Shown: positions 1-64,000 of the stretch, piece by piece | Layout of the letters: each line of letters begins with the position of its first letter | Position numbering within the stretch: position 1 is the stretch's first letter | Assembly (NCBI RefSeq): GCF_002549775.1 | Contig: NZ_NMTR01000021.1 | Coordinates: 62,001 to 126,000, forward strand | From: Faecalibacterium langellae | GTDB lineage: Bacteria; Bacillota; Clostridia; Oscillospirales; Ruminococcaceae | Length of the DNA stretch: 64,000 nucleotides | Reading direction: 5' to 3' | Notes under the pieces: generated by a model | The model's database searches: none | Told to the model about the DNA's origin: nothing | The model's input: the letters and a program-made list of their open reading frames with translations, nothing else | Made by a program: the position numbers and the translations under genes

Positions 1-1
1 T

Positions 2-1306
2 TTGCTGCTTCTGCCGGACATCGGGCAGGAGGACTTCAGCCAGAAGCTGGAGCAGATCCGTCTGCAGCTCAACACGACCAGCGTGCCAGGGCGCTCCTAC
101 CTGCGCATGTCGGCAAGCATCGGCGGCGTCTGGGTGGAAAATGCGGATCTGGACGACGGGGTAGAGCGTGCGGAACAGCTGATGAACTATGCACGCATCC
201 AGAAGAACCGGACGATGGTCGAGCAGCAGCCCCAGCAGGCGGCCGCCGTGCTGCCGCACTGCCGCCAGAGCGCGCTGATCGTGGACGATTCGAGCATAAA
301 CCGCATGATCCTGTGCCAAATGCTGGGAGACCAGTTCGACACGGCCCAGGCGGGCAGCGGCGAGGAATGCATGCGCCTGCTGGAGGGGAACCCCACCGGT
401 GTTTCCGTTGTGCTGCTGGACATCTACATGCCCGGCATGGATGGGTTTGAGGTGCTGGAAGCCATGAACAAGCGGGAACTGCTGGACGATATCCCGGTGA
501 TCGTGGTCTCGACGGAGGATGCCAAGAGCGCGATGCACCGGGCCCTGCTTCTGGGTGCGGCAGATTACATCGTCCGCCCCTTTGATACAGATGTGGTGTA
601 CCAGCGGGTGGTCAACACCATCCACATGCGCGCAAAGCACCGCCGCCTGAGCGCCATGGTGGCAGGGCAGGTGTATGCGACCGAAAAGCGCAGCGAGATG
701 ATGACCGCCATCCTGAGCCGGGCCATGGAACGGCTCGGCGGCGAGAGCCGGGATCATGCCCGGCACATCCGCATCCTGACCCAGATGTTGCTGGCGCAGC
801 TGGTCCGGGCGGACGATGCCCACCCGCTGACCCGTGAGCAGTGCCAGATCATCGGCATGGCGGCGGTGCTCCACGACATCGGCAAGATGGAGCTTGCCGA
901 TCTGCGCCCGAACGGCTGCGATGCCGGCACGCCGGAGGATGCGGCGCGGATGCAGCAGCACACCCTGCTGGGTGCACAGATGATGGAGGAACTGGAAGCC
1001 TACCGCGACGAGTATTTCGTCCAGACGGCATACCAGATCTGCCGCTGGCACCACGAGCGGTACGACGGCTCCGGATACCCGGACGGCCTTTCCGGCGAGC
1101 AGATCCCCCTTGCGGCCCAGGTGGTGGGCCTGGCGGATGCCTATGAGACCCTCGTCTGCAGCAGCCCGGAGGTGCCGTGCGGCACAGCGGTGAAGATGCT
1201 GTGCGAGGGTGCGTGCGGGGCTTTCAGCCCGGTGCTGCTGGGCTGCCTGCAGAAGATCGCGCCGGAGATCGACGAAGCCCTGCGCGACCCGCGGGAAGCA
1301 CCGTGA
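2..1306 (+). CDS. GGDEF-like / receiver / HD-GYP signalling protein, 5' end outside window
   Basis: The gene enters from the left edge, so the true start is not visible. Residues 1-75 resemble the end of a GGDEF domain (ASIGG followed by a helix with LMNYAR). Residues 90-212 are a response-regulator receiver domain with the acidic pair D95-D96 and phospho-acceptor D140 in LLDIYMPG. Residues 225-420 are an HD-GYP domain: HD at 291-292 in HDIGK, HH at 350-351, and GSGYPDG at 357-362. HD-GYP domains hydrolyse cyclic di-GMP, so this is probably a phosphorylation-controlled phosphodiesterase. The receiver's usual Lys in the KPF motif is Arg (VRPF, residue 192). A clear terminator follows the stop, so it is not co-transcribed with the next gene. 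Confidence 0.85.
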   Translation: MLLLPDIGQEDFSQKLEQIRLQLNTTSVPGRSYLRMSASIGGVWVENADLDDGVERAEQLMNYARIQKNRTMVEQQPQQAAAVLPHCRQSALIVDDSSINRMILCQMLGDQFDTAQAGSGEECMRLLEGNPTGVSVVLLDIYMPGMDGFEVLEAMNKRELLDDIPVIVVSTEDAKSAMHRALLLGAADYIVRPFDTDVVYQRVVNTIHMRAKHRRLSAMVAGQVYATEKRSEMMTAILSRAMERLGGESRDHARHIRILTQMLLAQLVRADDAHPLTREQCQIIGMAAVLHDIGKMELADLRPNGCDAGTPEDAARMQQHTLLGAQMMEELEAYRDEYFVQTAYQICRWHHERYDGSGYPDGLSGEQIPLAAQVVGLADAYETLVCSSPEVPCGTAVKMLCEGACGAFSPVLLGCLQKIAPEIDEALRDPREAP

Positions 1307-1326
1307 GCGGAGAAAATGATACAGAC

Positions 1327-1361
1327 GGAGGGCAGGCCGCAGCGGTCCGCCCTCCTTTTTT
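1327..1361 (+). terminator. Rho-independent terminator after the HD-GYP gene
   Basis: GGAGGGC (1327-1333) pairs with GCCCTCC (1349-1355) and is followed by six Ts. Confidence 0.85.
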
Positions 1362-1394
1362 GCGCGGCGAGATGTGAAAAGACAAGTCCGGTCC

Positions 1395-1423
1395 TTGCCC
1401 GGGGGCACGGCCTGTGGTACACT
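1395..1423 (+). promoter_or_regulatory. Sigma-A-like promoter of the SpoIID-domain gene
   Basis: TTGCCC (1395-1400), a 17-nt spacer and TACACT (1418-1423), with TGG just before the -10. The -35 is weak; the spacing and position support the call. Confidence 0.55.
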
Positions 1424-1470
1424 GAAGAAAACTGTGCCTGCACCGGGCACAAAACAGGAGGGACCCACCT

Positions 1471-2517
1471 TTGAAACATCTGCATCGGTTCGCGCGGCAG
1501 GCGGCGGCACTTGTGCTGGCGCTCGTGCTCTGCCTCACACTTGCGGCACCGTCGGCGCTGGCGGCCACCACCATCGGCGGGGCGGACACCACGCTGATCC
1601 CCGCCGAGGAGGAAAACTGTCTGAGCTGGCTGTTCGGCTCCGGCGATACCATCACCATGCCGTATCTGAACATCAAGGGGCAGGGACTGCGGCGCAACGT
1701 GACGCTGGACCTTGTGGATTGTCTGGTGGGCATCACCTACACGGAGCTGGGCTCCATTGGCAGCTATGTCAGCGCCAGCGCGGCCCAGCAGGCCTGGAAG
1801 GCGCAGGCGGTGGCCGTCCACTCCTATCTGGAGTACCAGAAGCAGTACGGCTCCTCGGCCAACGCCCTCATCTACACCCCGGTGGACCAGATCCCCTCCG
1901 CGGCGCGGGAGGCCATCCGCAAGGCGGTGGAGCCGGTCAAGAACGAGATCCTCACCTACAACGGCAGCGTTTGCGACGCGGTGTGGTCGGCCAGTGCAGG
2001 CTACAACACCCAGACCGGCGTCTACGGCACCTGTTCCAGTCTGGACGCCTGGGGCACCGATGTGCCCTATCTGCAGAGCGTGGAGAGCCCCTATGAGGAG
2101 CAGTACCACAACAAGCTGCGCCGGGTCATCGGCAAGGATTATACCTATACAGAATATAACGACAGCCGCACCGGCGAGCCCTACGTCAGCGCCGACACCA
2201 CCCACAAGAGCCTGGGCGGCTTCGTGCAGTACAACACCTTTGTCTCCAACGGGAACAGATACCGCTACATCGGCCAGTTCGTTTCCTCGCGCTACTGCTT
2301 CGATTTCGGCGCGGACGAAAGCGGCACCCCCTGCATGACCTACTATGGCTACGGCCACGGCGTGGGCATGAGCCAGTGCGGCGCAGTGGGCTATGCGCAG
2401 GAGCAGGGCATGAACTACAAAAAGATCCTGCAGCATTACTACCCGGGCGCCGGCATCTCTACCAGCGGTTCCGGCGGCGGCTTCTTCAGCTGGCTGCACA
2501 GCCTGTTCCACTGGTAA
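1471..2517 (+). CDS. Secreted SpoIID/LytB-domain protein
   Basis: 348 residues with a TTG start, set by CAGGAGGGA eight bases upstream. Residues 1-31 are a signal peptide (basic start, Leu/Ala-rich core, ending SALA). The rest matches the SpoIID/LytB fold: GITYTELGS near residue 88-95 carries the Glu expected at the catalytic position, and the C-terminal HGVGMSQCGAVGYA followed by ILQHYYPG is the family hallmark. SpoIID proteins are lytic transglycosylases acting on denuded glycan during engulfment, while LytB-type relatives modulate wall hydrolysis. The gene stands alone with its own promoter. Role in sporulation or in general wall remodelling cannot be told from the sequence. Confidence 0.85.
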   Translation: MKHLHRFARQAAALVLALVLCLTLAAPSALAATTIGGADTTLIPAEEENCLSWLFGSGDTITMPYLNIKGQGLRRNVTLDLVDCLVGITYTELGSIGSYVSASAAQQAWKAQAVAVHSYLEYQKQYGSSANALIYTPVDQIPSAAREAIRKAVEPVKNEILTYNGSVCDAVWSASAGYNTQTGVYGTCSSLDAWGTDVPYLQSVESPYEEQYHNKLRRVIGKDYTYTEYNDSRTGEPYVSADTTHKSLGGFVQYNTFVSNGNRYRYIGQFVSSRYCFDFGADESGTPCMTYYGYGHGVGMSQCGAVGYAQEQGMNYKKILQHYYPGAGISTSGSGGGFFSWLHSLFHW

Positions 2518-2550
2518 GCAGTGCCAGCAAAAAGAATTGCAGGCAAAACC

Positions 2551-2579
2551 TTCTCAAATCCGGCCGGATTTGGTATACT
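2551..2579 (+). promoter_or_regulatory. Promoter with an 18-bp palindrome in its spacer
   Basis: TTCTCA (2551-2556, weak -35), 17-nt spacer, TATACT (2574-2579) preceded by TGG. The spacer is almost filled by the perfect palindrome CAAATCCGGCCGGATTTG (2555-2572), which looks like an operator. It drives the glycosyltransferase at 2644. Confidence 0.55.
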
Positions 2580-2643
2580 ATACAATGTTTGTGATTTTGT
2601 GAGAGATCATTGAAGATAAAACCCCATAGGAGCAGAGAGCAGA

Positions 2644-5058
2644 ATGGATCAGGAAAAGGAAAACAGACAACAGGCAGAGCGCAGCCGTGAGCTGGCGCAG
2701 CGCATCATGCGGGAGCTGACCCCCGCCGGGGTGCAGGTGCTGGGCGGCAGCGGTTCGCTGGAAAAGGCACTGGAAAAGATCGGTGCCCGGATGACGCAGC
2801 AGGCCGAGGGCGGCGCGCTGCTGGTGGCGGAGGACCCGGAGTGGACCGAGCTGCCCGCCGTGCAGTGCGATCAGGTGCTGCTGGTGTGCGCAGACAGCGC
2901 AGTGCTGGCCGGCTGCGCACACCAGCTGGCAGGGCAGGGCTTTGCCCGGGATTTTGGGTGGAAAACGCGCGGCAAGGCCCAGCAGACGGCTCTGTTCCGC
3001 CGCAGCCCGGCGGCGCAGGACCCGCAGGAAATGATGCTGGATTATGAGCGGGCACTGGACGACCTGCGGGAGCGGATGCTGCAGGCCGAGCGCACCGAGG
3101 CTGAGCAGGCCGCCCAGCTGGAACGCCTGCGCAGCGATCTTTCGCTGAGCCGCAGCCACGAGCAGAATCTGGAAAAAACGCTGAACAGCGTGGTGAACTC
3201 CAGCTTCTGGAAGGGCACCTGGCCGCTGCGCTATCTCGTCAGCAAGTGCCGCAGCCTGGCCCACACCCTGCCGCCTCTGGTCTTTCTGGGTAAGCTGCGC
3301 CGGGTGGGCATCTCCGGCGTGCGGGCGCAGGCAAGAGCCAAAAAGGAATACGCAAAGCTGTTCCCGGGCAAGACCATGCGGGCCGACCGTTTTGCCAGCG
3401 CCGAGCTGCTGGTGAAGCAGGCGGCCAGCCAGCCCGCCGCGCCGTGCATCAGCATCGTGGTGCCGCTGTACAATACGCCTCAGCAGTTCCTGGTGGAGCT
3501 GCTGGATTCGGTGCAGAACCAGACCTATCAGAACTGGGAGCTGTGCCTTGTGGACGCCGGACAGGATGAGACCGTGGGTCAGACCGTGCAGGCACGTGCC
3601 GCTGCGGACCCTCGTATCCGCTACCAGAAACTGGAGAAAAACGACGGCATTGCGGGCAACACCAACCAGGGCTTTGCGCTGGCCACGGGCGAGTTCATCG
3701 CCCTGCTGGACCACGACGACATCCTGCACCCCTGTGCGCTGTGGTATGTGGCGCAGGCCATCGCCGAGCAGGGGGCCGACTTCGTCTACACGGACGAGGT
3801 CACCTTTGAGGGCGACATCGACCATCGGACCGTTTACCACTTCAAGCCGGATTACATGCTGGACAACCTCCGCTCCAACAACTATATCTGCCACCTGAGC
3901 GTGTTCAGCGCAAAGCTGCTGGCGGCAGTGGGCGGCGACGAGCGGGCGGAGTTCAACGGCAGCCAGGACTACGACCTTTACCTGCGCCTGACCGAAAAGG
4001 CACACAAGATCGTGCATATCCCGCACCTGCTGTATTATTGGCGCTCCAGCCCCACCAGCGTGGCCAGCAATATCTCGGCCAAGACCTACTGTCTGGAAGC
4101 AGCCGTCAAGGCCCTGTATGCCCACTATGAACGGGTAGGCGTGCCGGTGGACGCCGTGACCATGATCCCGGGCACCCCGGGCTTCTACAAGACGGATTAC
4201 ACCATCACGAAGCCCGGCCGGGTGAGCATCCTCATCCCCAGCTGCGATCATTCCTCGGACCTGCGCACCTGTGTGGAGTCCATCTACCGCAAGAGCACCT
4301 ACGAGGATTTTGAGATCATCGTCATCGAGAACAACAGCAAAGAAAAGGCCACCTTCCGCTGCTATGAACAGCTGCAGAAGGAGCACAAAAACCTCAAGGT
4401 GATCACCTGGCAGGGCACCGGCTTCAACTACAGCGCCCTGAACAACTTCGGCGCCAAGTACGCCACCGGCGAATATCTGCTGCTGCTCAACAATGACACC
4501 GAGGTCATTTCTTCGCGCTGGATCGAAGAAATGGTCATGTATGCCCAGCAGCAGCGCGTGGGCTGCGTGGGCGCAAAGCTGCTTTACCCGGACAACACCA
4601 TCCAGCACGCGGGCATCGGCTTCGGCTTTTTGACGCTGGCGGCCCACATGCACAAGAACTTCCCGGTGGGCCACCCCGGCTACATGGGCCGTCTGGTCTA
4701 CGCACACGATGTGTATGCCGTCACCGCTGCCTGCCTGATGGTGCGCAAGGAAATTTATGACGCTGTCCACGGCCTGGACGAGAGCTTTGCCGTGGCCTTC
4801 AACGATGTGGATTTCTGCGTGCGCGTGCGGGAGGCCGGCTACACCAACGTGTTTACCCCCTTTGCCCAGCTGTACCACTACGAGAGCAAGAGCCGGGGTC
4901 TCGACGAGGACCCGGTCAAGCGCAAGCGCTTCGTCTCGGAGGTGGAGCGCTTCCAGAAGCGGTGGGCAAAGCAGTTGGCCGCAGGCGACCCCTGCATGAA
5001 CCCGAACTTTGACCTGATGAAAGAGGACTTCAGCTTTGATATCAAGCCGCTGGAGTAA
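2644..5058 (+). CDS. Bidomain family 2 glycosyltransferase
   Basis: 804 residues. Residues 1-190 are a helical N-terminal region ending in a likely coiled coil (about 135-180). Two GT2 (GT-A fold) catalytic domains follow: the first from about residue 267 (CISIVVPLYNTP) with the acidic motif LLDHDD near 355, the second from about 526 (VSILIPSCDHSSD) with LLNNDTEV near 615. The order resembles rhamnan or O-antigen chain-building enzymes that carry two transferases on one chain. No signal peptide or membrane segment is seen, so it should act in the cytoplasm on a lipid-linked acceptor. It precedes another GT2 gene and the dTDP-rhamnose genes, which suggests rhamnose as a donor sugar; that link is inferred from position. 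Confidence 0.88.
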   Translation: MDQEKENRQQAERSRELAQRIMRELTPAGVQVLGGSGSLEKALEKIGARMTQQAEGGALLVAEDPEWTELPAVQCDQVLLVCADSAVLAGCAHQLAGQGFARDFGWKTRGKAQQTALFRRSPAAQDPQEMMLDYERALDDLRERMLQAERTEAEQAAQLERLRSDLSLSRSHEQNLEKTLNSVVNSSFWKGTWPLRYLVSKCRSLAHTLPPLVFLGKLRRVGISGVRAQARAKKEYAKLFPGKTMRADRFASAELLVKQAASQPAAPCISIVVPLYNTPQQFLVELLDSVQNQTYQNWELCLVDAGQDETVGQTVQARAAADPRIRYQKLEKNDGIAGNTNQGFALATGEFIALLDHDDILHPCALWYVAQAIAEQGADFVYTDEVTFEGDIDHRTVYHFKPDYMLDNLRSNNYICHLSVFSAKLLAAVGGDERAEFNGSQDYDLYLRLTEKAHKIVHIPHLLYYWRSSPTSVASNISAKTYCLEAAVKALYAHYERVGVPVDAVTMIPGTPGFYKTDYTITKPGRVSILIPSCDHSSDLRTCVESIYRKSTYEDFEIIVIENNSKEKATFRCYEQLQKEHKNLKVITWQGTGFNYSALNNFGAKYATGEYLLLLNNDTEVISSRWIEEMVMYAQQQRVGCVGAKLLYPDNTIQHAGIGFGFLTLAAHMHKNFPVGHPGYMGRLVYAHDVYAVTAACLMVRKEIYDAVHGLDESFAVAFNDVDFCVRVREAGYTNVFTPFAQLYHYESKSRGLDEDPVKRKRFVSEVERFQKRWAKQLAAGDPCMNPNFDLMKEDFSFDIKPLE

Positions 5059-5060
5059 AA

Positions 5061-5113
5061 CCCTCTCAGTCTGCTGCGCAGACAGCTCTCCCGAAGGGCG
5101 AGCCTTATGAGGG
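5061..5113. repeat. Short copy of the CCCTCTCAG dispersed palindromic repeat
   Basis: Begins CCCTCTCAGTC, contains CTGCTGCGCAGACAG and the hairpin GCTCTCCC-GAA-GGGCGAGC, and ends GAGGG. It fills the gap between the two glycosyltransferase genes. Longer copies of the same family occur near 8023, 9999, 41957, 50337 and 56460. Confidence 0.75.
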
Positions 5114-5139
5114 ATTTTTGATTGAAAAGAGGAACCGCA

Positions 5140-5931
5140 GTGGAGCTTTCTGCCTGCATTGTAGTCTATAACGGCGCGGAAGAAGCGCTGAAAGCGGCCC
5201 AGACCGTGCTGGAATGCACCCGCCGCCACCCGCTGACCCTGTATCTGGTGGACAACGCCAGCCCGGATGGCAGCGGCGACCGCATTGCCAAAGCGGCAAA
5301 GAACGGCACTTTGCACATCCGCGAAAACCAGAAGGTGGAGGTGCTCTGCCGCACCGAGAACGGCGGCTTTGGCACCGGGCACAATACGGTGCTCAGCCTG
5401 CTGCAGAGCAAAGTGCACTTTATCCTGAACCCGGATATCCAGCTGACGGCAGACACCCTCAGCGACCTTGCCGACTGGATGGCGGCGCACCCGGACGCCG
5501 TCATGGCCCGCCCGGCCCTCACCTTCCCGGACGGCAGACCCCAGCGCCTGCCGCTGCGCCGGTGCAATGTGCGGGCCATGGCCTACCGCCAGCTGCCCTG
5601 CCTGAAGTTCTGGGCCAAATACAACGAGCGTTATCTCATGGCAGATAAGGACCTGACAAAGCCCACCGAGATCGAGTTCTGCACCGGCAGCTTCTCGGCG
5701 GTGGACACGGCCGTGTTCAAGGCTGTGGGCGGTTTTGATGAACGCTACTTCATGTATGTGGAGGACGCCGACCTCACCCAGAAGATGCGCACCAAAGGCA
5801 AGGCGTATCTTGTGCCCCAGTATACGGCCATCCACGCCTGGCACCGTGCTGCCCACCGCAGCCTGAAGCCTTTTTTGTGGCAGCTGCGCAGCCTGATGCG
5901 CTACTTTTCCAAATGGGGCTTTGCGTGGTAA
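5140..5931 (+). CDS. Family 2 glycosyltransferase, rhamnosyltransferase-like
   Basis: 263 residues from GTG 5140; the in-frame TTG at 5122 is less likely because AAAAGAGGA (5125-5133) is well spaced only for 5140. The protein opens directly with the GT2 strand ELSACIVVYNGAEEAL and has FILNPDIQL as the acidic nucleotide-sugar motif and FDERYFMYVEDADL as the acceptor-side motif. This arrangement is typical of WbbL/RfbF-type rhamnosyltransferases, which move rhamnose from dTDP-L-rhamnose onto a lipid-linked glycan. Its place just before rfbA, rfbD and rfbB supports that donor, though family resemblance alone does not fix the sugar. Confidence 0.85.
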   Translation: MELSACIVVYNGAEEALKAAQTVLECTRRHPLTLYLVDNASPDGSGDRIAKAAKNGTLHIRENQKVEVLCRTENGGFGTGHNTVLSLLQSKVHFILNPDIQLTADTLSDLADWMAAHPDAVMARPALTFPDGRPQRLPLRRCNVRAMAYRQLPCLKFWAKYNERYLMADKDLTKPTEIEFCTGSFSAVDTAVFKAVGGFDERYFMYVEDADLTQKMRTKGKAYLVPQYTAIHAWHRAAHRSLKPFLWQLRSLMRYFSKWGFAW

Positions 5932-5947
5932 GATAAAAAATTTTTGC

Positions 5948-5997
5948 AACGGCTTTTCCGGAAATTTTGCCGGAAGGGCCGTTCTTTCTTGCTTTTT
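5948..5997 (+). terminator. Terminator after the second glycosyltransferase gene
   Basis: AACGGC (5948-5953) pairs with GCCGTT (5978-5983), with TTCCGG/CCGGAA inside, followed by a T-rich stretch. Confidence 0.75.
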
Positions 5998-6065
5998 ATG
6001 TGAATTGATAGTAAAATAAAGTGAGCTGTTATCTCCTTTTGCAGGAGAGGACAGTGCTGAACAAG

Positions 6066-6094
6066 TTGACAGCGGACGCAGCTCCGCTTTGAAT
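6066..6094 (+). promoter_or_regulatory. Candidate promoter of the rfbA-rfbD-rfbB cluster
   Basis: TTGACA (6066-6071), 17-nt spacer, TTGAAT (6089-6094). Downstream, TACGCAG (6098-6104) can pair with CTGCGTA (6126-6132) in the leader. The -10 is imperfect. Confidence 0.5.
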
Positions 6095-6176
6095 CCATAC
6101 GCAGTCTGGCCGGTACGCCGCCCGGGCTGCGTACAGCTGCACAACTTTTTACAAAAGATTAAAGGAGTGCACAAAA

Positions 6177-7064
6177 ATGAAAGGTATCATTCTCGCCGGC
6201 GGTGCCGGCACCCGGCTTTACCCGCTGACCATGGTCACCAGCAAGCAGCTGCTGCCGGTCTATGACAAGCCGATGATCTATTACCCCCTGTCCACGCTGA
6301 TGCTGGCAGGCATTCAGGACATCCTGATCATCTCCACCCCCACCGATACGCCCCGCTTCGAGGCGCTGCTGGGCGATGGCAGCCAGTACGGCATCCATCT
6401 GCAGTATAAAGTCCAGCCCTCGCCGGACGGCCTGGCACAGGCCTTCATCCTGGGCGAGGAGTTCATCGGCGACGACTGCTGCGCCATGATCCTGGGCGAT
6501 AATATTTTCTACGGCAACGGCTTCTCCAAAATTTTGAAGACCGCCGCCGCCAACGCCGAGAACAAGGGCCGCTGCACCGTGTTCGGCTACTATGTGCAGG
6601 ACCCCGAGCGCTTTGGCATCGTGGAGTTTGACAAGGACGGCAAGGTGCTGAGCGTGGAAGAAAAGCCCCAGCACCCCAAGAGCAACTACGCCATCACCGG
6701 CCTGTACTTCTACAACAAGGAAGTGGTGCAGATGGCAAAGCAGGTCAAGCCCTCTGCCCGCGGCGAGCTGGAGATCACCACCCTGAACGACATGTACCTG
6801 AAAAAGGACGAGCTGGATGTTCAGCTGCTGGGCCGCGGCTTTGCCTGGCTGGACACCGGCACCATGGACAGTCTGGTGGAAGCCGCCGACTTCGTGCGCA
6901 TGATCGAGAAGCGTCAGGGCATCAAGATCAGCGCACCGGAGGAGATCGCCTTCAAGTACGGCTGGATCGACCGCGACACCCTGCTGGAAAGCGCCGAGCG
7001 CTACGGCAAGAGCCCCTACGGCCAGCACCTGAAGAACGTGGCCGACGGCAAACTGCGTTACTGA
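6177..7064 (+). CDS. rfbA: Glucose-1-phosphate thymidylyltransferase
   Basis: 295 residues, the usual length for RfbA/RmlA. It joins dTTP and glucose 1-phosphate to give dTDP-glucose, the first step of dTDP-L-rhamnose synthesis. The N-terminal signature [13 protein letters not shown] with a following [16 protein letters not shown] is the nucleotidyl-transferase loop, and [12 protein letters not shown] and the LGDNIFYG motif bind sugar and metal. AAAGGAG lies eight bases before ATG. It is the first gene of a three-gene cluster with rfbD 18 bases downstream. Confidence 0.96.
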
Positions 7065-7082
7065 TAAGAGAGGCATTTGGAT

Positions 7083-8000
7083 ATGAAAATCATTGTTACC
7101 GGCTGCAAGGGCCAGCTGGGCACCGAGATCCTCAAGCAGCTGCGCGAAGGCCGCAGCGAGATCGGCCCCATCCCCGAAAAGCTGCAGAGCGCCACGGTCA
7201 TCGCCGTGGACCTGCCAGACCTGGACATCTCCAACTATAAGATGGTGGATGAGTTCATCCGCCGCAACCGCCCGGATGTCATCATCAACTGCGCAGCCTA
7301 CACCAACGTGGACGGGTGCGAAGTGAACCATGACGCCGCCTTCAAGGCAAACGCCATCGGCCCGCGCAATCTGGCCCAGGCGGCCGAGAAGATCGGTGCC
7401 CGTCTGGTGCACGTCTCCACCGACTACGTCTTCTCCGGCAGGGAGAACGGCGGCATCCCGCAGGACGAAGCCACCCTGCCCGGCCCCATCAGCGCCTATG
7501 GCTCCACCAAGCTCATGGGTGAGAAGTATGTGGAGCAGTTCTGCCACCGCCACTTCATCGTGCGCACGGCGTGGCTTTACAGCTACTACGGCAAGAACTT
7601 CGTCAAGACCATCGTGAATGCCGGTAAGAAGTTCGGCAAGTTGGAAGTGGTCAACGACCAGTGCGGCAACCCCACCAATGCGGTGGATCTGGCCCACGAG
7701 ATCCTGCAGCTGTGCGTGACCCACGAGTACGGCCTGTACCACTGCACCGGCGAGGGCGTGTGCTCCTGGTACGATTTTGCGTCCGAGATCATCCGGCTGT
7801 CCGGCGTGGATGCCACCGTGGCCCCCTGCACCAGCGAGGAGTACAAGGCAAAGCACCCGGAAAGCGCCGACCGCCCCAAGTGGAGCGCACTGGATAACCG
7901 GATGCTGCGCTGCACTGTGGGCAACGACGTGCGCGACTGGAAGGACGCGCTGGCCTGCTTCTTCGCCCATTGGGATGGCGACAACGGGATGAAAGATTAA
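7083..8000 (+). CDS. rfbD: dTDP-4-dehydrorhamnose reductase
   Basis: 305 residues from ATG 7083; a TTG two codons upstream is in frame, but AGAGAGG is well placed for the ATG. RfbD/RmlD reduces dTDP-4-keto-L-rhamnose to dTDP-L-rhamnose with NADPH or NADH. Visible are the Rossmann motif VTGCKGQLG, a Ser/Thr in VSTDYVFSG, and the catalytic Tyr-Lys pair in SAYGSTKLMGE. It lies between rfbA and rfbB. The preceding 3,5-epimerase step (RfbC) has no gene in the window, and at this length the protein is not an RfbC-RfbD fusion. Confidence 0.94.
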   Translation: MKIIVTGCKGQLGTEILKQLREGRSEIGPIPEKLQSATVIAVDLPDLDISNYKMVDEFIRRNRPDVIINCAAYTNVDGCEVNHDAAFKANAIGPRNLAQAAEKIGARLVHVSTDYVFSGRENGGIPQDEATLPGPISAYGSTKLMGEKYVEQFCHRHFIVRTAWLYSYYGKNFVKTIVNAGKKFGKLEVVNDQCGNPTNAVDLAHEILQLCVTHEYGLYHCTGEGVCSWYDFASEIIRLSGVDATVAPCTSEEYKAKHPESADRPKWSALDNRMLRCTVGNDVRDWKDALACFFAHWDGDNGMKD

Positions 8001-8022
8001 AGCAATAAGATGAATAGGCTCG

Positions 8023-8191
8023 CCCTCTCAGGCCGCTTCGCGTCCAGCTCCCCCGAAGGGGGAGCCAAGGACGTTTCGGCTACAGCTCTTGCCTCTCCCT
8101 TTGAAAGATTCTCCCCGCGCCGGGGAGAAATGTCACCGCAGGTGATAAAGAGGAAAACAAGATGGCAGCGCGTGAGCGCTGACGGAGAGGG
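8023..8191. repeat. CCCTCTCAG-family dispersed repeat, long copy
   Basis: Starts CCCTCTCAGGCCGCTTCGCG, carries the hairpin GCTCCCCC-GAA-GGGGGAGC, then TCTCCCCGCGCCGGGGAGA, and ends with GCGCGTGAGCGCTGACGGAGAGGG, so the two ends are inverted copies. It separates rfbD from rfbB; the short open frames across it come from the repeat and are not genes. Confidence 0.8.
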
Positions 8192-8227
8192 CGTGGACAC
8201 TGACAATTACTAGAGGATTTTATTATT

Positions 8228-9292
8228 ATGAAAACCTATCTGATCACCGGCTGTGCCGGTTTTATTGGTTCCAACTTTGTGCATTATATGCTCAAGAAGT
8301 ACCCGGAGATCCTGCTGGTCAACCTCGATAAGCTGACCTATGCAGGCAACCTGGAAAACCTGAAGGACGTGGAGGGCGACCCCCGCCATGTGTTCGTGCA
8401 GGGCGATATCTGCGACAAGGAGCTGGTGGAGAGCCTGTTCCAGAAGTACGATTTCGATTACGTCATCAACTTTGCTGCCGAGAGCCACGTGGACCGCTCC
8501 ATCAAGAACCCCGAGATCTTTGTGCAGAGCAACGTGATGGGCACCGTCAACCTGCTGCAGCGCGCCAAGGAAGCCTGGTACGATGCCGACGCCAAGACCT
8601 GGAAGGAAGGCAAGAAGTACCTGCAGGTGTCCACCGATGAGGTGTACGGTGCTCTGGGTGCCGAGGGCTTCTTCATGGAGACTACTCCGCTGTGCCCCCA
8701 CAGCCCCTATTCTTCCTCCAAGGCCAGCGCGGATATGTTCGTTATGGCGTTCCACGACACCTACGGCATGCCCGTGAACATTACCCGCTGCTCCAACAAC
8801 TACGGCCCCTACCAGTTCCCGGAAAAGCTGATCCCCCTGATGATCAACAACGTCAAGCACCACAAGCAGCTGCCCGTCTACGGCGACGGTATGCAGATCC
8901 GCGACTGGCTGTATGTGGAGGACCACTGCAAGGCCATCGACATGGTGACCAACGGCGGCAAGATCGGCGAGGTGTACAACGTGGGCGGCCACAACGAGCG
9001 CCCCAACATCTTCATCGTCAAGACCATTATCAACCAGCTGCACGACCGCCTGCAGGACGAGGGCATCAGCGAGGACCTCATCAAGCATGTGGCCGACCGT
9101 CTGGGCCACGACCGCCGCTACGGCATCGACCCCACCAAGATCAAGAACGATCTGGGCTGGTACCCCGAGACCCCGTTCGAGAAGGGCATCGTGCTGACCA
9201 TCGACTGGTATCTGAACCATCAGGAGTGGATGGACCACGTCACCAGCGGCGATTACCAGAACTACTATCAGGATATGTACAAGAATAAGTAA
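8228..9292 (+). CDS. rfbB: dTDP-glucose 4,6-dehydratase
   Basis: 354 residues. RfbB/RmlB converts dTDP-glucose to dTDP-4-keto-6-deoxyglucose using tightly bound NAD+. The extended SDR signatures are clear: GCAGFIGSNF for NAD binding, VSTDEVYG with the catalytic Thr-Asp-Glu set, and SPYSSSKASADM with the Tyr and Lys. GAGGA precedes the ATG. It is the last gene of the cluster but is cut off from rfbD by a 169-bp repeat, and a strong terminator follows. Confidence 0.96.
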   Translation: MKTYLITGCAGFIGSNFVHYMLKKYPEILLVNLDKLTYAGNLENLKDVEGDPRHVFVQGDICDKELVESLFQKYDFDYVINFAAESHVDRSIKNPEIFVQSNVMGTVNLLQRAKEAWYDADAKTWKEGKKYLQVSTDEVYGALGAEGFFMETTPLCPHSPYSSSKASADMFVMAFHDTYGMPVNITRCSNNYGPYQFPEKLIPLMINNVKHHKQLPVYGDGMQIRDWLYVEDHCKAIDMVTNGGKIGEVYNVGGHNERPNIFIVKTIINQLHDRLQDEGISEDLIKHVADRLGHDRRYGIDPTKIKNDLGWYPETPFEKGIVLTIDWYLNHQEWMDHVTSGDYQNYYQDMYKNK

Positions 9293-9320
9293 CAGCCTGT
9301 AAAACGTTAAAAACAAAGAA

Positions 9321-9361
9321 AAACACCTGCTGCGGAGATTTTTCCACGGCAGGTGTTTTTT
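9321..9361. terminator. Bidirectional terminator between rfbB and the uridine kinase-like gene
   Basis: AACACCTGC (9322-9330) and GCAGGTGTT (9349-9357) form the stem, with a T-run on the plus side and an A-rich stretch that gives a T-run on the minus side. The two genes converge here. Confidence 0.85.
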
Positions 9362-9379
9362 GCATCGCTGCTTTATGCG

Positions 9380-9967
9380 TTATAATGTGGTATCCACCAC
9401 AAAATCTGCGTTTTCCGCGATCTGGTACTTTGCAAAGTAGCCTTCTTCCAGCGGGATCCACCGGGCGGCAAAGTTTGCGTAGCGCTCACCTTCGCGCTCC
9501 TGCAGGCGGCGGACCTGTTCATCTTTCGAGCAGGTCACGAACACTCGCAGCGTCTCGTATCCGGTCAGCAGCGGGTGGTGGCTGTAGCTGCCCTCCAGAA
9601 TCACCAGCGGCTGTGCGGCAAGCTCCTGCGCGGGTTGGTACGCGCCCTTCCGGCAGGAGTAGGCCCGGTACTGTACCGGTTGGCCTGCGTAGGCCGGGCG
9701 CAGGGCTTCGTCCCGCAGACGGGCAAGATCCATGTTGGCGCAGGGCGTCTGCTCCCAGCCGTGGGCGCGCTGGGCAGGCGGCAGGTAGAAATCGTCGGTG
9801 CGCAGCACGGCGCTGGCCGGGAACTGCCGGGCCAGTGCGTTGGTGAGGGTGGTCTTGCCGCTGCCGCAGCGGCCATCCAGCGCCAGCACCAGCGGTTTGG
9901 TGGGGTGCTGGTCCAGCGCGGCGGTGAGGATGCTGCAAAGTGTCTCGAGTGTAATGTTCTGCGCCAT
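9380..9967 (-). CDS. Uridine kinase-like P-loop kinase
   Basis: 195 residues. Residues 27-45 hold the Walker A loop ALDGRCGSGKTT, followed by LRTDDFYLPP, the Asp-containing motif that binds the nucleoside or pantothenate-type acceptor in uridine kinase relatives. VILEGSYSHHPLL resembles the later substrate strand. The likely reaction is ATP-dependent phosphorylation of a small hydroxyl substrate; uridine is the default family annotation but is not proven. The gene has its own promoter at 10149-10178 with a repeat element in its leader. Confidence 0.75.
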   Translation of the reverse strand: MAQNITLETLCSILTAALDQHPTKPLVLALDGRCGSGKTTLTNALARQFPASAVLRTDDFYLPPAQRAHGWEQTPCANMDLARLRDEALRPAYAGQPVQYRAYSCRKGAYQPAQELAAQPLVILEGSYSHHPLLTGYETLRVFVTCSKDEQVRRLQEREGERYANFAARWIPLEEGYFAKYQIAENADFVVDTTL

Positions 9968-9998
9968 AGTGGGAAAGCTCCTTTTGTTCGGAATGGAA

Positions 9999-10139
9999 CC
10001 CTCTCAGTCATTGCTTCGCAGTGCCGGCTCTCCCGAAAGGGAGAGCCTTTTGGACACACGGGAAAAGCTCCCCCCGGGCAGGGAAGGCGGCACAAAGTGC
10101 CAGAAGGGGAACAGCGGACACGTCCGCGCCTGAGAAGGG
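9999..10139. repeat. CCCTCTCAG-family dispersed repeat
   Basis: Left end CCCTCTCAGTCATTGC, central hairpin GGCTCTCCC-GAAA-GGGAGAGCC, right end CGCGCCTGAGAAGGG. It lies in the leader of the minus-strand kinase gene and makes up most of the 9967-10140 gap. Confidence 0.78.
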
Positions 10140-10148
10140 TTCAAACGC

Positions 10149-10178
10149 ATTATACCACAACCGCTCCCGGCGGTACAA
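10149..10178 (-). promoter_or_regulatory. Promoter of the uridine kinase-like gene
   Basis: On the minus strand: TTGTAC (10178-10173), 18-nt spacer, TATAAT (10154-10149) preceded by TGG, an extended -10. Confidence 0.65.
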
Positions 10179-10242
10179 CTGCCGAAAAACTGGGCCCGGA
10201 GAAGATGCGGTTTGCCATAAATAACTTTTTTCGAAAAAAGTG

Positions 10243-10271
10243 TTGACAGACGGCCCCGGCTGTGGTAAGAT
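10243..10271 (+). promoter_or_regulatory. Strong sigma-A promoter of the DUF3793 gene
   Basis: TTGACA (10243-10248), 17-nt spacer, TAAGAT (10266-10271). The operator GTTAG-N6-CTAAC begins nine bases after the -10, over the expected transcription start. Confidence 0.85.
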
Positions 10272-10279
10272 ACAGTCAC

Positions 10280-10295
10280 GTTAGAGATAACTAAC
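10280..10295. promoter_or_regulatory. Operator copy 1 (GTTAG-N6-CTAAC)
   Basis: GTTAGAGATAACTAAC, with perfect 5-bp inverted arms, covers the expected +1 to +16 of the DUF3793 transcript. The likely ligand is the DtxR-type repressor encoded at 14588, by inference from shared sites. Confidence 0.65.
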
Positions 10296-10377
10296 TGAGA
10301 GGAACAAGGACAGCGGAGCTGTACGATGCGTGTATCACACAAAACGCGCACAGAGCCGTTTCTTTTTTGAACAATCG

Positions 10378-10393
10378 GTTAGAAATGTCTAAC
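10378..10393. promoter_or_regulatory. Operator copy 2 (GTTAG-N6-CTAAC)
   Basis: GTTAGAAATGTCTAAC, the same perfect arms and spacing as copy 1, 98 bp further on in the leader of the DUF3793 gene. TTGAAC at 10367-10372 could be the -35 of a second, weak promoter it would block. Confidence 0.62.
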
Positions 10394-10454
10394 TCATAAA
10401 CCATCGGGTGTCCGGGCATACTGACTCGGAACCATCACACGGGAGGGCACAGCC

Positions 10455-11036
10455 ATGGAGCGCAATTTTGAAACGGTCATGGTGGAGCAATGTGCCCCGG
10501 TGCTGGCGGGGCTCAAGCCTGCGGGCCTGTTCCGCTACGAGACCGGCGACTGCGCCGACCTTGCCCGCCGCGTGAAAAACTGGAACGCCCAGCTCAACCC
10601 CAAGGGCCTGCAGGTCCGGGTACTGAAGGGCTGTGTGCGCACCCACCGCTATCTTGTGTATGTCTACCGCGAGAGCAAACTGTGCGCCGTCCTTGCGGAC
10701 GAAAAGGTGCAGAGCTTTCTCCGGCAGGAGGGCTACCGTCTGCCCGAAACCGGCGTGCCGGATGTGCACGGCCTGCTGACCCAGCTGTCCCGGCGGCTGT
10801 GCTGCTCGGCAGAATTTCCGCACGAGATCGGCGTTTTTCTGGGCTACCCCCTGAGCGACGTGGTGGGCTTTATTGAAAACAGCGGCCGGAACTTTACCTG
10901 CTGCGGCTGCTGGAAAGCCTACGGGGACCCGCAGGCGGCACAGCGTCACTTTGCACAGCTGCGCAAGTGTACAGCCGTGTATCTGCGATTGTTCCACAGC
11001 GGTACCCCCATTCTCCGCCTTACTGTGGCGGCTTAA
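10455..11036 (+). CDS. DUF3793 family protein, iron-regulon candidate
   Basis: 193 residues, soluble, no signal peptide. I recognise the DUF3793 pattern: an N-terminal EQCAPVLAGLKPAGLF, a middle LVYVYRESKL, and the C-terminal FPHEIGVFLGYPLSDVVGF followed by CCGCWKAYGD. The biochemical function of this family is unknown to me. The gene has a strong promoter with two copies of the operator also found at feoA and the DtxR gene, so control by iron or another metal is likely. GGGAGGG lies eight bases before ATG. The Cys pair in TCCGC and the regulon hint at a role linked to iron or flavodoxin metabolism; that is inference only. Confidence 0.78.
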   Translation: MERNFETVMVEQCAPVLAGLKPAGLFRYETGDCADLARRVKNWNAQLNPKGLQVRVLKGCVRTHRYLVYVYRESKLCAVLADEKVQSFLRQEGYRLPETGVPDVHGLLTQLSRRLCCSAEFPHEIGVFLGYPLSDVVGFIENSGRNFTCCGCWKAYGDPQAAQRHFAQLRKCTAVYLRLFHSGTPILRLTVAA

Positions 11037-11385
11037 CACTGACATTCTCTTTTCAAATACTCTCTTTTTATCCTGGCGCCCGCCGGTGTCCACGCACCGA
11101 TGGGAAGAAATCCTCCTTTTGACACGCGGCCGCGCGGTGCAGACTGACCACTGCACCGTGCGGCTGTGTCACTTTCCGGAAAAATTTTTCACGCCGCACC
11201 GGCCGGTCGGCGCAATATTTCTCGGCAGAAAAACGCTCCGGAAACCGGCTTTGGCAGAGTGCACAGCCGGTGACCGCAAAACGGGTACCAGAATGTTAAC
11301 ATGCACGAACTTTGCATCAAAAAGCTGAGTTAGTTGTTGTTGATTGTGATAAAATCCGGAGAGTTGCGGGGCATAAAATTTGTTT
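11037..11385. other. Non-coding stretch upstream of the feo operon
   Basis: No gene is supported here. It holds the long imperfect hairpin at 11121-11170, a GC-rich part with CCGGCCGG near 11200, and an operator-like half site GTTAG near 11329. The sequence turns AT-rich from about 11340 as it approaches the feo promoter. Confidence 0.6.
11121..11170. repeat. Long imperfect inverted repeat
   Basis: GACACGCGGC...CGGTGCAG (11121-11142) pairs with CTGCACCGTG...TGTGTC (11151-11170) around an 8-base loop. Neither strand has a T-run after it, so it is not a plain terminator. It could be a structured leader, a small RNA or a REP-like element. Confidence 0.6.
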
Positions 11386-11401
11386 GTTTATATAAACTAA
11401 C
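11386..11401. promoter_or_regulatory. Operator copy 3, upstream of the feo promoter
   Basis: GTTTATATAAACTAAC: right arm CTAAC is perfect, left arm GTTTA is degenerate. It also contains the perfect palindrome GTTTATATAAAC. It lies 20 bp before the -35. Confidence 0.5.
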
Positions 11402-11421
11402 TTTGAATTATGAAAAAATTA

Positions 11422-11450
11422 TTGACAAGAGCGGTTAGGGAGTGTAAACT
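11422..11450 (+). promoter_or_regulatory. Promoter of the feo operon
   Basis: TTGACA (11422-11427), 17-nt spacer, TAAACT (11445-11450). Operator copy 4 lies in the spacer and -10. In the transcript, AACTATC (11447-11453) can pair with GATAGTT (11460-11466), and GCGGTTAG (11431-11438) with CTAACCGC (11475-11482). Confidence 0.8.
11434..11449. promoter_or_regulatory. Operator copy 4, inside the feo promoter
   Basis: GTTAGGGAGTGTAAAC: left arm GTTAG is perfect, right arm TAAAC matches CTAAC at three of five bases. Its place between -35 and -10 fits repression by steric block. Confidence 0.5.
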
Positions 11451-11520
11451 ATCCATGCTGATAGTTGCGGCTGACTAACCGCCGCACATCTCCGATTCAA
11501 TGAGAAGGGAAGCGGAATAT

Positions 11521-11736
11521 ATGATGCCTCTGACGATGGCAAAAGCAGGAGAAACGGTCACCATCAAAAAGATCACCGGCAAGGACGAAGTCCGGCTGCA
11601 TCTGGCAGAGCTGGGGTTCGTGGTGGACAGTGAGGTGACCGTGGTCAACGAGATCGCAGGCAACTTGATCATCCAGGTCAAGGAGAGCCGCATCGCGCTG
11701 GACAAGACCATGGCAAATCGCATTATGATCGGTTAA
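11521..11736 (+). CDS. feoA: FeoA-domain protein, first copy
   Basis: 71 residues from ATG 11521; an ATG seven codons earlier (11500) is in frame, but the AGAAGGGAAG at 11503 fits only the later start. FeoA is a small SH3-like cytoplasmic protein that binds FeoB and supports ferrous iron uptake. The fold motifs are visible as KAGETVTIKKITG, HLAELGFVVDSEVTVV and IQVKESRIALDKTMANRIMI. It is the first gene of the operon. The following gap contains two hairpins, AACGGTGT/ACACCGTT (11746-11766) and GGAGAC/GTCTCC (11769-11797), that may tune expression of the next gene. Confidence 0.9.
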   Translation: MMPLTMAKAGETVTIKKITGKDEVRLHLAELGFVVDSEVTVVNEIAGNLIIQVKESRIALDKTMANRIMIG

Positions 11737-11825
11737 ATTTGGCTGAACGGTGTCCGCAACACCGTTTGGGAGACACTCCGAAACTGGACTCGTCTCCAAT
11801 AAAGACAAGTAGAGGAGGATTTACA

Positions 11826-12047
11826 ATGAAGACTCTGAAAGACGCCAAGGTCGGCGAGACCGTCACCGTGGCAAAGCTGCACGGCGAAGGCCCCGTGAAG
11901 CGCCGCATCATGGACATGGGCATCACCAAGGGTGTGGAGATCTATGTCCGCAAGGTGGCACCTCTGGGCGACCCCATGGAGCTGACCGTGCGCAACTACG
12001 AGCTGAGCGTGCGCAAGGCCGACGCCGAAATGATCGAAATCGTCTGA
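11826..12047 (+). CDS. feoA: FeoA-domain protein, second copy
   Basis: 73 residues from ATG 11826, with GAGGAGG a standard distance upstream; a longer frame from 11739 lacks a ribosome site and family similarity. Motifs match FeoA: DAKVGETVTVAKLHGEG, RRIMDMGITKGVEIYV, and the final NYELSVRKADAEMIEI. It differs clearly from the first copy, so the two may be a working pair rather than a recent duplication. It lies 25 bases before feoB and is presumably co-transcribed with it. Confidence 0.92.
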   Translation: MKTLKDAKVGETVTVAKLHGEGPVKRRIMDMGITKGVEIYVRKVAPLGDPMELTVRNYELSVRKADAEMIEIV

Positions 12048-12072
12048 TTCCAAAGGGAGGAAAGGTAACGCA

Positions 12073-14259
12073 ATGAGCATTAAGATTGCACTCGCCGGTA
12101 ACCCGAACTGCGGTAAAACGACCCTGTTCAATAATCTGACCGGCTCCAATCAGTACGTCGGCAACTGGCCCGGCGTTACGGTGGAAAAGAAGGAAGGCAA
12201 GCTGAAGGGCGATAAGGATGTCATCATCCAGGACCTGCCCGGTATCTACTCGCTGTCTCCGTACACGCTGGAGGAAGTCGTCTCCCGTACCTACCTGGTC
12301 AAGGAGAAGCCCGATGCCATCCTGAACATCATCGACGGCACCAACATCGAGCGTAACCTGTACCTGACCACCCAGCTGATCGAGCTGGGTATCCCGGTGG
12401 TCATGGCTGTGAACATGATCGACCTGGTGCGCAAGAACGGCGACAAGATCGACCTGAAGAAGCTGAGCGCCGAGCTGGGCTGCGAGGCGGTCGAGATCAG
12501 CGCCTTGAAGGGTGAGGGCACCGAGGCAGCTGCCAAGGCTGCCGTGACCGCTGCCCAGGGCAAAAAGGCCGGTGAGCTGCCCCATGTGTTTACCGGCAGT
12601 GTGGAGCACGCCATCGCTCACATTGAGGAGTCCATTCAGGGCAAGGTCGATGACCGCTTCCTGCGCTGGTACGCCGTCAAGCTGTTCGAGCGCGACGACA
12701 AGGTCATGGACGAGCTGAAGCTCGACAAGAGCCTGATCGACCACATCGACCAGCACATCAAGGACTGCGAAGCTGAGATGGACGATGACGCCGAGAGCAT
12801 CATCACCAACCAGCGCTATGCCTACATCAACACCGTGGTCTCCAAGGCCGTCAAGAAGAAGGCCCGCGTGGAGCACCTGACCGTCTCCGATAAGGTGGAC
12901 CAGATCGTCACCAACCGCATTCTGGCGCTGCCCATCTTCGCGCTGGTCATGATCCTGATGTACTCCCTGTCCATGGGCACCTCCATTGCAGACGGCGGCT
13001 GGTCCATCGGCACCTTTGCCACCGACTGGACCAATGATGTGCTGTTCGGTGAGATCGTGCCGGGCGCGCTGGGCGGCTTCCTGGAGAGCATCGGCGTGGC
13101 AGGCTGGCTGTACGGCCTGATCATGGACGGCATCGTCGCCGGTGTCGGCGCAGTTCTGGGCTTCGTGCCGCAGATGCTGGTCCTGTTCTTCCTGCTGTCC
13201 ATCCTGGAGGACATCGGCTATATGTCCCGTGTGGCCTTCATCATGGACCGTATCTTCCGCAAGTTCGGCCTGTCCGGCAAGAGCTTCATCCCCGTGCTGG
13301 TGGGCACCGGCTGCGGCGTGCCGGGCGTCATGGCTTCCCGTACCATCGAGAACGAGCGTGACCGCCGCATGACCATCATGACCACCTGCTTCATCCCCTG
13401 CGGTGCCAAGATGCCCATCATCGGCCTGATCGCAGGTGCCATGTTCGGCGGCTCTCCGCTGGTGGCTGTTTCTGCTTACTTCATCGGCATGGCTGCCATC
13501 ATCTGCTCCGGCATCATCCTGAAAAAGACCAAGATCTTCGCAGGCGACCCCGCTCCCTTCGTCATGGAGCTGCCCGCTTACCATGTGCCTGCATGGGGCA
13601 ACGTGTTCCGTGCCACCTGGGAGCGCGGCTGGTCCTTCATCAAGCGTGCCGGTTCCGTCATTCTGCTGGCGACCGTCGTGCTGTGGTTCCTGCAGGGCTT
13701 CGGCTTCGAGAACGGTGCCTTCGGCATGGTCGAGGATCAGGACAACTCCGTCCTGGCTGCCATCGCCACCAAGATCGCATGGATCTTCGCTCCTCTGGGC
13801 TTCGGCAACTGGCGTGCAACCGTTGCTTCCGTCTCCGGCCTGATCGCCAAGGAGAACGTTGTTGGTACCTTCGGTGTTCTGTATCACTTCGGCGGCGAGC
13901 TGTCTGAGAACGGCGACGAGATCTGGGCCGCTGTGGCACAGGATTACACCGCACTGTCTGCTTACGCCTTCATGATCTTCAACCTGCTGTGCGCTCCCTG
14001 CTTCGCAGCGATGGGCGCCATCAAGCGCGAGATGAACAACGGCAAGTGGACCGCTATCGCCATTGGTTATATGTGCGCTCTGGCTTACTGCGCCGCTCTG
14101 GTGGTGTACCAGCTGGGCGGCCTGATCACCGGTGAGATTGGCTTCAACTTCTTCACCATCGTGGCTGCTGTTGTTCTGGTGGCCTTCATCTACCTGATGG
14201 TGCGTCCCAACAAGTACGCGGGCAACAACGAAGTCAAGATCGACGTGACCAAGATCTGA
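12073..14259 (+). CDS. feoB: Ferrous iron transporter FeoB
   Basis: 728 residues. FeoB is the inner-membrane Fe(II) transporter with an N-terminal G-protein domain. The G motifs are GNPNCGKTT (about 8-16), the switch region NWPGVTVEKK, DLPGIYSL (DxxG), NMIDL (NxxD-type specificity) and SALKGEG. After a helical spacer (about 170-275) come the membrane segments in two Gate-like repeats, with GTGCGVPGVMASR and TCFIPCGAKMPII carrying the conserved Cys residues of the pore. Length is normal. It sits in the order feoA-feoA-feoB-Cys-rich peptide. Expression is probably repressed when iron is plentiful through the operators upstream. Confidence 0.97.
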   Translation: MSIKIALAGNPNCGKTTLFNNLTGSNQYVGNWPGVTVEKKEGKLKGDKDVIIQDLPGIYSLSPYTLEEVVSRTYLVKEKPDAILNIIDGTNIERNLYLTTQLIELGIPVVMAVNMIDLVRKNGDKIDLKKLSAELGCEAVEISALKGEGTEAAAKAAVTAAQGKKAGELPHVFTGSVEHAIAHIEESIQGKVDDRFLRWYAVKLFERDDKVMDELKLDKSLIDHIDQHIKDCEAEMDDDAESIITNQRYAYINTVVSKAVKKKARVEHLTVSDKVDQIVTNRILALPIFALVMILMYSLSMGTSIADGGWSIGTFATDWTNDVLFGEIVPGALGGFLESIGVAGWLYGLIMDGIVAGVGAVLGFVPQMLVLFFLLSILEDIGYMSRVAFIMDRIFRKFGLSGKSFIPVLVGTGCGVPGVMASRTIENERDRRMTIMTTCFIPCGAKMPIIGLIAGAMFGGSPLVAVSAYFIGMAAIICSGIILKKTKIFAGDPAPFVMELPAYHVPAWGNVFRATWERGWSFIKRAGSVILLATVVLWFLQGFGFENGAFGMVEDQDNSVLAAIATKIAWIFAPLGFGNWRATVASVSGLIAKENVVGTFGVLYHFGGELSENGDEIWAAVAQDYTALSAYAFMIFNLLCAPCFAAMGAIKREMNNGKWTAIAIGYMCALAYCAALVVYQLGGLITGEIGFNFFTIVAAVVLVAFIYLMVRPNKYAGNNEVKIDVTKI

Positions 14260-14294
14260 TCAAACTGCACGATATGTGAAAGGGTGTGTTTTGT

Positions 14295-14468
14295 ATGATG
14301 GAATTCCTCGCTGCAAATTTTAATCTGCCCACGATCATTGTGGCAGTCATCGTGTTTGGCGGTGTGGGCTGGATCACATGGCACTCCCACAAGCATGGCG
14401 GCGGCTGCAGTGGGTGCAGCGGCTGCGGCGAAGGCGGCTGCAATGGCAGCTGCAGCGGCTGTCACTGA
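14295..14468 (+). CDS. FeoB-associated Cys-rich membrane peptide
   Basis: 57 residues from ATG 14295 (GTG 14286 and ATG 14298 are also in frame; AAAGGGTG at 14279 fits 14295 best). One membrane helix, LPTIIVAVIVFGGVGWITW, is followed by HSHKHGGG and a tail with six Cys in CxxC-type spacing and two more His. This matches the small Cys-rich proteins that follow feoB in many Clostridia and may bind Fe(II) at the membrane or aid FeoB assembly; its role is unproven. It closes the feo operon before a strong terminator. Confidence 0.85.
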   Translation: MMEFLAANFNLPTIIVAVIVFGGVGWITWHSHKHGGGCSGCSGCGEGGCNGSCSGCH

Positions 14469-14487
14469 GCATTGAAATGATCCGCAA

Positions 14488-14525
14488 AGGGCGCGGGCTG
14501 GAACATTCGGCTCGCGCCCTTTTTT
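14488..14525 (+). terminator. Terminator of the feo operon
   Basis: AGGGCGCGGGC pairs with GCTCGCGCCCT around a short loop, followed by six Ts. Confidence 0.88.
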
Positions 14526-14537
14526 CAGAAACAAAAA

Positions 14538-14553
14538 GTTAGCTTTGGATAAC
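14538..14553. promoter_or_regulatory. Operator copy 5, upstream of the DtxR-type gene
   Basis: GTTAGCTTTGGATAAC: left arm perfect, right arm ATAAC one base off. It overlaps a -10-like GGATAACAT just after the feo terminator, which suggests the repressor controls its own operon. Confidence 0.55.
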
Positions 14554-14587
14554 ATTGGAAAATCTATCAGAAAAGAGAGTGATCGGC

Positions 14588-14992
14588 ATGGAACTGACGT
14601 CGGCACATCTGCGCTATCTGCTGGCGATCTATGAGGTCTCGCGCACCCACCTGGACATCAGCTCCCGTAGCATTGCGGAAAAGCTGGGGGTGACCAAACC
14701 CTCGGTGGTGCGCATCATGAACCTGCTGATGGACCGCGGCATGATCGTCAAGGAGCATTACGGCAAAATTTACCTCACGGACCGCGGCATCTGGGTGGCA
14801 AAACAGGTGGACCAGGAGCTGCAGAACATTCTGGCCCACTTCCCGCCGGTGAGCGCGCCGCTGACCGAGGAAGAAAAGTGGAACGCGGCGCTGGCCATGA
14901 CCAGTGCCCTGCCGGACCGCATCTTCACCGGCGAATACGACCGTCTGTTCGGCGAAGACGCTGAAAAGGCAGAAACGGAGAAAGCTCAGTGA
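14588..14992 (+). CDS. DtxR/MntR-family metal-dependent repressor
   Basis: 134 residues from ATG 14588; AAAAGAGAG is well spaced for it, while the in-frame TTG at 14555 is not. The N-terminal winged helix is clear: LRYLLAIYEVS, then SIAEKLGVTKPSVVRIMNLL (recognition helix) and EHYGKIYLTDRG. Iron-bound DtxR or manganese-bound MntR proteins repress uptake genes. At 134 residues it is short, like MntR, and lacks the SH3 domain of DtxR. Its metal is uncertain: its place after feo and the shared operators favour iron. It overlaps the next gene by four bases (GTGA), so it forms an operon with the exporter pair. Confidence 0.88.
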   Translation: MELTSAHLRYLLAIYEVSRTHLDISSRSIAEKLGVTKPSVVRIMNLLMDRGMIVKEHYGKIYLTDRGIWVAKQVDQELQNILAHFPPVSAPLTEEEKWNAALAMTSALPDRIFTGEYDRLFGEDAEKAETEKAQ

Positions 14993-16719
14993 TCAACAAA
15001 AAACTGCTTTCCTTTGACCGCGGTGCCCTGCGCTATGTAGGGCTGAACGTGCTGTTCCAGTGGCTGGGCATGCTGTGCAACGTGGTGTTCGTCACGGCTG
15101 TTGCCCGGCTGATCGGCGCAGCCTTTGCGGGCAGCCTGACCAGCGCTCTGCTGTGGCAGCAGCTGGTGCTCTGCCTAGGCACGGTGCCGCTGCGCTTCGG
15201 CTTTACCATGCTGGCCTCCGGCATGAGCGACAAGGCCTCGAAGGACGTCAAGCGAACCCTGCGCAGCAATATTTACGCCAAACTCACCCGTCTGGGCTCC
15301 AACTACACCGAGACGGTGGCCACCAGCGAGGTGGTCATGCTGGCCAGCGAGGGCGTGGAACAGATCGACACCTACTTTGCAAAGTACCTGCCCCAGCTGT
15401 TTTACAGCCTGCTGGCCCCGGTCACCCTGTTCGTGCTGCTGGTGGGCGTGCACGCGCGGTCGGCCATCATCCTGCTGTGCTGCGTGCCGCTGATCCCCAT
15501 GTCCATCGTGGCGGTGCAGAAGTTCGCCAAAAAGCTGCTGAACAAATACTGGGGCGAGTACACCACCCTGGGCGACAGCTTCCTCGAGAACATTCAGGGC
15601 CTGACCACCCTGAAGATCTATCAGGCCGACGGCTGGAAGCACGAGCAGATGAACGCCCAGGCCGAGCGCTTCCGCAAGATCACCATGAAGGTGCTGACCA
15701 TGCAGCTGAACTCGGTGACCCTGATGGACCTGATGGCCTACGGCGGTGCGGGCCTTGGCATCATCAGTGCAGTGTCGGCCTTTGCAAAAGGCCAGCTCAG
15801 TTTGACGGCTACCCTGACCATCGTGCTGCTGGCGGCAGATTTCTTTTTGCCGCTGCGGCTGCTGGGCAGCTACTTCCACATTGCCATGAACGGCGCGGCC
15901 TCGGCCGAGAAAATTTTCAAGCTGCTGGCGGCCGACGAACCCGCCGACGGCGATCGCGTGCCCGGCGAGGACACCGCCCTGCGGCTGGAGCACGTTACCT
16001 TCGGTTACGAAAAAGACCGCACCATCCTGCACGAGGTGTCCCTCACCATCCCGCAGGGCAGCTTCGTCTCGCTGGTGGGCGAGTCTGGCTGCGGCAAGAG
16101 CACCATTGCGGCCCTGCTGGCGGGCAGCCGCACCGGCTACACCGGCAGCGTGACCCTGGGCGGCGTGCCGGTAGGGGAGCTGCAGCAGGAGCAGCGCCTG
16201 CACACCCTGACTGTGGTGCCTCACAATGCCACCATCTTCAAGGGCACCGTGGAAGAAAACCTGCGCATGGCAAAGCCCGATGCCGCCGAGAGCGAGCTCT
16301 GGGCCGCGCTGGAGCAGGTGAACCTGGCGGACTTCTGCCGCAGCCAGAACGGCCTGCAGACGGCCCTGCACGAGGGCGGCTCGAATCTATCCGGCGGCCA
16401 GCGCCAGCGCCTTGCCATGGCAAGAGCGCTGCTGCACGATACGCCCATCTATCTGTTCGATGAAGCTACCTCCAACGTGGACGCCGAGAGCGAGAACGAC
16501 ATCATGACCGCCATCCACAGTCTGGCGGGCAAAAAGACAGTCATCCTCATCTCGCATCGTCTGGCCAATGTGGTGGACAGCGATTGCATCTATGTGCTGG
16601 ACAAGGGCCGCATCGTGGAGCAGGGCAAACACGCCGACCTGCTGGCGGCACAGGGCGCGTACAGCCGCTTGTACACTGCTCAGAAACAGCTGGAAACACT
16701 GGGAAAGGAGGATGCCTGA
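14989..16719 (+). CDS. CydD-like ABC exporter, fused permease and ATPase
   Basis: 576 residues from GTG 14989, overlapping the repressor stop. Residues 1-310 are a six-helix type IV exporter domain; the rest is the ATPase with Walker A GESGCGKST (about 364), signature LSGGQRQRLAMARAL (about 466) and Walker B IYLFDEATSN. The membrane part, with FLPLRLLGSYFHIAMNGAA, resembles CydD, half of the CydDC exporter of thiols and reductants needed for cytochrome bd. No cytochrome genes are near, so the substrate here may differ. Co-transcription with a metal repressor suggests a link to iron, heme or redox balance. Confidence 0.85.
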   Translation: MINKKLLSFDRGALRYVGLNVLFQWLGMLCNVVFVTAVARLIGAAFAGSLTSALLWQQLVLCLGTVPLRFGFTMLASGMSDKASKDVKRTLRSNIYAKLTRLGSNYTETVATSEVVMLASEGVEQIDTYFAKYLPQLFYSLLAPVTLFVLLVGVHARSAIILLCCVPLIPMSIVAVQKFAKKLLNKYWGEYTTLGDSFLENIQGLTTLKIYQADGWKHEQMNAQAERFRKITMKVLTMQLNSVTLMDLMAYGGAGLGIISAVSAFAKGQLSLTATLTIVLLAADFFLPLRLLGSYFHIAMNGAASAEKIFKLLAADEPADGDRVPGEDTALRLEHVTFGYEKDRTILHEVSLTIPQGSFVSLVGESGCGKSTIAALLAGSRTGYTGSVTLGGVPVGELQQEQRLHTLTVVPHNATIFKGTVEENLRMAKPDAAESELWAALEQVNLADFCRSQNGLQTALHEGGSNLSGGQRQRLAMARALLHDTPIYLFDEATSNVDAESENDIMTAIHSLAGKKTVILISHRLANVVDSDCIYVLDKGRIVEQGKHADLLAAQGAYSRLYTAQKQLETLGKEDA

Positions 16720-16720
16720 T

Positions 16721-18394
16721 ATGAACAAGAACACAAATCACCGCAGCCCCTTTGCCATTGTGGGCCGGCTCATCGTGCTGGTCAAGCCCATGCTGCCCAT
16801 CATGCTGGCGGCCATCGTCATGGGTGTGGCGGGCCACTTCTGCGCCACCTTCATCACCATCTTCGGCGGCTTTGGCATCCTGCGTGCGCTGGGCCTTGCC
16901 AGCCCGGTGGGCACCGTGGGCGCGGCCTTTGCCTGCATTCTGGTGTTTGCCCTGCTGCGCGGCGTGCTGCGCTATGCCGAGCAGGCGTCCAACCACTATA
17001 TCGCCTTCAAGCTGCTGGCCCTCATCCGGGATAAGGTCTTTGGTGCTTTGCGCCGCCTGACCCCGGCAAAGCTGGAGGGCCGTGACCGCGGCGACCTCAT
17101 CTCCCTCATCACGGCCGACATCGAGGCGCTGGAGGTGTTCTACGCCCACACCATCTCGCCCATCTGCATCGCCATCCTCTGCGTCATCGGCATGACGGGC
17201 TTTGTGGGCAGCTACCACATCCTGCCCGCGCTGGTGCTGCTGGCAGGCTACCTGCTGGTGGGCGTGGCTCTGCCTGTTTGGAGCGCCAAGCGCGGCGACC
17301 GGGTGGCCCGGGAGTACCGTCAGGCCCTGGCCGACACCAACAGCTATGTGCTGGAAAGTCTTCGCGGCCTGCGGGACACCCTGCAGTACCAGGATACGGC
17401 GTCCCGCGCCGAGGGCATCGACGCCCACAGCGAGACGCTGGGCGAAAAGCAGAAGGCCCTCAAGTACCGCGAAGGCCTCACGGCGGCCATCGCCAATACC
17501 CTCATCCTGTTCACCGTCATTGCGGTGCTGGGCGTGAGCCTGCGCCTGTATCAGAACGGCCAGCTGGGCGTGGAGGGTGTGCTGGTGTGCACCCTGTCGG
17601 CCCTGAGCTCCTTCGGCCCGGTGGTGGCGCTGGCGAACCTCGGTGCCAGCCTGACCCAGGTGTTCGCCAGCGCAGACCGCGTGCTGGACCTGCTGGACGA
17701 GGAGCCCGTCACCGCCGACGTGATCGACGGCACCGACACGGCCTTTGCCGGGGCCGAGGCACAGAACGTCAGCTTTGCTTACGCCGACGAGGAAGTGCTG
17801 CATGATTTGAGCCTGACCATCCCGGAAAAGAAGATCGTGGGCATCACGGGACGCTCCGGCAGCGGCAAGTCCACCTTCCTGCGGCTGCTGATGCGGTTCT
17901 GGGACGTTTCCAGCGGCAGCATCCGCTTTGGCGGGGAAGATATCCGCCGCGTGAATACCGCTGCTCTGCGGGCCCAGGAGAGCCTTGTGACGCAGGAGAC
18001 GGAACTGTTCGACGATACCATCGAGAACAACATCCGCATCGCCAAGCGCGACGCCACCCACGAGGAAGTGGAAGCCGCCTGCAAAAAGGCGGCACTGGAT
18101 GGCTTTATCCGCAGCCTGCCCAAAGGGTATGACACCCCGGTGGGAGAGCTGGGCGGAGCCCTTTCCGGCGGTGAGCGCCAGCGCATCGGCGTGGCGCGGG
18201 CTTTTCTGCACGATGCACCCTTCCTGCTGCTGGACGAGCCCACCTCGAACCTCGACAGTCTGAACGAGGGCGTGATCCTCAAGGCCGTCCGGGCTGAGTG
18301 CAGGGACAAAACGGTGCTGCTGGTGTCGCACCGCAAGTCCACCATGGCGGCAGCCGACGTGAGCTTCTCGGTGGAGAGCGGACGCCTGAGTTGA
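16721..18394 (+). CDS. CydC-like ABC exporter, fused permease and ATPase
   Basis: 557 residues from ATG 16721; AAGGAGG at 16705-16711 has correct spacing for it, whereas the ATG at 16712 would sit directly on the ribosome site. The membrane domain covers about residues 10-320 and the ATPase the remainder, with GRSGSGKST (about 377), LSGGERQRIGVARAF (about 480) and LLLDEPTSNLDS. It starts one base after the upstream gene ends, so the two should form a heterodimer as CydDC does. A strong terminator follows and ends the operon. Confidence 0.85.
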   Translation: MNKNTNHRSPFAIVGRLIVLVKPMLPIMLAAIVMGVAGHFCATFITIFGGFGILRALGLASPVGTVGAAFACILVFALLRGVLRYAEQASNHYIAFKLLALIRDKVFGALRRLTPAKLEGRDRGDLISLITADIEALEVFYAHTISPICIAILCVIGMTGFVGSYHILPALVLLAGYLLVGVALPVWSAKRGDRVAREYRQALADTNSYVLESLRGLRDTLQYQDTASRAEGIDAHSETLGEKQKALKYREGLTAAIANTLILFTVIAVLGVSLRLYQNGQLGVEGVLVCTLSALSSFGPVVALANLGASLTQVFASADRVLDLLDEEPVTADVIDGTDTAFAGAEAQNVSFAYADEEVLHDLSLTIPEKKIVGITGRSGSGKSTFLRLLMRFWDVSSGSIRFGGEDIRRVNTAALRAQESLVTQETELFDDTIENNIRIAKRDATHEEVEAACKKAALDGFIRSLPKGYDTPVGELGGALSGGERQRIGVARAFLHDAPFLLLDEPTSNLDSLNEGVILKAVRAECRDKTVLLVSHRKSTMAAADVSFSVESGRLS

Positions 18395-18402
18395 TGCAGA
18401 GT

Positions 18403-18446
18403 TAAAAAATAACGCCTGTCCCGGCTGGGACAGGCGTTATTTTTAT
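18403..18446. terminator. Bidirectional terminator
   Basis: AACGCCTGTCCC (18411-18422) and GGGACAGGCGTT (18427-18438) form a perfect 12-bp stem with loop GGCT, with T-rich tails on both strands. It serves the exporter genes and the convergent hydrolase gene. Confidence 0.92.
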
Positions 18447-18448
18447 TC

Positions 18449-19489
18449 TTACTTGAGTGCGCTCAGGATCTGGTTTGCGATGTACCGATGCCCCCGGACG
18501 GTGGGGTGGGCATCGCTGGAAGTCTGCGTGAAGGTCACGGGGACGTAGGTCACGCCCTCCTGCTGCGCGGCAAGCTCTTTGGCAAAGCGGTTCAGGTCGC
18601 AGAAATAGCGGTTCCATGCGGGCAGCAGGGGCACCGGGTCGTACCAGCCAACCAGCAGGATGGTCGCGTCCGGGTTCAGCTTGCGGATCTCCTGCAGGAT
18701 CAGGGGCAGGTTCGTGGTCACCTGCGTGTAGGCATCGCGGCAGATGACGTCCATGCCGTGGAACAGCAGGCGGTTGGTGTCCCGGGTCTCCTCCGGGGTC
18801 AGGCGCAGCTGGCGCAAGGCGTTGGTCATGGCCTGAAGGTTTTCAAGGCTGAAGTTCCGCAAATCGCCGCTAACCGTCAGTTCAACCAGCTTCTCGCTCT
18901 TCCAGTGGGTCGCCTCGCCCAGCCCCATGACGCAGGGCACCGTTGCATCGTTGGAGCCGATCTGGATGGAGATGATGTCGGCTTTGCGCAGATAGTCCTG
19001 AAACTGGGGGTAGGTGTAGGTGCTGCCGGTGGCCTGATTCGGCTGGGACATCCCGCTGTTCTGCACCATGTCCAGAAGGTCGGCGCTCATCAGACCCGGC
19101 AGACCCAGATCAATGGCGTGCTGCCGGTCGAGCCCAAGGCCCTGAGCCACCAGCGCGGTGTAGCTCTGGGCGGGGTAGCCCTCAAAGTTGGCCGAATAGT
19201 CCAGCCCGGACTCGGTCTGGGTGCAGAGGACCCCCGGCAGCCCCACACCGGCCGCGATGCTGTCGCCCAGCGCCACGTAGGTGAGCTGCGGCTCCGGTTC
19301 GCCGTCTGTCTGTGCATCGGCGGGCAGGGCGGTCTCCTGCTCGGCAGGCGCTGCGGTCTGCTCTTGCTGCACCTCTGCCGCTTCGGAAGCAGGCAGCTCC
19401 GTCTGTTCGTCGGCAGCAAATGCAGGCATGGCCAGCAGCACAAGCGCTGCTGCTGCGGCCAGAAAGCTGGCAAATTTTTTGTTTTTCAT
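18449..19489 (-). CDS. Secreted SGNH/GDSL hydrolase
   Basis: 346 residues from ATG 19489, preceded by AAGAAGGAA; the longer in-frame start lacks support. Residues 1-26 are a signal peptide (MKNKKFASFLAAAAALVLL...AFA), followed by a Pro/Glu/Ala-rich linker to about residue 70. The catalytic domain opens with TYVALGDSIAAGVGL, the GDS block holding the nucleophile Ser, continues with ISIQIGSNDATV (block III Asn) and ends with SDAHPTVRGHRYIA, the Asp-x-x-His block. Such enzymes cleave esters or acetyl groups on sugars or lipids outside the cell. The gene is alone between a terminator and its own promoter. Confidence 0.88.
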   Translation of the reverse strand: MKNKKFASFLAAAAALVLLAMPAFAADEQTELPASEAAEVQQEQTAAPAEQETALPADAQTDGEPEPQLTYVALGDSIAAGVGLPGVLCTQTESGLDYSANFEGYPAQSYTALVAQGLGLDRQHAIDLGLPGLMSADLLDMVQNSGMSQPNQATGSTYTYPQFQDYLRKADIISIQIGSNDATVPCVMGLGEATHWKSEKLVELTVSGDLRNFSLENLQAMTNALRQLRLTPEETRDTNRLLFHGMDVICRDAYTQVTTNLPLILQEIRKLNPDATILLVGWYDPVPLLPAWNRYFCDLNRFAKELAAQQEGVTYVPVTFTQTSSDAHPTVRGHRYIANQILSALK

Positions 19490-19543
19490 TGTGATTCCTT
19501 CTTTCCGGGGTGCCTGCACAGGGGGAGCGCAGGCTTTGCTTCT

Positions 19544-19572
19544 ATGATAAAATGGAAAGCAAAAATTGTCAA
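19544..19572 (-). promoter_or_regulatory. Promoter of the SGNH hydrolase gene
   Basis: Minus strand: TTGACA (19572-19567), 17-nt spacer, TATCAT (19549-19544). The inverted repeat TTGTCA-AC-TGACAA overlaps the -35 and may be an operator. Confidence 0.75.
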
Positions 19573-19619
19573 CTGACAAAATTCAAAATCCGTGCAGGGC
19601 GCGCTGCACCCGCAAAAAT

Positions 19620-19645
19620 AAAAAAGCTCCCCCAAACGGAGGAGC
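19620..19645 (-). terminator. Terminator of the acyl-CoA ligase gene, built from a repeat remnant
   Basis: On the minus strand GCTCCTCC pairs with GGGGGAGC (wobble included), followed by seven Ts. The plus-strand sequence GCTCCCCC...GGCGCGTTGGCGCCGGAGAGGG (19626-19668) resembles the right half of the CCCTCTCAG-family repeat. Confidence 0.72.
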
Positions 19646-19689
19646 GGGCGCGTTGGCGCCGGAGAGGGGCATGCCCCCCAGATTCAAAT

Positions 19690-21423
19690 TCAGTAATCGC
19701 GGGAGGTGATCTCCTCCTCCAGCTTACGGTAATCCACCTTGCCCACGGGGGTCAGCGGCATCTCGGAGATGAACTTGTAGCCCACGGGCTGCACATACTC
19801 CGGCAGTTCTTCCTTGCACAGCTGGCGCAGTTCGCGCACGATCTGGCGCTTTTTCTTGTCGCCTTCCGGGTCCAGCACCACATAGACGAAGGGCAGGCGG
19901 CCCTGCACATGGTCCTTGTCGGTGCAGCCCACCACCGAGCACTGGTGCACGGCGGGGTGGCGGCTGATGACGTTTTCGATCATGGAGGGGAACACTTTGA
20001 AGCCGTCGTGGCGGATGATCATCCGCTTGATGCGGGCATCCAGATACACAAAGCCGTCCTCGTCCATGTAGCCCAGGTCGCCGGTGTGCACCCAGAGCTG
20101 GCCGTCTGCGTGGCGGCGCAGCACCATGGCGGTCTCGTCGGGCTTGTTGTAGTAGCCCTTCATGGCGGTGGGGGTGCAGATGCAGATCTCGCCGCGCTCG
20201 CCGATGGGCAGCTCGGTCTCGGTGCCGGGCTCAAAAACGGACACCACGGTGTTCAGCATGGGGATGCCCACGCTGCCGGGCTTGGTCACGTTGCCGGCGG
20301 CGATGGTGGCGGCCGAGGAAACTTCGGTCATGCCGTAGCCCTTGGCCAGCGGGTACTCCACGCCGTGCTCCTTGAGGAACTCGTTCACGGTCTGCTCGGC
20401 ACCCAGCGGCAGCGAGTCGCCGCCGGCGGCGTAGTTGCGGATAAAGGAGAGGTCTTTGTTCTTCAGCAGCAGGGAAGCGGCCATCTGCTGGTAGTGGGCG
20501 GGCACGCCGAACATGTGTTCGGGCTTGTGCTTCCAGATCAGGGCACCCAGCTTGTCGGGGTCCAGATTGGGGATGATGATGACATGCAGGCCCATGACCA
20601 GCGGCATGTGCACACCGCAGGCGTAGCCGTAGGCGATGAACGGCGGCATGATGTTCATCAGCTTCTGGCCGCGGTGGAACAGACGGCTCTGGGCGGCAAA
20701 CTCATGAGCCAGTGCGTTGAAATTGTGGTCCGTGAGCATGACGCCCTTGGGCGAACCGGTGGTGCCGCCGGTGTGCACCACCACGCAGGTGTGCTGCGGG
20801 TCGTAGGGTTCGGCGTTCATGCTCTGGTTTTTGCCGGCCGCGATGAAGTCCTTCCAGTGGAGGACGTTGGATTTGTAGCTGTTGCGGTCGGGGTTCGTCA
20901 TCTTGTAGCCGATGGCCAGATGCAGCGGCAGCGAGTCTGCCGGGCTGATGACCAGCACCCGCTCCACGCTGGTGCGCTTGGCGGCCTGGTGGCAGCGCTC
21001 GTAGGTGACGTTCAGGCAGATGAGCAGGCGGGAATCCACCTCCTCGATGTACTCGTGGATGCCCTCGGCGCTGTAGCGCGGGTCCACCAGATTCAGCGAG
21101 GCACCGATCATGTCGGCGGCGTAGAAGGAGTAAATGACCTCCGGGGTCATGACGCTGACCACGGTGATGATATCGCCCTTCTTCACGCCGATGCCGCGGA
21201 AGGCGGCGGCCGTCTTTTTCACGTTGACGATCAGGTCTGCAAAGGTGATCTTGCGGCCATAGTATTCCAGCGCAGTCTCGGGCAGGTGGTTCTTGTTCTG
21301 GCGGCAGACGTACTCAAAGGCCGAACACTCCGGCAGGGGCAGGTCAATGAACTTCTGGTCGTAGTATTTCAGCCAGGGCTTCGCAGTGGACGCATAGAGC
21401 GGTTCACGCTGTTCAGTAGTCAT
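19690..21423 (-). CDS. Acyl-CoA synthetase-like AMP-forming ligase
   Basis: 577 residues from ATG 21423, with GAGGA eight bases upstream; the longer frame from 21687 runs through the promoter. This is an ANL-superfamily enzyme that activates a carboxylic acid as acyl-AMP and usually transfers it to CoA. Visible motifs are VVHTGGTTGSPKG (about 215, phosphate loop), GYGMTEVSSA (about 363), VHTGDLGYMDEDGF, and the C-terminal LTPVGKVDYRKLEEE with the catalytic Lys. The substrate is unknown; medium or long fatty acids are most likely by family. It is a single-gene unit with promoter at 21554-21582. Confidence 0.86.
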   Translation of the reverse strand: MTTEQREPLYASTAKPWLKYYDQKFIDLPLPECSAFEYVCRQNKNHLPETALEYYGRKITFADLIVNVKKTAAAFRGIGVKKGDIITVVSVMTPEVIYSFYAADMIGASLNLVDPRYSAEGIHEYIEEVDSRLLICLNVTYERCHQAAKRTSVERVLVISPADSLPLHLAIGYKMTNPDRNSYKSNVLHWKDFIAAGKNQSMNAEPYDPQHTCVVVHTGGTTGSPKGVMLTDHNFNALAHEFAAQSRLFHRGQKLMNIMPPFIAYGYACGVHMPLVMGLHVIIIPNLDPDKLGALIWKHKPEHMFGVPAHYQQMAASLLLKNKDLSFIRNYAAGGDSLPLGAEQTVNEFLKEHGVEYPLAKGYGMTEVSSAATIAAGNVTKPGSVGIPMLNTVVSVFEPGTETELPIGERGEICICTPTAMKGYYNKPDETAMVLRRHADGQLWVHTGDLGYMDEDGFVYLDARIKRMIIRHDGFKVFPSMIENVISRHPAVHQCSVVGCTDKDHVQGRLPFVYVVLDPEGDKKKRQIVRELRQLCKEELPEYVQPVGYKFISEMPLTPVGKVDYRKLEEEITSRDY

Positions 21424-21553
21424 AGAATCAAGTCCTCTTTTCTTTCTTCTTCTTCTTTTCATTGCTAAAAGCCGACAGCTTTGCAAAGAAGATGAAAGCC
21501 GCCGGTCAGAACACGCTAATAACTCAAAAATTAGAATCAATGATGCAGATTCT

Positions 21554-21582
21554 ATTGTAGTGGAGCTGCCTGAGAATGTCAA
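21554..21582 (-). promoter_or_regulatory. Promoter of the acyl-CoA ligase gene
   Basis: Minus strand: TTGACA (21582-21577), 17-nt spacer, TACAAT (21559-21554). Confidence 0.85.
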
Positions 21583-21647
21583 GAAATAAACTATGAATGT
21601 TGCGTAAAAGAGCCGTAAAACAACGATCCAGCCCGAAATATCGGAGG

Positions 21648-22577
21648 TCAGCGCGGCAGCCACTGCTCGGCTTCGGCCGCGCTGCACAGCACGAAGTGCT
21701 CAGGCCGCAGCTCGCGCCACTGGGGCGCTTCGCGGCTGTAATCGTGCATGGAAGGGTCATAGACCAGCAGTTTTTTCTCCCGTTCCCGGCGGGGGTCCGG
21801 CATGGGGATGGCAGAGAGCAGGCTGCGGGTGTAGGGGTGGATGGCGTGGGCCACCAGTTCTTCGGCCTCGGCCAGCTCCACGATGCGGCCCTTGTGGATG
21901 ACCGCGATGCGGTCCGAGATATAGCGCATCACCGAAAGGTCGTGGGCGATGAACAGGTAGGTGATGCCGCGCTCTTTCTGCAGGCGGCGCAGCAGGTTCA
22001 GCACCTGGGCGCGGATGGACATATCCAGTGCGCTGATGGGCTCATCGGCCACGATGAACTCCGGCTCCACGATGAGGGCCCGGGCGATGCCGATGCGCTG
22101 GCGCTGCCCGCCGGAAAATTCGTGGGGGAAGCAGGAGGCAAACTCCGGCAGCAGGCCCACGTCCAGCAGCGCCTGCCGGACTTTTTCGGCACGCTCGGCG
22201 GCGGAGAGGTCGGGCCGGACGTTCTGCAGGCCTTCGCCCACGATGTAGCTCACCTTGGCGCGCTCGTTCAGCGAGGACTGCGGGTCCTGAAAAATCATCT
22301 GAATTTCCTTGATGATCTGTTTGTCCAGTGTGCGGCTGATCTTGCCGTTGATCTTCTGGCCCTTATACAGGATGTCGCCGCCGGAGGTGGGCAGGATGCG
22401 CAGGATGGCCCGGCCGATGGTGGTTTTGCCGCTGCCGCTCTCGCCCACAAGGCCGAAGGTCTCGCCTTTGTAGATTTTGAATGTGGCGTCCTGCACGGCG
22501 GGGTAGGCTTTTTTGCCGGAGCCGTAGGTCACGTTCAGGTGGTTCACTTCCACCAGAACTTCGCGTTCATTTTCCAT
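21648..22577 (-). CDS. oppF: Oligopeptide ABC transporter ATPase, OppF/DppF type
   Basis: 309 residues. One of the two ATPases of an oligopeptide or dipeptide importer. It has Walker [11 protein letters not shown]-loop region [12 protein letters not shown], signature [14 protein letters not shown] and Walker [13 protein letters not shown]. The C-terminal extension [15 protein letters not shown] is typical of the Opp/Dpp subfamily and usually precedes a Cys-rich iron-sulfur loop; here only one late Cys is seen. It is the last gene of the operon, one base after oppD. Confidence 0.92.
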
Positions 22578-22578
22578 C

Positions 22579-23631
22579 TTACAGCCCCTCCTTTTGCAGT
22601 TTTTTCACCGCAGCAGGCGGCTCGATGTGCGGTGCGCGCGGGTCCAGCAGCCAGGTCTTGGCCTTGTGGGTGGGCGACACTTCAAAATAAGGCGGGCGCT
22701 TGACGAAGTCGATCTTCAGCGCCTGCGGGTTGCGGGGCGCAAAGGCATCGCCGCGAATTTCCGCAAACAGGTTTGGCGGGGTGCCCACAATGTTGAACAG
22801 GTCTTCGCCCTTCACGCCCATCTGCGGCATACTGGAAAGCAGCGCCCATGTGTAGGGGTGGCGGGGGTCGTAGTAAATGTCGTCAGCGGTGCCGATCTCC
22901 ACGATGTCGCCCGCGTACATCACGGCCACCCGGTCTGCAATGTTGGCCACAACGCCCAGGTCGTGGGTGATCATGACGATGGTCAGGTCGTACTTGACCC
23001 GCATTTCTTTTAAAAGCTGCAAAATTTGCGCCTGAATGGTCACGTCCAGTGCGGTGGTGGGCTCGTCGCAAATGAGAATTTTCGGGCTGCAGGCCACCGC
23101 AATGGCAATGACCACGCGCTGGCGCATACCGCCGGAGAACTCGTGCGGGTACTGCTTGAACCGCTTTTCCGGGTCCGAGATGCCCACATCCCGCAGGTAT
23201 TCCAGCGTTTTTTCCTTGGCGGCAGCACCCTTCAGGCCCTGATGCAGGGTCACGGCTTCCATGATCTGGTCGCCGATGGTTTTGAGCGGGTTCAGGCTGG
23301 TCATGGGGTCCTGCATGATCATGGCGATCTCGCGGCCCCGCACCCGCAGCCAGTCCTTCTCGGTCTTCAGGTCGGAAAGGCGCAGCGGCTTGCCGTCCGC
23401 CATGCCGTAGTAATCAATGGTGCCGCCGGTAATGGAGCCGTTGGCGTCCAGCAGACCCATAAAGCTTTTGGTAAAAACACTCTTGCCCGAGCCGCTCTCG
23501 CCCACGATGGCAAGCACTTCGCCTTGGTACAAATCAAGGTCGATGCCCCGGATGGCGTGCAGCACTTTTCCACGCAGGTTGAATCGGATGTTGACATCTT
23601 TTGCGGAGAGAATGAGCTGGTCGTGTTCCAT
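22579..23631 (-). CDS. oppD: Oligopeptide ABC transporter ATPase, OppD/DppD type
   Basis: 350 residues, start with GAGGGA upstream. Partner ATPase of the importer, with GESGSGKSV as Walker [13 protein letters not shown] at the Q-loop, signature [15 protein letters not shown], Walker [12 protein letters not shown] and the family extension [16 protein letters not shown]. The C-terminal part [18 protein letters not shown] is usual for OppD. It lies between the permease gene oppC and oppF in an unbroken minus-strand operon. Confidence 0.92.
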
Positions 23632-23643
23632 GATATTCCCTCC

Positions 23644-24669
23644 TTACTGCAGATGGTTCTTCGGGTCGGCAGCATCCGAGAAGGCGTTGCCGATCAGATA
23701 GAACGCGATGGTGACAAAGCTCAAGATCAGGGTGGGGTACAGCAGCTGGTAGCGCAGGCCCGCCTGCATCATCACCTTGCGGCCGTCGTTGACCAGGTTG
23801 CCCAGCGAGGGCGTCTCCACCGAAAGGCCCAGGCCGATGTAGGTGATGAACACCTCGTTGCCAATGGCTTCCGGGATGGTGAGGGCCATGCGCAGCATGA
23901 TGACCGACACCAGATACGGCAGCAGGTTGCGGAAAACGATGCGCACCGTGGGCGTGCCGATGCAGCGGGATGCCACGTTATAATCGCGGTCACGGATGAT
24001 GAGAATCTGGTTGCGGATGAAGCGGGCCATCTCGATCCAGCCCTTGATGGACATGCCCAAAATCATGGTCCAGATGCTGGGCGTTGCCACATAGGAGATC
24101 AAAATCAGCACGATGGCGGTGGGGATGTTATCGAAGATGTTGTACAGCTCGGTGAACACGAAGTCCAGCCCGCGCACATAGCCCCACAGCACACCGGCGG
24201 TGATGCCCACCACGGCCTCGATGAGGGCCACGAAGAAGGCGATGGTCAGGCTGGTGCGGGCACCGGCCCAGATGCGGGCCCACAGGTCCTGCCCGATGGA
24301 GTTGGAGCCCCAGACAAAGCCGTCCTGCCCCGGGGCGATGTTGCGGTACTGGATGCCGGTGACGGGGTCCACGGCGCACAGGTTCGGGTCTGCCTGCCCG
24401 GGGAGATAGGGCTGCAGGAAGGCAAAGGCCACCACGGCGGCCAGCGCGATGAGCAGGGCCACGGCGGCCTTGTTTTTCAAAAAGGCGCGGAAGGTGCTGC
24501 CCCAGTAGCTGTAGTTGGAGCTGGCTGTGGCCTCGGCGTCTTCGGAGCGGAACCCGGCGGGGGTGAACAGCTCGTCCTCGGGCAGGTCTTCCCAGCCGGT
24601 GCGGCGCTGTGCGTCATTCAGCTTGTCTTCCAGCTGCTTCGATTTTTCCCGTTTCAGAAAGGAAAGCAT
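23644..24669 (-). CDS. oppC: Oligopeptide ABC transporter permease, OppC type
   Basis: 341 residues. An N-terminal cytoplasmic stretch of about 70 residues is followed by a first membrane helix (AAVALLIALAAVVAFAFL), then a periplasm-facing loop with PVTGIQYRNIAPGQDGFVWG and LGQDLWARIWAGARTSL-like sequence, and five more helices of the binding-protein-dependent permease domain. FRNLLPYLVSVIMLRMALTIPEAI contains the coupling-helix region. The end of oppB and the start of oppC meet at 24669. Confidence 0.92.
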   Translation of the reverse strand: MLSFLKREKSKQLEDKLNDAQRRTGWEDLPEDELFTPAGFRSEDAEATASSNYSYWGSTFRAFLKNKAAVALLIALAAVVAFAFLQPYLPGQADPNLCAVDPVTGIQYRNIAPGQDGFVWGSNSIGQDLWARIWAGARTSLTIAFFVALIEAVVGITAGVLWGYVRGLDFVFTELYNIFDNIPTAIVLILISYVATPSIWTMILGMSIKGWIEMARFIRNQILIIRDRDYNVASRCIGTPTVRIVFRNLLPYLVSVIMLRMALTIPEAIGNEVFITYIGLGLSVETPSLGNLVNDGRKVMMQAGLRYQLLYPTLILSFVTIAFYLIGNAFSDAADPKNHLQ

Positions 24670-25610
24670 CAGCGTCCACCTTCTTTCTTGCCAAAGTTGA
24701 TGCGCGGGTCGATGAGCACCATGAGCACATCGCCCAAAATCAGGCCGATGATGCCCACGCAGGCGTACAGCAGCACGATGCCCTGCACCATGGTGTTGTC
24801 GTGGCGCTGCACACAGGTGACCAGCAATCCGCCCATGCCGGGGATGCTGTACAGGCTTTCAATGTAAATGGAGCCCACCACGGTGTTGAGGAAGGCCGAG
24901 GGGATGTACTGCACCAGCGGCACCATGGCATTGCGGAAGACATGATGCAAAGCGATGTTGTTCTCGCTCACGCCCTTGGCCCGGGCGAGCTTGACGTAAT
25001 CCTTGTTGCTTTCATCCACCATGTAGCGGCGCAGCCACATGGCGTAGAACGCGAGGTTTGCAAGGCTCATGCTGCACACCGGCAGCACCCAATACCGCCA
25101 GTTGGAGGCGTCGAACAGCAGGCCCACGCCCACCACCGAGGTGCCGTACATCTGGATGTACAAAAAGTACACGGCGGCGGGCACCGCCTGAATGAGCACG
25201 ATGAGTGCCGTGCCCAGCTTATCCGGCCAGCGGCCCTTGCACCGGCCCATCACAAGGCCCAGCGGGATGCCCAGCACAAGGCTCAGCAGCATGGCCAGCA
25301 CGCCCATCTCAATGGAGATGGGCAGCTTCTGGGCCAGAATTTCGGTCACCGGCACGTTCACCTTGTAGATGTGGCTCACGCCCAGATTGCCGTGCAGGGC
25401 GTTCTGCCAGAAGTGCCCGATCTGCACCGGCAGCGGGTCCAGCAGGCCCATGGACTGCAGACCAGCCTGAATCTGTGCTTCAGTCATTTTTTCATAGTTT
25501 GCAAAATAGCCCTCGATCGGCATGAGCCGCAGCAGGCAGAACACCAGCGTCACGATGATGAACAGGGTCAAAATCGAGCGCCCGATGCGTTTTGCGAGAT
25601 ATTGCACCAT
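24669..25610 (-). CDS. oppB: Oligopeptide ABC transporter permease, OppB type
   Basis: 313 residues from ATG 25610, with AGAGAGG eight bases upstream; the longer frame to 25706 overlaps a terminator. Six helices, beginning with MVQYLAKRIGRSILTLFIIVTLVF, the typical OppB start. The EAA-type coupling motif is in KLARAKGVSENNIALHHVFRNAMVP, and GSIYIESLYSIPGMGGLL is a family signature. It follows the binding-protein gene after a terminator-like hairpin. Confidence 0.93.
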   Translation of the reverse strand: MVQYLAKRIGRSILTLFIIVTLVFCLLRLMPIEGYFANYEKMTEAQIQAGLQSMGLLDPLPVQIGHFWQNALHGNLGVSHIYKVNVPVTEILAQKLPISIEMGVLAMLLSLVLGIPLGLVMGRCKGRWPDKLGTALIVLIQAVPAAVYFLYIQMYGTSVVGVGLLFDASNWRYWVLPVCSMSLANLAFYAMWLRRYMVDESNKDYVKLARAKGVSENNIALHHVFRNAMVPLVQYIPSAFLNTVVGSIYIESLYSIPGMGGLLVTCVQRHDNTMVQGIVLLYACVGIIGLILGDVLMVLIDPRINFGKKEGGR

Positions 25611-25704
25611 GTGTGTGCACCTCTCTTTTCTTTTTGAAATACAGATAAGAATAGAATACCGCAAAGTTTTACATTTGGAAAGTGATTTGCAGAGATTTTG
25701 CAGC

Positions 25705-25750
25705 AAAAAAGAGGTCAGGAAACGCCGATAGGCATTCCCTGACCTCTTTT
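25705..25750 (-). terminator. Intercistronic terminator-like hairpin between binding protein and permease genes
   Basis: GAGGTCAGG pairs with CCTGACCTC, with T-runs on the minus side. It should reduce transcription into oppB so that the binding protein is made in excess. Confidence 0.75.
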
Positions 25751-25755
25751 ACAAA

Positions 25756-27780
25756 TCAGCGCGCGTCGCGGTTGGCGTTGTACTCGTCCATGGAAACATA
25801 GTGGTCGAGGATGTGCACGCCCTTCAGGCGGTTGGAAGACAGGCCGGTGGGGGCATACTGGCCTTCCCACAGGTTCAGGCGGGTGGCGATGTAGGGCGGC
25901 ACCGGCATGCCCAGCGGGATGACCAGCGCGTTTTCGATGAGGTAGGCTTCGGCATCCGCAAAGGCTTCATACCGGGCGTCCAGATCGTCGGTGATGGTCT
26001 TGGCGTTCTCGATCATGGACATGTACTGCAGCACGCAGTCGGCGGTCTCGCCGGTGACGATGCCGTCCTCCACGCCGGTGCGCAGGAAGGCGTAGCAGGT
26101 GCCGCGCTCACCCGGGGCCTGGTAGAACGGGTCAGACTCGGTCTCTGGGTCGGAGTAGTCGGCGCCCCAGTAGTAGGACATCAGCTCGTAGGCACCCACG
26201 CGGCGCACGGCGTTCAGGAAGTTGTCGGACGGGCCCTGGGTGATGATGATGTTGATGAAGTCAAAGCCGTCGTTCAGCACGCCTTCCACCTGCTGCTTGA
26301 ACACCTGGCACTGCTTGTCCCAGTCCACCACAGCGGGGTTGTAGGGGTACTGTACTTTAATGGGGAAGGTGGCCCCGGCGGCGGTCAGTTCCTCCACGGC
26401 AGCGTCGCGGTACTCCTTGGCTTTGGCTTCGTCAAAGAAGTCGGACAGGTTTGCCAGGCCGCCGCATTCCGTGTAATCCACGCCCTGGCTGTTGGCGCAG
26501 AAGGAAGGCGGGGTGATGGTGTGCAGCTTGTAGTTGTCGTAGCCCTCCGGCGCGGTGACGGCCAGGGTCACGGACGGGTTGATGGCGTAGAGGAACGCCT
26601 TGCGGAAGCTGGTGCAGTTGATGGCCTTCACCCAGTTGTCCGGCTCATACTCGGCGTCCACGCCGGAGACGGTCCAGTTGGTGAACTCGTGCTTGTAGGG
26701 CAGGAAGTTGAAGATGTAGAAGTAGCTCTTGCCGGTCTCCGGGCGCTCCATGGACACCATATCTTTGGTGGTGTCGTCGGCCAGCCAGCTGTCCAGGATG
26801 TCCGAGCTGATGGTGGCCTGGTCGATCTCGCCGCGCTTGACCATCTCGGGGCCGCTGATGAGCTCCTCCTGGTTGTAGATGTAGCGGATGGTGTCGATGT
26901 AGACGCTGTCCTTGTCGTAGTTTTCGGGGTTCTTCTTCATCACCCAGCTTTCCAGCGGCACATACTCGGCCAGATAGAACGCGCCGCAGCTGCAGGCCGT
27001 CTCGGCGGAAGTGCAGAACTGGTCGCCATATTCCTCCAGCAGCGGGCCGTAGGCGGGCTCATAGGGGGTGTAGCTCAGCAGGCTGAGGAAGCCCGGGAAA
27101 TCGAAGTTCAGCGTATAGGTCAGGGTGTGGTCGTCCACGGCCTTGACGCCCACGGCGTCGAACTCCACGGCAGGGTAGCTGGCGGCGGTGCCGTCGGCGG
27201 CCGTCACGGTAACGGTGCCGTCGGCGGCCATGGCATAGGAGGTGCCGTCTTCGTCCACAGTGCCGCTGGCTGCGCGGCTGCTGTAGACGTGGTAGTTGAA
27301 ATATTCCTCTGCACCGGCCACATACCCGGTGACGAGGCTGGCGGTGGCGGAAGCGTAGTCCGGGTTCAGCACATAGGCCAGTGCGTCCACAAAGTCCTGC
27401 GCGGTGACGGGGCCCAGCACTTCGCCGTTGCTGTCCACCCAGTTCTCATCCCGCAGGTGGAAGGTCCAGGTCAGGGTGTCGGCGTCCCACTCCCAGCTGG
27501 TGGCAAGGCCTTCGCGAATTTTGCCGCGGCTGTCGTACTCCACCAGCGTGTCGATGCACTGGGTACCGTGGTACAGGTCCGGGTCCGCAGAGCAGATGAG
27601 GTAGTTCAGGGTGGCGGGCTGGCGGGAATACAGCACGGTGTAGGTGGAGCTGTCCCCGGCGCTGCTGCCGCCGTCCGTGGAAGAACCGCCGCAGCTGCTC
27701 AGCAGGCCGGCGGCTGCCACGGAAAGGGCGGCAGCGCCGCTGCCCTTCAGGAACTGGCGGCGGGAGATCGAATGCGTCAT
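25756..27780 (-). CDS. oppA: Oligopeptide-binding lipoprotein, SBP family 5
   Basis: 674 residues. The N-terminus has a twin-arginine motif SISRRQFLK, an Ala-rich core and a lipobox ending LLSSC, so it is an exported, lipid-anchored binding protein. The mature part matches family 5 solute-binding proteins: YLICSADPDLYHGTQCIDTLV near the start and TWTFHLRDENWVDSNGE, the classic strand. At 674 residues it is long for the family, which may reflect insertions around residues 140-215. It is the first gene of the opp operon, and its promoter lies at 27914-27942. Confidence 0.92.
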   Translation of the reverse strand: MTHSISRRQFLKGSGAAALSVAAAGLLSSCGGSSTDGGSSAGDSSTYTVLYSRQPATLNYLICSADPDLYHGTQCIDTLVEYDSRGKIREGLATSWEWDADTLTWTFHLRDENWVDSNGEVLGPVTAQDFVDALAYVLNPDYASATASLVTGYVAGAEEYFNYHVYSSRAASGTVDEDGTSYAMAADGTVTVTAADGTAASYPAVEFDAVGVKAVDDHTLTYTLNFDFPGFLSLLSYTPYEPAYGPLLEEYGDQFCTSAETACSCGAFYLAEYVPLESWVMKKNPENYDKDSVYIDTIRYIYNQEELISGPEMVKRGEIDQATISSDILDSWLADDTTKDMVSMERPETGKSYFYIFNFLPYKHEFTNWTVSGVDAEYEPDNWVKAINCTSFRKAFLYAINPSVTLAVTAPEGYDNYKLHTITPPSFCANSQGVDYTECGGLANLSDFFDEAKAKEYRDAAVEELTAAGATFPIKVQYPYNPAVVDWDKQCQVFKQQVEGVLNDGFDFINIIITQGPSDNFLNAVRRVGAYELMSYYWGADYSDPETESDPFYQAPGERGTCYAFLRTGVEDGIVTGETADCVLQYMSMIENAKTITDDLDARYEAFADAEAYLIENALVIPLGMPVPPYIATRLNLWEGQYAPTGLSSNRLKGVHILDHYVSMDEYNANRDAR

Positions 27781-27840
27781 GATAAAAATCCTTCTTTCGT
27801 GAATGAGTGAAAAGGTTTTCTTCGTGTTTTCGGAGAAGAA

Positions 27841-27871
27841 AGGGGTAACGGAAACAAGCTCCGTTACCCCT
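27841..27871 (-). promoter_or_regulatory. Leader hairpin upstream of oppA
   Basis: AGGGGTAACGGA (27841-27852) and TCCGTTACCCCT (27860-27871) form a perfect 12-bp stem in the 5' leader of the minus-strand transcript. The tail is only partly T-rich, so it may attenuate or stabilise the mRNA. Confidence 0.65.
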
Positions 27872-27913
27872 CTGTAACAAGTCCGCGGCCACGGTGCGTG
27901 GTCTTATGATGTC

Positions 27914-27942
27914 AGTATAGCATTGAATGGGTGCGCCGTCAA
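27914..27942 (-). promoter_or_regulatory. Promoter of the opp operon
   Basis: Minus strand: TTGACG (27942-27937), 17-nt spacer, TATACT (27919-27914). The -35 overlaps the stop codon of the upstream ferredoxin gene. Confidence 0.85.
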
Positions 27943-29228
27943 TCGTTTTTCGGCACAGGGTCTGCAGCCTTTGCCGCAGCGGCTTCGGGCACGGCCGGTC
28001 CCGCAGCCACAGCGGCGTTGACGGCAGCGGCAGCCGGTTCTGCAGCAGGCACGGCGGCATCGGCACCGGCTTCAGCGGCCTTGGCGGCTTCCTCGGCGGC
28101 CTTTTTGGCCTCGCGCTCCTCCCGCAGCTGCTTTGCCCGGGCGGCGGCTTCCTCCTGCCGCTTTTTGGTGCGGGCCTTGATGCGGCAGACGGTGCACACG
28201 CCGTCCACGCTGCCCGGCGCGATGGGCTTGCCGCACTCCTTGCACAGGGTTTTGGTGCATTTATGGATGCTCACCGGGCCCAGGGTGGAAAGCTGGCGCA
28301 GCTTCAGCCCGTCCAGGCCGTGGCTGGAGCAGGCGGCCACGCACAGCTCGCACTCGCTGCACTTCCACGGCGTGATCACCATGCGGGTTTGGCCGTCGGG
28401 CAGGTCTTCCAGTTTCAGGGCACCGGCGCGGCAGGCCTTTTCGCACTTGCCGCAGCCGAAGCACTTGTCTGTGAAATTGGGCAGGTGGTAGCCGTATTTC
28501 AGTGGCGTTTCCATGGCGGCCTTCAGCTGTTTGGTGCGCTGGTGCAGCAGCAGGCGGAAGTCGGTGCTGGAGTCGTCCGCGCTGCGCAGGCCGGGCAGCA
28601 TCTGCAGCAGCTTTTTGGTGCCGCTTTTGGAGCCGTGGCTCACCTGCTCGAACATTTCGCGGCGGCTGAGCTCCTTGACGTGGTAGGGGTAGTCGTCCGC
28701 TTCGTAGGCCAGCGAGAACCGGGCTTCGAACACGGCCTCGCCAAAGAACTCCACCAGTCTTGTCAGCTCCTTGCGCAGCTGGGCGGCGCACACGTCGTTC
28801 TCGCACTCGCCGCAGGGGGTCAGGTCCAGCACGATCTTCTTGTTCAGCGCCAGATAGGCCAGCGCTTCCCAGGAGAGCGCGCAGATGCACTCGCGCACCA
28901 CGGCGTTTTTGCGGCTGGATCTTTCGCAGCCGATCCAGATGGTGTCGTTGTCGCTGTCGGCGGCGGAGGTGTCCCGCTGCACCTGTTCGGGCGAGGGCGA
29001 GATGCAGCCGCTGCGGCAGGCGGAAACGCACAGGCCGCAGTCGGTGCAGGGGTCCCAGTCCTTCACGAGGTTCGGGCGGGTGAAAATTTGTTCGCCGTAA
29101 GGGCAGATATCCTTGCACTCGGTGCAGGGCTTGCGGTGCGGGTGCAGGTTCCAGCACTGGCGGCGGTTGATCTCGGGATGGGTGGTCTTCATCAGCGCAT
29201 CCATCGCAGTTCGTGTAAAAAAGCCCAT
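27939..29228 (-). CDS. Polyferredoxin-like 4Fe-4S protein with Ala-rich tail
   Basis: 429 residues with no signal peptide. Cys groups: 35/38/42, 61/64/67/71, a middle set at 101/114/116 and 139/142/147, then 256/259/262/266 and 290/293/296/300, and finally 324/329/332 with 345/348. At least three ferredoxin-type 4Fe-4S clusters are expected, and the middle region (WIGCERSS...LTPCGECENDVC) resembles the iron-sulfur subunit fold of hydrogenase/heterodisulfide-linked proteins. Residues 355-429 are a charged helix, then an Ala/Pro-rich low-complexity tail. It likely carries electrons in the cytoplasm; its partner is unknown. It follows the trigger-factor-like gene by three bases. Confidence 0.75.
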   Translation of the reverse strand: MGFFTRTAMDALMKTTHPEINRRQCWNLHPHRKPCTECKDICPYGEQIFTRPNLVKDWDPCTDCGLCVSACRSGCISPSPEQVQRDTSAADSDNDTIWIGCERSSRKNAVVRECICALSWEALAYLALNKKIVLDLTPCGECENDVCAAQLRKELTRLVEFFGEAVFEARFSLAYEADDYPYHVKELSRREMFEQVSHGSKSGTKKLLQMLPGLRSADDSSTDFRLLLHQRTKQLKAAMETPLKYGYHLPNFTDKCFGCGKCEKACRAGALKLEDLPDGQTRMVITPWKCSECELCVAACSSHGLDGLKLRQLSTLGPVSIHKCTKTLCKECGKPIAPGSVDGVCTVCRIKARTKKRQEEAAARAKQLREEREAKKAAEEAAKAAEAGADAAVPAAEPAAAAVNAAVAAGPAVPEAAAAKAADPVPKND

Positions 29229-29231
29229 AGC

Positions 29232-30206
29232 TTACTCCCCTTCCACAACAGAAGTGATGTCTGCATGATCGATCAGAAAGCGCTGCACCTTCTGGGTGGT
29301 GACGGCCGAAGCGATGGCCTCCCGGGTGAGCACCTGGCGGATCTCGGCTTCCGGGGTGCCGTGCAGCTTGGAAAGGCGGGCGTACTCGGCGTCTGCTTCC
29401 TCATTGCTCACGGTGATGTGTTCCGCCTCGGCGATGGCCCGCGCGGCCAGGACGCTGCGCATCCGGCGCTCGGCATCCCGGCGGAAGTTTGCCCGCAGCT
29501 GGCCCGGCGTGGTGCCGTTCACCTGGCAGTAGAGCTCCAGCGTGAACTTGCTGCGGTCCAGCTTGCGCTGCAGCTGCTGCATGTCGCGCTCGGCGTTCTG
29601 GTCCAGCACAGCGCCCGGCAGCGCGACGGTCAGGTTGGCCCCGGCCATGTCCAGCAGGGCGGCCCCGGCAAGGCGGTCGGCGTTGGCTTCGTGGATGGCG
29701 CGCTTCCTGGCGCGGATATCCGCCTGCAGCGCTTCCAGCGAATCGAAGCCCAGCTCCTTTGCCAGGGCGTCGTCCACAGCCGGGGCCTGCTGCTGCTCCA
29801 CGCGGTGCAGGGTGATCTGGAACTGTGCCGTCTGGCCGGAAAGCTCCGGCACCCGGAACTCGGCCGGGTAAGTAAAATCAAAGCGGAAGCTTTCACCCGC
29901 CTTGTGGCCGTAGACAGCCTGCTCGGCGGCGGGCATCAGTTCGCCGGTGCCCAGCAGCACGGTGACGTTCTCCATCTTGCTGTCCGGGATGGCTTCGCCG
30001 TTCAGAAAGCCCTCAAAATCCAGCGTGACGCGCATCCCGCGGGCGGCAGGCTGCTCCACCGGGGCAAACGGCGCGTGGGCCCGGGCAAGCCGCCGGAGCT
30101 CCTGCTCCACAGATTTTTCCGTGACCGGGCGCACCCGGCGGGTGATGGGCAGCCCCTTATACTGCCCAAGCGTTGCGCTGGGCATGGCATTTGCAGTTGG
30201 TTCCAT
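29232..30206 (-). CDS. Short trigger-factor-like chaperone without the ribosome-binding domain
   Basis: 324 residues; full trigger factors are about 430. The N-terminal domain with its GFRKGK-type ribosome tether is missing. Residues 1-50 resemble the linker, about 55-150 are an FKBP-like domain (MRVTLDFEGFLNGE, then LLGTGELMPAAEQAVYGHKAGE), and about 155-320 match the C-terminal chaperone arms (DLAGAA-type helices, REAIASAVTTQKVQRFL at the end). It may have peptidyl-prolyl isomerase or holdase activity off the ribosome. AAAAGGAG precedes ATG. It is co-transcribed with the polyferredoxin, so it may help that protein fold; this is inference. Confidence 0.78.
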   Translation of the reverse strand: MEPTANAMPSATLGQYKGLPITRRVRPVTEKSVEQELRRLARAHAPFAPVEQPAARGMRVTLDFEGFLNGEAIPDSKMENVTVLLGTGELMPAAEQAVYGHKAGESFRFDFTYPAEFRVPELSGQTAQFQITLHRVEQQQAPAVDDALAKELGFDSLEALQADIRARKRAIHEANADRLAGAALLDMAGANLTVALPGAVLDQNAERDMQQLQRKLDRSKFTLELYCQVNGTTPGQLRANFRRDAERRMRSVLAARAIAEAEHITVSNEEADAEYARLSKLHGTPEAEIRQVLTREAIASAVTTQKVQRFLIDHADITSVVEGE

Positions 30207-30255
30207 CAGAAATACTCCTTTTCTCTTTTATCACAAGCGTTGCAGCGTTTCTTTT

Positions 30256-32151
30256 TTAAAGTCCCCGTTCGACGAGCCAGCGTTCTGCCACCTGGGAGAA
30301 CAGTTCGGGGTAAAGCGCGTCTTCAGCGGAGAAGGCACTCAGATAATACTCCACCTCGGCGCGGGTGGGGGCGGCGGTGCGCTCCCAGATGGTGAAGGTG
30401 GTGCCGTTGCCCATGTCAAAGGTGGCGGCCAGCGTGAAATACTGGTCCCGCACGGCCAGGAACAGGTCGTTGAAGGTGTTGGCCAGATCGCTGCTGCCCA
30501 CATAGGTCTGGGGGAAGGGGTCGGCGGTGAGGACGTACTTCGCCTCAAAGAACTGCATGGGGAACTCGTGGGTGCCCGGCACCGAGAAGCCGAAGGACAG
30601 CTTGTCGTTGATGGGCATCTGGGGCAGCTGGCAATTCTTGAAGTGGTCCGAACAGTAAAGCATGTCGTGGGGGATCATGTAGCTGGTCTCGCCCTCGGCG
30701 CAGTGGGTGTCGATCCACTGCGCAATGGCTTTGATCTGCGGCAGGTCCTTGCGGTCGGAGGTCAGGGCGTTCAGCCGGACGAACTCCCGGACGCCCCGCA
30801 GCGGGAGGTGATCGACGACCGTCAGGGGCGTGCTGCGCACCGACACGGCAAACACCAGCGTGAACGCCCAATAGGCGATCTTGAACCCCCGCCGACGGTT
30901 GATGCCCTCGGCCAGCGCGGCGGCACCGGGCAGGAGCAGCAGAAACCACGCGGGCAGGAACAGCAGCATCTGATGGGAGCTGGTGTTCTGCACCCGGGTG
31001 AACAGCAGCACGCTGAGCAGCAGGCTCATGCCGCCAAGGCAGGGCAGGGCGGGCGCTTTCCGGCACCGGAGAGCGAACCGCAGGCCCAGACCGATGAGGA
31101 TGAAGTTCAGCAGGCCGACACGGAAGGTCTGCAGGTAAAGCTCCCAGGCAAGGCCGCCGCCGTTGTAGTAGGCATAGCGGTCTGCATAGCTGTAGTGCAG
31201 GATGCGGCTCACCATGGGCCACAGCAGGATGACCATGGCGGCCAGGGACAGCAGGCCGAACAACACGAGATTGCGCACCTGCCGCAGAGCTTGGCGCTTG
31301 TGACCCGCCTTGCCGGTTTTGAAGCTGCTCACCAGCACCAGCACGGCGTAGGAAAAATAATAGCCGACCACAAAATATAAGTACCACCGGCGGGACAGAA
31401 TGACCGCAGCTGTGGCCGCGAACAGCAGCACGAACCGCAGCGGCTCCAGCCTTTCAAAGCGGAAATCCAGCGTGAGCAGCAGGATGGAAAAGGCAAAGAT
31501 CAGCCCGAACCAGTCCGGCTGGGCCAGCAGGGCGCTCATGCGCAGGTACGGATAGGTGAAAAGCCACGAAAGCCCGATGAGAAAATACCAGAACCGGTGC
31601 TTCACCCGCAGCATCTGCCCCACCTTGAGCACAAGGCCCGCCAGCAGCGTCAGCAGCATGGGCAGGACGCTGAACACCTGGCAGAAGGCAAAGCTGTCGC
31701 CGGTGCGGTCGGTCAGGCAGAACGGGAACTCGAGAAACAAGGGGATGAAGTTGGTGTAGTCCTCGGCAAAGGAGCCGAAGATCAACCCGAAGCCGGCGGC
31801 CGGGCTCTGGGCAAAGGCGGCCTCGGCGGCGTATTGCTTCTGGATGTAGTTGGCGTAGTCCCAGTAATAGATAAAATCCCGGCGGCTCAGTGACCAGTAA
31901 AAGTAGAGCAGCGCTGCAGCCCACAGGCCCACGATCACCGCGCAGTGGAACAGGTCGAACCGGACCCCGGCCACCCGCAGCACCACCAGGACGCCTGCGA
32001 ACAGGGCCAGATCACACCACAGGCTCACCAGCGGGAAAAACAGGCTGCTGCCCGGCGCGGCGATGCCCAGAACGAGCAGTGCCAGCGCCCCGGCGGCAAA
32101 GCCCAGCCCGACTCTGCCGGAAAGCGGCAGGCGGGAAAGGAGTTTTGTCAT
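30256..32151 (-). CDS. Large polytopic membrane protein, glycosyltransferase-like
   Basis: 631 residues from ATG 32151; a GAGG lies eight bases upstream. About eleven membrane helices fill residues 10-470, followed by a soluble C-terminal domain of about 150 residues with SYMIPHDMLYCSDHF and SFGFSVPGTHEF. The layout of many helices, an early exposed loop RRDFIYYWDYANYIQKQY with acidic residues, and a soluble tail recalls GT-C transferases and YfhO-like proteins, but I cannot assign a family. It could take part in surface glycan or lipoteichoic acid modification. It has its own promoter at 32188-32216. Confidence 0.7.
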   Translation of the reverse strand: MTKLLSRLPLSGRVGLGFAAGALALLVLGIAAPGSSLFFPLVSLWCDLALFAGVLVVLRVAGVRFDLFHCAVIVGLWAAALLYFYWSLSRRDFIYYWDYANYIQKQYAAEAAFAQSPAAGFGLIFGSFAEDYTNFIPLFLEFPFCLTDRTGDSFAFCQVFSVLPMLLTLLAGLVLKVGQMLRVKHRFWYFLIGLSWLFTYPYLRMSALLAQPDWFGLIFAFSILLLTLDFRFERLEPLRFVLLFAATAAVILSRRWYLYFVVGYYFSYAVLVLVSSFKTGKAGHKRQALRQVRNLVLFGLLSLAAMVILLWPMVSRILHYSYADRYAYYNGGGLAWELYLQTFRVGLLNFILIGLGLRFALRCRKAPALPCLGGMSLLLSVLLFTRVQNTSSHQMLLFLPAWFLLLLPGAAALAEGINRRRGFKIAYWAFTLVFAVSVRSTPLTVVDHLPLRGVREFVRLNALTSDRKDLPQIKAIAQWIDTHCAEGETSYMIPHDMLYCSDHFKNCQLPQMPINDKLSFGFSVPGTHEFPMQFFEAKYVLTADPFPQTYVGSSDLANTFNDLFLAVRDQYFTLAATFDMGNGTTFTIWERTAAPTRAEVEYYLSAFSAEDALYPELFSQVAERWLVERGL

Positions 32152-32187
32152 CCTCAAAACCTCGCAGTTGCAGAATATCACAGCTAC

Positions 32188-32216
32188 AGTATAGCAACCA
32201 AACCCTGCACTGTCCA
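32188..32216 (-). promoter_or_regulatory. Promoter of the polytopic membrane protein gene
   Basis: Minus strand: TGGACA (32216-32211), 17-nt spacer, TATACT (32193-32188). Confidence 0.8.
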
Positions 32217-32231
32217 GTGAATGCCCGCCGG

Positions 32232-32277
32232 AAAAAACAAAATGCCCCATCGTTTTGAAAACAGATGGGACATTTTG
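32232..32277 (-). terminator. Terminator of glgB
   Basis: On the minus strand AAAATGTCCCATC pairs with GATGGGGCATTTT across a loop and is followed by a T-rich run. It sits just before the next promoter. Confidence 0.85.
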
Positions 32278-32286
32278 CACGGAATA

Positions 32287-34239
<1,953 letters not shown>

Positions 34240-34409
34240 GCAAAGATCTCCTTACGTTCTATGATCGTCAGCGCACGCGGCGCTGCAGTTGACGAAAAAG
34301 TTTTTCAGCAATTTATCCAATGAAATCGTGGCGTGACCAGCACACTGGCCGTTATTCTTTGGAATTCTTGACAAAAATCGGTAAATATTAACATATTTTA
34401 CAGATTCTA

Positions 34410-34418
34410 TGCTATACT
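34410..34418 (+). promoter_or_regulatory. Extended -10 promoter of the GH13 amylase gene
   Basis: TGC-TATACT at 34410-34418, with a weak TTAACA 19 bases upstream (34388-34393). TTGACA at 34368 lies too far away to pair with this -10. The 250-bp divergent gap has no other clear site, and I could not place the glgB promoter. Confidence 0.5.
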
Positions 34419-34487
34419 ATCCTTGTCGCTGTTCCAGACAGCGGTGGATTTTTTCTGTATCAGTATAAGACGGGAGCGGTATAAACA

Positions 34488-35846
34488 ATGGCTTGGTATG
34501 ACAATGCAGTATTCTATCACATCTATCCTCTGGGCCTGTGCGGCTGCGCGCACGAGAACGACGGGCAGCCCACGCCCGGCGCGTTCGAAAAGCTGAACGC
34601 CTGGGCACAGCACGCGGCCGACATCGGCTGCACGGCCATCTATATCGGCCCGCTGTTCGAGAGCGGCTCCCACGGCTACGACACCATCGACTATCGGCTG
34701 GTGGACCGCCGCCTGGGCACCAACACGGAGTTCAAGGACTTCGTGGCCCAGTGCCACGCCCGGGGCCAGAAGGTGATCGTGGACGGCGTGTTCAACCATG
34801 TGGGCCGCGATTTCTTTGCGTTCCAGGACCTGAAGGCCAACCGCGAGAACGCCCGCTATAAGGACTGGTTCTGCGATGTGAACTTCTGGGGCAACAACGA
34901 GTACAACGACGGCTTCTCTTATGGCAACTGGGGCGGCTTCAACCTGCTGGTCAAGCTGAACCAGCGCAACCCGGAAGTGCAGAACTACCACTATGATACC
35001 ATCCGCTTCTGGGTGGACGAGTTCGACATCGACGGCATTCGCCTGGATGCGGCCGACGTGCTGGACTTTGACTTCATGCGGGGGCTGCGCCGCCTTGCCA
35101 ACGAGATCAAACCCGAGTTCTGGCTCATGGGTGAGGTGATCCACGGCGACTACAGCCGCTGGGCGAACCCCGAGATGCTGCATTCCGTTACCAACTACGA
35201 GCTGCACAAGGGCCTGTGGAGCGGCCACAATGACCACAACTATTTCGAGATCGCCCACACCATGCGCCGCCTGCAGGGCCTGTGCCACGACACCCGGCTC
35301 TACACTTTCTCGGACAACCACGATGTGGAGCGCCTGCCCAACAAACTGCGCAACCGGGAGCACATCCGCCACATTGCCATTCTAGTATATACGCTTTGGG
35401 GCATTCCGTCCATCTATTATGGCTCAGAATTTGGCATTGAGGGCAAAAAAGAGTGGGGAAGCGACTGGCCCCTGCGCCCATGCCTGGAACTTTCCGACTA
35501 CAAAGACGCCGTGAACACCAATCCTGTCACCAGCGTGTATGCCGCACTGGGCAAACTCAAGGCCCAGCTGCCGGAGCTGACCTGGGGCGAGGTGAAGGAG
35601 CTGCAGCTCACCACCCAGTGCTACGCCTTTGCCCGGGTGCTTGACGGCGAGGCCTGCGTTGTTGTGCTGAACAACGGCGACAGCCCGGCCCAGCTGGAGT
35701 TCCAGCTGCCGGTGGAAGCATCCGCCGCGAAAGACCTGCTGACCGACACCGTGGGGGCCCAGCCGATCATGACCGGCATCGAGTGGGGCCGCATGAAGGT
35801 GCAGCTGCCCTCCAACTACGCCACCATCCTCAAGCTGGAAAAATAA
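34488..35846 (+). CDS. Intracellular GH13 alpha-amylase family enzyme
   Basis: 452 residues without a signal peptide, so it acts in the cytoplasm. GH13 motifs are DGVFNHVGRDF (region I), DGIRLDAADVLD (nucleophile Asp, about 185), LMGEVIHGDY (acid-base Glu, about 215) and TFSDNHDVERL (third Asp, about 278). The C-terminal beta domain is short. It probably hydrolyses alpha-glucans or maltodextrins released from glycogen or imported starch. Divergent placement from glgB supports a role in glycogen turnover. The exact specificity (amylase, maltogenic or neopullulanase-like) cannot be set. Confidence 0.88.
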   Translation: MAWYDNAVFYHIYPLGLCGCAHENDGQPTPGAFEKLNAWAQHAADIGCTAIYIGPLFESGSHGYDTIDYRLVDRRLGTNTEFKDFVAQCHARGQKVIVDGVFNHVGRDFFAFQDLKANRENARYKDWFCDVNFWGNNEYNDGFSYGNWGGFNLLVKLNQRNPEVQNYHYDTIRFWVDEFDIDGIRLDAADVLDFDFMRGLRRLANEIKPEFWLMGEVIHGDYSRWANPEMLHSVTNYELHKGLWSGHNDHNYFEIAHTMRRLQGLCHDTRLYTFSDNHDVERLPNKLRNREHIRHIAILVYTLWGIPSIYYGSEFGIEGKKEWGSDWPLRPCLELSDYKDAVNTNPVTSVYAALGKLKAQLPELTWGEVKELQLTTQCYAFARVLDGEACVVVLNNGDSPAQLEFQLPVEASAAKDLLTDTVGAQPIMTGIEWGRMKVQLPSNYATILKLEK

Positions 35847-35854
35847 ATGCATCC

Positions 35855-35883
35855 TTGCATGATCTGCCGTCTTTTGCTACAAT
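35855..35883 (+). promoter_or_regulatory. Promoter of the niaR-like gene
   Basis: TTGCAT (35855-35860), 17-nt spacer, TACAAT (35878-35883). Confidence 0.7.
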
Positions 35884-35925
35884 AACAGTGAAAATGTCGG
35901 AGACTGGAAAGGAAGCGTTGAAACT

Positions 35926-36444
35926 ATGAACGCAGCGCAGCGCAGAGAAGCCATTCAGGAGCGGCTCAGCGGAGCCACGGCACCGGTCAGCGCCAGCACA
36001 CTGGCGGCCCAGTTGGGCGTCTCGCGCCAGATCGTGGTGGGGGATGTGGCCCTGCTGCGGGCGGGCGGCGCACAGATCGACGCTACGCCCCGGGGCTACC
36101 AGCTGCACCCGGCGGAAAAAGGCTACACCGGCATCCTGGCCTGCGTGCACAGCACCGAGGACGAGATGCGCACCGAGCTGTACACCATCGTGGACCAGGG
36201 CGGTGTGGTGGTGGATGTGGCCGTGGAGAACAGTCTGTATGGTGAACTGCGGGGCAATTTGAACCTTGCCAGCCGCTACGATGTGGACAACTTCATCCAG
36301 CAGGCCAAGGACACGCCCGAAGCACTTTTGAGCCGCATGACCGGCGGCGTGCATCTGCACACCCTGCACTGCCCGGACGCCGAGAGCTTTGACCGCATCA
36401 AAAAAGCGCTGGAAGAAAAGGGCATCGTCTACCACCGGGAGTGA
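35926..36444 (+). CDS. niaR: NiaR-type transcriptional repressor with 3H domain
   Basis: 172 residues. The N-terminus is an HTH_11 domain (RREAIQERLSG, then SASTLAAQLGVSRQIVVGDVALLRA). The C-terminal 3H domain is named for three conserved His residues, here in ACVHSTEDE, GGVHLHTLHC and nearby. NiaR represses NAD-synthesis and niacin-uptake genes when niacin is present. None of its usual targets (nadABC, niaP) is in the window. GGAAAGGAA lies upstream of ATG. Confidence 0.88.
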   Translation: MNAAQRREAIQERLSGATAPVSASTLAAQLGVSRQIVVGDVALLRAGGAQIDATPRGYQLHPAEKGYTGILACVHSTEDEMRTELYTIVDQGGVVVDVAVENSLYGELRGNLNLASRYDVDNFIQQAKDTPEALLSRMTGGVHLHTLHCPDAESFDRIKKALEEKGIVYHRE

Positions 36445-36540
36445 GCGCCGGGGCTTTGAATCCAGTATAAAAAACGCGGTGGAGCTTGTCTATCCGCAAA
36501 ACCGGAAAAAGGTTGGATAATCAACGAAAATGCAAAAGAG

Positions 36541-37092
36541 GTGGGTTTTCTGGACATTCGCATTGAAAAGACCGAGCGCGCCATCAAGCAGGCTTTTATG
36601 GAGCTGCGGGCACAAAAGCCGGTGGAAAAGATCAAGGTCAAGGAGCTGTGCGACCTTGCCTGCATCAACAAATCCACCTTTTATGCACACTATCAGGACA
36701 TCTACGCTCTGGCCAACGCCATGGAGGACGAGATGGTGCAGGCCGTGGTGGCCAGCCTGCCGCAGCTGACCGCCAGCGATGTGAGCGAGCGCACCGAATG
36801 GCTGGCGCGGGAGATGTTCCGAGCCTTCATGACCAATCAGAAGGAGATCAACACCCTGTTCTCCGGCTCCCGGCAGGGCTTGTTCATCAACCGTGTGGAA
36901 GAAGCACTGCGCCAGTGCATCGCAGAGAGCGACCCCGCCTTTGAAAACGACGTGGTGCGCAAGATCGTGCTCTCCTTCTGCGTGCAGGGGTGCTACTACA
37001 CCTTCACCAGCTACTGCGGCCAGATGGATGAAAAACGTCTGGTGGCCCTGCTGGCGTCCATCGCCCGCGCGGCACAAAAAATACGGATGTAA
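36541..37092 (+). CDS. TetR-family transcriptional regulator
   Basis: About 183 residues. The HTH is clear: RIEKTERAIKQAFMELRAQ, then VKELCDLACINKSTFYAHYQDIYAL, the TetR recognition helix. The C-terminal ligand domain ends SIARAAQKI. The start is uncertain: GTG 36541 is directly on AAAAGAGG, and CTG 36550 or an ATT codon would be better spaced, but no ATG is in frame nearby. The regulator's targets are unknown; no pump gene is beside it. Confidence 0.85.
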   Translation: MGFLDIRIEKTERAIKQAFMELRAQKPVEKIKVKELCDLACINKSTFYAHYQDIYALANAMEDEMVQAVVASLPQLTASDVSERTEWLAREMFRAFMTNQKEINTLFSGSRQGLFINRVEEALRQCIAESDPAFENDVVRKIVLSFCVQGCYYTFTSYCGQMDEKRLVALLASIARAAQKIRM

Positions 37093-37135
37093 ACAAAAAA
37101 GAAGCATGGCAGATGCCATGCTTCTTTTTTGTTTA
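37091..37135. terminator. Bidirectional terminator between the TetR gene and asnB
   Basis: AAACAAAAAAGAAGCATGGCA and its exact complement form a perfect stem with loop GA and T-runs on both strands; the genes converge here. Confidence 0.93.
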
Positions 37136-37139
37136 CGCA

Positions 37140-38726
37140 TCACACGCCCGAAGCGCCGTAGTTTGCCAGCACGCGGGCGGAGGGGTCGTTGACGTTGCAG
37201 TTGGGCCATGCCTTGTTGGGCATCCAGAAGCCCACGATGGTGCGGCTCTGGTCATGATAGTACTTCTCGAAAATTTCGCGGTAGTACAGGCTCTCTTTCG
37301 TGAAGGGCATGCAGTGGGCCGAGTAGTTTGCCCGGCGCAGCTGGAACTCCTCGTCGGTGTAAAGGCTCTCGGCGTACTCCTTGATGTCGTCCACCATGCT
37401 GTGGCCCACGGCATCCGAGAAGGCTGCCTTCTCACGCCACAGAATTTCCGGCGGCAGCCAGTCGCCCTCAAAAGCCTTGCGCAGCAGGTACTTGCCCTTG
37501 CCGTAGCTGTTCAGCTTCTTTTCCGGGTCGATGGCCATGACGTAGCGCACAAAGTCCAGGTCGCCGAAGGGCACGCGGGCCTCGATGCTGTTGGCGGAGA
37601 TGCAGCGGTCGGCGCGCAGCACATCGTACATGTACAGCTCACGGATGCGCTTCTGGCTCTCCTGCTGGAAGGCGTCGGCGGTGGGGGCGTAGTCGGTGTA
37701 CTTGTAGCCGAACAGCTCATCGGAAATTTCGCCGGTCAGCAGCACCCGCACATCGGTCTGCTCGTGGATGGCCTTGCACAGCAGATACATGCCCATGCTG
37801 GCACGGATGGTGGTGATGTCCCAGGTGCCCAGCAGGCGGATGACCTCCTCCAGGCTCTGGATGACCATATCCCGGTTGATGATGATCTCGTGGTGCTCGC
37901 TGCCCAGGTATTCGGCGGTCTGGCGCGCATACTTCAGGTCGATGGCGTCGGTGTCCATGCCGATGGCAAAGGTGCGGATGGGCTTGCCCAGCTTCTTGGA
38001 AGCGATGGAACACACCAGCGAGGAATCCAGGCCGCCGGACAGCAGGAAGCCCACCGGGGCGTCGGCGTCCAGACGCTTCTCCACGCCTGCGATCAGCTTT
38101 TCGCGGATGTTCTTCAGTACGGTGTCCATGTCGTCCTCCATGGGGGCGGGCACATCGGCGATGTCCTCATAGCGGACAAAGCGGCCGTCGCAGTAGTAGC
38201 TGCCGATGGGGAAGGGGCGGATATCGTCGCACCAGCCGATGAGGTTCTGCATCTCGGATGCGAACGCGATCTGGTGGCTGGACTTGGAGTAGCCGTAGAA
38301 CAGCGGACGGATGCCGATGGGGTCACGGGCGGCGATCAGGCGATCCTTGCGGGAATCGTACATGATCAGAGCAAACTCAGAATCCATGTGGCGGAACATG
38401 TCCAGGCCATATTCATAGTACAGCGGCAGCAGAATTTCGCAGTCGCAGTCGGACTGGAACTTGTAGCCCCGGCGCTTCAAGATCTCTTTCTCAAAGCGGA
38501 AGCCGTACAGCTCGCCGTTGCACACCACGCAGTCGGCACCGCGGTAGAAGGGCTGCATGCCCTCCGGCGTCAGGCCCATGATGGCAAGGCGGCCGAAGCC
38601 CATCAGGCCGAACGGCCCTTCCACGACCCGCTGGTCGTCCGGGCCGCGCATGACCGTGCGCAGCAGATACTCTTTGAACTTGGCGGCACTCAGATCGTGC
38701 CCGGTATAGCCCATAACACAACACAT
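37140..38726 (-). CDS. asnB: Asparagine synthase, glutamine-hydrolysing
   Basis: 528 residues from ATG 38726, which gives MCC so that Cys2 is the glutaminase nucleophile; the longer frame would bury it. AsnB makes asparagine from aspartate, glutamine and ATP. The N-terminal glutaminase domain has RGPDDQ and VCNGELYGF; the synthetase domain has the pyrophosphate loop LSGGLDSSL (about 230) and GEISDELFGYKY. Length is normal for short clostridial AsnB. A T-box leader precedes it, consistent with control by uncharged tRNA-Asn. Confidence 0.95.
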   Translation of the reverse strand: MCCVMGYTGHDLSAAKFKEYLLRTVMRGPDDQRVVEGPFGLMGFGRLAIMGLTPEGMQPFYRGADCVVCNGELYGFRFEKEILKRRGYKFQSDCDCEILLPLYYEYGLDMFRHMDSEFALIMYDSRKDRLIAARDPIGIRPLFYGYSKSSHQIAFASEMQNLIGWCDDIRPFPIGSYYCDGRFVRYEDIADVPAPMEDDMDTVLKNIREKLIAGVEKRLDADAPVGFLLSGGLDSSLVCSIASKKLGKPIRTFAIGMDTDAIDLKYARQTAEYLGSEHHEIIINRDMVIQSLEEVIRLLGTWDITTIRASMGMYLLCKAIHEQTDVRVLLTGEISDELFGYKYTDYAPTADAFQQESQKRIRELYMYDVLRADRCISANSIEARVPFGDLDFVRYVMAIDPEKKLNSYGKGKYLLRKAFEGDWLPPEILWREKAAFSDAVGHSMVDDIKEYAESLYTDEEFQLRRANYSAHCMPFTKESLYYREIFEKYYHDQSRTIVGFWMPNKAWPNCNVNDPSARVLANYGASGV

Positions 38727-38757
38727 ATTTCTTACCCCTCTTTTTACAACACGGTGA

Positions 38758-39062
38758 ATAAAAAAATACGGCAGCCCATTCATCCCAATTGCTAGGACGA
38801 ATATGCTGCCGTATCCGTGGTGCCACCTAAATTACCGGCACGAAAACCCATGCCAGTCACTTTTGTGCGCTCTCCCCGTTGAAAGCACTGCCGCGATAAC
38901 GAGCGGCGCACGTCTGCCCCTACTGCTGCGTGCGCAGGTTCAGGGGGAAGCTCGCGGGTGTTCGTTCGGGCCTCGTTCTCTGCGCGGCTCTCACCTGCCC
39001 GCGCTCTCTGCGAAAGAACCTTGGGACCTTACTTTTCCCGGTCAAAACTTTTTTCTGCCTGC
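38758..39062 (-). promoter_or_regulatory. T-box leader of asnB
   Basis: Minus-strand leader of about 300 nt. The conserved T-box AGGTGGCACCACGG is at 38828-38815. A terminator stem, TACGGCAGC at 38813-38805 with GCTGCCGTA at 38775-38767, is followed by a long T-run. An AAC triplet at 38977-38975, followed by GAGGCC, is a plausible Asn specifier, although other AAC triplets lie nearby. Confidence 0.88.
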
Positions 39063-39091
39063 ATTGTATCACGGCTTTTTGTCCGTGTCAA
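39063..39091 (-). promoter_or_regulatory. Promoter of the asnB T-box transcript
   Basis: Minus strand: TTGACA (39091-39086), 17-nt spacer, TACAAT (39068-39063). The -35 lies inside the last codons of the fur-like gene. Confidence 0.88.
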
Positions 39092-39545
39092 CACAGCAGG
39101 GGCATTTTTGTGCGGTTTGCTCGGGCTGGCCCTCTTTTTGTGCGCAGTGGCGGCACAATCCGTACAACACGCTGCCCTCGCACTGCAAAGTGAAGCCGTG
39201 CTCTGCCATCAGGTGGGCCCGCACCTCGTCCATGAAGTGGCAGTCCAGGTGATAGATGCGCCCGCACTGCACGCACTTCAGGTGCAGGTGCTCCCGGCAG
39301 TGACGGCTCTCGTCCACATACTGGAACACGGCCTTCTCGCCCTTGTCGGCAACGTATTTCATGATGCGCTGCTCCCCGGCCAGCTTGTCCAGATAGCGGT
39401 ACACCGTGGTGGGGTTGGGGCTGGCGCCCTGTTCTTCCAGGTGCTCCAGAATGTTGGAAGCACTCACCGCGTGCTGGCGATTGTTGATGAGATAATCCAG
39501 GATCAGCTGCCGCGTTTTGGTATTGTAGCCGTCGCTTCGTGCCAT
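39069..39545 (-). CDS. Fur-family transcriptional regulator
   Basis: 158 residues from ATG 39545; earlier in-frame ATGs lack ribosome sites, and this one has only AAAGGG about 13 bases away. The winged helix is seen in SASNILEHLEEQG and NPTTVYRYLDKLA. The dimer domain has HCREHLHLKCVQCGRIYHLDCHF with metal ligands, and CxxC pairs CVQC and CRHC for structural zinc. An extra C-terminal tail with QKCPCCVDTD is unusual. The member could be Zur, PerR or Fur; the spacing does not decide. A separate DtxR protein likely handles feo, so zinc or peroxide sensing is plausible. Confidence 0.85.
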   Translation of the reverse strand: MARSDGYNTKTRQLILDYLINNRQHAVSASNILEHLEEQGASPNPTTVYRYLDKLAGEQRIMKYVADKGEKAVFQYVDESRHCREHLHLKCVQCGRIYHLDCHFMDEVRAHLMAEHGFTLQCEGSVLYGLCRHCAQKEGQPEQTAQKCPCCVDTDKKP

Positions 39546-39893
39546 GAGAAACAAACACACCCTTTGCATTGTTTTTTTCATTGTAGCATATTTTTGTGTT
39601 GGATGCAAAAGGACAGACGCAAAAACCGAACGATTGGCTACAAGCACAAAAAATATTGTTGATTTTTGCAAAAATAAGATAAAAATTTTAGCGAAAACGG
39701 AAAATGCACCAAAGTTTATAAAAAAGTATTGTAATAATTGTCCTAATATGAAATAATAGGATTGGAATACTACTTGGATTGCAGCAAGAATACATCAACG
39801 CTTTTGAAGAAGAAAAGCATGCGCCCCAGAGTATTATAGGAGAAGAAAGCCTCTGCCCGCCCGGCGGGAGAGGGAATAGGAGTTGTTAAGAGC
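39546..39893. other. AT-rich divergent intergenic region
   Basis: 348 bp with no supported gene. It is much more AT-rich than the surroundings, especially 39590-39780. A candidate promoter for the GntR gene is TTGTAA, 17-nt spacer, AATAAT around 39728-39756, and CCTA...TAGG (near 39743-39761) could be an operator. No clear fur promoter was found. Confidence 0.45.
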
Positions 39894-40553
39894 ATGAAAG
39901 AAATGGAGACGCAGTCGAAGCTCAGCCTGAAGCTGCAGGCGTACCAGTACCTGAAAACGCGCATCCTGAACTGTGAGTACCGCCCCAACGAATTTCTGAA
40001 CGAGCAGAAACTCTGTGCAGAAATGGGCAACATCAGCCGCACGCCGATGCGCGACGCCCTGGGCCGCCTGGAACAGGAAGGCCTGATCACCATTCTGCCC
40101 AAAAAGGGCCTGATGGTCTCCGGCATCACCGAGGAAGACGTGCACAGCATGTTCGAGATGCGCCTGCTGGTGGAGCCCTATGCGCTGCGCACCTACGGCA
40201 GCAGCATCCCGCGCGAAAAGCTGGAAGCCTACACCGAGCTGATGCACCACCCGGACCAGATCGAGGACTTCTGCGAGTCGGACGATGAGTTCCACGAACT
40301 GCTGATGAGCACCCTGCCCAACAAGTATCTGCGCTCGGCCTACGACCGCATCACCGGCCTGAACACCCGCTTCCGCATCATGACCGGCAAGGTGAGCATG
40401 ATCAATCAGGAGCAGACCTGCGGCGAACATCTGGAGATCCTGGATGCTGCCTTGTCTGAGGACTGGGACCGCGCTGCCGATTCCCTGCAGCACCATTTGG
40501 AGCTGGCCCGCGATAAGGCGGAGGGCGTCATTAAGGTCATCCGCCTGTGGTAA
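39894..40553 (+). CDS. GntR-family regulator with FCD domain
   Basis: 219 residues. The N-terminal winged helix shows YQYLKTRILNCEYRPNEFLNEQKLCAEMGNISRTPMRDALGRLEQEGLI in pieces typical of the FadR subfamily. The C-terminal all-helical FCD domain has FEMRLLVEPYALR, an Asp-rich DDEFHELL and two His positions (HEHL-type, here CGEHLEIL) that bind a metal and a carboxylate ligand. The ligand and targets are unknown. The gene is monocistronic, ending in a strong terminator. Confidence 0.88.
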   Translation: MKEMETQSKLSLKLQAYQYLKTRILNCEYRPNEFLNEQKLCAEMGNISRTPMRDALGRLEQEGLITILPKKGLMVSGITEEDVHSMFEMRLLVEPYALRTYGSSIPREKLEAYTELMHHPDQIEDFCESDDEFHELLMSTLPNKYLRSAYDRITGLNTRFRIMTGKVSMINQEQTCGEHLEILDAALSEDWDRAADSLQHHLELARDKAEGVIKVIRLW

Positions 40554-40563
40554 AAGATTCATA

Positions 40564-40612
40564 GTAAACAAAAGAACTCCTGCACCCATGTGCAGGAGTT
40601 CTTTTTGTTTAC
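40564..40612. terminator. Bidirectional terminator between the GntR and aldo/keto reductase genes
   Basis: AAAGAACTCCTGCA pairs with TGCAGGAGTTCTTT across a short loop with T-runs on both sides. Confidence 0.92.
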
Positions 40613-41745
40613 AGATTATCCAGTTCTTTTTGCAGCTGTGCCAACGAATTGCGGATGGGAAGTTTCTGCGGGCAGACGGCTTCGCACTTGCCGCAGCGCA
40701 CGCAGTGCAAGGCCTTTTCGCTGTCCGGGAAGCGGGTGGTCCATTGGGTCTTGACGGCGTCCTTCTGGCCGAACATGCCCAGCTTGTTCCAGATGCTGAA
40801 ATTGTCCGGGATGTCCACGCCCATGGGGCAGGGCATACAGTAGCGGCAGCCGGTGCAGCCAATTTTGATGCGGCGGTGCAGCTCGTCGGCCACGCTTTCC
40901 ACGGCGGCATTCTCGGCAGGGGAGAGCGGCTCAAAATGGTCAAAGGTAGACAGGTTATCGGCCAGCTGGTCCTCGGCGCTCATGCCGGAGAGGATGACGT
41001 GCACGTTTTTGTGGCTGCCCACCCAGCGCAAGGCCCACGAAGCATCGGTGGCGTCCGGGCGCAGGGCGTGCAGCGGCGCGGCGGCGTCTGCGGGCAGGGA
41101 AGCCAGCGTGCCGCCTTTGATGGGCTCCATGATGACGAGCGGCACGCCGCATTCCTCGGTGAGGTGGTAGCCCCGGTCGCCGCTGATCTCCTCGGCACGG
41201 TCATCCCGGTCGAGGTAGTTGTATTGCAGCTGACAGAAGTCCCAGGGCTGGTCCCTGAGGATGAACTCGAAGCCTGCGGAGTTGTCGTGGCAGGAAAAAC
41301 CGAAGTTTCGGATGCGGCCTGCGGCCTTCTGCTCCCACAGCCAGTCTACGACACCCATGGCCTTGGCCTGTTCGTACCGGGCCTTGTGCAGCGAGTGCAG
41401 CAGATAGAAGTCGATGTAGTCCACGCCCAGCCGCCGGAACTGTTCCTCAAAAACGCGCTTGGCATCGTCCAGGCTTTTGCAGGTCCACAGCGGCATCTTG
41501 GTGGCAAGGTAGAAGCTGCTGCGGTCCCATTTGGAGATCACCCGCCCGACAAACGGCTCACTCTGGCCATTGTGATAAGGGTAGGCCGTGTCAAAGTAAT
41601 TGACGCCGGCCGCTTTGGCGGTGTTCAGCAGCGCTTCGGCCCGGGGTTCATCAATGGTGCCGTCGGCATTGGTGGGAAAGCGCATACACCCAAAACCCAG
41701 CAGGGAAGTGCGCGCGCCGTTTTTGTTCCAGTTGCGGTATTCCAT
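40609..41745 (-). CDS. Aldo/keto reductase with C-terminal 4Fe-4S domain
   Basis: 378 residues. The N-terminal barrel has the AKR motifs GFGCMRFPT, NYFDTAYPYHNGQSE (Asp and Tyr), YLATKMP (Lys) and FYLLHSLH (His), so an NADPH-dependent carbonyl reduction is expected. The C-terminus holds two Cys groups, CTGCRYCMPCPMGVDIP and CVRCGKCEAVCPQKLPI, a ferredoxin-like domain common in anaerobic Clostridia. Such fused enzymes may take electrons from iron-sulfur partners. The substrate is unknown. Confidence 0.9.
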   Translation of the reverse strand: MEYRNWNKNGARTSLLGFGCMRFPTNADGTIDEPRAEALLNTAKAAGVNYFDTAYPYHNGQSEPFVGRVISKWDRSSFYLATKMPLWTCKSLDDAKRVFEEQFRRLGVDYIDFYLLHSLHKARYEQAKAMGVVDWLWEQKAAGRIRNFGFSCHDNSAGFEFILRDQPWDFCQLQYNYLDRDDRAEEISGDRGYHLTEECGVPLVIMEPIKGGTLASLPADAAAPLHALRPDATDASWALRWVGSHKNVHVILSGMSAEDQLADNLSTFDHFEPLSPAENAAVESVADELHRRIKIGCTGCRYCMPCPMGVDIPDNFSIWNKLGMFGQKDAVKTQWTTRFPDSEKALHCVRCGKCEAVCPQKLPIRNSLAQLQKELDNL

Positions 41746-41768
41746 GGAAGTGACCTCCTGTCAGAACA

Positions 41769-41796
41769 AGTATAACATATTTGAGCGATCCGTAAA
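41769..41796 (-). promoter_or_regulatory. Promoter of the aldo/keto reductase gene
   Basis: Minus strand: TTTACG (41796-41791), 16-nt spacer, TATACT (41774-41769). Confidence 0.65.
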
Positions 41797-41866
41797 AGGC
41801 ATAACGATTTAGAATTGTCGCCGCTTCGCTCTGACAATATCAGCGGAAGAATTATTTTTTATTTAT

Positions 41867-41898
41867 GTTCTGAAAATGTCTGCGGACATTTTCAGAAC
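41867..41898. repeat. Perfect inverted repeat of the TTCTG-CAGAA type
   Basis: GTTCTGAAAATGTC (41867-41880), loop TGCG, GACATTTTCAGAAC (41885-41898). A related palindrome is at 50507-50542. No gene reads into it from the left, although a T-run follows. Confidence 0.75.
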
Positions 41899-41956
41899 AC
41901 TTTTTCACGAGAAGGGCCGCAAAGGAAAACGGCATCCGCACAGCGGGCTGAACACG

Positions 41957-42072
41957 CTCGGTTATTGCTGCGCGATGCCAGTTCTCCCGAAGGGGAGAAC
42001 TTTTTATATCTTCCGGTCAGCACAAATAAGGCTCCCCCTTCGGGGGAGCTGGCGCGTCAGCGCCTGAGAGGG
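41957..42072. repeat. CCCTCTCAG-family dispersed repeat
   Basis: Left end CTCGGTTATTGCTGCG is degenerate. It contains two hairpins, AGTTCTCCC-GAA-GGGGAGAAC followed by five Ts, and GCTCCCCC-TTC-GGGGGAGC. The right end is GCGCGTCAGCGCCTGAGAGGG. It fills most of the gap between the aldo/keto reductase and rplL genes. Confidence 0.78.
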
Positions 42073-42078
42073 TATAAC

Positions 42079-42113
42079 AAAAAAGGTGCCCGCACCTTTC
42101 GGTACGAGCACCT
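42079..42113 (-). terminator. Terminator of the rplJL operon
   Basis: On the minus strand AGGTGC (42113-42108) pairs with GCACCT (42089-42084), enclosing a smaller AGGTGC-type stem, followed by six Ts. It shows that transcription stops after rplL. Confidence 0.75.
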
Positions 42114-42150
42114 CATTGTTCAAGAATGAACGGTTCCAGAAAAGGTTAAA

Positions 42151-42528
42151 TTACTTAACCTCAACCTTAGCGCCAGCCTCGGTCAGCTTCTTCTGGATGT
42201 CCTCAGCCTCAGCCTTGGAGACCTTCTCCTTGATAGCCTTGGGAGCGCCATCGACGATAGCCTTAGCTTCCTTCAGGCCCAGACCGGTGATCTCCTTCAC
42301 CAGCTTGATGACCTGCATCTTGGTAGCGCCAGCCTCAGCCAGGATGACGTCGAACTCAGTCTTCTCCTCCTCAGCAGCACCGGCAGCAGCACCAGCAGCA
42401 GCGGGAGCAGCAGCAGCAACAGCGGAAACGCCGAACTCCTCGCAGTAAGCGTCGATCAGTTCCTTCAGCTCCAGAACGGACAGCTCCTTGACGGAGTCGA
42501 TGATGGCAGTAATCTTCTCAGAAGCCAT
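42151..42528 (-). CDS. rplL: Ribosomal protein L7/L12
   Basis: 125 residues. L7/L12 forms the flexible stalk that recruits translation factors. The N-terminal dimer helix ([28 protein letters not shown]) is followed by the Ala-rich hinge ([18 protein letters not shown]) and the globular end with [22 protein letters not shown], which is the family signature. It is the last gene of the ribosomal operon. Confidence 0.98.
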
Positions 42529-42600
42529 AGTAGTAACCCTCCAATATAAATGGTTTGTTTGTTGATTTCTTGTTTTGTTTAAGCAGCGGTCACGCAGCCA

Positions 42601-43116
42601 TTAGGCAGCGGGCTCCTCCTGCTTGTCGGCATAAGCCTGCATTGCAACGGCCAGACCAGACAGAGTGCTGGTGAGGGCGCCTGCGAACATGGACAGCATG
42701 CCTTCGCGGTTGGGCAGCTTTGCGATTGCGCTGGTCTCAGCTGCATCCATGACCTTGCCTTCCATGAAGCCAGCCTTCACGACGAACTTCTTGGACTTGT
42801 CGCCGTCCTGGTACTTGCACAGGATGCGGGCAGCGGACATGGGATCTTCTTCGTGAGCAAAAGCGATAGCGGTATCGCCCTTGAACTGCTCAGCCAGGCC
42901 CTCCAGAGAGGTACCCTTGACAGCCAGACGCAGCATGGTGTTCTTCACGACCATGTAATCGACGCCTGCCTCACGCAGCTCCTTACGGAGCTTGGTGTCG
43001 TTCTCGACGTTAATGCCGCCGTAAGCGACGACGCAGCCGGAAACCGCACTCTCAAACTTTGCCTTCAGATCAGCGACATAAGCCTGCTTCTCAGAAAGAA
43101 TCTTTGCACTGGGCAT
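42601..43116 (-). CDS. rplJ: Ribosomal protein L10
   Basis: 171 residues, typical length. L10 anchors L7/L12 dimers to the 50S stalk base and represses its own mRNA. The N-terminal motif VADLKAKFESAVSGCVVAYGGI and the ELREAGVDYMVVKNTMLRLA strand are characteristic; the C-terminal helix that binds L12 is Ala-rich. An L10 leader with an attenuator lies upstream. Confidence 0.97.
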   Translation of the reverse strand: MPSAKILSEKQAYVADLKAKFESAVSGCVVAYGGINVENDTKLRKELREAGVDYMVVKNTMLRLAVKGTSLEGLAEQFKGDTAIAFAHEEDPMSAARILCKYQDGDKSKKFVVKAGFMEGKVMDAAETSAIAKLPNREGMLSMFAGALTSTLSGLAVAMQAYADKQEEPAA

Positions 43117-43167
43117 TCGGTTTCACCTCGTTTCAAAAACTTGTATCGAAAGCCGGAGCGAAGCATC

Positions 43168-43285
43168 AAAAAAGCCTCTTTCCCGCACTCAGTCGAGAAA
43201 GAGGCATAAAAACAACTTTTACGCACGTTTCTCGGCAGGCGGCATAGCCTTACGCTGGACTCCAGCACCTGCTGTCTCAAAAACA
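43168..43285 (-). promoter_or_regulatory. Ribosomal protein L10 leader with attenuator
   Basis: Minus-strand RNA between rplA and rplJ. It contains the kink-turn-type segments around GCGTAAGGCTATGCCGCC (about 43251-43234) recognised in L10 leaders. The hairpin GCCTCTTTC/GAAAGAGGC (about 43208-43172) ends in six Ts and can act as an attenuator. Binding of the L10-L12 complex would favour termination. Confidence 0.8.
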
Positions 43286-43396
43286 GCATGATTATATTAC
43301 CGCAAACGTGCGGCGTTGTCAAGTGGTTTTTGAAATTTTCTGACAAAATTTTTCTGCCGCCCAACAGAACGGCAGAAAAACGATCAGAAATTCAAA

Positions 43397-44089
43397 TTAG
43401 ACACCGTACTTCAGGGTGTTCAGACGGATGCCAGGGCCCATGGTGGTGGCGATGGTAGCGCTCTTGAAGTAGGTACCCTTTGCTGCAGCGGGCTTTGCCT
43501 TGGCAATAGCCTCCATCACAGTGTCCAGGTTGGTGTACAGCTTCTCTGCACCGAAAGAAGCCTTGCCCACGGGCACATGGATGATGTTCTGCTTGTCCAG
43601 ACGGTACTCGATCTTACCAGCCTTGGCCTCGGAAACAGCCTTGCCCAGGTCGGGAGCAACGGTACCAGCCTTGGGGTTCGGCATCAGGCCGCGGGGGCCC
43701 AGGACCTTACCGAGACGGCCAACGCGGCCCATCATATCGGGAGTGGTCACGACGACGTCGAAGTCCATGAAGCCGCCTGCGATCTTTGCGATCAGCTCGT
43801 CATCACCAACGATGTCAGCGCCGGCAGCCTCAGCGGCAGCAGCAGCGGGGCCCTTAGCGATGGCGCAGACGCGCACGGTCTTGCCGGTGCCGTTGGGCAG
43901 AACGACAGCGCCGCGGACCTGCTGGTCAGCGTGACGGCCGTCAACGCCCAGACGGACGTGCAGCTCAACGGTCTCGTCGAACTTGGCAGAAGCGGTCTTG
44001 CAAGCCAGCTCCAGAGCCTCGTTCACATCATATGCCTTAGTAGAATCGACCAGCTTTGCAGCGTCGACATAGTGCTTGCCATGTTTCAT
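43397..44089 (-). CDS. rplA: Ribosomal protein L1
   Basis: 230 residues. L1 binds 23S rRNA at the mobile stalk and assists release of deacylated tRNA. Clear motifs: [25 protein letters not shown] in the N-terminal part and [26 protein letters not shown], the L1 signature. It follows rplK by about 57 bases and precedes the L10 leader. Confidence 0.98.
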
Positions 44090-44146
44090 TGTATATCCTC
44101 CTGTGTGGTCATGCGGGCAGTGTTATGCCCTCCCACTGTTTATGTC

Positions 44147-44572
44147 TCAGCCCTCGACGGTGACGCCCATGGAGCGGCAGGTGCCACGGACCATGCTGCA
44201 TGCAGCTTCCAGAGAAGCAGCGTTCAGGTCGGGCATCTTGGTCTTTGCGATCTCCTCCACCTGAGCGGCGGTCAGAGAGGCAACCTTCTCCTTGTTGGGC
44301 TTGCCGGAAGCGGTGTTGATGCCAGCGGCCTTCTTGATCAGAACGGCTGCCGGAGGAGTCTTGGTGATGAAGCTGAAGGAGCGGTCAGCGTACACGGTGA
44401 TGACGACGGGGATGACATAACCCATCTGGTTCTTGGTACGCTCGTTGAACTCCTTGGTGAACGCCATGATGTTGACGCCCTTCTGACCCAGAGCAGGGCC
44501 AACAGGGGGAGCCGGAGTCGCCTTGCCGGCCTCGATCTGCAGCTTAATGTAGCCAGTAACTTTCTGTGCCAT
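44147..44572 (-). CDS. rplK: Ribosomal protein L11
   Basis: 141 residues from ATG 44572, the standard length; the frame continues upstream without a ribosome site. L11 lies at the GTPase-associated centre. Motifs are [20 protein letters not shown], the thiostrepton-site loop, and the signature near [20 protein letters not shown] lies before ATG. It follows nusG by about 137 bases. Confidence 0.98.
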
Positions 44573-44708
44573 AGTAAATGCACCTCCAAAAATCTGTGGT
44601 GAGTTGCGGCACGGTGTCTCCGTGCCTCCCACGAGCGCGTGCACGCTGCACACGCTCTATAAGAACCGCACTGCGGTCTTACCTTGGTAAACGTTCCTTG
44701 CCGGTTGG

Positions 44709-45260
44709 TTACGGCAGCTCGACCTGGCCGATCTCCACTTCAGCGGGAGTTTCGCGGCCGAACATGTTGACCTTGAGCTTCACTTTGAAGTTCTCGGTAT
44801 CAATGGCCTCCACAAGGCCCATAAAGCCTTCCAGAGGACCGGCGGTGATCTGAACCGTGTCGCCGACGTTGAAGTCAACGGCCAGCGGTGCAGCCTTCTC
44901 CACGCCCATCTTCTCCACTTCTTCAGCAGAGAGGGGAACGGGCTTGGAAGCGGGGCCGACGAAGCCGGTGCAGCCGCGCGTGTTGCGCACCACATACCAG
45001 GTGTCGTCGTTCATCACCATCTTGACCAGAACGTAGCCGGGGAACAGCTTGTGTTCCACCATTTTCTGCTTGCCGTTCTTGTCGATCTCGGGAACCATCT
45101 CGACGGGAACCTTAACGTCGCAGATCAGGTCCTGCAGGTGGCGGTTCTCCACCATGGTCTGCAGGTCGTTCGCGACCTTGTTCTCGTAGCCGGAATAGGT
45201 ATGCACAACATACCAAAGAGCCTCAGTGGACTCATCCACCAGCTTGGTTGATTCTTCCAT
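44709..45260 (-). CDS. nusG: Transcription termination/antitermination factor NusG
   Basis: 183 residues. NusG binds RNA polymerase and couples it to Rho or the ribosome. The NGN domain has WYVVHTYSGYENKVANDLQ and the LFPGYVLVKM signature; the C-terminal KOW domain has FNVGDTVQITAGPLEGFMG. It lies between secE and rplK, the usual bacterial order. Confidence 0.97.
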   Translation of the reverse strand: MEESTKLVDESTEALWYVVHTYSGYENKVANDLQTMVENRHLQDLICDVKVPVEMVPEIDKNGKQKMVEHKLFPGYVLVKMVMNDDTWYVVRNTRGCTGFVGPASKPVPLSAEEVEKMGVEKAAPLAVDFNVGDTVQITAGPLEGFMGLVEAIDTENFKVKLKVNMFGRETPAEVEIGQVELP

Positions 45261-45290
45261 TTTGGTCTGCCCTCCGTTTCAAGATGATTC

Positions 45291-45542
45291 TCAGGCGCCG
45301 ATGATCAGGCCGAGGATGCCGCCGAAGACGGTGTCCAGCAGGATCATCACGACCGCTGCAAGTGCGACGGTCACGAGCACGACGACGGTGTTCTGCTTGG
45401 TGTCCTCTTTCGAGGGCCAGACCACCTTCTTCAGCTCGCTCTTGGTGTCGCGGAAGAACTTGGCGCATTTGCCGAAGAAGTTCTTCACAGCGGCCTTTGC
45501 TCTGGCCACAAAGCCCGGCTTTTTCTCGGTTTTGTCTGCCAT
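45291..45542 (-). CDS. secE: Preprotein translocase subunit SecE
   Basis: 83 residues. SecE clamps the SecY channel. It has an amphipathic stretch with FFRDTKSELKKVVWPSKEDT, the SecE signature, followed by one membrane helix (VVVLVTVALAAVVMILLDTVFGG in part). Its position between rpmG and nusG confirms the call. Confidence 0.96.
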   Translation of the reverse strand: MADKTEKKPGFVARAKAAVKNFFGKCAKFFRDTKSELKKVVWPSKEDTKQNTVVVLVTVALAAVVMILLDTVFGGILGLIIGA

Positions 45543-45558
45543 GATGCGTCCGCCTTTC

Positions 45559-45708
45559 TTACTTGGTTTCGCGATGAACGGTGTGCTTCTTGCAGAAACG
45601 GCAATACTTCTTCATCTCGAGACGATCGGGGTTGTTCTTCTTGTTCTTCGTGGTGTTGTAGTTGCGCTGCTTGCACTCGGTGCAGGCCAGAGTGATTTTA
45701 ACGGTCAT
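45559..45708 (-). CDS. rpmG: Ribosomal protein L33
   Basis: 49 residues, too short for many gene lists. Translating the minus strand from ATG 45708 gives [20 protein letters not shown] and ends [16 protein letters not shown]. The two CxxC pairs (CTEC, CRFC) mark the zinc-binding form of L33. It is the first gene of the rpmG-secE-nusG-rplKA operon, with a promoter at 45812-45840. Confidence 0.96.
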
Positions 45709-45811
45709 TTGTTGACACCTCCATTATAACGGTTGTTTTGAACCTCCCTCGGGTTGCGGGTGGTACCTGTAAAACAGGCGCACTTAATAACCCCGCAAAA
45801 GAGGTGATATC

Positions 45812-45840
45812 ATTGTACCACGCACTTTTCCATCCGTCAA
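45812..45840 (-). promoter_or_regulatory. Promoter of the rpmG-secE-nusG-rplKA operon
   Basis: Minus strand: TTGACG (45840-45835), 17-nt spacer, TACAAT (45817-45812). The rest of the 311-bp divergent gap holds a small leader hairpin, CCTGT/ACAGG near 45767-45779, and the ddl promoter. Confidence 0.85.
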
Positions 45841-45917
45841 GCAGAAATTTGCGCTTTTTGGAAAGTTTTTTTGAAAAATATCACTTCTGTTCTGGCGGCT
45901 GCTTTTGCGCATTGCGC

Positions 45918-45946
45918 TTGCATCGTGCGCATAGATATTGTATAAT
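45918..45946 (+). promoter_or_regulatory. Promoter of the ddl-murI operon
   Basis: TTGCAT (45918-45923), 17-nt spacer, consensus TATAAT (45941-45946). Confidence 0.8.
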
Positions 45947-46018
45947 AAGCCAGAACGGCATTTTTACCGGTTGAACCCGCCCCGCATCATGGGGCTTTAT
46001 AAATAGGAGAGAGTTATC

Positions 46019-47110
46019 ATGCAGTCTGAGAAAATGTGCGTTGCCCTGCTGTTCGGCGGTATGTCCAGTGAGCACGAAGTCAGCCGTGTTTCGGTGGGCA
46101 ATTTTGTCAACAACATTGATCGTGAAAAATATGAGGTGCTCACTGTGGGCATCACCAAAGAGGGCCGCTGGCTGTACACCGAGGCTACCGCAGCCCAGAT
46201 GGCCGACGGCAGCTGGGAAGAACTGGCCGGCAACATGCCCTGCGTCATCAGCCCGGACCGTGCCGACCACGGCATGATCCTGTTCACGCCGGAAGGTCAT
46301 GTGGAAAAGCTGCACATTGATGTGGTCATCCCGGTGCTGCACGGCCTGTGGGGCGAGGACGGCACCGTGCAGGGCCTGCTGGAGCTGGCCGGCATCCCTT
46401 ATGTGGGCTGCGGCGTGCTGGCAAGCGCGGTGTGCATGGATAAGGCGGTGGCCAACGCCCTGTTCGAGGCCAACGGCGTGCCCCACACCAAGTGGCTGGC
46501 TGCGAACCGCTGGGAGATCGAGTCCGATCTCGAAGGTGTGTGCGAGGGCGTGGAAAAGAAGCTGGGCTGGCCCGTGTTCGTCAAGCCTGCCAACGCCGGT
46601 TCCAGCGTGGGCATCTCCAAAGTCAACAGCCGCGACGAGCTGAAGAAGGCCATCGATCTGGCACTGGAGAACGACCGCAAGGTGGTGTTTGAAGCCTTTG
46701 TGGACGGCCAGGAAGTGGAGTGCGCCGTCATCGGCTCTGACCCCGCCGTGGCCACCCGCCCGGGCGAGATCCTGGCCGGTGCCGAGTTCTACACCTATGA
46801 CGACAAGTACAAGAACGGCGTCAGCCAGACCGTCATCCCGGCCCACCTGCCGGAAGCAAAGCTGGACGAGGTGAAGACCTACGCCGCCATGGCCTACACG
46901 GCCCTGAACTGCGAGGGCCTTGCCCGCTGCGATTTCTTTGTGGAAAAGGGCACCGGCCGTGTGCTCATCAACGAGATCAACACCTTCCCCGGTTTTACCG
47001 CCATCAGCATGTACCCCAAACTGATGGAGCACGAAGGTCTGCCGGTGCCCGCTCTGATCGACCGGCTGATCGAGCTGGCTCTGGAAAGGAAGGAAAAGCA
47101 GCATGGATAA
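46019..47110 (+). CDS. ddl: D-alanine--D-alanine ligase
   Basis: 363 residues. Ddl makes the D-Ala-D-Ala dipeptide of peptidoglycan in an ATP-grasp fold. Visible motifs are LLFGGMSSEHEVSRVS, VFVKPANAGSSVGISK (ATP loop), EFYTYDDKYKNGVSQ (omega loop with Tyr, as expected for D-Ala rather than D-lactate) and LINEINTFPGFT (metal ligands). AGGAGAGAG precedes ATG. Its end overlaps murI by eight bases. Confidence 0.95.
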   Translation: MQSEKMCVALLFGGMSSEHEVSRVSVGNFVNNIDREKYEVLTVGITKEGRWLYTEATAAQMADGSWEELAGNMPCVISPDRADHGMILFTPEGHVEKLHIDVVIPVLHGLWGEDGTVQGLLELAGIPYVGCGVLASAVCMDKAVANALFEANGVPHTKWLAANRWEIESDLEGVCEGVEKKLGWPVFVKPANAGSSVGISKVNSRDELKKAIDLALENDRKVVFEAFVDGQEVECAVIGSDPAVATRPGEILAGAEFYTYDDKYKNGVSQTVIPAHLPEAKLDEVKTYAAMAYTALNCEGLARCDFFVEKGTGRVLINEINTFPGFTAISMYPKLMEHEGLPVPALIDRLIELALERKEKQHG

Positions 47111-47930
47111 CCGCCCCATCGGCGTATTCGACAGCGGCCTTGGCGGCCTGACCGGCGTGCGCGAGCTGCGCAAGCGCCTGCCCCATGAGGAAATCATCTA
47201 TTTTGGCGATACCGGCCGCGTACCCTACGGCAGCCGCAGCCCGGAGACCATTCTGCAGTATGCCCGGCAGGACATTGCATTTCTGCTTTCGAAAAATGTA
47301 AAGTGCATCATGGCGGCCTGCGGCACGGTGTCCAGCACCTACCCGGCTGCCGAAGCGGCCCGGCTGCCGGTGCCGTACCTGGGCGTGGTGGATGCCGCCG
47401 CGCGGGAAGCGGCCTTTGCCACCCGCAACCGCCGCATCGGCGTCATCGGCACGGCGGCCACCATCCGCTCCCGCAGCTACGAAAAGCTGCTGCGTCAGCT
47501 GGTGCCCGGCGTGGAGATCACCGCCCGGGCCTGCCCGCTGTTCGTCCCGCTGGTGGAAGCCGGCTATGTGGATCACAGCGAGGAGACCAAACAGCAGGTG
47601 ACGAAGCTGGTCATTGCTCAGTACCTGACCGAGGTGCGCAACGCCGGGGTGGACACCCTGATTTTGGGCTGCACCCACTATCCGCTGCTCAAGACCATGA
47701 TCGGTGAATTCATGGGCCCGGCTGTCACGCTGGTGGACCCGGCCAAGACCGCCGCCCACCACCTGGAACGCACCCTCTCCGAGCGTGGCCTGCGCGCCGC
47801 ACAGGAGCAGGAGGGTCAGGCGCATTTCTACGTGAGCGATGTGCCGGACAGCTTTGTGCAGACGGCAGACCTGTTCCTGGGCGAGTACAAGGGCGGCCCG
47901 GTGGACCAGATCGCCATTGACAAATATTGA
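47103..47930 (+). CDS. murI: Glutamate racemase
   Basis: 275 residues. MurI makes D-glutamate for peptidoglycan without a cofactor, using two Cys residues. The first is in MAACGTVSS (most members have ACNTAS) and the second in ILGCTHYPLL; the N-terminal IGVFDSGLGGLT is the family signature. Overlap with ddl gives translational coupling of two wall-precursor enzymes. Confidence 0.95.
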   Translation: MDNRPIGVFDSGLGGLTGVRELRKRLPHEEIIYFGDTGRVPYGSRSPETILQYARQDIAFLLSKNVKCIMAACGTVSSTYPAAEAARLPVPYLGVVDAAAREAAFATRNRRIGVIGTAATIRSRSYEKLLRQLVPGVEITARACPLFVPLVEAGYVDHSEETKQQVTKLVIAQYLTEVRNAGVDTLILGCTHYPLLKTMIGEFMGPAVTLVDPAKTAAHHLERTLSERGLRAAQEQEGQAHFYVSDVPDSFVQTADLFLGEYKGGPVDQIAIDKY

Positions 47931-47944
47931 TAAGGAACGAAAAC

Positions 47945-48421
47945 GTGAGCAAACCGTTGAAGGAAGATTATATCATCCGCATCAAGAGCCGCATCGAGCA
48001 GCATGTGGAGGAGCCGGTGGAGACCGACGAAAAGGAAGAATTCGTCGAGCTGATGACCCGGGGCCAGTTTGTGCAGAAGGGCGACAGCTATTATATTACC
48101 TATAAAGAGACCGAGACCACCGGCTACGAGGGCTGCACCACCACCCTGAAAATTGCCGCCGACGGCAGCCGCGTGGCGATGCTGCGGTTTGGCAAAGGCG
48201 GCGGGGCAGGCACCCAGCTGATCATTGAAAAGGGCAAGCGCAACCTCTGCCATTACGAGACCGGCTACGGCTCCATGACGCTGGGTGTGACCGCCGACGA
48301 GATCGTCTGCGGGCTGACCGAAAAGGGCGGCACAGCGAAGTTTGGCTACCTGCTGGATGCCAACAGCGCCGACCTTGTGAGCCGCAACCGTCTTGAAGTG
48401 ACCGTGACCCACGTAAATTGA
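47945..48421 (+). CDS. DUF1934 (YwiB-like) beta-barrel protein
   Basis: 158 residues from GTG 47945 with AAGGA eight bases upstream. The sequence YYITYKETETTGYEG...TTLKIAADGSRVAMLRFG and GYGSMTLGVTADEI is the DUF1934 calycin-like beta-barrel pattern. Function is unknown; the gene is often found immediately before argS in Bacillota, as here. It may form an operon with murI and argS. Confidence 0.85.
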   Translation: MSKPLKEDYIIRIKSRIEQHVEEPVETDEKEEFVELMTRGQFVQKGDSYYITYKETETTGYEGCTTTLKIAADGSRVAMLRFGKGGGAGTQLIIEKGKRNLCHYETGYGSMTLGVTADEIVCGLTEKGGTAKFGYLLDANSADLVSRNRLEVTVTHVN

Positions 48422-48455
48422 GATATTCCCCCAGACTGTGAAAGGAATCCGACCA

Positions 48456-50270
48456 ATGACTGAATTTGAAAAGACCTATCAGAACTACAACCCCCGGCAG
48501 GCTGCACTGGACGAGGCACGCGCTCTGCTGACCGCTGCCGCCAAGGCCGCCATGGCCGACGGCACTCTGCCGGAAGCGGAGCTGCCCGCCTTTATCGTGG
48601 AGATCCCGGCCGATACCAAGAACGGCGACATCGCTTCCAACATCGCCATGGCCGGTGCCCGCACCTGGCGCAAGGCCCCGAAGATGATCGCCGACGCCCT
48701 GCTGGCTCACCTGCCCTCCATCGAGAACAGCGTGTTCGCTAAGGTGGAAGTGGCCGGCCCCGGCTTCATCAACCTGTTCCTGTCCCAGAGCTTCTGGGCT
48801 GGCGTGGTGCTGGGTGCCTGCGCCAACAAGGAGTATGGCCGCACCGACCACGGCAAGGGTGCAAAGTACAATGTGGAGTTCGTCTCTGCCAACCCCACCG
48901 GCCCCATGCACATGGGCAACGCCCGCGGCGGCGCACTGGGCGACTGCCTGGCCGCTGTGCTGGACTGGTCCGGCTACGATGTGACCCGCGAGTTCTATAT
49001 CAACGACGCCGGCAACCAGATCCAGAAGTTCGGTAAGAGCCTGGCCGTGCGCTACCTGCAGAAGTACTGCGGCGAAGAAGCCTATCCGCTGCCCGCCGAG
49101 TGCTATCAGGGCGGCGACATCAAGGTGCTGGCCGGTGAGTTCGCCGACCTCCACGGCGATGAGTACGTGGCCGCCTGCAAGGGCCTGAGCGAGGAAGCCC
49201 TGTTCGAGAGCGAAGCCTTTGCAGCCCTCAAGGATGCACTGGTGGCCTACGCTCTGCCCAAGAACATCGCCGCCCTCAAGCGGGACCTTGGCAAGTACCG
49301 CATCGACTACGATGTGTGGTTCCACGAGAGCACCCTGCACGAGTCCGGCGCAGTTCACGCCGTGGTGGATAAGCTGCTGGAGCTGGGCGCATGCTATAAG
49401 GCCGAGGACGGTGCCATCATGTACCGCAGTGCCCAGTATGCTGCGAAGTACGGCACCGTCAACAAGAAAAAGACCGAGGACGGCACCGAGGAGGAGGCCA
49501 AGGACGAGGTTCTGGTGCGCGCCAACGGCATCCCCACCTACTTTGCCGCTGATATCGCCTACCACTACAACAAGCTGGCCACCCGCGGCTTTGCCAAGGC
49601 CATTGACGTGTGGGGCGCAGACCACCATGGTCATGTGGCCCGCATGAAGGGTGCCATGGATGCCATCGGCCTGCACGGCGAGGATCTGGACGTGGTGCTG
49701 ATGCAGATGGTCAACCTGATGCGCGACGGTCAGCCTGTCCGCATGTCCAAGCGCACCGGCAATGCCATCACCCTGACCGACCTGCTGGAGGAAGTGCCCA
49801 TCGACAGCGCACGCTTCCTGTTCAACATGCACGACGCCGGCAGCGGCATCGACTTTGACCTGGACCAGGCCGTCAAGACCGACAACGATAACCCCGTGTA
49901 CTATGTGCAGTATGCACACGCCCGCATCTGCTCCATCCTGAAAAAGATGGAGAGCGAGGGCGTGCAGTTTGCCGGTGCCGAGAAGGTGAACGCCGCCCTG
50001 CTGACTGAGCCCAGCGAGATGGATCTGATCCGGATGCTGGCTGCTTTCCCGCAGGAGATCGTGATGGCCGCCGAGAAGTACGACCCCAGCCGCATCAACC
50101 GCTTCGTCATTGATCTGGCCAGTGCCTTCCATCGCTTCTATGGCAACTGCCGCATCCAGGGCGCAGACCCCGCTGTGCAGCAGGCCCGTCTGGCCCTGTG
50201 CATCGGCGTGAAGAATGTCATCTTCAACGTGCTGACCATGTTCAAGATCAACGTGCCCGAGAAGATGTAA
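48456..50270 (+). CDS. argS: Arginyl-tRNA synthetase
   Basis: 604 residues from ATG 48456 with AAAGGA upstream; an ATG six codons earlier is less likely. It charges tRNA-Arg. The N-terminal tRNA D-loop domain is followed by the class I HIGH variant in NPTGPMHMGNARGG, the PVRMSKRTGNAI loop in place of KMSKS, and the C-terminal DALR anticodon domain (NRFVIDLASAFHRFYGNC). No T-box precedes it. A terminator follows. Confidence 0.96.
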   Translation: MTEFEKTYQNYNPRQAALDEARALLTAAAKAAMADGTLPEAELPAFIVEIPADTKNGDIASNIAMAGARTWRKAPKMIADALLAHLPSIENSVFAKVEVAGPGFINLFLSQSFWAGVVLGACANKEYGRTDHGKGAKYNVEFVSANPTGPMHMGNARGGALGDCLAAVLDWSGYDVTREFYINDAGNQIQKFGKSLAVRYLQKYCGEEAYPLPAECYQGGDIKVLAGEFADLHGDEYVAACKGLSEEALFESEAFAALKDALVAYALPKNIAALKRDLGKYRIDYDVWFHESTLHESGAVHAVVDKLLELGACYKAEDGAIMYRSAQYAAKYGTVNKKKTEDGTEEEAKDEVLVRANGIPTYFAADIAYHYNKLATRGFAKAIDVWGADHHGHVARMKGAMDAIGLHGEDLDVVLMQMVNLMRDGQPVRMSKRTGNAITLTDLLEEVPIDSARFLFNMHDAGSGIDFDLDQAVKTDNDNPVYYVQYAHARICSILKKMESEGVQFAGAEKVNAALLTEPSEMDLIRMLAAFPQEIVMAAEKYDPSRINRFVIDLASAFHRFYGNCRIQGADPAVQQARLALCIGVKNVIFNVLTMFKINVPEKM

Positions 50271-50281
50271 CATAAAACCAC

Positions 50282-50321
50282 AGGGGCTGTTGCACAGCAT
50301 TTGGCGCAACAGCCCCTTTTT
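50282..50321 (+). terminator. Terminator of argS
   Basis: AGGGGCTGTTGC (50282-50293) pairs with GCAACAGCCCCT (50306-50317), followed by Ts. Confidence 0.92.
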
Positions 50322-50336
50322 ACGGTGTATGGCAGG

Positions 50337-50490
50337 AACTCCCCCAGTCGCCTGCGGCGACAGCCCCCTCGGAGATGGGGCCTTTGGCATAGCGGCAAAG
50401 TTTCCGATTCAAGCGAAAAGTTTCCGGTTTCGCCAGAGGCTCCCTCCCAGAGGGAGCTGGCAAAGCCGTCAGGCTTTGACTGAGGGAGTT
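50337..50490. repeat. Divergent copy of the CCCTCTCAG-type repeat
   Basis: AACTCCCCCAGTC (50337-50349) and GACTGAGGGAGTT (50478-50490) are inverted ends with one mismatch in 13. Inside are hairpins CGCCTGCGGCG, CCCCCTC...GGGGCC and GGCTCCCTC-CCAGA-GGGAGC. It lies between argS and dusB. Confidence 0.78.
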
Positions 50491-50506
50491 TCCCTCCCGT
50501 GAAAAG

Positions 50507-50542
50507 GCAATTCTGGAAAATCCGCAGATTTTCCAGAATTGC
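50507..50542. repeat. Perfect 16-bp-arm inverted repeat
   Basis: GCAATTCTGGAAAATC (50507-50522), loop CGCA, GATTTTCCAGAATTGC (50527-50542). Its TTCTG...CAGAA core resembles 41867-41898. Together with the repeat before it and the AT-rich 50543-50570, it occupies the 367-bp gap before dusB; I see no strong promoter. Confidence 0.82.
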
Positions 50543-50636
50543 GAAATTATAATAATTATTCCGCTGAATATGCCCAGAGTGAAACGGAGGGCATTATAAA
50601 TCGTCTATCCCCCCAAAACAGATACAAGGAGAACCC

Positions 50637-51656
50637 ATGGAACCTTTGAAAATTGGCAATATCGTTCTGCCGCACCGGGCGGTGTTCGGCCCCATGGCGG
50701 GCTTTACCGATGCTCCCTGCCGCCGCCTGATGGCCCAGCACGGGGCGGGCTTTACCGTCAGCGAAATGGTGTCCAGCCGGGCGCTGGTCTACGGCGACCA
50801 CAAGACGGTCAGCCTGCTCAAGGCGGAACCCAACGGGGCCCCCTACGGCGTACAAATTTTTGGCGAGGTGCCCGAGATCATGGGCGAAGCCACCGCTGCC
50901 ATCGAGCAGTATGACTTTGACTTTGTGGACATCAACATGGGCTGCCCGGCACCGAAGATCGTCTCCGGCGGCGCGGGCAGCAAGCTGATGCTGGACCCTG
51001 ACCGCTGCGGGCGGATCGTAGAGCAGGTGGTGGCCCACACAAAACGGCCTGTCACCGTGAAAATGCGCAAGGGCTGGGACGCCGACCACATCACTGCCGT
51101 GGAGTGCGCCAAAGCCTGCGAGCAGGCGGGCGCGGCGCTGATTGCGGTGCACGCCCGCACCCGGGAGCAGATGTACACCCCCGGCATCGACCCGGAGATC
51201 ATTGCCCGGGTGAAGGACGCCGTCAAGGTGCCGGTGCTGGGCAACGGCGATATCCATTCGGCCGAAGATGCCGTGCGGATGATGCAGGCCACCGGCTGCG
51301 ACGGCGTGATGATCGCCCGGGCAGCGCTGGGCGACCCGTGGCTCTTTGAGCGCGTGAATGCAGCCATCGAGGGTCTGCCCGCACCCAAGGAGCCGAACCT
51401 GCAGGCCCGCATGAACGCGCTGCGCTGTCAGGTGGAGGAAATGGTGGAGCAGAAGGGCGAGTTCGTGGCCATGCCCCAGGCCCGCGCCCAGACCATGCAC
51501 TATATGAAGGGCCTGAAGGGGGCGGCCAGCCTGCGGCGCTACTGCTGCACCCTGACCCATCTGGAAGACCTGGACGAGCTGATCGACGCGGTGTTTGAGG
51601 AGCAGCGCAAGGCCGGCCTTGACCCCGACGATGTGCGGGAAGTGCCGTTCCCGTAA
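50637..51656 (+). CDS. dusB: tRNA-dihydrouridine synthase
   Basis: 339 residues. Dus enzymes reduce specific uridines of tRNA with FMN and NADPH. MAGFTDAPCRRL opens the FMN barrel, NMGCPAPKIVSGGAGSKLM holds the catalytic Cys, and VKMRKGWD, AVHARTREQMY and GNGDIHS-type strands follow, ending GVMIARAALGDPWLF. The pattern fits DusB. AAGGAGAA precedes ATG. Confidence 0.93.
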   Translation: MEPLKIGNIVLPHRAVFGPMAGFTDAPCRRLMAQHGAGFTVSEMVSSRALVYGDHKTVSLLKAEPNGAPYGVQIFGEVPEIMGEATAAIEQYDFDFVDINMGCPAPKIVSGGAGSKLMLDPDRCGRIVEQVVAHTKRPVTVKMRKGWDADHITAVECAKACEQAGAALIAVHARTREQMYTPGIDPEIIARVKDAVKVPVLGNGDIHSAEDAVRMMQATGCDGVMIARAALGDPWLFERVNAAIEGLPAPKEPNLQARMNALRCQVEEMVEQKGEFVAMPQARAQTMHYMKGLKGAASLRRYCCTLTHLEDLDELIDAVFEEQRKAGLDPDDVREVPFP

Positions 51657-51680
51657 GAAATAAGTTTTGAGCCAGTGGGC

Positions 51681-51783
51681 CGGTAGTTTCTCTGAGGACC
51701 GTCCGCTGGGGTGGGACCCTGCCGCCGCAGGCGGTAGGGCGGGCGATGGAATGGCCCGTTTCGTGTCCGAGGAGGAACTACCG
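51681..51783. repeat. Inverted-repeat element between convergent genes
   Basis: CGGTAGTTTCTCTGAGGAC (51681-51699) and the complement of 51765-51783 match at 15 of 19 bases. Inside, CCCTGCCGCC-GCA-GGCGGTAGGG forms a strong hairpin. The right arm contains the stop codon of the HD gene. It is unlike the CCCTCTCAG family and may be a separate mini-element that also ends transcription. Confidence 0.65.
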
Positions 51784-52392
51784 ACACACTGACCCTACTG
51801 CAACGTCCTGCCGGGTCAGCTCATCCAGATTCTGGGTGTAGCAGGGCAGGCAGTGGGCCATGAACCAGTCGGCTTCCGGGCAGTGCATGGCTTCCAGCGC
51901 CGCTTTCTGCTGGGCAAAGGCCGCGTCGAACTCGTGGTTGCCGCTGCGCTGCTCCTCCATGCACTTGATGAGGGCGCTGAGCCGGTCGGCGGCTTTCAGC
52001 AGCCGCTTTTCTTCGGCGGTGAGCAGCTCGCCGGAGATGAAGGGAGAAATTTCTTCGCCCAGTTCTTCCGGCAAAAGGCCGGTCATGCTGCGCACGCTCT
52101 CGGCCTCCAGCGCCTTGTAGGCGTCCCGCAGGGCGTGGTTCGCATACTTGACGGGCGTGGGCATGTCGCCGGTGATGATCTCCGGTGCGTCGTGGTACAG
52201 CGCCGCCACTGCCACCGTTTTGGGGCGGCAGGGGGTGCCGGTGTACCGCCGTGCGATCAGGCACAGCATGTGTGCCAGCAGCGCGGTATCACAGGTGTGC
52301 TCACTGAGGGATTCGGCCCGGGTGGAGTGCATCAGGCTCCAGCGGGTGATGTACTTCATGCGGGCCAGCAGGGCGCTGAACGGATACAGCAT
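51778..52392 (-). CDS. HD-domain phosphohydrolase, YfbR-like
   Basis: 204 residues from ATG 52392 with AGGAGG nine bases upstream. HD residues are visible in LSEHTCDTALLAHML, ALYHDAPEIITGDMPTPVKY (the HD pair) and LKAADRLSALIKC. YfbR-type enzymes remove phosphate from deoxynucleoside 5'-monophosphates with a divalent metal. Its C-terminal codons run into the inverted-repeat element, so the tail (VAVGSVCR) may be altered compared with relatives. Confidence 0.82.
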   Translation of the reverse strand: MLYPFSALLARMKYITRWSLMHSTRAESLSEHTCDTALLAHMLCLIARRYTGTPCRPKTVAVAALYHDAPEIITGDMPTPVKYANHALRDAYKALEAESVRSMTGLLPEELGEEISPFISGELLTAEEKRLLKAADRLSALIKCMEEQRSGNHEFDAAFAQQKAALEAMHCPEADWFMAHCLPCYTQNLDELTRQDVAVGSVCR

Positions 52393-52499
52393 GGGCGGTC
52401 TCCTCCTTTGCAGATGCGGACTTTTCTTCACCATACCTGCCCGGCAGGGGCTTGTCAAGCCTTTGGTGAAGAAAAGTTCTTTTTTTAACCGCGTGCCCG

Positions 52500-52508
52500 T
52501 GCTATACT
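52500..52508 (+). promoter_or_regulatory. Extended -10 promoter of the yfhO-like gene
   Basis: TGC-TATACT at 52500-52508, with only a T-run at the -35 position. Confidence 0.5.
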
Positions 52509-52560
52509 ATACAGAAAGAACATCAACATTCTGCCCCAGCGGCAGAGAAAAGAGGAACCC

Positions 52561-54963
52561 ATGGAGTGGTCTGGTACCGCCCGGCAGCCGCAGCTGCTGG
52601 GGCAAAAAAAGGATAAATTCTGGCGGACGGTGGCGCTGTGTGCCCTGACGGCCGCGTTATTTTTCCTGCCGTTCTATATCATCGACGGCGGCTTTTTCCA
52701 CTATGCAGGCGATTTCAACAGCCAGCAGATCAGCTTTTACCGCTATATGAACGGCTTTTTCAAGGGGGCCGGTTACCCGGACAGTGCGTTCACCTCGGTG
52801 CGTAACACCTTCTCCTGGGCCACCGACCTTGGCAGCGGCGTCATGAATGCCTACTCGTTCTACCTGTACGGCTCGCCGTTCTTCTATTTTTCGCTCATCT
52901 TCCCGCAGAAGTGGCTGCCCTACCTCATGGTGCCGTTGCTCGTGCTCAAATTTGCCGTGGCGGGCGGCGGCGCGTACCTTTACCTGCGCCGCTACGTCAA
53001 AAACATCGACTATGCGGTGCTGGGTGCCTGCCTTTACACCTTCTCCGGCTTTGCGGTGTACAACATTTTCTTCAACCACTTTGTGGACGTGGTGGCCCTG
53101 TTCCCGTATCTGCTGTGGTCGCTGGACGAAGTGCTCTATGAAAACAAGCACAGCTGGTTTGCCTTCTGGGTGGCGGTGAACCTTTTCAACAACTACTTCT
53201 TCTTCATCGGGCAGGTGGTGTTCCTTGCCATCTACTTTGTGTGCAAGCTCAGTACCGGCGACTTCCGTCTCACGGTGAAAAAGTTCGGCCTGCTGGCCTT
53301 CGAAAGCCTGCTGGGCGTGGCCATGGGCAGCCTGCTGCTGGTGCCGGCCATCCTCTCGCTGCTGCAGAACCCCCGCACGGTGGACCTTTCCTCCGGCTGG
53401 GGCTTCCTGACCTACAGCAAGGTGCAGCAGTACCTTGCCATCCTCGTCAGCTGGATCATGCCGCCGGATTCGCCCTATCTCACCTCCATCTGGTCCGAGG
53501 GCGTCATCAAGTGGACCAGCATGTCGGCCTACCTGCCGCTGTGCAGCCTGGCCGGTGCGGTGGCCTACTGGCGCGCCCGCCGCGGCGACAGCAAAAAGCG
53601 CATCGTGGCCACCTGCGCCGTTTTTGCGCTGGTACCTATCCTGAACAGTGCCTTCTACGCCCTCAATTCCAGCTACTATGCGCGCTGGTATTATATGCCG
53701 GTGCTGATCCTTGCTGCCATGACGGTGAACGCGCTGGAAGACCACAACACCGATCTGGATTCCCCTGCGGGCGGCATCAGCTGGCTGATGATCGCCACGC
53801 TGGCCTTTGCCGTGGTGCCGGTGCAGGACGGCGACACCGGCAGCTGGTCCTTCGGCGTGCTCAAGAACCCCGGCCAGTACTGCGCGGTGCTGGGCTTCGG
53901 CCTGCTGGGGCTGCTGGTCTACCGCTATATCTGTGGCAAATGGCGGGCAGACAGCCGCTTTGCCCAGCGCATGACGGCGGCAGTGCTGGCCTTCGCCTTC
54001 CTGTTCAGCGTGGTGCACATCGGCATTGGCAAGTTCGGCCAGTGGTACACCGACAGCGACCTCGTGGAGCAGGACACCAACGCCCTGCTGCTGAAAAATG
54101 ACCTGCCCGAGGGCGATTGCCGCATCGACACCTACAAAATTCATGATAACATCGGCATGTGGCTGGACAAGAGCTGCCTGCAGTATTTTGGCAGCACGGC
54201 CGCGCCCAGCATCCTCAGCTTTTATCCGGCACTGGGTGTCAAGCGGGATGTGCGCAGCGAGCCGGAGCTTTCCAACTACGCCCTGCGGGGCCTGCTGAGC
54301 GTGGAATACCTCATCACCACGCCGGAAAAGCAGGGTGCCTTTGAAGCCGAAGCCGACGACGGCTGGGTCTACGACAGCGCAAAGGACGGCTATGTGCTCT
54401 ACCGCAACACGAATTATGTGCCCATGGGCTTCACCTATGACTACTACCTCACCGAGAACGAGTACGAGGACACGGTCAAGTCCACCCGCTCAAACCTTTT
54501 GATGCGGGCGCTGGTGCTGCCGGATGAAGCCGCCGAGACCTATGGCAAGTATCTCACCCATCTGCCGGACGACAAGCTCAATGACCTGTACTACGAGGAG
54601 TACGTGCAGGACTGCGCCGACCGCCGCGCCACGGCCGCCAGCGTGTTCCAGATGAACAATTCCGGCTTCCACGCCGAGATCACGCTGGGCAAAGAGAACC
54701 TTGTGTTCTTCTCGGTGCCCTACGACGACGGCTTCACAGCCTATGTCAACGGGCAGGAGACCGAGATCGTGGAAGTGGACGAAGGCCTGATGGCGGTGCT
54801 CTGCCCGGCAGGGGAGAACACCATCGACTTTGTGTATCAGCCCGACGGCATCCGGCTGAGCCGCCCGCTGACCTTTGGCGGCATCGGCGTGTGGCTGGTG
54901 TACACGGCATACTTTGTCTGGCGCAAGCGCCGGAAGAATGACTTTGCCCCGGAGAAAAAATAA
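52561..54963 (+). CDS. YfhO-family membrane protein, predicted glycosyltransferase
   Basis: 800 residues with a dozen or more membrane helices and a C-terminal soluble beta domain. FHYAGDFNSQQISFYRYMNGFFKG and SWATDLGSGVMNAYSFYL near the start, and FFSVPYDDGFTAYVNGQE near the end, match the YfhO family. YfhO proteins are GT-C-like and glycosylate lipoteichoic acid or other surface polymers in Bacillota, with sugar from an undecaprenyl carrier. No partner glycosyltransferase (YkoT, CsbB) is next to it. Confidence 0.87.
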   Translation: MEWSGTARQPQLLGQKKDKFWRTVALCALTAALFFLPFYIIDGGFFHYAGDFNSQQISFYRYMNGFFKGAGYPDSAFTSVRNTFSWATDLGSGVMNAYSFYLYGSPFFYFSLIFPQKWLPYLMVPLLVLKFAVAGGGAYLYLRRYVKNIDYAVLGACLYTFSGFAVYNIFFNHFVDVVALFPYLLWSLDEVLYENKHSWFAFWVAVNLFNNYFFFIGQVVFLAIYFVCKLSTGDFRLTVKKFGLLAFESLLGVAMGSLLLVPAILSLLQNPRTVDLSSGWGFLTYSKVQQYLAILVSWIMPPDSPYLTSIWSEGVIKWTSMSAYLPLCSLAGAVAYWRARRGDSKKRIVATCAVFALVPILNSAFYALNSSYYARWYYMPVLILAAMTVNALEDHNTDLDSPAGGISWLMIATLAFAVVPVQDGDTGSWSFGVLKNPGQYCAVLGFGLLGLLVYRYICGKWRADSRFAQRMTAAVLAFAFLFSVVHIGIGKFGQWYTDSDLVEQDTNALLLKNDLPEGDCRIDTYKIHDNIGMWLDKSCLQYFGSTAAPSILSFYPALGVKRDVRSEPELSNYALRGLLSVEYLITTPEKQGAFEAEADDGWVYDSAKDGYVLYRNTNYVPMGFTYDYYLTENEYEDTVKSTRSNLLMRALVLPDEAAETYGKYLTHLPDDKLNDLYYEEYVQDCADRRATAASVFQMNNSGFHAEITLGKENLVFFSVPYDDGFTAYVNGQETEIVEVDEGLMAVLCPAGENTIDFVYQPDGIRLSRPLTFGGIGVWLVYTAYFVWRKRRKNDFAPEKK

Positions 54964-54980
54964 AATTTTGCAGTTGCCCC

Positions 54981-55008
54981 TTGACTTTATCCGGATAAAG
55001 TGTATAAT
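54981..55008 (+). promoter_or_regulatory. Promoter with perfect palindrome before the T-box leader
   Basis: TTGACT (54981-54986), 16-nt spacer, TATAAT (55003-55008). The 18-bp perfect palindrome ACTTTATCCGGATAAAGT (54984-55001) fills the spacer. Confidence 0.85.
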
Positions 55009-55014
55009 GCAATC

Positions 55015-55304
55015 AAACCGATGAGGCGGAGGAGAACCTGCACAGCGCATCTTCAGTGAGCCCGGACAGTGAAAACGGGCGAGAGCGGGGCAGAGATTCG
55101 TGGGCCGCCGAGGGCCGGGCAAACGAGATGCCAGCGCATTTTCAGTAGCTTGGGACGGAAGCCTCCGTTACAGGGCAGGGGAGTGTTGGCTCTCCGTGAG
55201 AGGCTCTGCGTTTTGAGAGCAGGGCAAGCAAGGTGGCACCGCAGAATCGTATTTTACCGATCCTGTCCTTGTGGATGAACACACAGGGACAGGGTCGTTT
55301 TTTT
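55015..55304 (+). promoter_or_regulatory. T-box leader of the trpXYZ-like operon
   Basis: The T-box AAGGTGGCACCGCAG is at 55230-55244. The terminator CCTGTCC-TTGTG (55262-55273) with CACAGGGACAGG (about 55282-55293) ends in seven Ts at 55298-55304. A TGG triplet at 55101-55103, followed by GCC, is a candidate Trp specifier and fits the transporter type. Stem I was not folded. Confidence 0.88.
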
Positions 55305-55305
55305 G

Positions 55306-55340
55306 TAAGACCCGTCCCGCAAAGGGAGCGGGTCTTTTAT
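55306..55340 (+). terminator. Second hairpin terminator in the same leader
   Basis: AAGACCCG pairs with CGGGTCTT with CCC/GGG inside, followed by a T-rich run. It follows the T-box terminator directly and precedes the ribosome site of the next gene. Confidence 0.75.
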
Positions 55341-55385
55341 TTATAATTTTTTGGGCCGCCCGCTCCGGGAAAGGAGTCATTTATT

Positions 55386-56453
55386 ATGAAAAACGTTACC
55401 ATGATCTCCCGCCGCAGCTTCCTGAAGGCCGCTATGGCAGCTTCCGCCGTTTCCGCACTGGCACTGACCGGCTGCGGCGGCTCCGCTTCTTCCGCTGCCG
55501 CATCTGCTGCAGCTGAGGGCGGCCAGACCTTCAAGGTGGGCATCGTCAACTATGTGGACCATGCATCCCTGAACCAGATCGTGGCGTCCGTCGAGAGCCG
55601 CCTGGACGAGCTGGGCAAGGAGAAGGGCGTCACCTTCGATTACGCCGATTACTACGCCAACGCACAGGCCGATCAGTCCAACCTGAACCAGATCGGTGCC
55701 GATCTGGTGGGCGATGGCGTGGATGTGATCGTGGCTGTGGCGACCCCCACTGCCGCCACCATGCTGGCTGCCGTGGAGGATACCGACATCCCGGTGGTCT
55801 ACTCCGCCGTCACCGACCCCGCTGCCGCAGGCTTTGACGATGGCGAGAACATCACCGGCACCTCCGATGCCCTGAATACCGATGCCATTATGAACCTGAT
55901 CCTTGCGGTGGACCCGGACATCGACACCATCGGCCTGCTGTACGACCTGAGCCAGGATGCCTCCACGCAGGCCATTGCAGACGCCAAGGCCTTCTGCGAG
56001 GCGAAGGGCATCAAGTACATTGAGAAGAACGGCACCACCACCGCCGAGGTACAGATGGCGGCCGAGGCCCTGATCGCTGCCGGTGTCAAGGCGGTGTTCA
56101 CCCCCACCGACAACACCGTCATGACCGCCGAGCTGTCCATCTACGAGACCTTCACCGAAGCAGGCGTCCAGCACTACACCGGTGCCGACAGCTTTGCCCT
56201 GAACGGTGCTTTCGTGGGCTACGGCGTCGATTACGTCCAGCTGGGCGAAGCCACCGCCGACATGGTGGCCGAGATCCTGTGCGATGGCAAGAGCGCTTCC
56301 GATATGCCGTACCAGACCTTCGACAACGGCATCGTGACCATCAACACTGAGACCTGCGAAGCCCTGGGCCTCGACCTCGACACCGTGAAGGAAGCCTTCA
56401 AGCCCTACTGCACCGAGATCGTGGAAGTGACCACCGCAGAGAACTTCTCTTAA
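55386..56453 (+). CDS. trpX: ABC transporter substrate-binding lipoprotein, TrpX-like
   Basis: 355 residues; GAAAGGAG lies upstream of ATG 55386. The N-terminus has the twin-arginine motif SRRSFLK and a lipobox ALTGC, then a Ser/Ala linker. The mature part (FKVGIVNYVDHASLNQIV, IVAVATPTAATML, IPVVYSAVTDPAAAG) matches the periplasmic-type family PF04392 that includes TrpX. The T-box with a candidate Trp codon and the following permease and ATPase support tryptophan or a related aromatic compound as substrate, though that is inferred. Confidence 0.85.
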   Translation: MKNVTMISRRSFLKAAMAASAVSALALTGCGGSASSAAASAAAEGGQTFKVGIVNYVDHASLNQIVASVESRLDELGKEKGVTFDYADYYANAQADQSNLNQIGADLVGDGVDVIVAVATPTAATMLAAVEDTDIPVVYSAVTDPAAAGFDDGENITGTSDALNTDAIMNLILAVDPDIDTIGLLYDLSQDASTQAIADAKAFCEAKGIKYIEKNGTTTAEVQMAAEALIAAGVKAVFTPTDNTVMTAELSIYETFTEAGVQHYTGADSFALNGAFVGYGVDYVQLGEATADMVAEILCDGKSASDMPYQTFDNGIVTINTETCEALGLDLDTVKEAFKPYCTEIVEVTTAENFS

Positions 56454-56459
56454 AGATAA

Positions 56460-56592
56460 CCCTCTCAGTCAAAACCTGACGGTTTTGCCAGCTCCCCCGA
56501 AAGGGGGAGCTTTTGGCGGCTATAGGAAAAGTTTTCCGTCCCAATAAAAGCTTGCCCTTCGGGAGAGCTGGACGCGAAGCGGCCTGAGAGGG
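56460..56592. repeat. CCCTCTCAG-family dispersed repeat inside the operon
   Basis: Left end CCCTCTCAGTCAAAACC, hairpin AGCTCCCCC-GAAA-GGGGGAGCT followed by TTTT, second hairpin near GCTTGCCCTTCGGGAGAGC, right end GCGGCCTGAGAGGG. It lies between the binding-protein and permease genes, so it may partly terminate transcription. Confidence 0.82.
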
Positions 56593-56629
56593 CCGTTCTA
56601 AAATACATAATGTTAAAAGGAGCACACAC

Positions 56630-57574
56630 ATGCTGGCGAGTATTTTTTCGCTCAACGTCCTGCAGACGGCGCTGGAACTGGGCTGTATCTATGCCCTGGT
56701 CGCGCTGGCGCTGTTCTTGAGCTATTCCATTCTGAACATTGCAGACCTGTCCACCGACGGCTGCTTTACCCTGGGCTGCGCGGTGGCCTGCCAGGTGGCT
56801 CTGACCGGCCACCCCGTTCTGGCCCTGTTTGCCGCCATGGCGGCGGGCGTGTGCTCCGGCTTTGTCACGGCCTTTCTGCAGACCCGCCTCGGCGTGGAGA
56901 GCATCATGGCCGGCATCATCGTCAACACCGGCCTTTACACCATCAATCTGGCCGTGATGGGCTTCTCGTCCACCATGTCGCTGGTCAAGACCGACACCAT
57001 CTTCTTGCTGGCAAAGGGCTCGCTGAGCTTCCTCGGCGGCTGGTATAAGCTGGTGATCGCGCTGGTCATCATCGTGCTGGCAGGCGCAGCGATGCTGGGC
57101 TTCCTCGGCACCCGGCTGGGCCTGTCCATCCGCGCCACCGGTGACAATGCTGCCATGGTGCGCGCTTCCAGCATCAACCCGGCCTTCACCATCACGGTGG
57201 GTCTGTGCATCTCCGGTGCGCTGTGCGCGCTGTCCGGCGGTCTGCTGGCACAGTACCAGAAAAGCTGCGACATCAACGTAGGCACCGGCATGGTGACCAT
57301 CGCGCTGGCGTCCCTCATCATCGGCGAGACCCTGCTTGGCAAGCGCACCATGCTGCGCCGCATCATCGGCGTGGTGTTCGGCAGCTGCCTGTACCGCTTT
57401 ATCGTGGCCGTGGCTCTGCGCTTCAATGTGCCCGCTGCCGCCATGAAGCTGGTGTCTGCCATCATCGTGGCCATCGCTATTTCGATGCCCGCCATCAAGG
57501 AAAAAGTTGCTTTCGAGCAGCGCAAGCGCGGGGCACGCAGCCGCCGCGTGACCACCGGCAAGGAGGGACAGTAA
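56630..57574 (+). CDS. trpY: ABC transporter permease, TrpY-like
   Basis: 314 residues, about eight to nine membrane helices in the branched-chain amino-acid permease fold. ALELGCIYALVALALFLSYSILNIADLSTDG at the start and GLSIRATGDNAAMVRASSINP near the middle are typical of TrpY and similar permeases. The Arg-rich C-terminus is cytoplasmic. It precedes the ATPase gene by one base. Confidence 0.87.
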   Translation: MLASIFSLNVLQTALELGCIYALVALALFLSYSILNIADLSTDGCFTLGCAVACQVALTGHPVLALFAAMAAGVCSGFVTAFLQTRLGVESIMAGIIVNTGLYTINLAVMGFSSTMSLVKTDTIFLLAKGSLSFLGGWYKLVIALVIIVLAGAAMLGFLGTRLGLSIRATGDNAAMVRASSINPAFTITVGLCISGALCALSGGLLAQYQKSCDINVGTGMVTIALASLIIGETLLGKRTMLRRIIGVVFGSCLYRFIVAVALRFNVPAAAMKLVSAIIVAIAISMPAIKEKVAFEQRKRGARSRRVTTGKEGQ

Positions 57575-57575
57575 G

Positions 57576-58394
57576 ATGGAAATGCTTCAGCTGAATGACC
57601 TGCACAAGACCTTCAACCCCGGCACCGTCAACGAAAAGGTGGCCCTGAACGGGGTCAGCCTGCACATGGAAGCAGGCGATTTTGCCACCATCGTGGGCTC
57701 CAACGGCGCGGGCAAATCCACCTTGTTCAATGCCATCACCGGCGGCTTCATCGCCGACGAGGGTAGCATCCTGCTGGGCGGGCAGGACATCACCTTTGAA
57801 CCGGAACACCAGCGCAGCAAATACATCGGCCACCTGTTCCAGGACCCCCTCAAGGGCACCGCGCCCAACATGACCATTGAGGAAAATCTGGCGCTGGCCT
57901 ACCTGCGGGCCGGCACCGCCCCCCACGCCATCTTCTCCCGCATCTCCCGCAAGGATAAGGATGTGTTCCGCGAGAAGCTGGCGCTGCTGGACATGGGCCT
58001 TGAGGACCGCATGAAGCAGCCGGTGGGCCTGCTGTCCGGCGGCCAGCGTCAGGCACTGACCCTGCTCATGGCAACGCTGGTCACGCCGAAGCTTCTGCTG
58101 CTGGACGAGCACACCGCCGCCCTGGACCCGGCCACCGCCGAAAAGGTGCTGGAGCTGACCAAGAGCATCGTAGCCGAAAAGAAGATCACCTGCCTGATGG
58201 TCACCCACAACATGCATCAGGCGCTGGAGCTGGGCAACCGAACCCTGATGATGGATGCGGGCTGCATCGTCTTTGACGTGAAGGGCGAACAGCGCAGCAA
58301 GATGACTGTGGACGATTTGTTAGAGAAGTTCCGCGAGAATGCCGGCAAGAATCTGGACAATGACCGCATCCTGCTGAGCAAGGTAGAGCCGTAA
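57576..58394 (+). CDS. trpZ: ABC transporter ATPase, TrpZ-like
   Basis: 272 residues. Walker A is GSNGAGKST, the Q-loop follows in IGHLFQDPLKGTAPNM, the signature is LSGGQRQALTLLMATL, Walker B is LLLLDEHTAALDP, and the H-loop is in VTHNMHQALELG. It would power the TrpX/TrpY importer. The operon ends with a clear terminator. Confidence 0.9.
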   Translation: MEMLQLNDLHKTFNPGTVNEKVALNGVSLHMEAGDFATIVGSNGAGKSTLFNAITGGFIADEGSILLGGQDITFEPEHQRSKYIGHLFQDPLKGTAPNMTIEENLALAYLRAGTAPHAIFSRISRKDKDVFREKLALLDMGLEDRMKQPVGLLSGGQRQALTLLMATLVTPKLLLLDEHTAALDPATAEKVLELTKSIVAEKKITCLMVTHNMHQALELGNRTLMMDAGCIVFDVKGEQRSKMTVDDLLEKFRENAGKNLDNDRILLSKVEP

Positions 58395-58409
58395 TTATAG
58401 GAAAAACAA

Positions 58410-58445
58410 AAATCCCCTCTGTGCAGATGCACAGAGGGGATTTTC
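58410..58445. terminator. Bidirectional terminator
   Basis: AATCCCCTCTGTGC (58411-58424) pairs with GCACAGAGGGGATT across loop AGAT, with A-rich and T-rich flanks. It lies between convergent genes. Confidence 0.92.
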
Positions 58446-58456
58446 AATGCAAGAAA

Positions 58457-58690
58457 TTACTGAACGTACTCGACCGTGTACTCGAAGCCGTACTCCTCCT
58501 GCAGCTTCTTCACTTCGGGCTCGCAGTCCTCGATGAAGGTGGGAGCATAGACAGAAGCGCCGTTGTGAGCCTTCTTGTAGTCCTCCACGATCTGCTGCAG
58601 CTTTGCCCAGCCCTCGTTGGCCTTGGCGTTGTCGATGCTGTCGGGGAAGTTGATGATGAACTCGCGGTGTTTGGGGATACGTGCTTTCAT
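58457..58690 (-). CDS. Small protein of unknown function
   Basis: 77 residues: charged, soluble, no signal peptide, one Cys. It begins MKARIPKHREFIINFPDSID and ends with EEYGFEYTVEYVQ. Predicted helices with KLQQIVEDYKKAHNG and EPEVKKLQEEYGF suggest a compact alpha/beta fold. A ribosome site (AAGGAGA) lies upstream of ATG and a terminator downstream, so it should be expressed as its own unit. I do not recognise a family. Confidence 0.72.
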   Translation of the reverse strand: MKARIPKHREFIINFPDSIDNAKANEGWAKLQQIVEDYKKAHNGASVYAPTFIEDCEPEVKKLQEEYGFEYTVEYVQ

Positions 58691-58778
58691 GGTAGAAATC
58701 TCCTTATAACAGTTTGGATTTTACTTGTTCATTTATACAGAAGCACGGGCCTGAACCTGTGCAACTTGCGAAAAAATT

Positions 58779-59594
58779 TTACAGTCCGTACACCCGACGG
58801 GCATTTTCCGTGGTTACACGGAACACATCCTCGGCGGGGACGCCCTTCACCTGCGCGATGTACTCGCCCACATAGCGGATGAGGGAACTGTCGCAGCGGG
58901 TGCCGCGCACCGGCTCCGGGGCCATGTAGGGGCAGTCGGTCTCCAGCACGATGCGTTCCAGCGGCAGGGCGCTGATGGCCTTGGCTGCCCGCTTTGCACC
59001 TTTGAAGGTGCAGGCACCACCGAAGCCAATATACAGCCCCTGCTTTGCCAGCCACACAGCGTCGTCGGCACTGCCGGAATAGCAGTGGACGATGCCCTTG
59101 GGATGGTATTTTTTCAGCAGGGCGTAAACGTCGGCGTGGGCGTTGCGGTCGTGCACGATGATGGGCTTGTCCAGTTCCAGCGCCAGCCGGATGTGTGCCT
59201 CAAACATGGCCAGCTGGGCATCCTTGGGCACAGGCCAGTGGTAGTCCAGCCCGCACTCACCCACAGCTACCACCTTGGGGTCCTCGTAATACGGGGCCAG
59301 AGCGCGCATCTCTGCGGCCCAGTCCCCGCCGTACACCGAGACCGTAGGAGCCGGGCCTTCCTCGCCGCAGTCGGCGGCGGGCAGCAGGCTTTCCGGGTGG
59401 ATGCCAACAGCTGCCACCACCCACGGGTAGCGGTGCGCCAGCCCCAGCACCCAGGGCGCGTCCCCGGAGTGGGTGGCCTGCTCGCACACGCCTACCACGC
59501 CCTTGCCGGGCAGACTGTCCAGCAGGGCAAATCGGTCGGTGTCAAAGGCGCGGGCACTGTAATGGGCGTGGGTGTCAAAAATGGGGCCGGTCAT
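58779..59594 (-). CDS. tatD: TatD-family metal-dependent hydrolase
   Basis: 271 residues from ATG 59594; a longer open frame that runs through the next gene is a shadow. TatD proteins are 3'-5' exonucleases or deoxyribonucleases with a TIM-barrel metal centre. Ligand motifs are FDTHAHYSA, GECGLDYHWP (Glu), IVHDRNAH (His), IVHCYSG (His) and LETDCPYMAP (Asp). Its ATG overlaps the stop of the upstream transporter gene, so they are translationally coupled. Confidence 0.9.
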   Translation of the reverse strand: MTGPIFDTHAHYSARAFDTDRFALLDSLPGKGVVGVCEQATHSGDAPWVLGLAHRYPWVVAAVGIHPESLLPAADCGEEGPAPTVSVYGGDWAAEMRALAPYYEDPKVVAVGECGLDYHWPVPKDAQLAMFEAHIRLALELDKPIIVHDRNAHADVYALLKKYHPKGIVHCYSGSADDAVWLAKQGLYIGFGGACTFKGAKRAAKAISALPLERIVLETDCPYMAPEPVRGTRCDSSLIRYVGEYIAQVKGVPAEDVFRVTTENARRVYGL

Positions 59595-60553
59595 TTGCCC
59601 TCCTTTTTGGCGGGGGCCTTGTTCACCAGCCAGATGCCCACACACACGAACACCAGCGCCGCCAGATACTGCCAGCGGAACAGGGGTTCGCCGTTGAGCA
59701 CGGCGCTCAGCAGTACGTTGACCACCGGGTTCACGAAGCCAAAGATGGCAATGCGGCTGACCGGGTTGTTCTTCATCAGCAGGGCCCACAGCACATAGCC
59801 TGCGCCGCAGATGAAGGCCAGATACAGCATGACCACCACCGCCAGCGCGCTCTGCACCTGCAGCCGACCGCCCATGGCAGTGCCAATGAGGAACAGCGCC
59901 ACGCCGCCCACAAAGAGGTTGATGAAGCAGACGCCGAAGCTGTCGGCCTTTTTGGTGACCGACTTGTTCCACGGGCCGGACAGGGTGAAGATGACGGTTG
60001 CCGCCATCATGCAGAATACGCCCCAGCCGCTGCCGCTGCCGTGGTTGCCCAGCGTGCCGATGAGTACGCCCGCAAAGCCCACGACGCAGCCCAGCGTTTT
60101 GGCAGGGGTCATGCGGTCCGCATTGCCATAAAGGAAGTGGGCAAAGATGACCCCCAGAAAGCTCTGGGTGCTGTTCAGGATGCCCCCAAAGGCACCGGTG
60201 AGCATCGCCACGGCGATGTAGTAGAAGGCATACTGTGCGGTGGTCTGCCACAGACCCAGCGCGCAGCACTCTGCCGCCACCTTGCCCCGGGGCAGGCGGG
60301 GCATCCGGCTTTGCAGCAGCACACTGCCCAGCAGCACCAGAAAGCTGCCCAGTGTGAACCGCACCCCCGCAAAGCAGAAGATGGAGGCGGTGTCGCCGGT
60401 GCCGATGGAGAACAGCCGGTAGCCCAGCTTGATGAAGGGAAAGGCCGAGCCCCACAGCACATTGCAGAAAATAGCCAGCAGCACGGCACACACCGGTGTG
60501 CCGAAGATACGATCCAGTTTTTCCGCTCTGGAAAGCGTCTTGTTTTCCTGCAT
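59591..60553 (-). CDS. EamA-family drug/metabolite transporter
   Basis: 320 residues with about ten membrane helices in two EamA repeats: residues 15-150 (LLAIFCNVLWGSAFPFIKLGY) and about 165-310 (GVFCMMAATVIFTLSGPWNKS). These proteins export amino acids or metabolites, or occasionally import them; the substrate is not known. It lies between metG and tatD in a minus-strand operon. Confidence 0.88.
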   Translation of the reverse strand: MQENKTLSRAEKLDRIFGTPVCAVLLAIFCNVLWGSAFPFIKLGYRLFSIGTGDTASIFCFAGVRFTLGSFLVLLGSVLLQSRMPRLPRGKVAAECCALGLWQTTAQYAFYYIAVAMLTGAFGGILNSTQSFLGVIFAHFLYGNADRMTPAKTLGCVVGFAGVLIGTLGNHGSGSGWGVFCMMAATVIFTLSGPWNKSVTKKADSFGVCFINLFVGGVALFLIGTAMGGRLQVQSALAVVVMLYLAFICGAGYVLWALLMKNNPVSRIAIFGFVNPVVNVLLSAVLNGEPLFRWQYLAALVFVCVGIWLVNKAPAKKEGK

Positions 60554-60559
60554 GGCGGC

Positions 60560-62560
60560 TCAGTGGATGCGGCTGCCCACGGGGACATCATCGCCGTAGA
60601 AAGCAATGGAGCAGCCGCCGTCGGCGGTATCAGCAGCAAAGATCATGCCCTCGCTGACATATTTGCCCTTCATCATCGGGCGGGGTGCCAGGTTGCACAC
60701 GATGCCGATCTTCTTGCCGATCAGGTCTTCCGGCTTGAACCACTTGGCAATGCCGGACAGGATGCAGCGCTCGCGCTCGCCGTCGAACACGGTCAGGTGC
60801 AGCAGCTTCTTGCTCTCCTTCAGGTTCTCGCAGGCGCGCACCTCGGCCACGCGCAGCTCCACCTTGCAGAAGGTGTCAAAGTCGATCTCGGCTTCGTGGG
60901 TGAAGTCCACGCCGCTCTCCTCAGCAGCAGGGGCGGCAGCCTTCTTTTCGGCTTCCGCCTTGGCCTTGTTGGCGGCTTCGGCAGCAGCCTTGCGCTTCTC
61001 GTCTTCTTCCTTCAGGTGGGCGATCTCCTTGGCCACGTCGATACGGGGGAACAGAGCATCGCCCTTGTGGACGGTGTAGGTCTCCTGTGCGCCGTAGGTG
61101 GTCTTGGTCAGGTCCAGAGCAGATGCGTCCAGACCCAGCTGTTCCATCATCTTGGGGGCGGTGGTGGGCAGGTAGGCGTTCAGCAGGATGCCGCACACGC
61201 GCAGTGCCTCGCACAGGTGGTACAGAACGCTCTCCAGACGGGCCTTGTTGGCCTCGTCCTTGGCCAGCGCCCAGGGAGCGGTCTCATCGATGTACTTGTT
61301 GGCGCGCTGGATGACCGCGAAGATCTCCATCAGGGCCTGCGGGATGGTCAGGCTGTCCATGTCGGCCGTGACCTTGGCGGTCAGCTCGTTGACCATGGTC
61401 TCCAGCTCGGTGTCGATGGCTTCGGTACCGGCCACATTGTGCACGGTGCCGCCGAAGTACTTCTCGCACATGGCGACGGTGCGGCTGAGCAGGTTGCCCA
61501 AATCGTTCGCCAAATCGCTGTTGATGCGGGTGATCAGGGCTTCGTTGGTGAACATGCCATCGTTGCCGAAGGGGATCTCACGCAGCAGGAAGTAGCGGAT
61601 GGCATCCACGCCGTAGCGGTCGCACAGGATCACGGGGTCCACCACGTTGCCCACGGACTTGGACATCTTGCCGCCGTTCATCAGCAGCCAGCCGTGGCCG
61701 AACACGCGCTTGGGCAGGGGCAGGTCCAGAGCCATCAGCATGGCAGGCCACAGGATGGTGTGGAAACGCAGAATTTCCTTGCCCACCATGTGCAGGTCGG
61801 CGGGCCAGAACTTGTCGTAGTCGTGATATTTTTCGTTGCCGTAGCCCAGCGCGGAGATATAGTTGCTCAGGGCGTCCACCCACACATACATGGTGTGCTT
61901 GGGGTCGAAGGGCACCGGGATGCCCCACTTGACCGAGGTACGGGACACGCAGGTGTCCTGCAGGCCCTGCTTAATGAAGGCGATCATCTCGTTCTTGCGG
62001 CTCTCGGGCTGGATGAACTGGGGGTTCTCCTCGTAGAGCTTCAGCAGGCGGTCGGCATACTTGCTGGTCTTGAAGAAGTAGGCTTCCTCGTGGGCATCGT
62101 AGACCTCACGGCCGCAGTCGGGGCACTTGCCGTCCACCAGCTGGCTGTCGGTCCAGAAGCTCTCGCAGGGCTTGCAGTAGTGGCCGATGTACTCGCCCTT
62201 ATAAATGTCGCCCTGCTCGTACAGCTTGGTGAAAATCTTCTGGCAGCTTTCCATGTGGTAGTCGTCGGTGGTGCGGATGAAGCGGTCATAGCTCACGTCC
62301 AGCAGCTTCCACAGGTCCTTAACGGTGGCTACGATCTTGTCCACATACTCCTTGGGGGTCACACCGGCATCGGCAGCCTTGTCCTGAATTTTCTGGCCGT
62401 GCTCATCGGTGCCGGTCAGGAACATGACGTCGTAGCCCTGCATCCGCTTGAAGCGGGCCAGTGCGTCGCAGGCGACGGTGGTGTAGCTGTGGCCGATGTG
62501 CAGCTTATCGCTGGGGTAATAGATGGGGGTAGTGATGTAGAATGTCTTGTGCTCACTCAT
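60560..62560 (-). CDS. metG: Methionyl-tRNA synthetase with C-terminal tRNA-binding domain
   Basis: 666 residues from ATG 62560, with GGAAAGGAAG upstream. The class I catalytic domain has the HIGH variant LHIGHS in ITTPIYYPSDKLHIGHSY and the KMSKS loop in GGKMSKSVGNVV. CKPCESF and CPDC supply zinc-knuckle Cys residues. After the anticodon-binding domain, a Lys/Ala-rich helix (about 525-555) leads to a C-terminal EMAP/Trbp111 domain with DFDTFCKVELRVAEV. A T-box leader controls it. Confidence 0.96.
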   Translation of the reverse strand: MSEHKTFYITTPIYYPSDKLHIGHSYTTVACDALARFKRMQGYDVMFLTGTDEHGQKIQDKAADAGVTPKEYVDKIVATVKDLWKLLDVSYDRFIRTTDDYHMESCQKIFTKLYEQGDIYKGEYIGHYCKPCESFWTDSQLVDGKCPDCGREVYDAHEEAYFFKTSKYADRLLKLYEENPQFIQPESRKNEMIAFIKQGLQDTCVSRTSVKWGIPVPFDPKHTMYVWVDALSNYISALGYGNEKYHDYDKFWPADLHMVGKEILRFHTILWPAMLMALDLPLPKRVFGHGWLLMNGGKMSKSVGNVVDPVILCDRYGVDAIRYFLLREIPFGNDGMFTNEALITRINSDLANDLGNLLSRTVAMCEKYFGGTVHNVAGTEAIDTELETMVNELTAKVTADMDSLTIPQALMEIFAVIQRANKYIDETAPWALAKDEANKARLESVLYHLCEALRVCGILLNAYLPTTAPKMMEQLGLDASALDLTKTTYGAQETYTVHKGDALFPRIDVAKEIAHLKEEDEKRKAAAEAANKAKAEAEKKAAAPAAEESGVDFTHEAEIDFDTFCKVELRVAEVRACENLKESKKLLHLTVFDGERERCILSGIAKWFKPEDLIGKKIGIVCNLAPRPMMKGKYVSEGMIFAADTADGGCSIAFYGDDVPVGSRIH

Positions 62561-62598
62561 GGGATAAAATCTTCCTTTCCTGATTTGGCGCTGCAACG

Positions 62599-62880
62599 AA
62601 AAAACTCCCGCCCTGCCGGACAGATGCCGGACAAGGACGAGAGCTGAAACTTTCGTGGTACCACCTTGCTTCGCCGTGCCCTTGCAGGCACAGCCTTTTG
62701 CCGGGAAGCCTCCCGGCGCAGCGCGGTAACGGGCGCACCCGTCGCAGGCTCATTGTTCGCCCGCGCAGCTCCGAGGCCATGTTCCGCTCCGCGCAGCCTG
62801 CCCGGTTCCATCCTTCGGGCTTTCTGTCAGGCGCAGACGGTGCGTACTCTCCTCATCGCAGCCAATTTACATTGTTATGC
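62599..62880 (-). promoter_or_regulatory. T-box leader of metG
   Basis: The T-box AAGGTGGTACCACG is at 62667-62654. A GC-rich terminator hairpin at about 62642-62605 is followed by T6 (62604-62599). An ATG triplet at 62780-62778, flanked by GAAC and GCC, is a candidate Met specifier. Confidence 0.88.
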
Positions 62881-62882
62881 CT

Positions 62883-62911
62883 ATAATACGCAAAAACGGT
62901 GGGTTTGTCAA
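62883..62911 (-). promoter_or_regulatory. Promoter of the metG T-box transcript
   Basis: Minus strand: TTGACA (62911-62906), 17-nt spacer, TATTAT (62888-62883). It overlaps the stop end of the upstream Dabb gene. Confidence 0.88.
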
Positions 62912-63216
62912 TATGAAACCTCGTAATCCAGACAGAACCGTGCCTTGGTGTAGGGCCGTACCTTGCCGTCGGCCACGGCTACATGGGCGGGGTGGGTGGA
63001 GTAGCCCTTGAGGGCTTCAGCGCTCTCAAAGGTGGTGTCCAGCATCAGGTCGGCGGTGGAAGAAGGCAGGCCATTGATGTTGACGTGCACTTCCACAAGG
63101 CCGGGAATTTTGCCTGCAAGGCCTTCCAGCCCTTCCTTGATGCCCGCTTTCACAGCGGCTTTCTCGGCGTCGGACAGCTCATCTTTCAGCTGCCAGAGAA
63201 TGACATGCTTGACCAT
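62908..63216 (-). CDS. Dabb-domain (stress-responsive A/B barrel) protein
   Basis: 102 residues from ATG 63216 with GAGGA nine bases upstream; the longer frame is a shadow. VKHVILWQLKDE at the start and LMLDTTFESAEALKGYSTHPAHVAVA are the hallmarks of the dimeric alpha/beta barrel Dabb family. Function in bacteria is mostly unknown. It is followed by the metG leader. Confidence 0.9.
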   Translation of the reverse strand: MVKHVILWQLKDELSDAEKAAVKAGIKEGLEGLAGKIPGLVEVHVNINGLPSSTADLMLDTTFESAEALKGYSTHPAHVAVADGKVRPYTKARFCLDYEVSY

Positions 63217-63283
63217 AACAAAAAATCCTCCTGCGTTTTTTCTCATTGTAGCAGGGTGAGAAAACGAACGCAAGAGGAAAACG

Positions 63284-63505
63284 TTAAGATGGTGGAAAGA
63301 ACAGGAGCACGACCAGAAACACCGCACCGGCGACGGCCATAAAAATGCCCTCGATCTGGGTGTAGCGAATGTATTTTTCAGAAGGTTCGGCCCGGTCGTA
63401 CCGCCAGCGGGTCTGCAAAGAGATGGCTTCTTCCGGCAGAAAAAACGAGAACAGCCCGAACCCGATGCAAACAAACAACAGCAGAATGAGAAGAATCGTG
63501 TCCAT
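63284..63505 (-). CDS. Small membrane protein, possibly DUF6199-like
   Basis: 73 residues. One helix at the start (ILLILLLFVCIGFGLFSFF) and one at the end (IFMAVAGAVFLVVLLFF) flank a short loop with LQTRWRYDRAEPSEKYIRY. The W-x-Y...EPS...Y pattern recalls DUF6199, but I am not certain. It follows a second small membrane protein gene nine bases upstream, so both probably share a transcript. Confidence 0.65.
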   Translation of the reverse strand: MDTILLILLLFVCIGFGLFSFFLPEEAISLQTRWRYDRAEPSEKYIRYTQIEGIFMAVAGAVFLVVLLFFPPS

Positions 63506-63514
63506 GGCGGCACC

Positions 63515-63805
63515 TCACTTTTTGCCATCATTCCGTGTGCCATGATAGCACAGATTGGAGATCAAAAAGCCGATGCAGACCAGCAGCGCGGTGACCATTA
63601 AAATGGTGTGCAGCGGTTCGACCCGGGGCAGAAATACATTTACAAGATAAACGGCCCCGCACAGCAGCAGCGCAATGCCGGAAAATTTGCTGAAATGCTT
63701 CTTTTCATCCTCACTGCTCCAGCCGGTGCCGCCGCCATTGCGCAGGTCTTGGATACCGCGATACACAAACAGCACACCGCAGAGAAGGCTTAGCCAATTA
63801 CTCAT
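63515..63805 (-). CDS. Small membrane protein of unknown function
   Basis: 96 residues from ATG 63805; AAAGGAG lies just upstream, and a GTG two codons earlier is also in frame. Three hydrophobic segments are visible: WLSLLCGVLFVYRGI, FSGIALLLCGAVYLVNVF and ILMVTALLVCIGFLIS, with a charged loop SSEDEKKHF between the first two. The general form resembles DUF3784-type proteins. It stands between two other small membrane protein genes. Confidence 0.65.
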   Translation of the reverse strand: MSNWLSLLCGVLFVYRGIQDLRNGGGTGWSSEDEKKHFSKFSGIALLLCGAVYLVNVFLPRVEPLHTILMVTALLVCIGFLISNLCYHGTRNDGKK

Positions 63806-63824
63806 AGACACTCCTTTCCGGCGG

Positions 63825-64000
63825 TCAGTCCGCGCTATGGTTCCAGCTTTCGTAAGCGACGAGATAAAGAAGATCGCCTCCGATGGCGACGCCGAAGATG
63901 ATACGGTAGAGCAGCGATGTAACAGGTGTGAACGTTAAGATCAGAAAGGCGATGCCGTTGAGCATGTAAAACACGCCGTTCTTTTTCTGCCACATGGCGC
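63825..64000 (-). CDS. Small membrane protein, cut by the window end
   Basis: Missed by length but readable: translating the minus strand from ATG 63995 gives MWQKKNGVFYMLNGIAFLIL, then a second helix ending IIFGVAIGGDLLYLVAYE, and the stop at 63825 after HSAD. The frame stays open to the window edge, so the true start may lie outside. It ends 19 bases before the next small membrane gene, which suggests an operon of three. Confidence 0.55.
   Translation of the reverse strand, partial: AMWQKKNGVFYMLNGIAFLILTFTPVTSLLYRIIFGVAIGGDLLYLVAYESWNHSAD

Follow-up and report, generated by a model that had tools for sequence, protein, structure and literature searches.

The locus studied here raises the question of which protein reads the palindromes of the type GTTAG-N6-CTAAC that have been recognised at three iron-linked promoters of the window, i.e. 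of the whole 64,000-nucleotide stretch that was analysed (C11:62001-126000 of the 2.82-Mb genome G000). The original prediction regarded the palindrome as a possible lineage-specific metal box and the DtxR-type protein encoded at 14588 as its reader. The results described below lead to a different assignment: with a probability of roughly 0.8, GTTAG-N6-CTAAC serves as the operator for an EqbA-like, SH3-less repressor of the DtxR/IdeR type encoded outside the window, at C33:50320-50709. More generally, the box, which stands before genes of iron uptake and iron sparing, is very probably bound by an iron repressor of the DtxR type that many Clostridia possess, in a group for which Fur, a repressor of unrelated origin, would usually be expected.

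Occurrence of the palindrome in the genome

All five sites that had been proposed in the window are found at their places, those at 10280-10295 and 10378-10393 being perfect in both arms. The genome-wide search suggested together with the original prediction was run with both arms of the pattern, the same pattern read backwards serving as the control, and the downstream genes were listed. It yielded 14 perfect sites in the 2.82-Mb genome against none for the reversed control at N6. If all spacers from 0 to 25 are considered, 14 of the 20 perfect-arm matches fall at N6, the reversed control giving 35 matches, i.e. about 1.3 per spacer. Naive ORF calling places two of the 14 perfect sites wholly within ORFs, with some others overlapping an ORF edge. 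Of the two enclosing ORFs, one runs antisense to flavodoxin and the second failed the codon-composition filter, so that none of the 14 is judged to lie inside a real gene.

The 227 unique perfect sites define a fuller box, [GA]GTTAG-H-N4-D-CTAAC[CT], in which the outer G/C are set by the search pattern, G directly after TTAG is present in 5% of the boxes and the flanks reveal no fixed letters outside the [GA]...[CT]. Pairs of boxes situated 17-160 bp apart exhibit a spacing peak at 33-36 bp (22 of 102).

It should be noted that sites with one mismatch show no excess genome-wide (21 versus 23 in the control) and were rejected as regulon members; since they are at background, the three weaker sites of the window need support other than the motif. 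As leads only, sites of this kind are seen before a second feoAB transporter (feoAB-2; site at C6:23584), a ZIP-like gene without Pfam or NCBIfam match, rnf, a P1B ATPase with DUF6110 and a gene with a weak NifU_N match. The palindrome GTTYG-N6-CRAAC, considered as a second operator family, was rejected as well (seven sites versus six in the control genome-wide); four of its seven sites are found at the C33 promoter, near the ZIP-like gene, or at C11:886487 and C11:888702 in the HMA/DUF454 region.

Boxes at the promoters of the window

The upstream regions were compared in an alignment of the window with seven Faecalibacterium loci, four MAG loci that carry the Faecalibacterium label but are more distant being excluded. 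The DUF3793 gene (10455..11036, plus strand; PF12672, E 3.8e-54) is preceded by a promoter at 10243..10271 of the same strand, composed of TTGACA, a 17-nt spacer and TAAGAT preceded by TG, the TTGACA being invariant in the window and the seven loci. The first box, GTTAGAGATAACTAAC (10280..10295), sits just past the -10 and over the expected transcription start, in agreement with the prediction, and is perfect in all eight loci, the window included; the second, GTTAGAAATGTCTAAC (10378..10393), belongs to the leader and is perfect in five of the eight loci and altered by one mismatch in three, the window again being counted. A perfect box was found around the ORF start in 20 of the 22 DUF3793 genes present in the loci examined and a box within one mismatch in 21, with none in the control, in a sample that is not blind because these loci were picked for feoB or DtxR. 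Flavodoxin directly follows DUF3793 in 11 of the 22 cases. DUF3793, for which a search of open-access papers returned a single match on an unrelated topic, gains in this way a context as a probable iron-starvation gene.

Concerning the feo locus, its plus strand carries two FeoA-domain genes (11500..11736, with the start perhaps at the ATG at 11521, PF04023, E 6.2e-18; and 11826..12047, PF04023, E 1.9e-20), feoB (12073..14259; PF02421, E 1.7e-65, plus other FeoB domains) and a gene weakly matching the FeoB-associated Cys-rich membrane protein (14286..14468; PF12669, 22.2 bits, below the cut-off of 27). The closest named feo locus among the best 80 of 584 feoB relatives is that of Faecalibacterium sp. 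I4-3-84, with 97% FeoB identity. The feo promoter, TTGACA-17-TAAACT (11422..11450, plus strand), has both hexamers invariant in all eight loci. Its spacer and -10 are spanned by box A, GTTAGGGAGTGTAAAC (11434..11449), as expected from the sites claimed around the -35/-10; this box has two mismatches and a right arm merged with the -10, and is supported by GGTTAG and TAAACTATC, the latter running through the -10, both invariant in the window and the seven Faecalibacterium loci. A further site with two mismatches, box B, GTTGCGGCTGACTAAC (11464..11479), had been overlooked; its CTGACTAAC is invariant in the eight loci and it comes to one mismatch in three of the seven (L042, L043 and L061). The site proposed at 11386-11401 is present with two mismatches, but it is better assigned to another palindrome in a shifted position, GTTTG-TTTATA-TAAAC (GTTTG-N6-TAAAC, 11382..11397), conserved in the alignment of the eight loci upstream of the feo -35. 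The stretch 11433-11480 could also be drawn as an RNA hairpin, but this reading was not retained, the left arm probably falling ahead of the point where transcription is expected to start.

The third promoter is that of the 14588 gene, where the box GTTAGCTTTGGATAAC (14538..14553) was confirmed with one mismatch, both in the window and in five of the seven Faecalibacterium loci; it has two mismatches in L046 and is absent in L044. The view that the boxes form an operator family of the metal type at iron-linked promoters is upheld.

In Faecalibacterium, the boxes found at feo are degenerate ones, and in four loci (L041, L044, L045 and L046) the 900 bp preceding feoB contain none within one mismatch. 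This counts against the explanation preferred here, as an iron response is known for this very operon. According to excerpts of PMC10781979, feoB of F. duncaniae is repressed by ferrous sulfate (FeSO4) and flavodoxin rises together with feo, no regulator of this iron repression being named there. The same excerpts describe feoAB of F. duncaniae as unresponsive to iron; the one-mismatch site before its counterpart, at C6:23584, may therefore be idle.

Distribution of the box and of its candidate readers

The best 80 of 584 feoB relatives were kept, and 74 related named loci hold 900 bp of upstream sequence. Within this distance of feoB, a perfect box occurs in 56 of the 74 (control 0) and a box within one mismatch in 67 (control 1). 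The 148 genomes of the family contain 677 boxes against 232 in the control, with at least one box in 127 of them. These numbers—along with the 14 perfect sites against none in the genome and the perfect box around the start of 20 of the 22 DUF3793 genes—contradict chance as the source of the perfect sites, so that the idea of chance palindromes in AT-rich intergenic DNA, to which the background level of the one-mismatch sites would conform, retains only a negligible probability.

The boxes are distributed together with a second DtxR protein, encoded on contig C33. Family genomes with a C33-type protein (129) contain 661 boxes versus 203 in the control, and those without it (19) contain 16 versus 29, which corresponds, for counts not corrected for ancestry, to p-values of 1.8e-8 (Fisher) and 2.9e-7 (rank test). 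At the level of the class, the 176 genomes with a C33-type protein (E <= 1e-15) have 643 boxes versus 331 and the 115 genomes without it 99 versus 203 (Fisher 2.2e-24, likewise not ancestry-corrected). Across the class, box enrichment can be predicted from the presence of a C33-type protein. On the other side, six of the class genomes lacking a C33 match have at least four boxes, three of them well above the control (11/1, 8/1 and 5/1). It should be added that small or incomplete genomes account for several of those without C33, a circumstance for which only the reversed-pattern control adjusts. The box is accordingly not specific to this lineage, although this had been considered possible: its enrichment is seen throughout the family and, wherever a C33-type protein is present, in the class; moreover, the EqbA operator of a streptococcal mobile element is built around it.

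Two other regulator families were compared with C33 in the same way, and the presence of either was found to be a much weaker predictor of boxes. Fur is, according to partial text of PMC10317159, the usual iron repressor of low-GC Gram-positives, and a relation between Fur presence and boxes does exist (Fisher 0.006, rank test 0.012), weaker than that for C33. The genome has two Fur-family proteins, the PerR-like one at C11:633420 and a Fur or Zur at C11:101183, i.e. at 39183-39524 of the window on the minus strand; one of the two scores best on PerR (83.8 bits) and the other on Fur (48.1 bits; Zur 42.4), all below the cut-offs. The enrichment, however, does not follow Fur where C33 is absent (13 boxes versus 24 in the control, 12 genomes), and it persists where C33 is present and Fur is not (63 versus 34, 18 genomes, with 10 versus 1 in each of G002 and G124). 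Given also the DtxR geometry of the box and the precedent of its binding by a DtxR protein, a Fur-family reader is very unlikely and was rejected.

Regulators of the CRP/FNR type also use 5-bp arms separated by N6. Reading of the box by such a protein would be in line with this spacing, with pflB among the targets, with three cNMP-binding matches in the genome and with a weak link between CRP presence and boxes in the rank test (p 0.022). The totals, on the other hand, give no such link (555/183 with CRP versus 122/49 without, Fisher 0.33), and the boxes remain enriched with C33 in the absence of CRP (116 versus 34, 26 genomes) and are not enriched with CRP in the absence of C33 (10 versus 14, nine genomes). 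On balance, a CRP-type protein is a very improbable reader and was not retained.

The C33-type protein and known DtxR systems

There are three PF01325 matches in the genome, namely the C33 protein, the 14588 protein and C78. The C33 protein consists of 130 residues, and all 24 members of the C33-type alignment A2 possess both PF01325 (N-terminal DNA-binding) and PF02742 (metal-binding/dimerisation). The assignment of the reader to the DtxR kind, which was already part of the original prediction, is strong. Most likely, the box is read by the C33 protein itself; the distribution of the boxes and the residues described below suggest this protein as their binder and Fe2+ as its metal.

The metal ligands were counted in 77 C33-type proteins, seven weaker matches of 84 being left out. 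In MntR numbering, His77, Glu102 and His103 are present in all 77 and Glu11 in 75 (with two gaps); position 8 is occupied by D in 47, N in 19 and M in nine, with two gaps, and the position of MntR Glu99 is Cys in 77 of 77. The latter corresponds to Cys102 of IdeR, and a sulfur ligand there raises the selectivity for Fe2+, as described in excerpts of PMC10317159.

The closest solved relative of the C33 protein by sequence is the MntR from Bacillus subtilis (E 4.2e-13), with which it shares the two-domain size and the equivalents of Asp8, Glu11, His77, Glu102 and His103, and from which the C33 type differs by the Cys in place of Glu99 and by its iron-type targets. A C33 protein that reads the box and senses manganese would agree with this relatedness, the best solved and NCBIfam matches both being manganese MntRs, and with the Asp at the Asp8 position in 47 of the 77 proteins. 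Such a reading is nevertheless unlikely in view of the invariant Fe2+-selective Cys, of scores below the cut-offs of the NCBIfam MntR equivalogs (80.8 of 153 and 68.8 of 138 bits), and of the targets feo, flavodoxin and pyruvate formate-lyase, feoB responding to FeSO4 (excerpts of PMC10781979).

The assignment to an iron-sensing C33-type repressor is in accordance with the surroundings of its own genes. A perfect box lies within 300 bp upstream of 30 of 76 C33-type genes versus 0 of 1520 shuffles, and of 13 of the 51 that were chosen by protein similarity only (control 0). The remaining 38 of these 51 have no perfect box. In 12 loci the C33-type gene is divergent from feo (L055, L064, L065, L069, L071, L074, L090, L094, L099, L107, L115 and L117). 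It also counts against the assignment that the C33 gene of this very genome is not preceded by any box within one mismatch, the best site being GTTTGTTTTAACAAAC with two mismatches.

The layout of the box indeed differs, as originally stated, from the 19-bp DtxR/IdeR box; it is, however, equal to the span of one of its two dimers. In excerpts of PMC8464063, each dimer on the 19-bp IdeR box contacts the repeats 1 and 3 or 2 and 4, and single-dimer binding is reported for the half site TTAGG-N4-CCTAA. Both pairs of repeats read TTAG-N6-CTAA, and GTTAG-N6-CTAAC is therefore understood as a single-dimer box and not as a foreign layout. Common features with the DtxR/IdeR box, TTAGGTTAGSCTAACCTAA, are the TTAG-N6-CTAA per dimer, the position over the -10 and start site and the Cys ligand (PMC8464063 and PMC10317159, both in part). 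What differs is that the second overlapping dimer site is missing here, that G after TTAG is depleted and the outer G/C, which belong to the search pattern, are fixed instead, and that the C33-type protein, with about 120-135 residues, lacks the SH3 domain. The boxes do not follow the classic IdeR layout with four CCTAA repeats and outer arms TTAGG-N9-CCTAA, G following TTAG in 5% of the 227 sites. In an alignment with the IdeR helix, the Gln43 position is occupied by I or V in eight helix strings, a substitution that may be linked with the rarity of that G (5%). Gln43 of IdeR contacts the first C of CCTAA (partial text of PMC8464063).

The nearest precedent is EqbA from ICESe2 of Streptococcus equi, compared here by its description in excerpts of PMC3672683, where it is a DtxR protein that lacks the SH3 domain and has Cys104 and Asn13. 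The eqbB operator contains GTTAGATGTATCTAAC, the palindrome is needed for the gel shift, and the shift of DNA is enhanced by Fe2+ and Zn2+ and less by Mn2+. EqbA thus resembles the C33 type in the missing SH3 domain, in the Cys equivalent to DtxR Cys102 (77 of 77 here), in the control of iron acquisition and in an operator that includes the same GTTAG-N6-CTAAC core; its Asn at the position equivalent to Met10 is found in 19 of the 77 C33-type proteins. By that partial account, EqbA controls one gene cluster on a mobile element, while the present regulon is chromosomal and multi-operon, spread across the family and a large part of the class. The EqbA operator is a palindrome of 36 bp, with which the 227 sites share the 16-bp core alone, and the C33 protein is for this reason called EqbA-like rather than a proven member of the EqbA subclass. 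The 36-bp palindrome is known from one operator only and may not be a defining feature.

Proposed regulon and mechanism

The 14 perfect sites are located before DUF3793 (two), flavodoxin (two), pyruvate formate-lyase (two, 26 and about 360 bp upstream) and a methyltransferase operon (two), between flavodoxin and ygbA (one), and before a Tp47-like secreted protein, an unannotated secreted protein, an HMA-domain protein, DUF454 and an alpha/beta hydrolase split over two ORFs. The targets feo, DUF3793, flavodoxin and pyruvate formate-lyase fit iron starvation, and the list beyond feo and flavodoxin is to be taken as putative.

With enough Fe2+, the repressor dimer would be loaded with metal and one dimer would occupy each box, its recognition helices touching TTAG and CTAA one helical turn apart. 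At DUF3793 and feo the boxes overlie either the start of transcription or the promoter spacer with the -10, so that the polymerase would presumably be blocked there. As iron falls, the dimer would lose its metal and leave the box; ferrous uptake by feo would then be turned on, as would DUF3793, flavodoxin would replace ferredoxin and pyruvate formate-lyase would take the place of the iron-rich PFOR.

In low-GC Gram-positives, iron has been attributed to Fur and the DtxR proteins have been limited to manganese sensing (2023 review, PMC10317159, in part). Together with the protein that accompanies it, the box suggests that an iron repressor of the DtxR type operates in a large part of the class Clostridia, which includes a major human gut butyrate producer with an iron-repressed feo (excerpts of PMC10781979), and the box offers a ready means to read iron regulons in Clostridia genomes. 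Neither such a box nor a DtxR iron regulator has been proposed for Faecalibacterium or its family in the open-access titles and abstract beginnings listed, which in several cases covered some of the matches (for example 20 of 56, 15 of 186 or 20 of 278), a negative that is weak because only open-access papers were covered.

The protein encoded at 14588

The 14588 gene (14588..14992, plus strand) encodes, according to profile matches, ligand alignment and a structure model, a DtxR-fold protein without metal ligands. The model (pLDDT 86.6) has MntR and DtxR chains as its top structure matches, with Z 14.0 and an rmsd of 3.1 over 104 residues versus MntR. The ligand positions were inspected in 17 relatives, 22 weaker matches of 39 being left out. 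Those of Asp8, Glu11, His77, Glu102 and His103 are occupied in all 17 by R, L/F/M, L/V, A/T and A/S/V, respectively, and that of Glu99 is Cys in three. Close relatives are rare, being found at E < 1e-17 in four of the 148 family genomes, the genome studied here included.

Of the original proposal that this protein reads the metal box, the DtxR fold has been retained, but all 17 relatives have lost five of the six ligand positions, and the box tracks the C33-type protein instead. A role as the metal-responsive reader would be compatible with the DtxR/MntR fold and the adjoining feo, with the one-mismatch box before the gene in the window and five of the seven Faecalibacterium loci, and with the recognition helix TKPSV, similar to TKASV of C33. 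Against it stand the lost ligands and the 125 genomes with C33 but without a 14588-type relative, which keep 628 boxes versus 198 in the control. The 14588 protein is thus probably not a metal-responsive reader, and the opposite is decidedly unlikely.

A more speculative reading, on the whole rather doubtful, is that two DtxR-fold proteins share one set of boxes: a widespread EqbA-like Fe2+ repressor of the C33 type, replacing Fur as the master iron repressor in much of Clostridia, and a metal-blind paralogue of the 14588 type, encoded just downstream of feoB and acting as a metal-independent competitor, a heterodimer partner or a sensor of another signal. If this were so, the 14588 type would give feo an expression distinct from that of the other members of the regulon. 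The two-protein reading would place the 14588 type in Faecalibacterium, Gemmiger and some Oscillibacter-like genomes, with a similar recognition helix kept.

Promoter elements and a Fur-family gene

Positions 11433-11480 of the window, in the feo promoter, form an imperfect dyad of 48 bp (GGTTAG...ACTATC-N6-GATAGT...CTAACC), the inner parts of which, ACTATC and GATAGT, are invariant or nearly so in the alignment of the window with seven other Faecalibacterium loci; these inner parts are not accounted for by the boxes GTTAG-N6-CTAAC, the proposed DtxR-type iron operators. A variant palindrome, GTTTG-N6-CAAAC or similar, is found beside boxes (window 11382-11397; source genome contigs C22:120008-120023 and C11:888702-888717) and at the promoter of the candidate DtxR-type reader of the box (C33:50206-50221), and it shows no enrichment across the whole source genome. 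As for the Fur-family gene at 39183-39524 of the window (minus strand), the NCBIfam scores of its protein for Fur and for Zur are both far under the cut-offs.

Gene neighbourhoods

Downstream of feoB, a DtxR-fold protein lacking the conserved metal ligands is encoded in the window (14588-14992) and in 17 loci of relatives (L041-L049, L055, L058, L060, L061, L064, L065, L072 and L078). The same slot in four Gemmiger loci (L050-L053) is occupied by a relative of the candidate reader (C33:50320-50709), sharing 58-62% identity with it, as if either DtxR type were able to occupy this position.

The flavodoxin gene lies directly 3' of DUF3793 in half of the 22 DUF3793 genes found in the fetched loci (L055, L058, L060, L065, L077, L090, L112, L159, L196, L201 and L203), the naive ORFs of the two overlapping at L077. 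The related genomes G140, G134 and G137 contain 20, 21 and 24 perfect boxes, respectively, many of them grouped close to a gene of the candidate reader type (L197, L200-L203), which in G134 and G137 is divergent from DUF3793-flavodoxin. Judged by eye, the neighbouring genes resemble those for ABC exporters, ECF-type transporters and a methyltransferase, along with an AraC-like gene; these clusters may represent large iron-uptake islands.
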